From positions 1-38,626 of the forward strand of contig CABZSR010000014.1 in NCBI GenBank assembly GCA_902528415.1: a stretch of 38,626 nucleotides of DNA. The letters run 5' to 3'. The stretch comes from an uncultured SAR116 cluster alpha proteobacterium (GTDB lineage: Bacteria > Pseudomonadota > Alphaproteobacteria > Puniceispirillales > Marisalimonadaceae). Of the stretch, positions 1-38,626 are shown piece by piece. The notes under the pieces were generated by a model. It ran no database searches. It was not told the DNA's origin and saw only the letters and a program-made list of their open reading frames with translations. Positions within the stretch are counted from its first letter, which is position 1. Every line of letters begins with the position of its first letter. A program made the position numbers and the translations under genes.

Positions 1-693
1 GGATATCTTAATTTTAAAAACAAAAATAACTTAATTGTTTTCGCAGATCCACTTGATGGTTCTAGTAATATCGACGTTAACGTATCCATAGGAACGATTT
101 TCTCAATAATGTCAAAAAATAATTTGCCTTTAGATAGTGCTTTTAGCCAAGAAGGCAAAAAACAAAAATCATCTGGATTTTTTGTTTATGGGCCACAAAC
201 AACTTTATTTATAACAGTAGGAATGGGTACAGCTCTTTTCGCCTTAGATGAAAGTAACAAGGTTTTTACATTAATACATGAAAAAATAATAATTCCTAAA
301 ACCACTTCTGAGTTTGCCATTAATAGTGCTTATAAAAGATTTTGGGATCCTCGTACTTCAAAATATATTCAAAATTGTCAGGAAGGAGATGAAGGCCCAA
401 GAAAAAAGAATTTTGGAATGAGATGGGTAGGATCTTTAGTTGCTGATGCAAGTAGAATTTTAATAAGGGGTGGAATATTTTTATATCCAGCTGATAGACG
501 AATCAATTACAAAGAAGGTAGGCTTCGTTTAACTTATGAAGCAAACCCAGTAGCTTTTTTAGTCGAACAGGCAGGCGGCAAAGCTATTAATGGAGAAGAT
601 AACATTTTAAATGTAAAAGTTAAAAATGTTCATCAGAGATCCCCCTTAATTTTTGGTTCTTCTGAAGAGGTTTTAGTATTTAAAAATTCCTAA
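1..693 (+). CDS. fbp: Fructose-1,6-bisphosphatase class I, C-terminal part (5' end outside window)
   Basis: Hydrolyses fructose-1,6-bisphosphate to fructose-6-phosphate in the cytoplasm (gluconeogenesis). Frame 1 is open from the first base, so the gene starts outside the window; the first in-frame ATG at 109 is internal. Codons 16-36 carry the class I metal-site signature, beginning ADPLDGSSNID, with the two metal-binding Asp residues. Further on are the RWVGSLVADASR stretch and, near the C-terminus, YEANPVAFLVEQAGG with the catalytic-site Glu. About 230 residues of the usual 330-340 are present. It is followed after about 100 bp by tkt, pgk, gap, rpe and gph, so it heads a sugar-phosphate block. 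Identification is firm; only the N-terminus is unknown. Confidence 0.95.
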   Translation, partial: GYLNFKNKNNLIVFADPLDGSSNIDVNVSIGTIFSIMSKNNLPLDSAFSQEGKKQKSSGFFVYGPQTTLFITVGMGTALFALDESNKVFTLIHEKIIIPKTTSEFAINSAYKRFWDPRTSKYIQNCQEGDEGPRKKNFGMRWVGSLVADASRILIRGGIFLYPADRRINYKEGRLRLTYEANPVAFLVEQAGGKAINGEDNILNVKVKNVHQRSPLIFGSSEEVLVFKNS

Positions 694-794
694 AAAATTT
701 TCAATAAATTTTTAAAACTTCTATGTAATCTTTTACATATAAGTGTTAAGAATAATTAATTTTATTTAATCTATTTTTCCTAGGGGTATATTTA

Positions 795-2783
795 ATGCAA
801 GGTCAATTACAATCGAAAGAAAAATTATCTATTCTAATGGCCAACGCAATTCGATTCTTATCTATGGATGCAGTACAAGCAGCAAATTCAGGACATCCTG
901 GAATGCCTATGGGAATGGCAGATGTTGCTACTGTATTATTTAAAGATTTCATAAATATTTATCCCAAAGAACCAGATTGGCCAGATCGAGATAGGTTTGT
1001 TTTATCTGCTGGACATGGATCTATGCTATTATACGCTCTTCATTACCTTTTGGGATATGAAGATATGTCAATAGAGAGTATCAAAAATTTCAGGCAGCTA
1101 AATTATAATACTGCCGGTCATCCTGAGTTTGGACACGCAAAAGGCATAGAAACAACAACTGGACCATTAGGACAAGGCTTAGCCACTGCCGTAGGTATGG
1201 CTTTAAGTGAAAAATTATTATCCTCTAAGTTTGGTTCAAATTTAGTAAATCATTTTACATATGTAATTGCTGGAGATGGTTGCCTTCAGGAAGGAATTAG
1301 TCACGAAGCTATTGAATTTTCAGGGCACTTAAAACTTTCAAAATTAGTAGTACTTTGGGATGATAATAATATTTCAATTGATGGTTCCACAAATCTATCC
1401 AACTCGGCCAACCAAATTTCTAGATTTAAGGCCTCAGGTTGGCATACCCAAGCAATAGATGGCCATAACCATAATGAGATTGAAAAAGCTCTCATTAACG
1501 CAAAAAAATCAAGAAAACCGTCACTTATTGCTTGTAAAACAACAATTGGATATGGTGCACCAAGTTTGGCTGGAACCTCCAAGACACATGGAGCACCTCT
1601 AGGTATAGATGAAATCAATGCTACGAGAAAAGCATTAGGTTGGGCAAATAAACCTTTTGAAATACCCACTAAAATCTTAAATGAATGGGAAAAAACTACA
1701 GCAAGGTCTCACGAGTTATTTAAAACTTGGACAAAAAAATTTGAAAATAGTCCCAAAAGGAATAGATTTGAGACATTTATAAATGGAACTATTTCAAAGT
1801 CCTACAATAAAAAAATTAACTCATTTATAAAACAGATGAAACAAGAAATGCCCAAGTTAGCTACTCGACAATCTAGCCAAAAAACTCTTGAAATTATAAA
1901 TCAAGCTATAGGTAATACAATTGGCGGTTCAGCAGATCTTACTGGATCAAATTTGACTAAAACAAGTAAAATGAAAACGGTTTCTTCTAGTAAAGCTTAT
2001 GGTGATTATATTCATTACGGAATTAGAGAGCATGCAATGGGATCTATAATGAATGGTATAGCTCTTCATAAAGGCTTCATACCGTATGGGGGAACTTTTT
2101 TAGTATTCAGTGATTATATGAGGTCATCTATTAGGCTTTCCGCATTAATGTCTTTGAAAGTTATTTATGTTTTAACTCATGATTCTATTGGACTTGGTGA
2201 AGATGGGCCAACTCATCAACCAATTGAGCATTTAGCTATATTAAGATCTACACCAAATCTAAATTTAATAAGACCAGCTGATACCGTTGAGACTGCTGAA
2301 GCTTGGGACATAGCACTTAAAACTAACGGTCCAACGGTTTTGGCTCTTTCAAGACAAGGATTAAAAGCTTTTCGTTGTGAAAAATCGTCTGAAAATAGAG
2401 TTTCCAGAGGTGGTTATCTAGTAAATGATATTTCTTCAAAAAGAGATCTAACTCTCATAGCTACTGGATCAGAGGTTGAATTGGCTATAGAGGCGTCTAA
2501 TTTGTTAAAACAAGACGGCATTAAAGTAGCGGTTGTTTCTCTTCCTTGTTGGGAATTATTTGACAAGCAAAATGATGACTATAAATTAAAAGTTTTAGGT
2601 AATACTCCTCGTATTGCTATTGAAGCAGCTTGTGAAATGGGATGGAGCAAATATATAGGAGAGAAAGGTATATTTATAGGTATGAGTAGTTTTGGAGCTT
2701 CAGGGCCAGCACCCGATCTTTATAAACACTTTGGTATTACTTCAGAAGCTATAGTAGAACAAGCAAGATCGTTTTTTAAATAA
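795..2783 (+). CDS. tkt: Transketolase
   Basis: ThDP- and Mg-dependent enzyme moving two-carbon ketol units between sugar phosphates in the non-oxidative pentose phosphate pathway. The 662-residue length is normal. Visible motifs in order: SGHPGMPMG at 32-40 (His34), GPLGQGLA at 123-130, the ThDP motif GDGCLQEG at 160-167 ending at Asn191, KTHGAPLG at 263-270, and GIREHAMG at 409-416, whose Glu412 is the cofactor-activating Glu. LGEDGPTHQP follows in the Pyr domain. ATG is preceded by an AGGGG-type ribosome site about 8 bases upstream. A roughly 100-bp gap separates it from fbp and 30 bp separates it from pgk, so co-transcription with the downstream genes is likely. Confidence 0.97.
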   Translation: MQGQLQSKEKLSILMANAIRFLSMDAVQAANSGHPGMPMGMADVATVLFKDFINIYPKEPDWPDRDRFVLSAGHGSMLLYALHYLLGYEDMSIESIKNFRQLNYNTAGHPEFGHAKGIETTTGPLGQGLATAVGMALSEKLLSSKFGSNLVNHFTYVIAGDGCLQEGISHEAIEFSGHLKLSKLVVLWDDNNISIDGSTNLSNSANQISRFKASGWHTQAIDGHNHNEIEKALINAKKSRKPSLIACKTTIGYGAPSLAGTSKTHGAPLGIDEINATRKALGWANKPFEIPTKILNEWEKTTARSHELFKTWTKKFENSPKRNRFETFINGTISKSYNKKINSFIKQMKQEMPKLATRQSSQKTLEIINQAIGNTIGGSADLTGSNLTKTSKMKTVSSSKAYGDYIHYGIREHAMGSIMNGIALHKGFIPYGGTFLVFSDYMRSSIRLSALMSLKVIYVLTHDSIGLGEDGPTHQPIEHLAILRSTPNLNLIRPADTVETAEAWDIALKTNGPTVLALSRQGLKAFRCEKSSENRVSRGGYLVNDISSKRDLTLIATGSEVELAIEASNLLKQDGIKVAVVSLPCWELFDKQNDDYKLKVLGNTPRIAIEAACEMGWSKYIGEKGIFIGMSSFGASGPAPDLYKHFGITSEAIVEQARSFFK

Positions 2784-2813
2784 AATCTAACTCAGATTAA
2801 GAAAATTATTAAA

Positions 2814-4016
2814 ATGACTTCTTCAATAAAAAGTATAATAAACGAAAACGTCCTTGATAAGACGGTATTGGTTCGAGCTGATTTAAATATACCTATGTCC
2901 AATGGAAATATTTCTGACCAGTCACGTGTCGAAAGAGTGATACCAACTATCAACTTTTTGAAATCGTCTGGAGCAAAAATAGTTATATGCAGTCATCTAG
3001 GAAGACCAAATGGTACGTATAATAAAAACTATACTTTAAAACCTCTAGTAAAGATTTTATCGAATATTTTAGAAACAAATGTTCGCTTTAGCAACTCTTG
3101 TTTAGGTCAAGATGCTCTAGATATTAAAAAAAGTTTAAAAGCAGGAGAAATTCTTTTACTTGAGAATGTTCGTTTTTATGAAGAAGAAATAAATAACAGT
3201 TTTAGCTTTGCAAAAAAACTATCTGAGGGTTGTGATTTATTTGTAAATGATGCTTTTTCTTGTTCTCATAGAGCGCATTCAAGTTTGCATGCCATTACAA
3301 ATTTTCTACCTTCATATTCAGGCAAATTGATGGATGAAGAAATAAAAGCCTTAACATCTGTCTTAAGTTCTCCAATAAAACCAGTAGCTGCCTTGGTTGG
3401 CGGTGCAAAAATTTCTACAAAAATAAATATTATTCAATACTTAATAACGAAGATGGATTATTTAATAATTGGTGGAGCAATGGCAAATACTTTTCTTGTA
3501 GCTGAGGGCTTGGATGTTGGAAAAAGTCTTTTTGAAAAAGATTCTGTAAATATTGCAAAGTCAATTTTGAAAGAAAGTAAAAAAATAAATTGTGAAATAA
3601 TACTGCCTATTGATGTAGTAGTTTCAAAATCTTTTGAAACAAATGGAAACACTAAGATCGTATCATCGAATATGATACCTTTAGATATGATGGCGCTTGA
3701 TGTTGGCCCAAAGACAATAAAAAAAATAACTTCTATTTTTAAAAATATTAAAACTTTATTGTGGAATGGTCCACTTGGTGCTTTTGAATTAGAACCTTTT
3801 GGTGAAGGTACTTTTTCATTGGCAAGACGGGCATCAAATTTAACTGCTAGTAACAATTTAATTACAGTAGCAGGTGGAGGCGATACATCCTCAGCTTTAA
3901 ATAAAGCAGGTGTCAGTGACACATTTACATATATTTCATCGGCTGGTGGCGCTTTTCTTGAGTGGTTAGAAGGTATAGAGTTGCCTGCAATATCGGTGTT
4001 GAGTAAAAACAAATAA
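2814..4016 (+). CDS. pgk: Phosphoglycerate kinase
   Basis: Interconverts 1,3-bisphosphoglycerate and ADP with 3-phosphoglycerate and ATP; in this gluconeogenic neighbourhood it may work mainly toward 1,3-bisphosphoglycerate. The 400 residues match the family length. Substrate-domain motifs are VLVRADLNIP at 18-27, a SHLGRPNG stretch, LLENVRFYEEE and DAFSCSHRAHSS. The nucleotide domain has VGGAKISTKI, LWNGPLGAFE and, near residue 355, AGGGDTSSA. No strong Shine-Dalgarno is visible before the ATG. It lies 30 bp after tkt and just before gap, the usual glycolytic neighbour. A 200-codon open frame on the opposite strand over its 3' half is a shadow of its codon usage. Confidence 0.97.
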   Translation: MTSSIKSIINENVLDKTVLVRADLNIPMSNGNISDQSRVERVIPTINFLKSSGAKIVICSHLGRPNGTYNKNYTLKPLVKILSNILETNVRFSNSCLGQDALDIKKSLKAGEILLLENVRFYEEEINNSFSFAKKLSEGCDLFVNDAFSCSHRAHSSLHAITNFLPSYSGKLMDEEIKALTSVLSSPIKPVAALVGGAKISTKINIIQYLITKMDYLIIGGAMANTFLVAEGLDVGKSLFEKDSVNIAKSILKESKKINCEIILPIDVVVSKSFETNGNTKIVSSNMIPLDMMALDVGPKTIKKITSIFKNIKTLLWNGPLGAFELEPFGEGTFSLARRASNLTASNNLITVAGGGDTSSALNKAGVSDTFTYISSAGGAFLEWLEGIELPAISVLSKNK

Positions 4017-4040
4017 TTATATTTTTTGAGAGGAAATAAA

Positions 4041-5048
4041 ATGTCAGTTAGAGTCTCCATTAATGGTTTTGGTAGAATTGGAAGGAATATTTTAAGAGCT
4101 ATAATAGAATCGGGTAGGGACGATATTAATGTCGTTGGAATTAACGATTTGGGTCCTGTTGAAACTAATGCTCATTTGTTAAGATATGATACAGTGCATG
4201 GAAGGTTTCCGGCTGATGTCAAAGTTAGTGGTGATACTATTGATGTAGGTACAGGGCCAATAAAAGTGACATCTATCAGAGATCCAAAAGACCTTCCTTG
4301 GAAACAACTTGATGTTGATATTGCAATGGAGTGTACTGGTATTTTTGCTAGCCGTGAAAAAGCTTCAATGCATCTAGTAGCTGGCGCAAAAAGAGTCTTA
4401 GTTTCAGCTCCAGCAACTGGAGCTGATTTAACTGTTGTCTATGGTGTAAATCATAATAAGTTAACTAAAGATCATCTAGTAGTGTCTAATGCTTCTTGTA
4501 CAACGAATTGTCTAGCTCCAGTTGCAATGGTCATTAACCAGGGGGTAGGAATTTCTAAAGGGTTTATGACTACAATTCATTCTTACACAGGTGATCAACC
4601 AACACTAGATACTATGCATTTAGATATGTATAGAGCAAGAGCCGCTGCAGGTAACATGATACCAACATCAACTGGAGCTGCTAAAGCAGTAGGTTTAGTT
4701 TTGCCAGAATTAAATGGAAAGTTAGATGGTGTCTCAATGAGAGTACCAACTCAAAATGTATCAGTTGTGGACTTTAAATTTAATGCTGTAAAATCCACCT
4801 CTGTAGATGAGATAAATAATCTTATTAAGAAAGCCACTAATAGTGAACTTAAAAATATTCTTGGATATACAGATGAACCTCTTGTATCAAGTGATTTTAA
4901 CCATGATTCAAGATCATCAGTTTTTCATATGGACCAGACAAAGGTGATGGATGGTTCATTTGTAAGAGTTTTAAGCTGGTACGATAATGAATGGGGTTTT
5001 TCTAATAGAATGTCAGATACAGCTGTGGCTATGAGCAAAACAATCTAG
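4041..5048 (+). CDS. gap: Glyceraldehyde-3-phosphate dehydrogenase, type I
   Basis: Phosphorylating, reversible GAPDH, 335 residues from the chosen start. The Rossmann motif INGFGRIGRN sits at 7-16, the catalytic Cys153 in SNASCTTNCLAP, the base His180 in TTIHSYTGDQ, and the C-terminal WYDNEWGFSNRM is intact. ATG at 4041 is preferred over an in-frame TTG at 4026 because GAGAGGA lies just upstream of the ATG and the protein then begins with the conserved VRVSINGFG. Asn35-Asp36 after strand two suggests NAD preference, but this cannot be settled by eye. It is 24 bp after pgk and 39 bp before rpe. Confidence 0.97.
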   Translation: MSVRVSINGFGRIGRNILRAIIESGRDDINVVGINDLGPVETNAHLLRYDTVHGRFPADVKVSGDTIDVGTGPIKVTSIRDPKDLPWKQLDVDIAMECTGIFASREKASMHLVAGAKRVLVSAPATGADLTVVYGVNHNKLTKDHLVVSNASCTTNCLAPVAMVINQGVGISKGFMTTIHSYTGDQPTLDTMHLDMYRARAAAGNMIPTSTGAAKAVGLVLPELNGKLDGVSMRVPTQNVSVVDFKFNAVKSTSVDEINNLIKKATNSELKNILGYTDEPLVSSDFNHDSRSSVFHMDQTKVMDGSFVRVLSWYDNEWGFSNRMSDTAVAMSKTI

Positions 5049-5087
5049 TTTGTTGTTACTATACTATTTTTGAAGGAAATAAATTAA

Positions 5088-5747
5088 ATGAAAGAAGTTA
5101 TTATTGCGCCTTCAATATTATCTGCTGATTTTGGTTCATTAGCAAATGATGTTAAATTGGTTGATGAAGCTGGTGCTGATTGGATACACTTGGATGTAAT
5201 GGATGGCCATTTTGTACCAAACCTTACTTTTGGTCCTCCAATTATTAAATCGATAAGACCATATACTGAAAAACCTTTTGATGCACATCTCATGGTTACA
5301 AACCCTGATGATTTATTAGAAGAATATGTAGCTGCTGGCGTTAACATGATTACTGTCCATAAAGAAGTTACTCCACATCTTGATAGAACTCTAACTAGAA
5401 TAAGAAATTTAGGTTGTAAGGCTGGAGTTTCTATAAATCCAGGGACATCTCTTTCTGGATTGGAATTCTTGTTAGAAAAACTTGATTTAATACTTATTAT
5501 GAGTGTTAACCCTGGATTTGGTGGACAATCATTTATAAATTCTTCAATAGATAAAATTATAGCTGTTAGGGACCTGGTTTCATGTAAACCTATAAATATT
5601 CAAGTTGATGGAGGCATAAACAAAGAAATTGCACCTCATGTTATTAAAGCAGGCGCTAATGTATTAGTTGCTGGATCTGCTATTTTTTCAGGGTCTGATC
5701 TTATAAGCTATCGAAAAAATATTGCTTCACTTCGGTATATAATATAA
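5088..5747 (+). CDS. rpe: Ribulose-phosphate 3-epimerase
   Basis: Interconverts ribulose-5-phosphate and xylulose-5-phosphate, feeding transketolase, whose gene is upstream. TIM-barrel protein of 219 residues. Metal ligands typical of the family are visible: His34 and Asp36 in HLDVMDGHFVPN, His67 in DAHLMV, and Asp174 in IQVDGGIN. The flexible loop MSVNPGFGGQSF is at 138-149 and the phosphate-binding VAGSAIF near the end. The start has an AAGGAAAT ribosome site. gph begins 3 bases after the stop, the same rpe-gph pairing seen in many proteobacteria, implying translational coupling. Confidence 0.97.
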   Translation: MKEVIIAPSILSADFGSLANDVKLVDEAGADWIHLDVMDGHFVPNLTFGPPIIKSIRPYTEKPFDAHLMVTNPDDLLEEYVAAGVNMITVHKEVTPHLDRTLTRIRNLGCKAGVSINPGTSLSGLEFLLEKLDLILIMSVNPGFGGQSFINSSIDKIIAVRDLVSCKPINIQVDGGINKEIAPHVIKAGANVLVAGSAIFSGSDLISYRKNIASLRYII

Positions 5748-5750
5748 ATT

Positions 5751-6428
5751 ATGGGGTATCTTAATTATAACATAATTTTTGATTTAGATGGGACTTTAGT
5801 TCATTCAGTTCCGGATATGCATAATGCAATAAATAAAACTTTAACCCAATATAAATTAGCAAATATATCAGAACAAAAGCTACAAACTTTTGTAGGAGAA
5901 GGAATGTTGTCTTTATCAAAAAAAGTAGTAGATTATTGTGGAGGCAATGAAGAGTTGTATGAAACCGTCTTTAAGAGTTATAGACAGAATTATTCGATTG
6001 AGCCTTATAAATATAGTACTCTAATGCCCGGCGTAATGAACGCTCTTAATTACTTTTATGACCAAGAAATTCCGATGGGAATATGCACTAATAAAAGACA
6101 ATTTGTTACTGAAAAACTAATTAAACAGATGAGTTTAGACAAATTTTTTGACGTTGTCATTGGAGCACAAGATAATATACCACTGAAGCCAAAACCTGAC
6201 ATGATTCAGTTAACAATTAATCAATTTAATTCAATCAAGGGCTCTTTTTTTATGGTAGGTGACACTTCTAATGATATAGATGCTGCTAAATCTGCAAATA
6301 TTAAGTCTATTGCCGTTAATGGAGGTTATACACACGTTGATATAAATTCTCTAGGTGCAGATTATACTTTAGACACAATGGAAGATATTATTGATCTTTT
6401 TAGGTCATTTAAATTGGGTCCCAACTAA
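5751..6428 (+). CDS. gph: HAD-family phosphoglycolate phosphatase-like hydrolase
   Basis: Predicted to remove phosphate from 2-phosphoglycolate or a similar small phosphate ester. HAD motif I is FDLDGTLVHS with Asp11 nucleophile and Asp13; motif II is the Thr in GICTNKRQF; motif III is the Lys in PLKPKPDM; motif IV is GDTSNDIDAAK. A helical cap domain fills residues about 18-85, as in Gph. The 225-residue length fits. It starts 3 bases after rpe. Its last 20 bases overlap the 3' end of the opposite-strand SDR gene. HAD substrate specificity is not readable from motifs; the rpe neighbourhood is the main support for the name. Confidence 0.85.
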   Translation: MGYLNYNIIFDLDGTLVHSVPDMHNAINKTLTQYKLANISEQKLQTFVGEGMLSLSKKVVDYCGGNEELYETVFKSYRQNYSIEPYKYSTLMPGVMNALNYFYDQEIPMGICTNKRQFVTEKLIKQMSLDKFFDVVIGAQDNIPLKPKPDMIQLTINQFNSIKGSFFMVGDTSNDIDAAKSANIKSIAVNGGYTHVDINSLGADYTLDTMEDIIDLFRSFKLGPN

Positions 6429-7329
6429 AGACATCACCACTCCTATCATTAGGTGTCATTGAACATCTAAGTGACGGATAAGCCCTCTCAGCTATTTTAT
6501 GAGGGGTCCAGCCTGAATCAGAGTGGACACTTTTTATAGGTCTGTTTTGATTATATATAAAAAGTTCATTTAATCTTGTACTGAAAATTTGTCCAGTAAC
6601 TTCTTTTGCAGCAGCGGATGCTAAGAAAACAGCTAAAGGAGCATTCTTTTCAGGAGTCATTTTTTTAAGCCTTTCGACTCTTTCTTTTTCAGCCTCTGTA
6701 GTTGAAGGAATTGAGTTTGTCATTCTGCTCCAAGCAAACGGAGCAATACAATTTGATTTGACATTGTATCTATTCATATCTAATGCAATAGATTTTGATA
6801 ACCCAACAATACCTAGTTTAGCAGCTGAATAATTAGCTTGGCCAAAATTACCAATTAAACCAGATGTACTAGTCATATGAACATATGAGCCTGAATTTTG
6901 CTCACGGAAATAAGGAGCAGCCGCTCGGCTTACGTAAAAACCACCATTTAAATGTACGTTAATAACATTTTCCCAGTCAGATGGTTCCATTTTATGAAAA
7001 ATTGTATCTCTTAAAATACCTGCGTTGTTAATAACAATATCAATTTTGCCAAATGTATCTATTGCCTTTTTAATAATCAATTGAGCACTTTCCCAATTAG
7101 AAACACTCTCGTTACTAATAACTGCTTTACCTCCCTTTTGTGTAATTAACCCAGTAGTCTCTTCAGCGGGAGAATTTGAACCACCCTCACCATTCAATGA
7201 AACTCCTATATCATTTACAACTATAGATGTTCCCTCTGCAGCTAGTGCTAAAGCTATTTCTCTTCCGATACCTCCACCTGCACCAGTTACAATAGCTACT
7301 TTATCCTTAAGTTCTAAATCAATACTCAT
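6409..7329 (-). CDS. SDR-family dehydrogenase, MFE-2/17-beta-HSD4-like
   Basis: NAD(P)-dependent short-chain dehydrogenase of 306 residues. The dinucleotide motif TGAGGGIG is at 15-22, NNAG at 101-104, catalytic Ser154 in MTSTSG, and Tyr167/Lys171 in YSAAK. The VVND at 37-40 followed by a Gly/Ser-rich insertion (44-54) and the C-terminal extension after residue 250 resemble the 3-hydroxyacyl-CoA dehydrogenase domain of peroxisomal-type multifunctional enzyme 2, pointing to acyl-CoA beta-oxidation. That substrate is inferred. An AGGAA ribosome site lies about 7 bases before the ATG. The 3' end overlaps gph by 20 bp on the other strand. Confidence 0.85.
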   Translation of the reverse strand: MSIDLELKDKVAIVTGAGGGIGREIALALAAEGTSIVVNDIGVSLNGEGGSNSPAEETTGLITQKGGKAVISNESVSNWESAQLIIKKAIDTFGKIDIVINNAGILRDTIFHKMEPSDWENVINVHLNGGFYVSRAAAPYFREQNSGSYVHMTSTSGLIGNFGQANYSAAKLGIVGLSKSIALDMNRYNVKSNCIAPFAWSRMTNSIPSTTEAEKERVERLKKMTPEKNAPLAVFLASAAAKEVTGQIFSTRLNELFIYNQNRPIKSVHSDSGWTPHKIAERAYPSLRCSMTPNDRSGDVFSWDPI

Positions 7330-7409
7330 AAGTTAATTCCTAAATAATTAAATATTTATAATATTGATTTTTAGTTATCAAGTCACCAAAATTATTTTGA
7401 ATAACCTTA

Positions 7410-7438
7410 TTGTTGATAATAACGATTAATATGATATT
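7410..7438 (+). promoter_or_regulatory. Possible sigma70-type promoter of tRNA-Arg
   Basis: TTGTTG at 7410-7415, a 17-base spacer and GATATT at 7433-7438 would start transcription about 7 bases before the tRNA. The match to consensus is only partial (4 of 6 in the -10 box), and AT-rich sequence yields such matches by chance. The candidate -10 box lies inside the palindrome at 7426-7440. Confidence 0.3.
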
Positions 7439-7440
7439 AA
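7426..7440. repeat. 15-bp palindrome, copy 1 (TTAATATGATATTAA)
   Basis: Perfect dyad of 7-base arms around a central G. It lies 11 bases upstream of tRNA-Arg and overlaps the candidate -10 box. The same sequence on the other strand occurs at 7725-7739. It may be an operator or a chance product of AT-rich DNA. Confidence 0.5.
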
Positions 7441-7451
7441 ATTAATAAATT

Positions 7452-7528
7452 GGCCTCGTAGCTCATCTGGATAGAGCGCAAGATTCCTAATCTTGAGGTA
7501 ACAGGTTCGAGTCCTGTCGAGGTCGCCA
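7452..7528 (+). tRNA. tRNA-Arg, anticodon CCT
   Basis: Complete cloverleaf of 77 bases including an encoded CCA. The acceptor arm GGCCTCG pairs with CGAGGTC at 7518-7524 (one G-T). The D arm is GCTC/GAGC, the anticodon stem CAAGA/TCTTG around loop TTCCTAA giving anticodon CCT (reads AGG), and the T arm ACAGG/CCTGT with loop TTCGAGT. The discriminator base is G7525. It stands alone between the SDR gene and the AT-rich accessory block; tRNA-Arg genes are common phage or island integration points. Confidence 0.97.
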
Positions 7529-7862
7529 TTTTACAAATATTTTAATTAGAAAATTTATCTAAACTTTATTTCTCTTATAAAAATGTTATTTTCAACTTTT
7601 AAAATAGAAAGTTTCCATCAAATTTATTTATTATAATTAAGTTGGGATTAAAATGGAAATTCTAATTTAGATATCTATAAATTGTTATGTAACTATTTTA
7701 CTTTAACAAAAAATTAATAATTACTTAATATCATATTAAAATTTCTATTTTAATCAAAACTATATTAGATACTTGTCGAGGGCACTAATAAATACATAAG
7801 TTGATTTAATTATAAATCTGAATAAAAAATATTGATATTTTAATAATATACAAGGTCATTAA
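7529..7862. other. Gene-free AT-rich stretch (334 bp) between tRNA-Arg and the CotH/VTC block
   Basis: No open frame of useful length was seen on either strand. It holds the second 15-bp palindrome (7725-7739), a 12-base inverted repeat (TTAAAATAGAAA at 7599-7610 against its complement at 7742-7753), and at 7772-7787 a degenerate copy (12 of 16 bases, including TGTCGAGG) of the tRNA-Arg 3' end. An AAGGT ribosome site for the next gene lies at its right end. The promoter of the accessory operon is probably here, but no convincing boxes stand out. Confidence 0.6.
7725..7739. repeat. 15-bp palindrome, copy 2 (TTAATATCATATTAA)
   Basis: Exact reverse complement of the palindrome at 7426-7440, with 7-base arms around a central C. 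It lies about 125 bp upstream of the first gene of the accessory block, so the pair brackets tRNA-Arg at roughly 300-bp spacing. Confidence 0.5.
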
Positions 7863-9077
7863 TTGTTTGAATTTTTAAAAAAACTATCAAATAAAATCAC
7901 TTTCAATCAAAATTTTTATATTTTTGTCTTAATATCATTTGTGTTTATTTCAATATATCCAAATTATTTATATCCTGACTTTGATAATATAAACAGAAAT
8001 TTTAAAAATGTTTTTGAAGCATTTTTTTCTGGGTCAACAGTAGTAAAATCTAAAACATTTGGAGGAAGTTCAGAGGAACATAAATTATTATTAGATCAAT
8101 TGTTTTTAACCCCACAACTTAAAATTATTCAGTTTATCGACTTTTTTTTTGATATTTCAATAATTAGACATGCTGACCTAAATGACGTTTTTGTTAAATT
8201 TTATTTTTTTATAATAACAGTCTTATTGATATTATGCCTTAACTTAGCAGATGATATATTTAGTGATAATAAAAAAGACAATTATGAAAAAAAATTAATC
8301 TTTATCTTATCACTTTTATTTCCAGGGGTTTTAATGTCAATTACTGCACCTTCTTCAGAGGCTGTGTTTTCTGTATTTTCTATTTTTTTATTTACAAGAA
8401 TTTTCGAACCAAAATTGAACATTAAACAAGGTATTTTTTATTTTAGCATTTTCACGTACTGTTATTTTCTAGACAGTGGAAATTGGTTTTTAATATCAAT
8501 ATTTATATTTAATATTATAGTTTCATATATATTAATTAAATTTAGTAAAACACTTTTTTACATTATTTTTATTATAACTATTTTATTTATATTTTTGTTC
8601 GTAAATGAATTAATTTATTATTTGGTTGACATCACAGAAAGTCATAAAATAAAGAGAATAATTGGAGATATACAAAATACTTCAATTCAAAACAGAGAAA
8701 CTTTTGATATAATTAAGAGATATTTATTTTTGATATTAACTTTATTTGCTATTCTAACTTCAACAAAAAAATTTGTTTTTACATCATTAATTTTTATTAC
8801 TTATTTAATTTATACAATCTTTATAAACTACTACAGAAAAAGAGTAACTATTTCAAATCATATCAATGATTACGAGTTAATTGTTTTATTAAATCTAATT
8901 TTTTTGCCGTTTGTAATTGTTTATGTACTACCACTACATGCATATGGTAAATATTATATTTTTTTAATCCCAATTATTTTTAAAATTATTTTGTTTTTTA
9001 TAAGTATTGAAAAGCTTTTAAAGTTAAACACTATTTTTACCATTTTCTTTATAATAAATATAATAGTCATTACATAA
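7863..9077 (+). CDS. Polytopic membrane protein of unknown function, first gene of the VTC/CotH block
   Basis: 404 residues with roughly 11-12 hydrophobic membrane segments (about 18-35, 113-130, 144-160, 165-180, 190-205, 207-226, 230-256, 284-300, 305-322, 338-358, 363-382 and 388-404). A soluble loop at 36-110 is probably extracytoplasmic. I do not recognise a family. The overall architecture resembles Wzy/EpsG-like polymerases or GT-C-type transferases, but no diagnostic motif is visible. The start is TTG, supported by AAGGT about 7 bases upstream; no nearby ATG fits. Composition is extremely AT-rich (6 G/C in the 60 bases at 8521-8580), unlike the glycolytic genes. An 85-bp gap separates it from the DUF4956 gene. 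Confidence 0.7.
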   Translation: MFEFLKKLSNKITFNQNFYIFVLISFVFISIYPNYLYPDFDNINRNFKNVFEAFFSGSTVVKSKTFGGSSEEHKLLLDQLFLTPQLKIIQFIDFFFDISIIRHADLNDVFVKFYFFIITVLLILCLNLADDIFSDNKKDNYEKKLIFILSLLFPGVLMSITAPSSEAVFSVFSIFLFTRIFEPKLNIKQGIFYFSIFTYCYFLDSGNWFLISIFIFNIIVSYILIKFSKTLFYIIFIITILFIFLFVNELIYYLVDITESHKIKRIIGDIQNTSIQNRETFDIIKRYLFLILTLFAILTSTKKFVFTSLIFITYLIYTIFINYYRKRVTISNHINDYELIVLLNLIFLPFVIVYVLPLHAYGKYYIFLIPIIFKIILFFISIEKLLKLNTIFTIFFIINIIVIT

Positions 9078-9162
9078 CTCAAATTAACATTAATATTAAA
9101 AACACTAAGAATTAGCAAGTATCACTCAGTTAATTTGACTTTTATTACATTTTTATTACATT

Positions 9163-9840
9163 ATGAAAATGGATGATCTTTTATTAAAATTACAATCTCA
9201 AGATAGCGAGATTTCTTTAACATTAACAATAATCAATTTTGCCTTTTGTATATTTTTTTCTCTAATTCTAAGAGAAATTTTTTTAAGGTTTTCAAATATA
9301 TCATTTAATAGAACTTCAATAGCAAGAAATTTAGTTACTCTTTCGTGCATTGTTTTTGTTGTCATTGTTATTGTTAAAAATTCTTTGGCGCTATCATTAG
9401 GACTTGTCGGTGCTTTATCTATAGTAAGATTTAGAACCCCAATAAAAGAACCTACTGAATTAATATACTTGTTTTTTAGCATTGCTATTGGATTAGGTTT
9501 TGGTTCGTCTCAAACATTAATAACTTCAATTTTATCACTCTTATTGTTTCTTTATATATATGTAACAAGAGAAAAAGATTTGGCCGCATCGCAACTTGAT
9601 GATTATAATCTTGTTATTGAGTGGAATGATAAAAATTTAGATTTGAAACAAATTAATGATACTGTAAAAAAACATAATGAAATAGTGTCTATTGAAAAAC
9701 TTTCTTTTGAGAAAAATAAAATTGTGGCAATGTATTCTTTAAATTTCTCGTCAGAGTTGAATCTTTTTGAGCTAATTTCAGAGGTTAAAAAATTAAAGAT
9801 TGAAAGTGTAGACTATTTTAAAATTCAAAATATACATTAA
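9163..9840 (+). CDS. DUF4956 family membrane protein
   Basis: 225 residues. Three to four membrane segments lie between about residues 18 and 135, followed by a soluble C-terminal domain (about 140-225). The family signature is in the middle: LGLVGALSIVRFRTPIKEP, then a glycine-rich helix GLGFGSS. DUF4956 proteins are frequently encoded next to VTC-domain and CotH-domain proteins, as here, but their function is not established; a transport or scaffold role for the neighbouring polymerase is an inference. ATG at 9163 is used; an ATG two codons later is equally possible. It is 9 bp from the VTC gene. Confidence 0.88.
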   Translation: MKMDDLLLKLQSQDSEISLTLTIINFAFCIFFSLILREIFLRFSNISFNRTSIARNLVTLSCIVFVVIVIVKNSLALSLGLVGALSIVRFRTPIKEPTELIYLFFSIAIGLGFGSSQTLITSILSLLLFLYIYVTREKDLAASQLDDYNLVIEWNDKNLDLKQINDTVKKHNEIVSIEKLSFEKNKIVAMYSLNFSSELNLFELISEVKKLKIESVDYFKIQNIH

Positions 9841-9849
9841 ATATTAACC

Positions 9850-10482
9850 ATGAGAATTGAGAGAAAATTTGTTTTTGAAAATCAGTTTCAATCAGAAAAT
9901 ATTTTTCAAAATATTCTTAAGAATTTCGTCATAAAAAAAATATTTGAATCTAGGCAAATAAATTCAGTTTATCTTGATACTAAAAAGTTAGATTATCTAC
10001 ATGATAATTTAAGCGGAATTAAAAACAGAATAAAATCAAGGATTAGATTTTATTCCGACAACAATACTCAAATTATTTATGAAGAAAAGATTAAAAAAAA
10101 TGAGATTGGTTTTAAAAAAAAAACTGTACTTAAAACTGATGGAAAAATAAATTTAAATTTTGAAAATTCAATAAAAATATTTAAAGAAAGCAATTTTTTT
10201 TTAAAATCCAAGTATTTTCTGAAAGAAACTTTGTTTGTTCAATATAATAGAAAATATTTTATAGATGTATTTGGAAATTTTATAACTTATGATACAGACA
10301 TATGTTTCTCCGATGTAGAATATTTTAAAAAACCTATAATGTATAAAAAAGCAGTAATTGAATATAAAATTTTTGAAAATAATTTTAAAAATAACTTATT
10401 TTATAACTTTAAACAGAGATATTCAAGACATTCAAAATATGTTGCCGGCATGGCAATATTAAATAAAACTTCATATGTCTGA
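9850..10482 (+). CDS. VTC-domain (polyphosphate polymerase-like) protein
   Basis: 210 residues, the whole protein being one VTC tunnel domain of the triphosphate tunnel metalloenzyme fold. Characteristic charged residues are present in order: Glu4/Lys6 in MRIERKF, a basic strand with Arg60, Arg64 and Arg66, EEKIKK at 78-83 (Glu79, Lys80), Arg134 in QYNRKYF, DTDI near 148-151, Glu171/Lys173 in VIEYKI, and the closing RYSRHSKYVAG at 190-200. Yeast Vtc4 uses this fold to build polyphosphate from ATP. Bacterial VTC proteins beside CotH and DUF4956 are presumed cytoplasmic polymerases, but direct proof is scarce. There is no membrane segment, so DUF4956 could be its membrane partner. Confidence 0.88.
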   Translation: MRIERKFVFENQFQSENIFQNILKNFVIKKIFESRQINSVYLDTKKLDYLHDNLSGIKNRIKSRIRFYSDNNTQIIYEEKIKKNEIGFKKKTVLKTDGKINLNFENSIKIFKESNFFLKSKYFLKETLFVQYNRKYFIDVFGNFITYDTDICFSDVEYFKKPIMYKKAVIEYKIFENNFKNNLFYNFKQRYSRHSKYVAGMAILNKTSYV

Positions 10483-10487
10483 GGCTT

Positions 10488-13154
10488 ATGTATTTAAAAA
10501 GAAAAAAATTTAGATTTAGTATCTTAGTGATCTTTTTAATATTTATCTCTGCTTTCTTTGTTGTTTTGAATACAAATAAAAAACTCATTCAAAAAGAATT
10601 ATTTTATTTTGTAGATATATTAGATTCAAAACTTTACAAAATTACTACATTTGCAGAGTTATTCAATCATAATAATATATATTTGATGGGAGAAACATAT
10701 TCAGAAATTATCAAAACAGCTTTCATAAACTTTCCATCTTTTTTGAATAAAATTTCTCTTTATTACAAATCAAATGAATATGAATTTAAAAAAATTAATC
10801 TTAATTTTAAATTTAATAATTATAAGAAACTTTTAGAAGATAGACTGGAATCTGTAAAATCAAATATAGGAGTTTCAGATAGAAACGAGGTTAAAGGATC
10901 TCTAAAATATAATGATAAAGTTTATAAAATTAATAGTTCTATTAAAGGTAAACTTATTGACCATTTCAGATCTCCATCAAGATTTAGCCTAAAAATAAAC
11001 ATGAAAGATAATCAATACTTATTTGGTATGAGAGAGTTTTCTATTCAAAAACCTGAATCAAGAGCATCCCCATATGAGCAAATATTTTTAGAAATAGTGA
11101 AAAATTTAGGATTTGTGGTTCCAAAACATATGTTTTTACAAGTTAATTTTAATGACAAAAATTGGGGTGTAATGAACATAGAAGAAAATCCGTCCAAAGA
11201 AACCTTAGAATTACAACAGTTTACTGGAGAACTAATATTTCAATTTGGTAACGAAAAAAACAAATTTTTAGAAAAACAGTTTTCTTCTAATTCACCCATG
11301 GATAGCATCATTAATTTAGAAACTTTTCCAATAAGATTCCTAGATTCTAAAAGAGTACATAAAAATAAATTTTTTATAAATAATTTAGTAAATCATAAAT
11401 TTAATAAAAAAATATATCAGTATTTTGATCATGAAAAAATGTGTAGTCTTGCTCTTTTATCTATTATTTGGGGAAGTTCGCATGTACTTGAATTAAATAA
11501 TACCCAATATGCTTATAATATTTATTCTAGAAAAATATCGCCTATTCCTCAGGATGTAGCTGCCACTCCCAGAAAAATTAACAATAAAAAAGATATCGCA
11601 CAAATAACTAGATTATATCTGAATTCTTGTTCAAAAATAAAAAATAAAAATATTCTTTTAAAAAAAATTGAATTAGCAGTAAAAAAATCTCAGGCTAAGA
11701 TAAAATATTTACAACAACAATTTCCCGTAAATAATAAAATTGATGTAAATGTTTTATATCAAAACATAAATTTTTTGTTACAAAATATGGATGATTCTCT
11801 AATTTTGATAGACGACAGGTTTCCAATTTCAAAAATTCAATACGATAAAAACATACTAGATAGACTAGATATATTTAATATAAAATTGTTAAGAAAACAT
11901 AATTTTTTTTATGTTTACATAGGTAATCAAATTAAATCAGATGTTCATATTAATAATTTGACTTTAACCAACAGTAAACGAAATAATCTTATAAACAAAA
12001 AAATCAAAGTAAACAAAAAGATCAGAGGAATATATTTTAAAAACTTTAAAGAATATTTAGATAAAAAAAAGGATATCAAATTAACTATTCCAATTGATTC
12101 TTCCATGGTTAACTCACAAATAAATCAAATTCTTTTTGATGTAATTATAGATAAAATAAATTTTAAGTTTGAGGTTACAGAAAAATTTCCACAATTTAAT
12201 TACGACAAAAATAATTACGAAAATCATAGTTTTGATTTTTTAAAAAAAATTGATGATAATACCGTTTTATGGAAGAAAGGAAATTGGAATGTAACCAAAC
12301 CAATTAACATAAGGGATGATTTGATAATTCAAGAAGGCACAAAGATTAACTTTACAAATCAGTCATATTTATATTTGGAAGGTATACTTAAAATATTAGG
12401 TAATAAAAATGATAAGGTCATAATAAGTTCAAGTGATAGCTCTTGGAAAGGTTTTCATATAAATTCAAACGATAAAAAAAATCCCTCTATCATCTATAAT
12501 GCAGAGTTTTCAGAATTGAATTCATATGAAGATGATGCATTTAAAATGAATGGAGGAATTAACTTTTATAATTCTGATGTGAAAATAAATAACTTGATTA
12601 TTTCCAATGTTTATTCTGAAGACGCAATTAATTTAATTAACACTTCTTTTAGTATAGAAAACTTACATGTTGATAATACTGGCTCTGACGCTTTGGATTC
12701 AGACTTTTCAAAAGGTGTTATAAAGAATTCATCTTTTAAAAACATTACTGGAGACGCCATAGATACGTCAGGCTCAAACGTTATTATAAAAGATACTTTA
12801 TTTTATGATATTTTAGACAAAGCAATTTCTGCGGGTGAAAAAAGCAATATTAAATTATCAAATTTGTCATTTAATAAATGCTTAATTTGCATAGTTGCTA
12901 AAGATGATAGTAAAATAGATGTATATAATTTTGTCGTAAAAAATTACTCACTTTATTTCGCAGCAGCATATAAAAAGAAAAACTTTTATAAAAATGGGGG
13001 AGAATTAAACTTTCTAAATTCCTCACAAGATGATTTAAACTTTCTTAAAATTGTCAGAGATAATCAATCTAAAATATTTTTGAAAAATGTGAAATTAGAT
13101 ACAGAAATCAATGATAATTTCAAATATTTTTATGATTATAGAGTTTTTAATTAA
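10488..13154 (+). CDS. Membrane-anchored CotH-kinase-like protein with C-terminal beta-helix
   Basis: 888 residues. The N-terminus is basic, followed by one membrane segment (about 10-28), so the remainder should be extracytoplasmic. Residues about 145-360 resemble the CotH atypical kinase fold: an IKGK strand (152-155), GMREFSIQKP (180-189), YEQIFLEIV (196-204), GVMNIEE (227-233), then SHVLELNN (331-338) and PIPQD with Asp356 as the candidate metal-binding Asp. CotH proteins commonly have a D-x-D there; here the following residues are V-A-A. Residues about 605-820 form a right-handed beta-helix-like repeat region (DAINL, DALDS, DAIDT, KAIS in register). Bacillus CotH phosphorylates a spore-coat protein; the substrate here is unknown. 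It starts 5 bases after the VTC stop. The 3' end is 19 bp from the convergent pyrophosphatase gene. Confidence 0.8.
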   Translation: MYLKRKKFRFSILVIFLIFISAFFVVLNTNKKLIQKELFYFVDILDSKLYKITTFAELFNHNNIYLMGETYSEIIKTAFINFPSFLNKISLYYKSNEYEFKKINLNFKFNNYKKLLEDRLESVKSNIGVSDRNEVKGSLKYNDKVYKINSSIKGKLIDHFRSPSRFSLKINMKDNQYLFGMREFSIQKPESRASPYEQIFLEIVKNLGFVVPKHMFLQVNFNDKNWGVMNIEENPSKETLELQQFTGELIFQFGNEKNKFLEKQFSSNSPMDSIINLETFPIRFLDSKRVHKNKFFINNLVNHKFNKKIYQYFDHEKMCSLALLSIIWGSSHVLELNNTQYAYNIYSRKISPIPQDVAATPRKINNKKDIAQITRLYLNSCSKIKNKNILLKKIELAVKKSQAKIKYLQQQFPVNNKIDVNVLYQNINFLLQNMDDSLILIDDRFPISKIQYDKNILDRLDIFNIKLLRKHNFFYVYIGNQIKSDVHINNLTLTNSKRNNLINKKIKVNKKIRGIYFKNFKEYLDKKKDIKLTIPIDSSMVNSQINQILFDVIIDKINFKFEVTEKFPQFNYDKNNYENHSFDFLKKIDDNTVLWKKGNWNVTKPINIRDDLIIQEGTKINFTNQSYLYLEGILKILGNKNDKVIISSSDSSWKGFHINSNDKKNPSIIYNAEFSELNSYEDDAFKMNGGINFYNSDVKINNLIISNVYSEDAINLINTSFSIENLHVDNTGSDALDSDFSKGVIKNSSFKNITGDAIDTSGSNVIIKDTLFYDILDKAISAGEKSNIKLSNLSFNKCLICIVAKDDSKIDVYNFVVKNYSLYFAAAYKKKNFYKNGGELNFLNSSQDDLNFLKIVRDNQSKIFLKNVKLDTEINDNFKYFYDYRVFN

Positions 13155-13173
13155 TATTTGTTAATTCAGAAAA

Positions 13174-13884
13174 CTATTTTTTTAGTTGATGATTTTGGAA
13201 TGATCGTATTGCAGAACTTAAAATAAACATTGCATTTTTTTTATTATCATACCCATTAGTCTTAATAACACCTATGCCTTTATAGTTTTCAAACCAAATT
13301 TCAATAATCGTTAATACTCCAGGAAAATTAGATATTAGGTTATTTATATCTTTAACTTTGTATAGTGGAGAACTAGGATGAACGATTAAAATTTTATCGT
13401 CTTTTTCTCCATCATCTATTAATTTTAATACTCCGACGACTTTTCCACTTTTGATTTCGCCTCTTTTAAATGGGGGGCCAATAAGAATAGCATCTAATGG
13501 ATCGCCATCTCCTCCATCATTAATAGAAAGAAGTGTTCTAGGTATTGCTCCATAGTTGAAAGGATACCCAAGATATTGAACTTTGCGAGGTTTTCCATTT
13601 TTAAATCCCCAAAGAATATCTCCAGAAATATTTGATATTTCCCATTTTTCTAGAGTTCCAGAAGGAATTTCTACTACTACATTTACAGTACCATTTTCAT
13701 TAATGGGCACAAAATCATTTATAAAGTGTTTTTTAGAAACCAATTTATATTGAGTTTCAGATATGATATCACTATTCAAATTATCCTTGGCATAACTTGG
13801 TATAGACATTAAATAGATGCCGCATATTGTTAAGTACAAAATATCTTTTACAATATAATTCATATTTATTTTTTTACAAAACAT
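13174..13884 (-). CDS. ppa: Inorganic pyrophosphatase, family I, predicted exported
   Basis: Hydrolyses pyrophosphate to phosphate. The soluble family I core lies at about 60-236. Metal ligands match E. coli Ppa: Asp126, Asp128 and Asp131 in DGDPLDA, then Asp157, Asp162 and Lys164 in DDGEKDDK. YPFNYG is at 107-112 and Lys80 fits the substrate Lys. Unlike cytoplasmic Ppa it has about 32 extra N-terminal residues: a basic start, a hydrophobic run (about 15-28) and a cleavage-like SYA-K. It is therefore probably periplasmic, or possibly membrane-tethered. A second in-frame ATG at 13863 also leaves a signal peptide. The start lies 3 bases after the HAD gene stop, suggesting coupling. It faces the VTC/CotH operon tail to tail. 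Confidence 0.9.
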   Translation of the reverse strand: MFCKKINMNYIVKDILYLTICGIYLMSIPSYAKDNLNSDIISETQYKLVSKKHFINDFVPINENGTVNVVVEIPSGTLEKWEISNISGDILWGFKNGKPRKVQYLGYPFNYGAIPRTLLSINDGGDGDPLDAILIGPPFKRGEIKSGKVVGVLKLIDDGEKDDKILIVHPSSPLYKVKDINNLISNFPGVLTIIEIWFENYKGIGVIKTNGYDNKKNAMFILSSAIRSFQNHQLKK

Positions 13885-13887
13885 CTG

Positions 13888-14211
13888 TCAATTAATATCT
13901 TCAAAATACTTTTCACTATTAATTGCTTTGTCATCAATCCATAAATCATAGTGTGGTTTATCTCCAACTCTAAGTGATGTATAACTACAGCCCCATTGTT
14001 TTAATTGACTTTTGGTTAATTCTAGATGATCAATTCCACTTACAGAACCTCTTGCAGTCCAATAATGTATTTCATTACCTTGTTCAAAAAGTTTATTAAT
14101 TATCTTTATACGTTTTTGAATTGGTGTAGCTTGTTCATAATCTCTGCTACCGTCTTTAAAATGATTTTGAGTGCAGATCGTACCGTCAATATCAACTATA
14201 TAAACTTTCAT
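13888..14211 (-). CDS. Small HAD-superfamily phosphatase (EcbF/BcbF-like)
   Basis: 107 residues with no cap domain. HAD motif I is VDIDGT (Asp7, Asp9), motif II Thr52 in YWTARGS, motif III Lys85 in VGDKPHYD and motif IV Asp93-Asp94 in WIDDKA. This minimal layout resembles the small HAD phosphatases found in capsule-polysaccharide loci, so a sugar-phosphate or nucleotide-sugar precursor is a reasonable but unproven substrate. It is the first gene of a two-gene unit with the exported pyrophosphatase. Its 5' end is divergent from the dehalogenase gene across about 150 bp. Confidence 0.8.
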   Translation of the reverse strand: MKVYIVDIDGTICTQNHFKDGSRDYEQATPIQKRIKIINKLFEQGNEIHYWTARGSVSGIDHLELTKSQLKQWGCSYTSLRVGDKPHYDLWIDDKAINSEKYFEDIN

Positions 14212-14322
14212 TATTTATCCTAATATGATTGTAGTACACTTTATTCTCATAAAGATATAATTCTTAACAAAAGTATTTTAATTATTCTATTTAAAAAATA
14301 AAATAAATTGTCATATGACTAT

Positions 14323-14350
14323 AACCAATCGTAAACCAAATTAGAACCAA
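14323..14350 (+). promoter_or_regulatory. Three AACCAA direct repeats at exact 11-bp spacing (candidate operator)
   Basis: AACCAA begins at 14323, 14334 and 14345, one helical turn apart, on the same face of the DNA and ending 12 bases before the dehalogenase ATG. Tandem 11-bp-spaced half sites are typical of OmpR/PhoB-type regulators. No cognate regulator is encoded nearby, so the assignment is inference. Confidence 0.45.
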
Positions 14351-14362
14351 TAAAGTTATTTA

Positions 14363-15247
14363 ATGGATTTTTTTTTAGATTTTAAATTATCTTACTTGAA
14401 AATTAAAAGAGGGAAAATACGGTATAGAAAATCTGGAAATGGCCCACCATTATTAATGTTACATGGTAATCCACAAACACATGTAATGTGGCATAAAGTC
14501 GCCCCATTATTAGTGAATATTTACACTGTAATTTGTCCGGATATTCCTGGTTATGGTAAATCATTTAAACCTAATTTATCAGAAAACCATAAAGAGTATT
14601 CAAAAGTTAATATGGCTAATGACTTAATAGAATTTATGAAATTATTAGGTTTTACGTCTTTTTACATAATTGCACACGATAGAGGAGCAAGAATAGCTCA
14701 TCGCTTAGCTTTAGACTTTCCAGATAAAGTTTTAAAAATGATATTATTAGATATTATTCCTACCATTGAGCATTTTGAAAGAACAAACATGGATTTTGCA
14801 ATGGGTTATTATCATTGGTTTTGGTTGGCTCAGAGAAATCCCATCCCTGAATCTTTGATAAATAAAGCGCCTGAAGAGTGGTTTTTTGCACATACATCAA
14901 GAGAAAAGAAGAAAAAAGATTTTTTTTCAAAAAAAGCTTTGAATGATTATATCGAATGTGTAAAAAATCCAGAAACTATAAATGCGATATGTGAAGATTA
15001 TAGAGCTGCCGCCTCAATTGACTTAATAGATGATAAAATAAGTAGAGAAAATAAAATTAAGATTAGTGTACCTATATTAGTTTTATGGGGAAAAAAAGGT
15101 AAGATTGGGCAATGGTATAAACCTTTATCGATTTGGAAAGAGTATTGCTCTAATGAAGTAAAAGGGTATGGAATTGACACAGGGCACTATTTAGCTGAAG
15201 AAAACCCTGAGGAAATCATTAAAAATATTAGAGAGTTTTTAACATAG
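14363..15247 (+). CDS. Alpha/beta hydrolase, haloacetate (fluoroacetate) dehalogenase-like
   Basis: 294 residues. The arrangement matches fluoroacetate dehalogenases: oxyanion-side HGNPQTH (34-40), nucleophile Asp106 in HDRGAR with Arg107 and Arg110 (carboxylate binding), acid Asp130, halide-pocket His151-Trp152, Tyr213 and catalytic His275 in TGHYLAEE. Almost every residue known to matter in the Rhodopseudomonas enzyme has a counterpart, offset by about four. The predicted reaction is hydrolysis of 2-haloacetate to glycolate, although some relatives defluorinate poorly or act as epoxide hydrolases. No good Shine-Dalgarno is visible. pepF follows after 26 bp. The true substrate needs assay. 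Confidence 0.8.
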   Translation: MDFFLDFKLSYLKIKRGKIRYRKSGNGPPLLMLHGNPQTHVMWHKVAPLLVNIYTVICPDIPGYGKSFKPNLSENHKEYSKVNMANDLIEFMKLLGFTSFYIIAHDRGARIAHRLALDFPDKVLKMILLDIIPTIEHFERTNMDFAMGYYHWFWLAQRNPIPESLINKAPEEWFFAHTSREKKKKDFFSKKALNDYIECVKNPETINAICEDYRAAASIDLIDDKISRENKIKISVPILVLWGKKGKIGQWYKPLSIWKEYCSNEVKGYGIDTGHYLAEENPEEIIKNIREFLT

Positions 15248-15273
15248 ATAAGAATGAGGTTTTAAATTTAAAA

Positions 15274-17064
15274 ATGAAAGAAATTAAAATAAATGAAATG
15301 AATAATCAGTTGCCAAATTGGGATCTTTCAGAAATATATAAGGATATCAAGGACCCAAATATTGCAAAAGATATAAAAGAAATTAGAGCGTTATCTGATG
15401 ATTTCTTAATAAAATGGAAAGGGAAAATAGATAAACTAGGTGCGTCTGATTTTGTAATTTGTATAGAAAAGTATCAAGCAATAAACGAAGCTATCTACAA
15501 AATAGGAACTCACAGCAGCTTAATATTTGCCACAAATATGGAAAATCCTGAAATCACGAGATATAATTCTTCCATTTCAGACCAAATAACTGAGATACTC
15601 TCTTCTTTAATTTTTTTCACATTAGAATTGTCAAAAATAGATCAAAAGATAATTGAGAAATGGATGAAAGATAAAAGTGCGCAAACATGGCAACCATTTC
15701 TAAAAATATTGAGAAAAAGAAATCCATATCTCTTAGACCCATTAGTAGAAGAAATTTTAATTGAAAAATCTGCTACTGGAAGATCTGCTTGGGTTAGACT
15801 TTTTGATGAAACTTCAGCAGCTCTCCGCTTTCCTTTTAGGAAAGATTTGCTAAGTGAAGCTGAAATTCTAAATCTTTTATCGGATAAAGATCCAGAAAAT
15901 AGAAAAATTGCAGGCAAATCTCTTTCAGACATTTTAGATAAAAATAAGCGTACATTCTCAATGATACTGAATGTAATTTCCCGAGATAGATATATTGAGG
16001 ACAACAAAAGAGGATTTCACAGGATAATGTCTTCCCGCAATTTAGACAATGATGTTGAAGATGAAGTGGTTGATGCACTTGTAAATACCGTCAATAAAGC
16101 AATGCCAAAGCTCACGCATAGATATTATAAATGGAAGGCTAAACAGTTTGGTAAAAGTAAGTTGGATTGGTGGGATAGGAATGCCCCATTACCTCAAACA
16201 TCAGAAAATATCATTAAATGGTTAGATGCTAAGACTATTATTTTAGACTCTTTTTCTTCCTTTCATCCAAAAATTTCTAATTTGGCAGAATTATTTTTTA
16301 AAAATAACTGGATAGATGCAAGTGTGAGGCAGGGCAAAGCATCAGGTGCTTTTGCACATCCATCAGTACCTTCTTTACACCCTTATATTTTAGTAAATTA
16401 CCAAGGTAAAATAAGAGACGTCATGACTTTGGCCCATGAATTAGGACACGGCGTTCATCAAATCTTAGCAGCTAAAAATGGTTTGTTAATGGCCGAAACA
16501 CCTTTAACACTTGCAGAAACAGCGTCAGTTTTTGGCGAAATGTTAGTATTTAGAAAATTATTGGATGAAAGTTCAGTAGAACAAAAAAAACAATTATTAG
16601 CAGGTAAAATTGAAGATATGTTAAATACTGTTGCTAGACAAATTGGTTTTCATCAATTTGAAGTTAAGTTCCATGAGGCTAGAATAAAATCTGAATTAAC
16701 GCCCGATGAAATAAGTGATATTTGGATGGAAACTCAGAAACATGCCGTTGGACCATATATTAACCTTAATAATGATTATAGAGTGTTATGGGGTTATATT
16801 CCGCATTTTGTACACACTCCATTTTACGTATACGCATACGCATTTGGAGATGGTTTGGTTAATGCTCTGTGGTATGCCTATCAAAAAAGTGATAAAGATC
16901 AATTTTCAAAAAAGTATATTGAGATGTTATCTTCCGGCGGAACAAAAAGTCACAATGATTTACTAAGACCATTTAATTTAAGCGCTTACGAAGATAGTTT
17001 TTGGGATAAAGGCATTTCAATGATTACCAGTTTAATGGATGAGCTGGAGGCTTTGCAAAACTAA
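15274..17064 (+). CDS. pepF: Oligoendopeptidase F, M3 family zinc peptidase
   Basis: Cytoplasmic metallopeptidase that trims short peptides. It has 596 residues, the normal length. The zinc motif HELGH lies at 388-392 (His388, Glu389, His392), with the third ligand Glu about 26 residues later in TLAETASVFGE. The N-terminal WDLSEIYKDI is the usual PepF opening. ATG at 15274 is used, but an ATG eight codons on (15298) would also fit. The gene lies 26 bp after the dehalogenase gene and 30 bp before the ABC1 kinase gene, possibly in one transcript, with no evident functional link. Confidence 0.93.
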   Translation: MKEIKINEMNNQLPNWDLSEIYKDIKDPNIAKDIKEIRALSDDFLIKWKGKIDKLGASDFVICIEKYQAINEAIYKIGTHSSLIFATNMENPEITRYNSSISDQITEILSSLIFFTLELSKIDQKIIEKWMKDKSAQTWQPFLKILRKRNPYLLDPLVEEILIEKSATGRSAWVRLFDETSAALRFPFRKDLLSEAEILNLLSDKDPENRKIAGKSLSDILDKNKRTFSMILNVISRDRYIEDNKRGFHRIMSSRNLDNDVEDEVVDALVNTVNKAMPKLTHRYYKWKAKQFGKSKLDWWDRNAPLPQTSENIIKWLDAKTIILDSFSSFHPKISNLAELFFKNNWIDASVRQGKASGAFAHPSVPSLHPYILVNYQGKIRDVMTLAHELGHGVHQILAAKNGLLMAETPLTLAETASVFGEMLVFRKLLDESSVEQKKQLLAGKIEDMLNTVARQIGFHQFEVKFHEARIKSELTPDEISDIWMETQKHAVGPYINLNNDYRVLWGYIPHFVHTPFYVYAYAFGDGLVNALWYAYQKSDKDQFSKKYIEMLSSGGTKSHNDLLRPFNLSAYEDSFWDKGISMITSLMDELEALQN

Positions 17065-17094
17065 ATAACAATTTTCGATAGAGTTTTTACAATA

Positions 17095-18462
17095 ATGACA
17101 AAAAAAAATAATTTTCGTGATGAACTAAGTTCCTCAATGACTGGAGGAAGAATTAGACGTTATGCAAAAGTTACTACCGCAATGGGAGGGCTAGCGGCTA
17201 GGCTGGCTGGTGAAAAATATTTGGGAATAAAAATAGATAGGGAGCAACATGCTTCTGACTTAAGAGCGGCCCTTGGTGGACTAAAAGGACCTTTAATGAA
17301 AGTAGCTCAGATTTTAGCTACCATTCCTGATGCACTTCCTAAAGAATATGTCAATGAACTATCGCATCTCCAAGCAGATGCACCATCAATGGGTTGGCTT
17401 TTTGTGAAAAGAAGAATGAAAGCCGAACTAGGCGAGAATTGGTTAACTAACTTTAAAGATTTTGATAAACAAGCCTCTGCTGCTGCTTCACTTGGTCAAG
17501 TTCATTTCGCTGAAAGTATTGATGGAAAGGAACTAGCCTGTAAATTACAATACCCTGATATGGGATCAGCAGTCCAAGCTGATTTAAAACAGTTGAAACT
17601 AATTTTTTCATTATATGAAAAGTATGACTCAGCTATATCAACTGAAGCTATACATGAAGAATTGTCTGATCGATTAGAAGAAGAACTCGATTATTCACAC
17701 GAAATTAAAAATTTAAGATTATACAGGCACATGTTATCAGACCATACTGAAATCACTTTGCCAGATCCTATTGAAGACTTATCTACTGATAGACTTCTTA
17801 CTATGACGAAGGTTCATGGTGTAAAAATTATGGATTTTATTGCTAATAATTCTGGAATAAAAATGAGAAATCAAGTTGCTATGAATATGTTTAAAGCTTG
17901 GTATATACCCTTTTACAAATTTGGTGTTATTCATGGTGACCCTCATTTAGGAAATTACACAATTCGACCTGATGGTGGTGTTAATCTAATGGATTTTGGA
18001 TGCATAAGAATATTTCGACCAGATTTTGTTACAGGTGTAATCGAGTTATATAAAGCCCTTAGGGATGGAGATGAAGAACAAGCAGTTAACGCTTATAAGA
18101 GATGGGGTTTTGAAAATCCCTCAAAAGAACTAATAAGTGTATTAAATATATGGGCTAATTTTATTTATCAACCTTTATTAGAAGATAAAGTGAGATTAAT
18201 TAATCCAAGTGAATCAGGTCAATATGGACGAGAAACTGCAGAAAAAGTCCATGAAGAATTAAAAAAAATTGGAGGTGTAAAGCCTCCCAGAGAATTTGTA
18301 TTAATGGATAGAGCTGCCGTTGGATTAGGCTCAGTTTTTATGCATTTAAAAGCAGAAGTTAATTGGTATAGAATTTTTCACGATTTAGTCGGCAATTTTA
18401 ATGAATCGACATTAACCAAAAGACAACAGCAGGTCATAAAAAAATCAGGTTTAAATAGTTAA
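17095..18462 (+). CDS. ABC1/UbiB-family atypical kinase or ATPase
   Basis: 455 residues, family of UbiB/ADCK3 (Coq8), which supports ubiquinone biosynthesis or lipid handling. Visible motifs: an N-terminal K-x-x-Q region (Lys69-Val-Ala-Gln72), the alanine-rich nucleotide loop SAAASLGQVH at 128-137, Lys150 in ACKLQYPD, the EEELDYSHEIKN stretch, the catalytic HGDPHLGN at 280-287 and the DFG Asp300. Most family members have K-x-G-Q; here the Gly is Ala. Classical UbiB has two C-terminal membrane helices, which are not obvious here, so it is closer to the ADCK3-type or general ABC1 group. It converges on pntB with 6 bp between. Confidence 0.88.
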   Translation: MTKKNNFRDELSSSMTGGRIRRYAKVTTAMGGLAARLAGEKYLGIKIDREQHASDLRAALGGLKGPLMKVAQILATIPDALPKEYVNELSHLQADAPSMGWLFVKRRMKAELGENWLTNFKDFDKQASAAASLGQVHFAESIDGKELACKLQYPDMGSAVQADLKQLKLIFSLYEKYDSAISTEAIHEELSDRLEEELDYSHEIKNLRLYRHMLSDHTEITLPDPIEDLSTDRLLTMTKVHGVKIMDFIANNSGIKMRNQVAMNMFKAWYIPFYKFGVIHGDPHLGNYTIRPDGGVNLMDFGCIRIFRPDFVTGVIELYKALRDGDEEQAVNAYKRWGFENPSKELISVLNIWANFIYQPLLEDKVRLINPSESGQYGRETAEKVHEELKKIGGVKPPREFVLMDRAAVGLGSVFMHLKAEVNWYRIFHDLVGNFNESTLTKRQQQVIKKSGLNS

Positions 18463-18468
18463 TAACTA

Positions 18469-19851
18469 TCAACTAATATTTTGTAATATTGTGTCTAAAG
18501 ATTTTTTTGCATCACCATAAACCATTCTAGAATTTTCTTTAAAAAACAGAGGATTTTCTATGCCAGAATATCCTTTGCCTTGTCCTCTTTTTGATATAAA
18601 GACTTGTTTAGCTTTCCAAACTTCTAAAACGGGCATTCCTGCAATTGGACTATTTGGGTCCTCTTGAGCAGCTGGATTTACAATATCATTTGCTCCAAGT
18701 ATCATCACTACGTCAGTTTCAGGAAAATCAGAATTAATTTCATCCATTTCCAATACAATGTCATATGGTACTTTAGCCTCAGCAAGTAGAACGTTCATGT
18801 GTCCTGGAAGACGACCTGCAACTGGATGAATTCCAAATCGAACTTCTTTCTTTTTTGCTCTTAATCTTGATGTTAATTCAGAAACAGCACTTTGCGCTTG
18901 CGCTACTGCCATTCCATAACCCGGGACAATTATTATTTTATTTGCTTCACTTAACGCAGATGCAACAGATTCTATATCAATGGGTTTCATTTCGCCATCT
19001 ATATCCATAGCAGGCCCACTTGCATCACCCCACCCACCAAGAATAACAGACAGAAAGTTTCTATTCATTGCTTTGCACATTATATATGATAGTATAGCGC
19101 CTGAAGACCCAACAAGAGCTCCAGTAACAATTAAAAGGTCATTTCCTAGCATAAATCCAGTAGCAGCTGCTGCCCAACCAGAATATGAGTTAAGCATTGA
19201 GACCACGACTGGCATGTCTGCGCCACCAATAGCGAGTACAAGATGCGCTCCTATAACAAATGCAATAATTGTCATTAAAATTAATGTCCAGTTACCTTCA
19301 TGATTTAGAAACATATAACCGAGAATTAAACATCCAAACAACATGGCTATATTTAAAGCATGTCTCCCAGGTAAGATTAGCGCCTTACCTGTAATAATTT
19401 CTGATAGTTTTCCGAAAGCTACAATAGATCCTGTAAACGTAATTGCGCCAATAAACACACCAATAAAAACCTCAACATTATGAATCGTTAGCTGGGATGA
19501 GGACATTTCTATATGTGGCAACATAGCTGAATTTATTCCAATAAAGACAGCTGCCAATCCTACAAAAGAATGAAGAGCAGCAACTAGTTGAGGCATACCT
19601 GTCATTTGAACTTTTTTAGCGACAGTGGCTCCTATAAATGATCCAATAACTATTGCACCAATTAACCAATCAAGCCATTTCGTTAAAAAAACTTGATTAC
19701 CAAAAATAGTTGCCACCACAGCAATTACCATTCCTACTATGCCATACCATACGGCCCTTTTTGCTTTTTCTTGATTGCTTAAGCCTCCTAAAGCAAGAAT
19801 AAAAAGCACACTAGAAGTAATATATGAAGCAGTTAGTATTCCAATAGTCAT
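18469..19851 (-). CDS. pntB: NAD(P) transhydrogenase, beta subunit
   Basis: Membrane subunit plus NADP(H)-binding domain III of the proton-translocating transhydrogenase, which uses the proton gradient to make NADPH. 460 residues. About nine hydrophobic helices fill residues 1-265, including the [21 protein letters not shown] region. Domain III follows with [32 protein letters not shown], a [12 protein letters not shown] stretch and [16 protein letters not shown]. It lies 15 bp after pntA in one operon. Confidence 0.97.
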
Positions 19852-19866
19852 TTCTAAATCCTTTAC

Positions 19867-21429
19867 TTAGCTTCTTTGAAACATTGCTAACATCCGTTTA
19901 GTAACCATAAATCCTCCAACAATATTTATTGTCGCGATAAAAATAGAGATTAATGCTAAGATACTAACAATATCATTATCAGTTTTCATCTGCAATAAAG
20001 CTCCAATTATAATAATACTTGAAATAGCATTTGTTACTGCCATAAGAGGTGTATGAAGAGAATGTGAAACATTCCAAATGACTTGATAACCTACAAAACA
20101 TGATAATATAAAAACTATAAAATGTTGCATAAAATCAGCAGGTGCGTAAATGCCTATAAACCAAGTTATTAGAGCTCCAATAACTAAAAGCATCACTTGT
20201 AATTTACCAGCTTTTTTTTCAGCATCTATTTTATCTTTAGTAATTTCTTCAACAGTTTTTTGTTTTGTTTCCTTGTTTGTATGTTTAGCTATAGCGGTTA
20301 TTTTTGGCTTGGGGGGAGGGAAAGTTATCTTTCCATTATGAAGTACAGTTGCGCCTCTAATTACATCATCTTCCATGTTAGTAATTGGAACACCATTCTT
20401 TTCAGGAGTTAAATCATCTATCATGTGCCTAATATTTGTTGAATATAAATTAGATGATTGCGTAGCCATCCTACTTGGTAAATCTGTATACCCTATCACT
20501 CTCACTTTATTTTTTGTCTCCACCATTTTGTCAGGTTTGGTTACATCACAGTTTCCACCTTGTTCAGCAGCTAGATCAACTACAACCGAACCTGGTTTCA
20601 TCAAGTCTACCATTTCTTTAGGCCAAAGTTTTGGTGCAGGCATTCCAGGAATAAGAGCTGTAGTGATTACTATGTCAATCTCAGGAGCCTGTTCTCTAAA
20701 TAACTCCATTTCTTTTTTAATAAATTCTTTGGAGGCTGGCTTTGCATAACCACCATCGCCAGAACCGTCGGATTTAAAATCAAGCATTAGGAATTCAGCT
20801 CCCATTGATTCGATTTGTTCCGCGACTTCTGGTCTTACATCAAATGCTCTAACGATAGCACCCATGGACTGAGCGGTCCCAATTGCTGCAAGTCCTGCAA
20901 CTCCAGCACCTATTACAAGTATTTTAGCAGGAGGAACCTTTCCAGCAGCAGTAATTTGTCCAGTAAAAAATCTTCCAAATTGGTTTCCAGCTTCAATAAT
21001 AGCTCTGTATCCTGCAATATTAGCCATTGAAGATAAGGCATCCATTTTTTGAGCTCTACTTATTCGGGGAATCATATCCATTGCTTGGACTGTTACCTTT
21101 TTCTTCTTTAAATGTTCAAGTAAAGGTTTGTTTTGTCCGGGCCAAATAAAACTTATAATATGTTGATTTAATTTGACTTTTGTAAGTTCTGTCTTTTCAG
21201 GACCTCTTACTTTCAATATAATGTCTGACTCTTTCCAAAGATGGTCAGCACTTTTAACGATCTTGACCCCGGCGTCTTTATAATCTTTATCTGAAAAATT
21301 AGCATTAATGCCAGCGTTAGACTCTAAAATGCATTGATAACCTAATTTTTGAAGTTGCTTTGCACTTTCAGGTGTCATAGCAACTCTGTTTTCACCTTTA
21401 AAAATTTCTTTTGGACTTCCAATAATCAT
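19867..21429 (-). CDS. pntA: NAD(P) transhydrogenase, alpha subunit (undivided form)
   Basis: NAD(H)-binding domain I (about 1-375) joined to about four membrane helices (about 400-515) in one 520-residue chain, as in E. coli PntA. Many alphaproteobacteria split this into PntAA and PntAB. RAQKMDALSSMA is at 125-136, the dinucleotide motif GAGVAGLAA at 174-182 with FDVRPEVAEQ after it, and a proline/lysine-rich linker at about 370-400. Its start has a clear AAGGAC ribosome site about 8 bases upstream. It is followed directly by pntB. rpsU and its terminator lie upstream, so pntAB should have its own promoter in the roughly 70 bp before the ATG. Confidence 0.97.
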   Translation of the reverse strand: MIIGSPKEIFKGENRVAMTPESAKQLQKLGYQCILESNAGINANFSDKDYKDAGVKIVKSADHLWKESDIILKVRGPEKTELTKVKLNQHIISFIWPGQNKPLLEHLKKKKVTVQAMDMIPRISRAQKMDALSSMANIAGYRAIIEAGNQFGRFFTGQITAAGKVPPAKILVIGAGVAGLAAIGTAQSMGAIVRAFDVRPEVAEQIESMGAEFLMLDFKSDGSGDGGYAKPASKEFIKKEMELFREQAPEIDIVITTALIPGMPAPKLWPKEMVDLMKPGSVVVDLAAEQGGNCDVTKPDKMVETKNKVRVIGYTDLPSRMATQSSNLYSTNIRHMIDDLTPEKNGVPITNMEDDVIRGATVLHNGKITFPPPKPKITAIAKHTNKETKQKTVEEITKDKIDAEKKAGKLQVMLLVIGALITWFIGIYAPADFMQHFIVFILSCFVGYQVIWNVSHSLHTPLMAVTNAISSIIIIGALLQMKTDNDIVSILALISIFIATINIVGGFMVTKRMLAMFQRS

Positions 21430-21501
21430 ATATAATGTCCTTATTACAATGTGTTGAATAATATGTTAATATCAAATAACAAAATATTCATAAAGTTTTA
21501 C

Positions 21502-21534
21502 AAAAAAAAACCGCAGTTAATATTTATGCGGTTT
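21502..21534 (-). terminator. Rho-independent terminator of rpsU
   Basis: On the minus strand an 8-bp stem AAACCGCA/TGCGGTTT (arms at 21527-21534 and 21508-21515) with an 11-base loop runs into a T tract (A run at 21502-21510 on the plus strand). It sits 26 bp beyond the rpsU stop and before pntA. It is the clearest intrinsic terminator in the window. Confidence 0.88.
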
Positions 21535-21560
21535 CGTAAGGTTATGGTATTACTTTTAGC

Positions 21561-21764
21561 CTAGTAACCTTCTCTCTCTAATCTCTTCCTCATAAGTTTC
21601 CTAACCCTTCTAGTACTTTCGGCCATTTCTCGCGCTCTTCTTTCAGAAGGTTTTTCATAAGCTCTTCTGTTTTTCATTTCTCTGAACATACCTTCTCTTT
21701 GCATTTTCTTTTTTAATACTCTAAGAGCTTGGTCAACATTGTTGTCACGGACAGACACATACAT
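21561..21764 (-). CDS. rpsU: 30S ribosomal protein S21
   Basis: 67 residues, highly basic. It opens with [20 protein letters not shown] and has the [10 protein letters not shown] stretch common in alphaproteobacterial S21. It binds the 3' end region of 16S rRNA and aids initiation. Monocistronic, with its own terminator. It is divergent from the COQ9 gene across about 160 bp, an arrangement seen in other alphaproteobacteria. No strong Shine-Dalgarno precedes the ATG. Confidence 0.96.
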
Positions 21765-21925
21765 ACTATCAACTTTCGATTATTATGATTAAGAAATAGC
21801 GAAATAACATATTTTATAAGGTTATGGCAAGTGTTTTAAATATTATTAATCATTATATTTATATTCAATTGTTGCGATATATGCGATAAGTAAATATATA
21901 TTTCTTAAATTAATTAATTATATGA

Positions 21926-22654
21926 ATGATGAAAAAACAAACAGATTATATTCAAGTCAAAATTGATTTAGTTAAAGCAATGCTTCCACATGTTCCGTTT
22001 GATGGATGGAGTTTTGAAGCTCTAGAAAATGGAGCTATCGATATAGACTTTGAACAAGAGAAAAACATTGATTTTCGAATGGACATTTACAGAGGTTTAT
22101 TCAAAAATGGTTCTATTGATTTTATAGATGTTTTTTCAGAAATGATAGATATGGAAGTAAAAAACAACTACCAATTGATAGATCCCAAACCTGAAAGGGT
22201 CCCAGAAAAAGTAAAAACAATTATTTTGATGAGACTTTCACTTTGCCATAAATATAAAGAGGCTGTTAGATCATCTTTACCACTAACTGCACTTCCTAGA
22301 AATTCCAAAAAATCAATAAATATACTTTATAGGACTTGCAACAGCGTCTGGATAATGATGGGAGATAAGTCTACAGACTTTTCTTTTTATACTAAAAGGT
22401 TTTCATTAGCAGCTGTATATTCATCTACTCTACTTTTTTGGTTAAATGACACATCCAGTGATCAAAAAGAGACATCGTTTTTTTTAGACAGAAGGTTAAA
22501 AGATATAAGTAAAATACCCAATTTAAAAAAACCCTTTTCATTAATTAAAAAAGTTTCAGATAATGTCAATAAAACAAAGAGTACTCTGAAAATAAAATCC
22601 GTTTTTGATGTTTTAAAGAAATTAAACCAAATAAAAAATTCTAGTTTTAGTTAA
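21926..22654 (+). CDS. COQ9 family protein (ubiquinone biosynthesis)
   Basis: 242 residues. The alphaproteobacterial COQ9 opening is visible: a helix followed by AMLPHVPFDGWSFEAL (about 14-29), then VKTIILMRL and the aromatic-rich helix around RTCNSVWIMMGDKSTDFSFY and LAAVYSSTLLFWLND. COQ9 is a TetR-like lipid-binding protein that in mitochondria presents the ubiquinone intermediate to COQ7; the bacterial role is inferred. The start is one of two adjacent ATGs (21926 or 21929). metA follows after 26 bp. The last about 50 residues are Lys/Asn-rich and poorly conserved in appearance. Confidence 0.85.
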   Translation: MMKKQTDYIQVKIDLVKAMLPHVPFDGWSFEALENGAIDIDFEQEKNIDFRMDIYRGLFKNGSIDFIDVFSEMIDMEVKNNYQLIDPKPERVPEKVKTIILMRLSLCHKYKEAVRSSLPLTALPRNSKKSINILYRTCNSVWIMMGDKSTDFSFYTKRFSLAAVYSSTLLFWLNDTSSDQKETSFFLDRRLKDISKIPNLKKPFSLIKKVSDNVNKTKSTLKIKSVFDVLKKLNQIKNSSFS

Positions 22655-22680
22655 ATAATATAATTTTCAATTAAAATATA

Positions 22681-23601
22681 ATGCCAATTAAAATACATGA
22701 TAATTTACCTGCAAGAGAATTACTTCTAAATGAAGTTGTTGACGTAATTAATAGTAGTAATGCTGAAAAGCAAGATATCAGACCTTTAAAGTTTTTATTA
22801 TTAAACTTAATGCCCAAAAAACTTCAAACCGAAGTTCAATTTGCACGACTTCTTGGGGCATCTCCATTACAAATAGAACTCACTTTAATGACTACAGAAA
22901 CTTATATCCCTAAAAATACAAAAAAAGAGCATTTAATTGAATTTTATAAGACTTTGGATGATATCAAACACAATTTTTATGATGTATTAATTATCACGGG
23001 TGCACCAGTTGAAACTGTTCCATTCGAGAAAGTCAAGTATTGGCAAGAATTAAAAGAAATTATTTTATGGTCATCAACTAATGTTTTCAGAAAAATTGGA
23101 ATTTGTTGGGGTGCTCAAGCTTTATTAAAAATACTTTATAATATTGATAAACACTCAATGAAAGAAAAACTATTTGGAGTATTTGATCATAATTTAAATC
23201 ATGAAAATCAATATAGGCTTCTGCAAGGTTTTATAAATAGATTCCCAATGCCAGTATCGCGTTATACTGAAAATAAAGAACATGAAATTGTTAGTTCTGG
23301 CCTAGAAATTTTAGCTTTTTCTCAAAATTCAGGAATAGGAATGGTCAGATGTCCCAAAACAAAAGACTTATTTATTCTAAACCATCTAGAATATGATGCT
23401 TTTACACTTAAAGAAGAATTTTTAAGGGATAAACTTCAGAATATACAGACAGAAATCCCAGAGAACTATTTTCCAAATGATGATACAAATAAGGACCCAA
23501 TAAACAGGTGGCGACCTTATGCATTCTTGTTATTCACTAACTTTATAAATGAAGTTTATCAGGATGTACCTTTTGATTATGTTACAAAGAATATTACATA
23601 A
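22681..23601 (+). CDS. metA: Homoserine O-acetyltransferase (MetA family)
   Basis: Acylates homoserine as the first committed step to methionine. 306 residues. Catalytic Cys142 lies in GICWGAQA, and the N-terminal LNLMPKKLQTEVQFARLLG motif is intact. Position 111, which sets acyl-donor choice in studied enzymes (Gly for succinyl-CoA in E. coli, Glu for acetyl-CoA), is Glu here (TGAPVE), so acetyl-CoA is predicted and many annotation pipelines' 'succinyltransferase' label would be wrong. No SAM-type riboswitch fits in the 26 bp after COQ9. Its 3' end overlaps purK (opposite strand) by 8 bp. Confidence 0.95.
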   Translation: MPIKIHDNLPARELLLNEVVDVINSSNAEKQDIRPLKFLLLNLMPKKLQTEVQFARLLGASPLQIELTLMTTETYIPKNTKKEHLIEFYKTLDDIKHNFYDVLIITGAPVETVPFEKVKYWQELKEIILWSSTNVFRKIGICWGAQALLKILYNIDKHSMKEKLFGVFDHNLNHENQYRLLQGFINRFPMPVSRYTENKEHEIVSSGLEILAFSQNSGIGMVRCPKTKDLFILNHLEYDAFTLKEEFLRDKLQNIQTEIPENYFPNDDTNKDPINRWRPYAFLLFTNFINEVYQDVPFDYVTKNIT

Positions 23602-24682
23602 TTCTCTTATTATAATGTCCCATTTTTCTACCTGGCTTTGTTTGTTTTTTATTATATAAATGTAATATATAATCCTGGTTATTAATTATATCTCCGATAT
23701 TTTTAACTTCTTCTCCAATTAAATTTGTCATTTCCCATTTTCCACTACATTCAACGTCTTTTACAGGTAAACCACATATCGTTCTAATCAAAATATCAAA
23801 TTGACTATTATCACATCCATCCATAGTCCAGTGAAATGAGTTATGAGGTCTTGGTGCTATTTCATTGAACAGGATACTACCATCGAAAAGTTCAAAGAGT
23901 TCAATTGCTAAAACACCATAAAAGTTTAGATTTTTTGATAATTCTTTTGTTTTTAATCTTAAATCTTTTTCAATGATATTATCTATAATTGCCGGAGCAA
24001 TAGTTTTATTTAAAATACCTTGTTTGTGAGAATTTTCTGAAATTGGAAAAAAACCATCACTATTGTCAAAGCTTTTAAAGTACATTATAGAAATTTCTCT
24101 TTTGAATTCTAGTTCCTCTTCTAAAACACACTCAACACATCCTAGGCTTTCCCACAATTCAAACAAATTTGAATTTTTGCTAATTCTTACTTGTCCTTTA
24201 CCGTCATAACCTAGGGAGTTAGTTTTCAATACACCTTCATTGCCCAGAGACTTAGAGGCTCTTATTAAATCGTCAGAGTTCTTAATCAAATACCATTTAG
24301 GTGTTTTAAAACCAGATTTAACAGCCATTTCCTTTTCTTTTGAACGGATTTGCGCACATCTGAATACAATACTGCTGGGAATTACTTTAGTTTTACTAGC
24401 TAATAATTCAAGGGATTTAGAGGGAATGTTTTCAAATTCTGAAGTTGCACATACGACTTTATTTGAAAATTCTACTAATTTGTCAAAGTCGTTCCACTCG
24501 CCGTAGGTTACTTTATTAACAACTGACTCAGCGGGATTATCGCCTTTGGGACAATATAAATGAGTTTTGTATCCTGCTCTTTTTGCAGATAAACCGATCA
24601 GTTTACCTAATTGCCCACCTCCAAGAATACCGATTATATTTTCATCCACAGGTAATATTGGAAGATTAGTGTTATTAGTCAT
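23594..24682 (-). CDS. purK: N5-carboxyaminoimidazole ribonucleotide synthase
   Basis: ATP-grasp enzyme making N5-CAIR from AIR, bicarbonate and ATP in purine synthesis; PurE then isomerises the product. 362 residues from the chosen ATG. Motifs: GILGGGQLGKLIGLSAKRAG near the start, SEFENIP, GYDGKGQ, EEELEFKREISIM, and EIAPRPHNSFHWTMDGCDNS near the C-terminus. The ATG at 24682 overlaps the purE stop by 8 bases, implying coupling. A longer reading from 24709 would add nine residues that are not typical of PurK. Confidence 0.95.
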   Translation of the reverse strand: MTNNTNLPILPVDENIIGILGGGQLGKLIGLSAKRAGYKTHLYCPKGDNPAESVVNKVTYGEWNDFDKLVEFSNKVVCATSEFENIPSKSLELLASKTKVIPSSIVFRCAQIRSKEKEMAVKSGFKTPKWYLIKNSDDLIRASKSLGNEGVLKTNSLGYDGKGQVRISKNSNLFELWESLGCVECVLEEELEFKREISIMYFKSFDNSDGFFPISENSHKQGILNKTIAPAIIDNIIEKDLRLKTKELSKNLNFYGVLAIELFELFDGSILFNEIAPRPHNSFHWTMDGCDNSQFDILIRTICGLPVKDVECSGKWEMTNLIGEEVKNIGDIINNQDYILHLYNKKQTKPGRKMGHYNKRIM

Positions 24683-25178
24683 TTTTTTTAGGATTTTCTG
24701 GTACTTCATTAGTTTGATTAGAAAGCCATTTTTTTAACATAATGCCGATATTATCATTAGATAAGCTTAAAATTTTAGCAGCATAAATAGCAGCGTTGAT
24801 AGCGCCAGACTTCCCTATACACATAGTTGCTACAGGAACACCAGCAGGCATTTGTACTATAGAAAAAAGACTATCCATTCCGTTTAAAGCTGAGCTTTGA
24901 ATAGGCACACCTATCACAGGCAAATTTGAATGAGAAGCAATCATGCCGGGTAAATGAGCAGCACCACCAGCACCGGCAATTATAACTTGGATAGAAGTGT
25001 TTTCAGCTTGCCTTGCAAAATCATTCATTCTATCAGGAGTTCTATGGGCAGATATAATTTTGGCAATGAATGGGATTTTTAACTTGTTCAATGTCTGTTC
25101 TGAGAATTTCATAGTTTCCCAGTCACTTTGACTGCCCATTATCAAAGCAGCAATAGGTTTTCCATTGATTTGTTCCAT
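24675..25178 (-). CDS. purE: N5-CAIR mutase, class I
   Basis: Converts N5-CAIR to CAIR. 167 residues. All class I motifs are present: MGSQSDWETM, the catalytic-region SAHRTPDRM, AGAGGAAHLPGM, and GVPIQSSALNGMDSLFSIVQ with MPAGVPVATM after it. It is upstream of and overlaps purK in a two-gene operon. ATG with the usual MEQ...AALIMGS opening. Confidence 0.97.
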   Translation of the reverse strand: MEQINGKPIAALIMGSQSDWETMKFSEQTLNKLKIPFIAKIISAHRTPDRMNDFARQAENTSIQVIIAGAGGAAHLPGMIASHSNLPVIGVPIQSSALNGMDSLFSIVQMPAGVPVATMCIGKSGAINAAIYAAKILSLSNDNIGIMLKKWLSNQTNEVPENPKKND

Positions 25179-25247
25179 ATTAAGACTCTTAATAGGTTAT
25201 ATTACTATATAAATTTATTTATAAATTATATCTAGTTTTTAAGTAAA

Positions 25248-25793
25248 TTAATTTTCATCACTATTAGTCTCTATTGATCCACCAGCTTTAATAATAGCAT
25301 TCTCAAGATCATCTTGAGTGCACAAACTTAATAAAACAGGGTGTTTAGCTGTAATATTCGAAATATTCCAGTGGCTTCTAGTGCGAATTTTTTCAATAGT
25401 ATCTTTTGTTGTGCCGATTAATTTTGATATTTGATTATTATTCACTTCAGGATGATTTTTAACAATCCAAGCGATGGCATCAGGTTTATCCCCTCTTCTT
25501 GCTAAAGGTATATACCTAGGCCCTTTATTTTTATTATTCCTCTCTGGTAATGAAGAAGCTGATTTTTTAAGATATAATGTCGCATCATTACAACAATTAT
25601 CAATTTCTTCTTGGGTAAGTTGACCATTAATTATGGGGTCAAAGCCTAAAATACCCTGACCAACATCACCATCTGCTATAGCTTGAACTTCAAGTACATG
25701 AAGATTACAAAACTCAGAGATTTGTTCAAAGGTTAATGTTGTATTATCAATTAACCATACTGCTGTCGCTTTTGGCATAAGTAATGAGGACAT
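25248..25793 (-). CDS. trcR: DUF1013 family regulator (TrcR-like, alphaproteobacterial)
   Basis: 181 residues. The family opening MPKATAVWLIDNTTLTFEQI is at 6-25, followed by CNLHVLEVQAIADGDV, FDPIINGQLTQEEI, and a central PRYIPLARRGDKPDAIAW with a helix-turn-helix-like segment NNNQISKLIGTTKDTIEKI. In Caulobacter this family is described as a cell-cycle transcriptional regulator associated with RNA polymerase. It is essentially restricted to Alphaproteobacteria, which supports the taxonomic reading of the window. It is separated from purE by about 70 bp and from ygfZ by about 160 bp. Confidence 0.9.
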   Translation of the reverse strand: MSSLLMPKATAVWLIDNTTLTFEQISEFCNLHVLEVQAIADGDVGQGILGFDPIINGQLTQEEIDNCCNDATLYLKKSASSLPERNNKNKGPRYIPLARRGDKPDAIAWIVKNHPEVNNNQISKLIGTTKDTIEKIRTRSHWNISNITAKHPVLLSLCTQDDLENAIIKAGGSIETNSDEN

Positions 25794-25950
25794 TTTTTAA
25801 ACTCCGATCAACCTTATTCAAACATTTTTTATAAGAATAAAATTATTGCTTACAATAGCGTTATATTATATTTTATAAAATTATACTTATTAATTTCGTG
25901 AAACAATTAAATAATTAAGTTGAAATATTTAGTTTGTCAATCTAAGAAGT

Positions 25951-26859
25951 TTAGATTTTTTTGGGAAGAGGAAGCATATATTTCGGAAAATTAATTTTAA
26001 TTTGCTCTTTTAAAAAATCTCCCTCTAATGTATTGTCCTCCTCAAATCTATACAAATGAGATAATATAATTTTGGCTATTCCATACCAAAGATTATCATC
26101 CTTATTATATAATAAGCAAACTATCTCTCCAATTTCTATACTATTTAAAAATATTTTTTTCTTATTAAGTTCAATTGACTTTAAATATGATAGTTTTTTA
26201 CTTTTAAAAGTAACTGGAACATATTTTCTTTTAACTAAACCCTTCCATTTAATTCTTGCATTCACTTCTTGACCTATGAAGCAACCTTTTTGAAAACTAA
26301 TTCCACCTAACAATTCTAAATTAGTTTCTAAAGGAAGAGAGACATTTGTTTCTATTTCTTTTGAGCCTTCCAAAATACAGTTTTTATATCTTAATAAATC
26401 ATACCAATTTATATTTTCACTGTCATTCAAATCGTTATTTTTAGACAGGTTCTTAACATAAACTCTTCTGAGATCTTCGTTAAAAAATCTTTTATCAATC
26501 AGAGTATATGTAGTATTCTCATTCTTAGTTGTTACTAAAACTTCATAACTTGTTTTTTCTATCGAAACTTCTCTTCTCAAGTTATACATATTTAGTTTTT
26601 TAATTAATTCGTCTTGCTGGTCTATATTATATTCAATATAAATTGACTTATCACATAAAGAATTATCAACAATAATTGTACTTACTAACATATCAAATAA
26701 TATTCTACCTTGCGGTGATAGCAATGCACTTGGTAAAAGTTCTTTTGGTTTTAACTTGGTGATATCAGATGTAAGAATGTTGTTTAAGAATTCAATGCTA
26801 TTTTCACCTGAGACTTTTAAAACTTTTCTGTTTTTAAGATGAATTTTTTTATTTTCCAT
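25951..26859 (-). CDS. ygfZ: YgfZ/GcvT-domain folate-binding protein
   Basis: 302 residues. The family signature KGCFIGQEV is at 191-199 with the conserved Cys193. The N-terminal half resembles the aminomethyltransferase fold (VSGENSIEFLNNILTSDI, then LSPQGRILFDML). YgfZ/Iba57 proteins bind tetrahydrofolate and help assemble or repair Fe-S clusters of certain enzymes. It is 6 bp downstream of leuA in the same direction, so probably co-transcribed. The 157 bp after it, before trcR, contain no gene. Confidence 0.93.
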   Translation of the reverse strand: MENKKIHLKNRKVLKVSGENSIEFLNNILTSDITKLKPKELLPSALLSPQGRILFDMLVSTIIVDNSLCDKSIYIEYNIDQQDELIKKLNMYNLRREVSIEKTSYEVLVTTKNENTTYTLIDKRFFNEDLRRVYVKNLSKNNDLNDSENINWYDLLRYKNCILEGSKEIETNVSLPLETNLELLGGISFQKGCFIGQEVNARIKWKGLVKRKYVPVTFKSKKLSYLKSIELNKKKIFLNSIEIGEIVCLLYNKDDNLWYGIAKIILSHLYRFEEDNTLEGDFLKEQIKINFPKYMLPLPKKI

Positions 26860-26865
26860 AATTAG

Positions 26866-28533
26866 TTAAGATTCAATTTTATTAATTGCGCTTATAACAG
26901 CAAGAATTGGCGCAACAGTTATGCTTGTATCAATTCCACATCCAAAAATAGAAATTTGGCCATTATTAAATTTAAGTTCAACATATGCTGCTGATTCAGC
27001 TTTTGAAGTTGCACTTCTAGTGTTCTGACCAAAATCTTCTAATGTAAATTGCAAGTCAAAATTCTCACGTATTCCATTTATAAACGCAGAAATAGGTCCA
27101 TTACCTTGTGAAGAAAACTGAATAATTTTATTTTTATAACTAACTTTAGCATTAATTATCTCTAAGTTTGTTGCTCTATTGGCCCCTTCGACTTTAAAAT
27201 CAACTAGTTCAAATGGTTTTTTTACAATGAAGTTTTCATTAAAAGTTTCCCAAATTATATTACTTGTAATTTCGTTTCCAGTATTATCTGCAATTTTTTG
27301 AACACTGGCTGACAATTCTATTTCCGCGCCTTTTGGCAATTTTACTTGATAATCTGTTTCTAACAACCAAGCAGTTCCCCCTTTTCCAGACTGACTGTTA
27401 ACTCGTATTATTGCCTCATATGTTCGACCAATGTCAGCTGGATCAATAGGTAAATATGGGACAGCCCATTTCTCACTTTTGGAGTTTTCTATATTATCCA
27501 TTCCTTTTCTTATAGCATCTTGATGACTGCCTGAAAATGCAGTGTGCACTAGCGATCCTGCATAGGGATGTCTTTCATGAATGGGAAGCCTATTACAAAA
27601 TTCTGCAGTATCTATCAAATTATTTATTTTGCTAAAATCTAGATTTGGGTTTATACCTTGTGTAAATAGGTTAAGCCCTAGTGTTACCAAGTCAACGTTA
27701 CCAGTACGCTCACCATTTCCAAATAAAGTTCCTTCTACTCTGTCTGCACCTGCCATTAATCCTAATTCGGTTGCAGCTATAGCCGTACCCCGATCGTTAT
27801 GAGGATGAAGTGATAAAATTACCCTTTTTCTTTCGCTAAAATTATTTCCCATCCACTCTATTTGATCTGCATGAATATTTGGGGTGGACATTTCAACAGT
27901 AGCTGGAAGATTAATTATTACAGGCTTATCAACACTAGCTCGCCATACATCTAAAACATTTTCACAAACTTCTAGGGCATATGGTAGTTCTGTTCCTGTA
28001 AAACTTTCAGGAGAATATTGTAATCTTATATTGGATGAAACTAATTGATACAAATGATCGGCAATTATTTTAGCCCCATCAGTTGCTATTTTTTTAACAC
28101 CTTCCATAGTCTCTTTGAAAACAACTTCTCTTTGTAAAGTGCTTGTAGAATTGTAAAGATGGATAATTGCATTTTTACACCCTTTCAGACTTTCTATAGT
28201 CTTTATAATTAGCGGTTCTCTTGATTGAGTAAGTACTTGCACGGTTACATCATCGGGTATGTGTCCTTCTAATATCAATTCTCTAACAAAATTAAAATCG
28301 GTGTCGGATGCTGATGGGAAGCCTATTTCAATTTCTTTAAAGCCCATGTTGACTAACTGCTTAAACATGCGCATTTTTCTAATTGAGTCCATAGGCTCAA
28401 CTAGCGCCTGATTACCATCTCGTAAATCAACTGAGCACCAAGCTGGTGCTTTCGTTATTATTTTATTAGGCCATTGCCTATTTGAAATTTGTACAGCAGG
28501 ATATGGATTATATTTATTGTAGTTTTTATTCAT
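26866..28533 (-). CDS. leuA: 2-isopropylmalate synthase (long LeuA form)
   Basis: Condenses acetyl-CoA with 2-ketoisovalerate, committing carbon to leucine. 555 residues, matching the longer yeast/actinobacterial-type LeuA. The HMGL-like TIM barrel (about 25-310) has SVDLRDGNQALVEPM with Arg38-Asp39, and metal-site HPHNDRGTA. The C-terminal region (about 430-550) has the regulatory-domain pattern GNGPISAFINGI and the RSATSKAESAAYVELKF stretch for leucine feedback. The 5' leader contains a small Leu-rich reading frame and a terminator-like hairpin, suggesting attenuation. Confidence 0.96.
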   Translation of the reverse strand: MNKNYNKYNPYPAVQISNRQWPNKIITKAPAWCSVDLRDGNQALVEPMDSIRKMRMFKQLVNMGFKEIEIGFPSASDTDFNFVRELILEGHIPDDVTVQVLTQSREPLIIKTIESLKGCKNAIIHLYNSTSTLQREVVFKETMEGVKKIATDGAKIIADHLYQLVSSNIRLQYSPESFTGTELPYALEVCENVLDVWRASVDKPVIINLPATVEMSTPNIHADQIEWMGNNFSERKRVILSLHPHNDRGTAIAATELGLMAGADRVEGTLFGNGERTGNVDLVTLGLNLFTQGINPNLDFSKINNLIDTAEFCNRLPIHERHPYAGSLVHTAFSGSHQDAIRKGMDNIENSKSEKWAVPYLPIDPADIGRTYEAIIRVNSQSGKGGTAWLLETDYQVKLPKGAEIELSASVQKIADNTGNEITSNIIWETFNENFIVKKPFELVDFKVEGANRATNLEIINAKVSYKNKIIQFSSQGNGPISAFINGIRENFDLQFTLEDFGQNTRSATSKAESAAYVELKFNNGQISIFGCGIDTSITVAPILAVISAINKIES

Positions 28534-28572
28534 AATTCTAGACCTTTATTATAAGCTCAAAACTTAATTTAA

Positions 28573-28662
28573 TTATTTAACAAAAATTGACCCGAACTCC
28601 TTAGAGCACGGGTTTCTTAATAAATTAAGAACTTTTATAGGATTTGAATTATTATTTTTCAT
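28573..28662 (-). CDS. Candidate leuA leader peptide (29 residues)
   Basis: ATG at 28662, with AAGG about 10 bases upstream, reads MKNNNSNPIKVLNLLRNPC and continues for ten more residues to TAA at 28573. Three of four successive codons (CTT AAT TTA TTA) are leucine, and they are the only Leu codons in the frame. The Leu codons lie in a 7-bp hairpin (28614-28631) directly beside the terminator-like hairpin. The stop codon is 39 bases before leuA. Unusually, the frame runs through the terminator rather than ending before it, so real translation to this stop is not certain. Confidence 0.5.
   Translation of the reverse strand: MKNNNSNPIKVLNLLRNPCSKEFGSIFVK
28582..28613 (-). terminator. Candidate leuA transcription attenuator
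   Basis: On the minus strand ACCCG (28609-28613) pairs with CGGGT (28590-28594). After one T-T mismatch, GCTC/GAGT extends the stem around a TAAG loop, and a five-T run begins 3 bases after the stem (28582-28586). It sits inside the leuA 5' leader with no gene upstream in that direction that it could terminate. A ribosome stalled on the Leu codons would cover its 5' arm. Confidence 0.5.
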
Positions 28663-28808
28663 AGTAAAAAGACCTTATCAATTGTATAATTATTTAGTCA
28701 AGTTCTAAGAAGTTTTTTAAAATTTTTAACGTTGCCAAAAAGTATGTTTAAAACTACTTTGCAGTGAGATAATTAAAATTAGAATTTATTTTGAAATGAA
28801 GGATTTTA

Positions 28809-30611
28809 ATGACAGATATTAATCTAATAAGAAATTTTTCTATTATAGCTCATATTGATCATGGTAAATCAACACTTGCTGACAGGTTGATACAAGAATG
28901 TAAAGGTTTAGCGGATAGAGAGATGAAGGAGCAAGTGCTTGATAATATGGAAATTGAAAGAGAAAGAGGGATTACCATAAAGGCTCAAACTGTTAGACTA
29001 TTATACAAACATACGGATGACAAAACTTATACATTGAATTTAATGGATACCCCCGGGCATGTCGATTTTGCTTATGAAGTTTCTAGATCTTTGTCAGCGT
29101 GTGAGGGATCATTGCTTGTTGTAGATTCTTCTCAAGGTGTGGAGGCACAGACCCTCGCCAATGTTTATCAGGCAATTGAAGTTAATCATGAAATTGTAAC
29201 TGTACTTAATAAAATAGATTTACCAGCTTCTGAACCTGAAAGAATAAGAAAACAAATTGAAGATGTTATAGGTTTGCCAGGTGAGGAAGGAATAGAAGTT
29301 TCTGCAAAAACAGGTTTAGGAATAAAAGAAGTTTTATCTTCTTTGGTAGAAAAATTAGATCCACCTGTTGGAGATGCGAGTGCATCTTTGCAAGCCCTTC
29401 TCATAGATAGTTGGTACGACCCTTATTTAGGTGTCCTTACATTAGTTAGAGTTGTAAATGGGACATTAAAAAAGGGTAAAAAAATTCGTTTTATGTCAAC
29501 AAAAGTATCACACACAATTGAAAAACTAGGTATATTTACCCCCAAAATAATGGATGTAGACATGCTCGGACCAGGTGAAATTGGTTTTATAACAGCTTCT
29601 GTAAAAACTGTAGCTGATTGTAAAGTTGGAGATACTATAACTGAAGATCGTAATCCTGTGGAAACTATGTTACCTGGATTTAAACCTTCAGTGCCAGTTG
29701 TTTTTTGTGGCCTTTTTCCCATGGATAATGCTCAGTTTTCTGATTTAAGAGAAGCATTGAGTAAATTATCCTTAAATGATGCATCTTTTAGTTTTGAAGC
29801 TGAAACTTCAGCAGCCCTAGGCTTTGGTTTTAGGTGTGGTTTCTTAGGTCTTTTACATATGGAAATTATAAGAGAGAGATTGACTAGAGAGTTTGACTTA
29901 GAACTAATCTCCACCGCTCCTTCAGTAGTTTATAAAGTTCAAAAAAACGATAATACGAATGATTTGCTTCACAATCCAGCAGATTTACCTGATATAAACC
30001 ATATCAATTACATAGAAGAACCATGGATCAAAGCGACTATAATGGTTCCAGACGAATATGTTGGCTCAGTATTAACACTTTGTACTGAAAGAAGGGGGGA
30101 GCAGTTAGATTTAACATACGCCGGAACCAGAGCTATGATTGTTTATAAATTGCCTCTGAACGAGGTGGTTTTTGATTTCTATGATAGATTGAAAAGTATG
30201 ACCTCAGGTTATGCGAGTTTTGATTATCAAATGGATAATTATAAGAAGGGAGATCTTGTCCGTGTGTCAATATTAGTTAATGGGGATCCTGTTGATGCCT
30301 TAGCCATGATAAGTCATAGGGATCAAGCAGAAAATAGAGGCCGTGCTATATGTACAAGATTAAAAGATTTAATACCGCGGCAACTTTTTAAAGTTGCTTT
30401 ACAAGCTGCCATCGGAGGGAAAGTTATTGCAAGAGAAACCATTTCAGCAATGAGAAAAGATGTTACAGCAAAATGTTATGGTGGTGATATTAGCCGTAAA
30501 AAGAAACTGTTAGAAAAACAAAAAGCAGGTAAAAAAAGAATGAGGCAGTTTGGTAGCGTTGAGATACCTCAGAATGCGTTCTTTGAAGCACTAAAAATGG
30601 GTGATAATTAA
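28809..30611 (+). CDS. lepA: Elongation factor 4 (LepA), ribosome back-translocase
   Basis: Translational GTPase of 600 residues, the standard length. The G1 motif AHIDHGKST is at 13-21, the switch I region has [10 protein letters not shown]3 is [11 protein letters not shown], and G4 is NKIDLPAS. The LepA-specific C-terminal domain shows [20 protein letters not shown] and [16 protein letters not shown] follows an AAGGA ribosome site by 6-7 bases. The stop is 1 base from the end of the convergent small membrane protein gene. Confidence 0.98.
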
Positions 30612-30612
30612 A

Positions 30613-30987
30613 TTAAACTCTTTTTGAATTAGATGTTTGATTACTTATTTTTTTCCTACCGGACTTTTTTATTCCAAATCCTATGAATAGAAAACTTAAT
30701 AGTCCCAAAAAAGGAGCTGCTGGTAATAATAATATAGATGATATAAAAGGATGCCAAATAAATCCAGAGCAATTTAAGATTTCTAGAGCTGAACAAGGAT
30801 CAATATATCTGCTGACTATAGCTTCAGCTACTTGCAGACTATTTGGAGCAAAATAAAACCAAAATTGTCCCAACTGAGTAATTTCTTTTTTATTATCAAT
30901 TTGTAAAATTATATCAAAGTAATTGCAAACAAGTGTTAGTATAAAAGAACTTATGCCTAATAGTATGAAAATTCTTCCTATTATCAA
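30613..30987 (-). CDS. Small two-helix membrane protein, unknown function
   Basis: 124 residues. Hydrophobic segments lie at about 3-28 and 83-106, separated by a roughly 50-residue loop with LGQFWFYFAPNSLQVAEAIV, and a basic C-terminal tail follows (KKSGRKKISNQ). The start is TTG with AGGG about 8 bases upstream. The pattern resembles short uncharacterised alphaproteobacterial membrane proteins with a conserved G-x-x-W-x-x-x-x-P-x-S-L loop, but I cannot name a family. It converges on lepA with no room for a terminator. Confidence 0.65.
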   Translation of the reverse strand: MIIGRIFILLGISSFILTLVCNYFDIILQIDNKKEITQLGQFWFYFAPNSLQVAEAIVSRYIDPCSALEILNCSGFIWHPFISSILLLPAAPFLGLLSFLFIGFGIKKSGRKKISNQTSNSKRV

Positions 30988-31068
30988 CTTAAAAACCCTA
31001 GAAATTTATATGATGCATAATTTAAGACTTATAATTACAATTTCAATAAAATAATAGCTTATATTAAC

Positions 31069-31097
31069 TTGCTCGTTAAAAATTGTTGATGTAAAGT
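31069..31097 (+). promoter_or_regulatory. Candidate sigma70 promoter of tRNA-Ser
   Basis: TTGCTC at 31069-31074, a 17-base spacer, then TAAAGT at 31092-31097. Initiation 7-8 bases later would fall about 4 bases before the mature tRNA 5' end at 31109. The -35 and -10 boxes each match 4 of 6 consensus bases. Confidence 0.45.
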
Positions 31098-31108
31098 GCT
31101 ATTTTTTT

Positions 31109-31198
31109 GGAGGGGTGGCCGAGCGGTTTAAGGCGCACGCCTGGAAAGCGTGTTGGGGTTAACGCCTCTCAAGGGTTCGAATCCCTTCCTCTCCGCCA
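31109..31198 (+). tRNA. tRNA-Ser, anticodon GGA
   Basis: Class II tRNA of 90 bases with encoded CCA. The acceptor GGAGGGG pairs with CCTCTCC (one G-T). The anticodon stem is CACGC/GCGTG around loop CTGGAAA giving anticodon GGA (reads UCC and UCU). There is a long variable arm around TTGGGGTTAACGCCTCTC, and the T arm is AAGGG/CCCTT with loop TTCGAAT. Both flanks (about 120 bp left, 70 bp right) hold no genes. Confidence 0.97.
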
Positions 31199-31268
31199 AT
31201 AAGTAAATACTTTATCGATTTAAAAAAGATTTAGAAATTCAAATCAAAATTAATTTTTCATTCATATT

Positions 31269-32189
31269 TTAAAACTTTATACCTATAGATTTTAAAGATA
31301 CCTTTAATTGTTTTTTATCGTCATTATCTAAAATTATTGATGATCTCATTGTATCTAAGGGAATTTTTTTTAAAATTCTTAAGCAATATTTAATTCTTGC
31401 TGTTGCAAAATTAGGTGGATGTTTCCCATAGATGCTATAAGCTAACGTTAATAGTTTTTTGTCTAATTCTCGAGCTTTAATAAAATTTTTGCTTTCAATA
31501 TTTTCAATTAATTCAACGATTTTTTCTGGAACTATTGCTGCCAGACTTACTTGTGTTCCGTCACTACCATATTTAAAACAAGGATAAATATGCTCGTCTC
31601 CAGAAGCCATAACCAAAAACTGTTCATTAATTCCTTTTAAAAATTCGTAATTTTCAACATAACTGGAAAAATCCCAACTTCCTTCTTTAATGCCTATAAC
31701 ATTTTTTAAATTGACTAATTTATTTAGAGTTTCTTTTTTGTAGGAGAGATAACCGGAGTTGATACTTGACTGATATAAAAATATTGGTCCCTGTATGTAA
31801 TCAGATATAATTCTATGATGTTCGTAAATCATTTCTGAACTTATACCTTGAGACCATGAAAAGGGAGGAAAAACTAAGATTGCATTAGCACCGTTTTCAA
31901 ACATTTCTTTTGCGACACGAGCAGCTTCTTGTGGATCCTCAAAATTAACACCTGAAATTATTAAAGAACTATTTTCAACACTATCTTTTACAATTTTTAA
32001 AACTTGTATTTGTTCATGAGCACTTAGTGTAAAATTTTCGCCAGCATGCCCATTCACCAACAAACCTCTTATCCCTTTTGTGTTAGATATTTCCTTGATA
32101 TGTCGAACCAGGTTTTTTGTATCTATAGATTTATCAGTTTTGAGAGGCACTATATTAGCAGCATATATTCCTTTAAAACTTCTATTCAT
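31269..32189 (-). CDS. DapA/NanA-family class I lyase, possibly pyrroline-4-hydroxy-2-carboxylate deaminase
   Basis: 306-residue TIM barrel. The Schiff-base Lys168 lies in VIGIKEGSWD and Tyr139 in IFLYQSS. The DHDPS substrate motif GTTGE is replaced by GHAGEN at 47-52, so this is not dihydrodipicolinate synthase itself. It is the last gene of a leftward four-gene operon, directly abutting (0 bp) a DadA-like FAD oxidoreductase. In D-hydroxyproline catabolism (LhpC/HypD) a DapA-family enzyme deaminates the pyrroline produced by the dehydrogenase, which fits the neighbours. Other catabolic lyase substrates are possible. Confidence 0.8.
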   Translation of the reverse strand: MNRSFKGIYAANIVPLKTDKSIDTKNLVRHIKEISNTKGIRGLLVNGHAGENFTLSAHEQIQVLKIVKDSVENSSLIISGVNFEDPQEAARVAKEMFENGANAILVFPPFSWSQGISSEMIYEHHRIISDYIQGPIFLYQSSINSGYLSYKKETLNKLVNLKNVIGIKEGSWDFSSYVENYEFLKGINEQFLVMASGDEHIYPCFKYGSDGTQVSLAAIVPEKIVELIENIESKNFIKARELDKKLLTLAYSIYGKHPPNFATARIKYCLRILKKIPLDTMRSSIILDNDDKKQLKVSLKSIGIKF

Positions 32190-33287
32190 TTATAAAAACC
32201 TCTTTATATCAAATAAACTTAAATCTACATCTTCTCCCAAAATTTTTTTTGCTAATAATTTTCCCATATATGGACCACTTGTATAGCCGGAATGAATAGA
32301 CCCTATGATATATGCATTATTAAAATCTGGTAATTCACCAATAATAGGCATTGCATCATCCGTTTCTGCTTCAAGTCCTAACCAAACCCTAGCTACCCTA
32401 GAACGCTTTAATTTAGGAATGGCGTGACATGCCAATCTCATATTTCCTATTAAATTTTCAGACTTTGTTGCAGTAAAATTTTCTTCAGCACTACCTATTC
32501 CTGGCCAACCACCGCCAATAAGAACGGTTCCATTTTTAAATTGTTTAAGAGACAGCTTTCCATTTGCAACAGTTATAACAGTATCCATAACTTTAGGCAT
32601 TCTTTCGCTTACAATTAGTTGTTGTGGAAGGCATTTTATATTTACTTTTATATTTAATAATTCAAGAGCTTTATTTAGATGAACACCCGTAGCTAATATT
32701 AATTTTTTTGAAATTAATTTTTCACCAGTTTTAGATAAAATGGTATAATTATTTTCTGAAAATTCAATTTCTGTAACTTCAAAATTATTTAAAATTTTTA
32801 CTTTGTGTTCTTTCAATGCTTTTGAATAAGCATAGCCTGTTTGGTTAGCGCTGACATAACCATCCATTGCACAAAATGCAGCACACTTTATGTTTTTATT
32901 TATATTTGGATCAATTCTTAAAGCTTCTTTTTTAGAAATTATTTCTATGTCAGCTCCATATTCTTTTCTAATTTTAGACCTTTCATTTAAAAGTTTTTCT
33001 TCGTCTTCTGTAAAGGCTAGGCAAAGACCATTTCTCTTTTCTACATCTATATCTTTGGACAACCATTTATTTGTACTCATCCATAATTCCCATCCTTTTT
33101 TTGCATATGGTATTAACTGTGCTCTAGTCATATGCATTGTGAGAGTTCCGGCATTTACTCCCGAAGCCCCTTTACAAATAGAATGTTTGTCTAAGAGAGT
33201 TACTTTTAACCCGTTTTTAGCTAATTCTAAAGCAGTAGAAGCACCATTTATACCTCCACCTATTATTGCAATATCAGTTTTACTCAT
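32190..33287 (-). CDS. DadA/HcnC-like FAD amino-acid dehydrogenase, beta subunit
   Basis: 365 residues of the glycine-oxidase/D-amino-acid-dehydrogenase (DAO) fold. The FAD motif IIGGGINGASTALELAKNG is at 8-26, followed by VTLLDK; the C-terminal part contains GLEAETDDAMPIIGELP and a GSIHSGYTSGPYMGKLLA motif near the end. Such proteins oxidise amino acids and pass electrons to a partner rather than oxygen when encoded with HcnA/B-like subunits, as here (2 bp from the alpha subunit gene). The likely reaction is oxidation of D-4-hydroxyproline (LhpB-like) or another secondary or D-amino acid. Gene order alone cannot separate these from opine oxidase. Confidence 0.85.
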   Translation of the reverse strand: MSKTDIAIIGGGINGASTALELAKNGLKVTLLDKHSICKGASGVNAGTLTMHMTRAQLIPYAKKGWELWMSTNKWLSKDIDVEKRNGLCLAFTEDEEKLLNERSKIRKEYGADIEIISKKEALRIDPNINKNIKCAAFCAMDGYVSANQTGYAYSKALKEHKVKILNNFEVTEIEFSENNYTILSKTGEKLISKKLILATGVHLNKALELLNIKVNIKCLPQQLIVSERMPKVMDTVITVANGKLSLKQFKNGTVLIGGGWPGIGSAEENFTATKSENLIGNMRLACHAIPKLKRSRVARVWLGLEAETDDAMPIIGELPDFNNAYIIGSIHSGYTSGPYMGKLLAKKILGEDVDLSLFDIKRFL

Positions 33288-33289
33288 AA

Positions 33290-34711
33290 TTATAAAGGAG
33301 CCGCTTCTATTTTTGTAATTTCATTATAATCAAACTCACCAATAGCTCTGTCTAACGGTACAGGTCTTATTGGAGATCTTCCAGTTAAGTAGCCAATATC
33401 CTCAACGTTACATTTTAATTCTTCTGCAACAACCTTCGCAACAGAGTATTGACAAGTTCTTCCTTGACAAGGACCCATTCCAAACCTTGTCCAAGATTTA
33501 AGTTGATTTAAATCCTTAGCCCCATTGTCAATGGCCTCTAAAATATCTTTTTTGGTAATATCCTCGCATCTACATAAAATCGTCTCATCTTTTATATTAT
33601 TTAATAGTTGGGGAGGGGTTGAATTTAATTTTGCAATTGCCTTTGCAAACAATTCATATTTGTATAACCTTTTAAAAATTTTTTTGGTTTTAATTTTGAA
33701 TTCTTTTTCTTTAATTATTTTTTCGTCATATAACAAAGCCAAGCTTGCGATTAGTCCTTTGTCTTTTGCTGCTATAGCTCCAGATATACCAGCACCGTCT
33801 CCAGTAACATAAAGACCGTCAAGTGATGACCTTAAATAATCGTCAATTTCTGCTATCCAACCACCTTTGGATTCATTATAAATGTGTTTTGCTCCTAGTA
33901 ATCTTGTTATGTCTGTACTAGGGATTAGTCCATGGCCAACAGCAAGTGTTCCGGTAACTAAACTTTCTTGTTTGCCAGTATTAATATTTTGAATTTTAAC
34001 TTTTATATATTCATTATGTTGAGTTGCTTTAGCAATCATACTATTCGAATATATTGGTACTTTATTAAATAAAATCTTTGTCAGCCATTTTATACCGTCT
34101 TTAAAGTTTTTTGGATTTGAAATTAATGATACTGTGGATTTAATCCAATCAAACTTACTGCTTGTGTCAATTATTGCCTCAACTTCACCCCCGAATTCAA
34201 TGATGTAGTATGCGACTAGCAATAACAAAGGACCGTTACCTGCTAAAATGATTTTTTGACTAGGAATAAAATGATGAGACTTAAGCATGACTGTACATGC
34301 AGCTAACCCAATAATTCCTGGGTTAGTCCACCCATCAAATGGAATTATTTTTTCATAAGTTCCAGTTGCAACAATTATATTTTTCGCATGCCACTGAATT
34401 GTGGAAATATCATTAAACGCATCAACCTTAAAGCCTGGGGATACCTGCCAAACAGTATGATTATAAGCCGTAAAAATATTATTTTTTTTAATTTCCCTAG
34501 ATAAATATTCCTGTGTTTTATTTTCTTGAAGTTTTTTTTCTGAGATATGTTTATATGATTTTGGAGGAGCTCTATAAATTTGGCCACCTGTATTGTGGCT
34601 AATGTCGACGATTAGAACTTGAAGGCCTTTTTGGGCACAATTAATAGCTGCACTTACCCCACTTGGACCAGCACCAATTACAATAACGTCATATTTAATT
34701 TTATAGTTCAT
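33290..34711 (-). CDS. FAD/NAD(P) oxidoreductase with BFD-like [2Fe-2S] domain, alpha subunit (HcnB/LhpE-like)
   Basis: 473 residues. The N-terminal FAD motif VIGAGPSGVSAAINCAQKG is at 11-29, a second Rossmann motif ILAGNGPLLLL lies near 155, and the FAD-contact TGDGAG is around 310. The C-terminal BFD-like domain has Cys380-x-Cys382 and Cys415-x4-Cys420 in GPCQGRTC, expected to hold a [2Fe-2S] cluster. This is the alpha subunit type of hydrogen cyanide synthase, opine oxidase and D-hydroxyproline dehydrogenase. It overlaps the upstream ferredoxin-like subunit gene by 11 bp and is 2 bp from the beta subunit gene, so the three should form one complex. Confidence 0.87.
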   Translation of the reverse strand: MNYKIKYDVIVIGAGPSGVSAAINCAQKGLQVLIVDISHNTGGQIYRAPPKSYKHISEKKLQENKTQEYLSREIKKNNIFTAYNHTVWQVSPGFKVDAFNDISTIQWHAKNIIVATGTYEKIIPFDGWTNPGIIGLAACTVMLKSHHFIPSQKIILAGNGPLLLLVAYYIIEFGGEVEAIIDTSSKFDWIKSTVSLISNPKNFKDGIKWLTKILFNKVPIYSNSMIAKATQHNEYIKVKIQNINTGKQESLVTGTLAVGHGLIPSTDITRLLGAKHIYNESKGGWIAEIDDYLRSSLDGLYVTGDGAGISGAIAAKDKGLIASLALLYDEKIIKEKEFKIKTKKIFKRLYKYELFAKAIAKLNSTPPQLLNNIKDETILCRCEDITKKDILEAIDNGAKDLNQLKSWTRFGMGPCQGRTCQYSVAKVVAEELKCNVEDIGYLTGRSPIRPVPLDRAIGEFDYNEITKIEAAPL

Positions 34712-34991
34712 CTAAATCACCAATTTTAATATTCATACCCTCTTTGATAAAAACATTGCATGAAGTTACTTTCATTTCATCGATTAAAACCACACATTCT
34801 TGACAGGATCCCATTAAACAAAACATTCCCCTACCGTCCTTATTTTTAGGCGAGAGCCTCAAGTTTTTAATATTATTTATATATAAAACTAAAGCTAGAC
34901 ACTCACCTTCGTAAGCCTCTAAACTTTCGTTGTTAACAAAAATTTTAATTTTTTTTGATCTTTTGAAATAATTTGAAACTCTTAGGTTCAC
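34701..34991 (-). CDS. Small [2Fe-2S] subunit (HcnA/LhpF-like)
   Basis: 96 residues, ferredoxin-like Fer2 domain. Cys58, Cys63, Cys66 and Cys78 show the C-x4-C-x2-C-x11-C spacing in FCLMGSCQEC and TSC. It is the first gene of the leftward operon and the expected gamma subunit of the oxidoreductase. The start is GTG at 34991 and weakly supported (no clear Shine-Dalgarno); about 12 basic residues precede the domain. Confidence 0.85.
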   Translation of the reverse strand: MNLRVSNYFKRSKKIKIFVNNESLEAYEGECLALVLYINNIKNLRLSPKNKDGRGMFCLMGSCQECVVLIDEMKVTSCNVFIKEGMNIKIGDLDEL

Positions 34992-35240
34992 TGGATACTT
35001 TCTAATTTAGTTAGGTAAGATTGAGTTAAGATGCTTAATTTACGAAATTTAATATTTAAAGTTAATTCAACTAATAACAAACCATAATACCTTTTTGATG
35101 ATTAATTAAGCACTTCTCGTCTTTATCTTCTTTTTTTAATAAATTAACACTTTGAAAACTTAAACACAAAAATTTTACTATCATTTTGATTCAAATTAAT
35201 TCAAAATTATTTTTTAAATGTAAAAAAAGGAGTAAAAATA
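34992..35240. promoter_or_regulatory. Divergent control region between oxidase operon and ABC transporter operon
   Basis: 249 bp, very AT-rich, with no open frame of note. A 10-bp-period direct repeat ATTCAAA occurs at 35189-35195 and 35199-35205 near the transporter side, and AAGGAG at 35226-35231 is the ribosome site of the binding protein gene. It should hold promoters for both operons, but I could not pick confident boxes. Confidence 0.4.
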
Positions 35241-36047
35241 ATGATGATGAAATTATTTAAATCAGTATTTACTCTTCTGATTTTGCTTTGTTTTTCAGTC
35301 AGTGCTCAAGCGAGATCTTTAGATGAAATATTAAAATCAGGAGTGCTTAAAGGTGGTGTTAATCCTGGATTACCACCTCTTGCCAAATATAATGACAAAA
35401 ACGATCTTGTAGGATTTGATGCTGACATAATGGCAAAATTAGCTGAGATGTTGGGTGTAAAGTTAGAGCTAGTCAAAGTTGGTTCTCCAGATAGAATACC
35501 ATTCGTTGCAACTGGAAAAATTGACATCGTAATGGGAGCCCTTACTAGAAACTATAAAAGACAAAAAATAGTTGACTATACTGTACCAGTTCACACAGAG
35601 GTTTTTGGAGCTTTAACTACTAGTAAAAAGCCTTTTGCAGCTGTGATGGATATGAATAGGGATGATGTAAAACTTGCTCAAGTCAGAGGCTCAATGCCGG
35701 CAGGTTGGGCTAAGAAAAATCTAACAAAGGCTAAAATTACGTTATTTGATAATTATCCAGATGCAATGAGATCAATCGCGCAAGGAAGGGCTGATGCTAT
35801 TGTAGATGTTGTAGATTTTCTTGGTGAGCATATGAATAAATACAAAGATGTCAAATGGCAAGTAGTAGATAAAGCTATAGATACTTGGTACTGTGGTATT
35901 GGGGTTAAAAAGGGAAACGCTTCTCTTCAACAATGGCTAAATGTTGCTTTATATACTCTTCATAGAGCTGATTTTGTTGATAAAACTTGGGAAAAATGGT
36001 TTGGTATTCGTCAAATTCATAGTGTACAACCACAGCCTTATTTCTAA
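35241..36047 (+). CDS. Periplasmic amino-acid binding protein (family 3)
   Basis: 268 residues. The signal peptide covers about residues 1-24 ending AQA before RS. The mature part follows the family 3 pattern: LKGGVNPGLPPLAKYN, LVGFDADIMAKLAEMLGVKLELV, IDIVMGALTRNYKRQKIVDYT, and the paired-lobe VRGSMPAGWAKKN with ITLFDNYPDAMRSIAQGRADA. ATG has an ideal AAGGAG 9 bases upstream; three Met codons in a row make the exact start uncertain by two residues. First gene of a binding protein-permease-permease-ATPase operon, divergent from the amino-acid oxidase operon, so the ligand is probably that oxidase's substrate or precursor. Confidence 0.93.
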   Translation: MMMKLFKSVFTLLILLCFSVSAQARSLDEILKSGVLKGGVNPGLPPLAKYNDKNDLVGFDADIMAKLAEMLGVKLELVKVGSPDRIPFVATGKIDIVMGALTRNYKRQKIVDYTVPVHTEVFGALTTSKKPFAAVMDMNRDDVKLAQVRGSMPAGWAKKNLTKAKITLFDNYPDAMRSIAQGRADAIVDVVDFLGEHMNKYKDVKWQVVDKAIDTWYCGIGVKKGNASLQQWLNVALYTLHRADFVDKTWEKWFGIRQIHSVQPQPYF

Positions 36048-36060
36048 TTTAAATCTAAAC

Positions 36061-36097
36061 ATTTTACCCTCTATTTTAAGAATTTAGAGGGTAAAAT
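36061..36097 (+). promoter_or_regulatory. Perfect 13-bp hairpin sequestering the permease ribosome site
   Basis: ATTTTACCCTCTA (36061-36073) and TAGAGGGTAAAAT (36085-36097) are perfect complements around an 11-base loop. The right arm contains GAGGG (36087-36091), the Shine-Dalgarno of the permease whose ATG is the next base. It lies between the binding protein stop and the permease start with no T tract, so translation control or mRNA end protection is more likely than termination. Confidence 0.75.
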
Positions 36098-36775
36098 ATG
36101 GGTTATACTTTAGTCTATACTCAAGTTCTGGAGTTCCTTCCTTATCTTATAAAGGGTGCTTGGATAAGTTTACAAATAGCTATTTTAGCTTTTTCTGGTG
36201 GTATGTTTTTTGGATTAATTTTAGCTACCATAAGAACTTTCGGTAATAACATATCCAATAAAATTGTAATTTGTTATGTTACATTCTTCACTAACACTCC
36301 TCAACTAGTTCAAATCTATTTTTTGTTTTTTGCCTTGCCTGAATTTGGTATTTTGTTGTCGCCTTATATAGCAGTTTTACTTGGTATGACTTTGAATGCT
36401 GCAGCATATTTATGTGAAATACAAAGAGCTGGTTTTTTGTCAATTAGACAAAATGAATTAGATGCTGCTAAAACATTAAATTTTAGTCTAATGCAACAAG
36501 TAAAATATGTTATTTTGCCTCACATTATGAAGGTTCTCTTTCCTCCATTGTCAAATCATTACATTATAATGACATTGGGGACATCGATGGCAGCTATTTT
36601 TGGTGTCGAAGAGTTGACTGGGAGAGCTTTTAACATTAATTCAGAAACTTTCAGATCTGTAGAAATCTTTTCAATAACTGCGCTCATCTATATTGTAATT
36701 ACTTTTATAGCTACTTTTTTATTAGCAGTTATAGGTAGATATTTTTTCAAAGCAAAAATTAGGATTATTCAATAA
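36098..36775 (+). CDS. Amino-acid ABC transporter permease (HisM/GlnP family), first
   Basis: 225 residues with about five membrane helices. The family features are visible: FTNTPQLVQIYFLFFALP (about 69-86) and the cytoplasmic EAA-like loop QNELDAAKTLNFSLMQQVKYVILP (about 123-146, ELDAAKTL core) that contacts the ATPase. Its GAGGG ribosome site is buried in the 36061-36097 hairpin, so initiation is probably weaker than for the binding protein. Stop and next start share one base (TAATG). Confidence 0.93.
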   Translation: MGYTLVYTQVLEFLPYLIKGAWISLQIAILAFSGGMFFGLILATIRTFGNNISNKIVICYVTFFTNTPQLVQIYFLFFALPEFGILLSPYIAVLLGMTLNAAAYLCEIQRAGFLSIRQNELDAAKTLNFSLMQQVKYVILPHIMKVLFPPLSNHYIIMTLGTSMAAIFGVEELTGRAFNINSETFRSVEIFSITALIYIVITFIATFLLAVIGRYFFKAKIRIIQ

Positions 36776-37458
36776 TGGAAAGATTAATTGAAGAAATACC
36801 TAATTTTTTTACTATTTGGAATGTTATATTCTTAGCTAAAGCAATGGGCGTTACTTTTTTACTTACTGCCATTGGATGTATAGTCGGTTTTAGTGTTGGT
36901 GGTTTATTGGCTATTTTTAGAAAAACAAAGACAATTTTTTTGCTACCAATAAGAATTTTAATTGTTATATATACAGAAATTTTTAGAAGAATACCTTTTT
37001 TAGTATCTTTATTATTATTTTTTTATGTTTTTCAAATAATAAAAATATCAGATGATTTATTTCTCATTGCCACAATCACAGTCTGTGTCATTGCAACAGC
37101 ATATATAGGTGAAATAATTAGAAGTGGTATAGAATCAATAAATCAAACACAATGGGACGCCGCTACTGCAATGAATTTTACATATTACCAAACACTCAAG
37201 GAAATAATATTTCCACAAGCGTGGAAAGTTATACTTCCTCCAGCCTTTGGTTTTTTTATAATGTTTATTAAAGACACTGCTCTAGCATCACAAATTGGTG
37301 TTATGGAACTTACTTTTGCTGCTAAAGTACTAAATAATAAAGGTTTCTCTCCCTTGTTATCATTTGGAACAATTTTGATTTTATATTTTATTCTTTCATT
37401 TCCTTTAGATAGATTTGGAAAATACATGGAGAAAAAACTTGCCTCAAATAGAAATTAA
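36775..37458 (+). CDS. Amino-acid ABC transporter permease (HisQ/GlnP family), second
   Basis: 227 residues with about five membrane helices. It has EIFRRIPFLVSLLLFFY in the N-terminal half and the coupling loop with the core QWDAATAMNFTYYQTLKEI, followed by FPQAWKVILPP. It overlaps the first permease by one base and runs 20 bases into the ATPase gene, indicating translational coupling. Two distinct permeases suggest a heterodimeric membrane core. Confidence 0.93.
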   Translation: MERLIEEIPNFFTIWNVIFLAKAMGVTFLLTAIGCIVGFSVGGLLAIFRKTKTIFLLPIRILIVIYTEIFRRIPFLVSLLLFFYVFQIIKISDDLFLIATITVCVIATAYIGEIIRSGIESINQTQWDAATAMNFTYYQTLKEIIFPQAWKVILPPAFGFFIMFIKDTALASQIGVMELTFAAKVLNNKGFSPLLSFGTILILYFILSFPLDRFGKYMEKKLASNRN

Positions 37459-38179
37459 ATCAGCTAACGCCTTTTACGATAAATTACATGTATTGAAAAA
37501 TATTGAACTTAGTGTTGATAGAGGTGAAATTGTTAGTCTAATAGGTCCATCTGGATCTGGTAAAAGTAGTCTTTTAAAGATGTTAGTTGGATTATTAATT
37601 CCAAAATCTGGTGATGTATATTTGAACAAAACATTGGTTAACTTCAATAATCAATCTGATTTAAGAGTAATTCGAGAACAAATAGCAATTGTTTTCCAAC
37701 AATATAATTTATTTCAAAATATGAATGTCTTAAAAAATGTTTCTATTGCTCCAACTAAAATTCAAAAAAGAAATCCCAAAGAAGTAAATGATCAAGCTTT
37801 ATTCTTGTTAGAAAAAGTTGGTTTAAAGGATAAGTTAGAATCTTATCCAGATGAACTTTCTGGAGGGCAACAACAACGTGTTGCTATAGCTAGAGCATTA
37901 TGTTTGAATCCAGAAATTTTACTTTTAGACGAAATAACTTCAGCATTAGACCCTGAGTTAGTTAAAGAAGTTTTAGATTCAATAAGGTTACTAGCAGCTG
38001 AAGGTATGACAATGCTTATAGTTTCTCATGAAATGAGTTTTGTTAGGGAAGTTTCGAGTAGAGTGGTTTTTATGGATGACGGGTCTATTATAGAGGTAAA
38101 TAATCCGAAAAATATCTTTGAAAGTCCAAAAGAAAAAAGAACATTGGATTTTGTAGGTAAAATCCTTAAAGATAAATGA
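37439..38179 (+). CDS. Amino-acid ABC transporter ATPase (GlnQ/HisP family)
   Basis: 246 residues. Walker A GPSGSGKS is at 36-43, Q-loop FQQYNLF, signature LSGGQQQR, Walker B LLLDEI and switch His in SHEMSF. The chosen start is TTG at 37439: GGAG (37428-37431) lies 7 bases upstream and the protein then begins with PQIEIKSANAFY, the normal length for this family. The alternative TTG at 37415 adds eight residues without a ribosome site. It begins inside permease 2. The stop TGA overlaps the next ATG (ATGA). Confidence 0.95.
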   Translation: MPQIEIKSANAFYDKLHVLKNIELSVDRGEIVSLIGPSGSGKSSLLKMLVGLLIPKSGDVYLNKTLVNFNNQSDLRVIREQIAIVFQQYNLFQNMNVLKNVSIAPTKIQKRNPKEVNDQALFLLEKVGLKDKLESYPDELSGGQQQRVAIARALCLNPEILLLDEITSALDPELVKEVLDSIRLLAAEGMTMLIVSHEMSFVREVSSRVVFMDDGSIIEVNNPKNIFESPKEKRTLDFVGKILKDK

Positions 38180-38626
38180 GGTATTCATTTCTTGAAAACT
38201 CTGTAGATAACCATATTCATTGCTGTCCGCATATAAATAAAAGAAGCACAAATATTTTTGAAGTTGTTGAGCATGCTGAAAAAAATAAAATGTATGCCAT
38301 AGGCCTTATGGACAATTTTTCCAATACGTCAGGTTATGCTTCATTAGTTAGAAAAAATTTTCCAAATCTAAATTTAAAAATTTTTGGTGGTTTAATAATG
38401 GAACCACCTGCGGGAGGCGTTAGCTATGAGAATGTAAAAATTGCACTTGAATATAGTTACTATGAAAATGATGGAGCAAAATTTATTTCATTTCCTACCC
38501 ACCATACAAGACATATTGCAATTCAAGAAAAGAGAAAATCAAATTATATTAAAAATTGCTTTTATATACCAGATGAAGGACCTACAGACGAAACAAAGAA
38601 GATTCTTGAGCTAATTGCTAAAAAAA
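38176..38626 (+). CDS. DUF6282-like predicted metal-dependent hydrolase (partial, runs off window)
   Basis: Starts at ATG 38176 in a 4-base overlap with the ATPase stop and stays open to the window end (150 codons), so the C-terminus is missing. Early DNHIHCCPH (11-19) gives an H-x-H metal motif like PHP or amidohydrolase proteins. AIGLMDNFSNTSGYASLVRK, IMEPPAGGVSYENV and FPTHHTRH follow, matching my recollection of the DUF6282 pattern. Function is unknown; position at the end of the transporter operon suggests hydrolysis of the imported compound or a breakdown product. Confidence 0.72.
   Translation, partial: MRYSFLENSVDNHIHCCPHINKRSTNIFEVVEHAEKNKMYAIGLMDNFSNTSGYASLVRKNFPNLNLKIFGGLIMEPPAGGVSYENVKIALEYSYYENDGAKFISFPTHHTRHIAIQEKRKSNYIKNCFYIPDEGPTDETKKILELIAKK

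Follow-up and report, generated by a model that had tools for sequence, protein, structure and literature searches.

A recurrent DUF4956/VTC/CotH gene trio in a SAR116 alphaproteobacterium, a possible accessory module for envelope glycans

The window analysed here, a stretch of 38,626 bp from an uncultured alphaproteobacterium of the SAR116 cluster, carries adjacent genes for a DUF4956 protein, a VTC domain protein and a protein with a CotH kinase fold. The original prediction that these three form a unit is borne out: of 80 named loci, ranging from Alphaproteobacteria to archaea, 45 carry the complete trio with its genes on the same strand. The 80 loci are the best of at least 573 relatives and hence not a random sample; a trio counts as complete where our own profiles match, and among the 35 incomplete loci several run into a contig edge. 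We tentatively interpret the window operon, at somewhat less than an even chance, as an accessory envelope-glycan module that uses extracytoplasmic phosphate chemistry and is built on this widespread trio.

Four open reading frames make up the operon, all on the plus strand and separated by gaps of 85, 9 and 5 bp, as originally placed. They encode a polytopic membrane protein of 404 residues with a TTG start (7863..9077), the DUF4956 protein of 225 residues (9163..9840), the VTC protein of the polyphosphate-polymerase type with 210 residues (9850..10482) and an anchored protein of 888 residues that combines a CotH fold with a beta-helix (10488..13154). Minus-strand genes beyond them encode a family I inorganic pyrophosphatase (13174..13884; PF00719, 103.8 bits), whose N-terminus looks signal-like by eye, and a HAD-like protein of 107 residues (13888..14211; HAD_PNKP, 20.4 bits, below the cut-off of 27.6). 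The G+C content of the operon genes is 0.20-0.25, compared with 0.29-0.36 for the genes on either side (SDR 0.36, pyrophosphatase 0.29, HAD-like 0.30, abhydrolase 0.30). A promoter scan returned 76 candidates against 60.6 in shuffled sequences (standard deviation 7.7) and a terminator scan returned three, all on the minus strand; neither scan defined the operon transcript. A viral origin is unsupported: two IMG/VR pattern scans, which can miss distant relatives, yielded neither a DUF4956 relative nor one of the 404-residue family.

The first gene had been put forward as one that may define a new variant of the usual trio. Apart from the window, a co-occurrence survey finds all four genes together in a single genome, G024, of the same genus; there, an opposite-strand homologue of the window's HAD-like gene separates the 404-type gene from DUF4956. 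Relatives of the 404-residue protein occur in 5 of 58 genomes of the family, its own included, and in 2 of 385 genomes of the class (its own and one borderline match, E = 9.7e-4), and the only 404-type genes that adjoin the trio are those of the window and G024. Neither the other seven order-level trio loci nor the 80 named loci (the best 80 of at least 573 relatives) contain an ORF that the family profile matched. As these loci have the trio but no member of the family, we reject the four-gene unit as a new system. Pfam, NCBIfam and PDB searches gave the family no identity; among seven members one weakly matched YlaC (E = 0.0027) and one DUF2254 (E = 0.4). Hydrophobic segments were found in the window protein. 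Its paralogues adjoin ABC-2/ABC, Glycos_transf_4, AnmK, NAGidase, ManC-type and nucleotidyltransferase genes; this is a lineage-specific family whose other copies lie beside polysaccharide genes. The pyrophosphatase is not a constant partner either, being present in 2 of 58 genomes of the family (its own and G012) and not found at the G024 locus.

The DUF4956 and VTC assignments both pass the Pfam cut-offs (PF16316, 53.1 against 30.6 bits; PF09359, 53.4 against 23 bits), and the VTC family profile matches yeast Vtc4 (3g3q, E = 5.8e-13). The VTC domain had been described as complete with its basic tunnel residues, which holds for seven positions and fails at one. With Vtc4 numbered along chain 8i6v_E, residues K6, R64, R66, K80, R134, E171 and K196 of the window protein match Vtc4 K200, R264, R266, K281, R361, E426 and K458, and each of these columns is kept in 74 or 75 of 75 VTC proteins. 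The arginine equivalent to R373, which like the other listed positions belongs to the polyphosphate tunnel, is replaced by Phe144 in the VTC alignment (codon 10279..10281, plus strand). This position is Arg in 73 of the 75 proteins and Phe only in the window and in L009, the locus of the one relative with the operon. The window protein shares with Vtc4 the tunnel domain and seven of its positions, and differs from it in this Phe and in having no membrane part of its own, no hydrophobic segment having been found; at only 210 residues it also has no room for an SPX domain. The genome carries in addition a PP_kinase (PPK1-type) gene, so the VTC protein need not serve storage polyphosphate.

The model of the DUF4956 protein (pLDDT 88.5) consists of five long helices and an ACT/ferredoxin-like domain. 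Its C-terminal part resembles, in the structural model, the C-terminal domain of MgtC (2lqj, E = 8.9e-4), and Pfam gives a weak MgtC match (E = 0.029). Membrane helices and a 2lqj-like C-terminal domain are common to the two proteins, whereas DUF4956 forms a separate Pfam family, in which the core S-ALSLGLVGALS is invariant across 67 aligned members.

The 888-residue protein had been called a membrane-anchored CotH-like kinase with a beta-helix. The fold, the anchor and the helix were recovered; a Pfam match and a canonical kinase site were not. Pfam CotH (PF08757) did not match it up to E = 1 and matched two of the nine sequences of set A1. The CotH kinase-fold domain (residues ~96-440; 10773..11807, plus strand) is recognized by a nine-sequence family profile matching 5jd9 (E = 3.5e-6) and by a model matching 5jda in Foldseek (E = 7.6e-13). 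Hydrophobicity analysis places a single N-terminal segment at residues 6-31, and the anchored protein most likely faces outward. His332 (codon 11481..11483, plus strand) aligns with the catalytic Asp of CotH, which we take by spacing to be B. subtilis D228. At the metal-binding Asp, presumably D251 by spacing, the protein has D356, in the column of the leading D of WDYD. Compared with the CotH atypical kinases 5jd9 and 5jda, it shares the kinase fold and keeps the positions G154, E233, N338 and D356, but has His332 for the catalytic Asp, an extra beta-helix, and Arg at position 165, where 48 of 74 relatives have Lys. With His in place of the catalytic Asp, phosphotransfer by this protein is doubtful.

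His is found at the catalytic position in 50 of 74 CotH relatives, and in 43 of the 50 it is accompanied by a beta-helix whose acidic ladder is near-invariant; the seven scored without a helix may be misaligned or short. The trio can accordingly be sorted into two classes, one with Asp and one with His and a beta-helix. L068 and L060 (Dokdonia pacifica) are examples of His-class trios whose VTC has the R373-type Arg. The CotH tree omits the L043 row; its support is SH-aLRT only, with long branches flagged. The window's right-handed helix, identified by model, Foldseek and alignment (residues ~585-830; 12240..12977, plus strand), carries the ladder D712, D734/D737/D739, D756/D759, D777/K778/S781/E784 and K805/D806/S808 and has 12 of 12 signature residues together with His332. 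Fifty-two helix-bearing proteins were selected by at least 8 of these 12 residues, whose conservation is therefore partly by construction; D712, N715, S761, S786 and S808 were left out of the selection, and D712 and S808 are present in 52 of 52. Position 332 varies more in the same set (His in 43; E in two, D in two, and W, S, T, A or a gap in the rest), and the kinase positions are kept in 48 (E233), 39 (N338) and 41 (D356) of the 52. Foldseek matches of the helix are weak (P22 tailspike, GH87, PL3 and AlgG, E = 3e-4 to 2e-2), and no known hydrolase or lyase catalytic set was identified in the conserved D/K/E ladder.

A link to surface polymers or extracytoplasmic phosphorylation had also been proposed, and the surroundings of the trio do point to surface polymers and to phosphate chemistry outside the cytoplasm. 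A Pfam scan of 140 of the 147 flanking genes, seven being omitted, found Metallophos (7), GT2 (5), GT1 (4), Wzy_C (4), DegT (3) and Pyrophosphatase (2); the non-glycan families Por_Secre_tail (6) and KARI (4) are common there as well. By motif count, GNH[DE] metallophosphoesterase genes make up 13 of 159 genes within 700 bp of the trio and 4 of 498 farther away (odds ratio 11, p = 6e-6). Sixteen phosphoesterase genes were found by profile, many of which start with a hydrophobic or lipobox-like stretch as judged by eye. Pyrophosphatase homologues lie directly behind the VTC gene in two loci (L045 and L103) and 2.5 kb off in a third (L060, the culturable flavobacterium Dokdonia pacifica DSM 25597). 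In G012, of the same genus, the trio lies within ~10 kb of DegT, two glycosyltransferase, ManC-type, nucleotidyltransferase and GDP_Man_Dehyd/Epimerase genes.

The closest published counterparts are Gram-positive. According to two papers, cotH, PPP and DUF4956 (SIR_1592-1594 in Streptococcus intermedius) are accessory genes of the Gram-positive Pel cluster, in which they neighbour pelDEADAFG, and recur in Pel clusters of streptococci, clostridia and bifidobacteria (PMC7112168, PMC12345266). The second, a 2025 paper, states that Pel production in S. intermedius requires none of the three, that deletion of the DUF4956 gene gives more Pel polysaccharide and of the CotH gene less, and reports no change for the polymerase-gene deletion; its analyses did not find the trio outside pel loci (PMC12345266). 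As in those clusters, the same three families adjoin one another and are tied to surface polysaccharide, but the window CotH protein has a beta-helix where the published one has FN3, and His at the catalytic Asp. PelG was not found in the genome of the window (G000, 73% complete) or in any of 45 other complete-trio genomes (from the best 80 of at least 573 relatives; their completeness is not given), and no pel-type gene was recognized by eye among the window ORFs. We reject Pel membership of the operon, PelG having been found neither in this 73%-complete genome nor in those 45. Clostridium perfringens NELoc-2 (VTC / 'tubulin' GTPase / CotH) likewise has VTC beside a predicted membrane protein of ~225 residues, with CotH, but contains two VTC copies and is reported as a pathogenicity locus (PMC2879425).

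The operon lies behind a tRNA-Arg (CCT) gene (7452..7528, plus strand; ARAGORN) that marks a variable site. The site was surveyed in 17 of 27 relatives with a strong abhydrolase match, plus G012 and G024; L135, among these 17, breaks off at a contig edge and is excluded from the counts. The same tRNA-Arg is present in L009, L029 and 16 further readable relatives, and the operon is absent from the site in all 16. Genes labelled by eye at this position in relatives are of rml type in L129 and NeuB-like in L130. VTC is present at the site in 2 of 40 genomes of the genus (G000 and G024), many of which are incomplete. In G012, ~4.9 kb is missing between window positions ~8060 and ~12971, the flanks being 90-93% identical in DNA; the 404 gene persists as a stop-containing relic, and two stops interrupt the pyrophosphatase frame. 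The operon is a swappable block that appears to have been deleted in this close relative.

Our inferred scheme of the module, from what VTC makes and how it leaves the cell to the glycan substrate and each step of catalysis, is as follows. At the inner face of the membrane, VTC would convert ATP into a short phosphate polymer or a related phosphoanhydride, with polyphosphate as the putative donor, and the MgtC/ACT-like DUF4956 protein would couple this synthesis to the membrane and sense or pass the product. Outside, the CotH-fold/beta-helix protein would bind a surface polysaccharide through the acidic groove of the helix and act on it by phosphate chemistry; at trios that have secreted phosphohydrolases beside them, these may clear or trim by-products. 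The 404-residue protein would belong to a lineage-specific membrane protein family typical of polysaccharide clusters, one member of which has joined this copy of the trio. In favour of the glycan module we count the 45 of 80 trio loci (the best 80 of at least 573), their glycan and phosphohydrolase neighbours, the rml-type and NeuB-like genes at the site in relatives, the separate PPK1-type gene, the S. intermedius Pel changes, and the dN/dS values given below. Against it we count the lost tunnel Arg of VTC, the His at the CotH catalytic Asp, a DUF4956 fold match to the MgtC C-terminal domain and not to a channel, Pel production without need of the trio genes and no reported change on polymerase deletion (PMC12345266), the non-glycan flanking families, the pyrophosphatase in only 2 of 58 genomes and the dispensability of the operon.

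Some of the same observations allow other readings. It is quite possible that the beta-helix is the working enzyme (a hydrolase, lyase or epimerase acting on surface polysaccharide), that the CotH half is a controlling pseudokinase that binds a phosphate ligand, and that VTC and DUF4956 provide a phosphate- or energy-sensing input and not a donor factory. The invariance of D712 and S808 while position 332 varies, the Foldseek matches to carbohydrate-active and tailspike folds, the ACT/MgtC-like domain of DUF4956 and the absent catalytic Asp all fit such an arrangement. However, E233, N338, D356 and His332 are largely kept, beyond the need of a dead site; the fold matches are weak and reveal no known catalytic set; and a plain glycan enzyme leaves the phosphohydrolase enrichment unexplained. 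The original prediction itself, in which polyphosphate made by VTC in the cytoplasm would leave through the 404-residue protein and DUF4956 and supply CotH with phosphate for an outer protein or polymer, draws on the conservation of the trio, the mostly kept tunnel, the anchored and most likely outward CotH-fold protein and the phosphohydrolases beside the trio. It nevertheless seems unlikely, given that the 404 family is not found beside the trio elsewhere and has its other copies with polysaccharide genes, that the R373-type Arg and the catalytic Asp are lost, and that no change is reported for polymerase deletion in S. intermedius (PMC12345266).

We consider it improbable that the operon is an accessory island in decay, retaining little if any function in its own genome. 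The deletion, relic and stops in G012, the lost VTC arginine and the rarity of VTC at the site across the genus, many of whose genomes are incomplete, would be expected of decay. Yet the window and G024 both keep the four frames open, with proteins that are 23-42% different; dN/dS between the two is 0.10-0.28, with synonymous sites near saturation, and the window protein keeps its full helix signature and His332.

Within the envelope-glycan module that we prefer, one specific chemistry can be formulated, as a speculation with only a slim chance of being right: His332 would take phosphate from a VTC-made chain and hand it to the helix-held glycan, an ATP-free class of phosphotransferase pulled forward by pyrophosphatases and phosphoesterases. 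Where the published record places the trio beside pel genes, the data here show it, in both the Asp and the His/beta-helix class, in bacterial and archaeal genomes that yielded no PelG, with phosphohydrolase neighbours. An unexplained gene set thereby becomes a question, namely whether extracytoplasmic phosphate chemistry, fed by VTC from inside, modifies surface glycans, and a further one, whether a kinase fold can act with His for its catalytic Asp. The source of phosphate donor for a kinase outside the cytoplasm becomes testable. If phosphotransfer through His332 were true, it would constitute an ATP-independent kinase system for surface glycans in many phyla, outside Pel loci.

The four-gene operon lies as originally predicted, on the forward strand with gaps of 85, 9 and 5 bp: genes for a 404-aa membrane protein (7863-9077), a DUF4956 protein (9163-9840), a VTC protein (9850-10482) and an 888-aa protein with a CotH fold and a beta-helix (10488-13154). 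DUF4956 and VTC exceed their Pfam cut-offs (53.1 bits versus 30.6 and 53.4 bits versus 23, respectively). The 404-aa protein has no match in Pfam or NCBIfam, and the 888-aa protein gave only a chance-level match there.

The conserved unit is the DUF4956/VTC/CotH trio. Among the best 80 named loci from at least 573 DUF4956 relatives, 45 hold it complete on one strand with gaps of at most 300 bp, bearing out the expected association. Within these 80, the order DUF4956-CotH-VTC is most frequent (28) and the window order occurs in 4; complete-trio hosts include Alphaproteobacteria, Bacteroidota, Planctomycetota, Chloroflexota, Methanosarcina and Woesearchaeota. Counting the own genome, VTC is present in 6 of 58 family genomes and 8 of 136 order genomes; nine order-level trio loci were examined including the window, one of which (L031) begins at a contig edge that hides its DUF4956. 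In the accessible text of the open-licence literature, the trio is on record in two Pel papers (PMC7112168, PMC12345266) and at a C. perfringens locus (PMC2879425), and the term DUF4956 occurs also in PMC6848847 and PMC10434189. According to the accessible part of PMC12345266, its analyses did not find such an arrangement beyond the Pel locus. Our survey disagrees with such confinement: PelG was found in none of the 45 complete-trio genomes from the best 80 relatives, nor in the window's own assembly (58 contigs, 1.72 Mb, 73% complete). A control search for PelG matched one of 14 genomes, Thermotoga maritima. Related genome G018 holds two differing trios (L012 and L013), and a Kordiimonadaceae locus (L038) has two complete trios and a partial third, adjacent.

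The 404-aa protein is not a defining part of the trio, although it is a plausible helper, because it was seen beside the trio only in the window and in related genome G024, where an opposite-strand HAD-like gene separates it from DUF4956; the proposed four-gene variant is thus not upheld. Five of 58 family genomes hold relatives of it; among 385 sampled genomes of the class, only the own genome does, plus one borderline match. Other copies (L025, L026, L027, L028 and L030) lie near anmK-like and polysaccharide-type genes, and by eye adjoin anmK-like genes and a PIG-L-like gene. A Pfam check of ten neighbouring genes, from four of these loci plus L012, confirms AnmK and NAGidase at L025. The recurrent gene set resembles one for recycling amino sugars, placed beside genes for surface glycans.

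The VTC family profile matches yeast Vtc4 (3g3q, E 5.8e-13). The predicted set of basic tunnel residues is largely present: equivalents of K200, R264, R266, K281, R361, E426 and K458 (numbering along chain 8i6v_E) are retained, but that of R373 is Phe in the window and L009 and Arg in the remaining 73 of 75 VTCs. The roles of these residues in Vtc4, R373 included, are presumed here. A PP_kinase-family gene is present elsewhere in the same genome. The DUF4956 model (pLDDT 88.5) has five long helices followed by a C-terminal beta-alpha-beta-beta-alpha-beta domain, whose best PDB match is the MgtC C-terminal domain (2lqj, E 8.9e-4). This agrees with the reading of S. intermedius SIR_1592 as MgtC plus ACT in the accessible text of PMC12345266. 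DUF4956 ORFs of about double length (448-527 aa) occur in six loci (L048, L075, L082, L091, L096 and L104), possibly with a fused or duplicated membrane part; five adjoin Asp-type CotH proteins of 550-570 aa, and none was seen in L082.

A profile of the 888-aa protein and eight trio relatives matches spore coat protein H (5jd9, E 3.5e-6). The AlphaFold2 model (44 sequences; mean pLDDT 76.8, pTM 0.73) matches 5jda (E 7.6e-13) and, more weakly, the beta-helix proteins P22 tailspike (2.9e-4), GH87, PL3 pectate lyase and AlgG. Because its one hydrophobic segment lies at residues 6-31, the protein is most likely anchored and facing outward. Profile, fold and N-terminal segment favour the anchored CotH-like protein with a beta-helix that had been proposed. 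Its kinase site is not canonical: His332 stands at the place of the catalytic Asp, opposite the Asp of FDG in 5jd9, while D356 aligns with the leading Asp of WDYD. A spacing of 23 residues matches the D228/D251 pair of B. subtilis CotH, reportedly from Nguyen et al. 2016, which we take to be equivalent to positions 332 and 356.

Of the 74 CotH relatives that reach 400 aa, 50 have His at position 332, 14 have Asp and 10 have another residue or a gap. His is present in 43 of the 52 that carry the helix signature (at least 8 of 12 signature residues), the other nine having E, D, W, S, T, A or a gap; without the signature, Asp occurs in 12 of 22 and His in 7. Mapped on a tree of 73 kinase-domain rows, His at 332 takes 8 changes versus 19.8 on average after shuffling, and His/Asp by themselves take 3; a single starred branch unites 12 Asp rows, none with the signature. 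D712 and S808, neither of which served in selecting the set, are fixed in all 52 helix-bearing proteins. Ladder residues recur about every 22 positions (712, 734, 756, 777), as stacked beta-helix rungs would give, and from this spacing we infer that they would make one acidic face. In the open-licence texts consulted, we came across no account of a CotH class that is His-type and carries a beta-helix.

The operon lies in a variable site behind tRNA-Arg(CCT) (7452-7863). SDR, tRNA-Arg(CCT) and abhydrolase genes flank this site in all 16 readable relatives (L119-L134), none of which has a match there to the 404-aa, DUF4956, VTC or CotH proteins; what the site holds varies from no ORF above 100 aa to genes labelled by eye as rml-type (L129) and NeuB-like (L130). 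In related genome G012 the flanks align at 90-93% and about 4.9 kb is missing. It retains a remnant of the 404-aa gene and the CotH gene's 3' end, and the frame of the inorganic pyrophosphatase (PPase) holds two stops; this looks like a deletion of the operon. The gap may be a MAG assembly error, but the stops argue instead for real decay. That the operon is also decaying in the window genome is unlikely, given a dN/dS of 0.10-0.28 against G024. Tandem tRNA-Arg(CCT) genes in L029 (8207-8283 and 8638-8714), at the site where G012 misses the operon, suggest a past insertion or duplication there. Elsewhere in the window, the stretch 31269-38179 holds FAD oxidoreductases, a DapA-like gene and an ABC transporter of amino-acid type; judged by eye, these resemble a catabolic cluster of the amino acid or hydroxyproline type.

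The commonest Pfam families among 140 trio-flanking genes are Metallophos (7), methyltransferases (6), Por_Secre_tail (6) and glycosyltransferases (5 and 4), followed by KARI (4), a housekeeping neighbour in Pelagibacteraceae, Wzy_C (4) and PPases (2). Phosphoesterase genes, counted by the motif GNH[DE], make up 13 of 159 genes within 700 bp of a trio versus 4 of 498 farther away (odds ratio 11, p 6e-6). The signal-like window PPase (13174-13884, minus strand) and the operon face each other tail to tail. PPase homologues whose starts look lipoprotein-like by eye lie immediately behind VTC in L045 and L103, and another homologue lies 2.5 kb away in L060. Another trio, in G012, is surrounded by DegT, glycosyltransferase, ManC-type and sugar-nucleotide genes.

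The sole direct genetics found on the trio comes from S. intermedius. In the accessible text of PMC12345266, Pel production requires none of the trio genes; loss of the DUF4956 gene raises Pel and loss of the CotH gene lowers it, each cuts aggregation by over half in one medium, and for the polymerase gene no comparable effect is described. It is doubtful that His332 is a phosphate carrier, a smaller claim than that VTC supplies phosphate chemistry outside the cell, which we put forward tentatively; this in turn is a smaller claim than the one we favour on the basis of these deletion effects together with the trio neighbourhoods, namely that the trio probably has a role in surface glycans.
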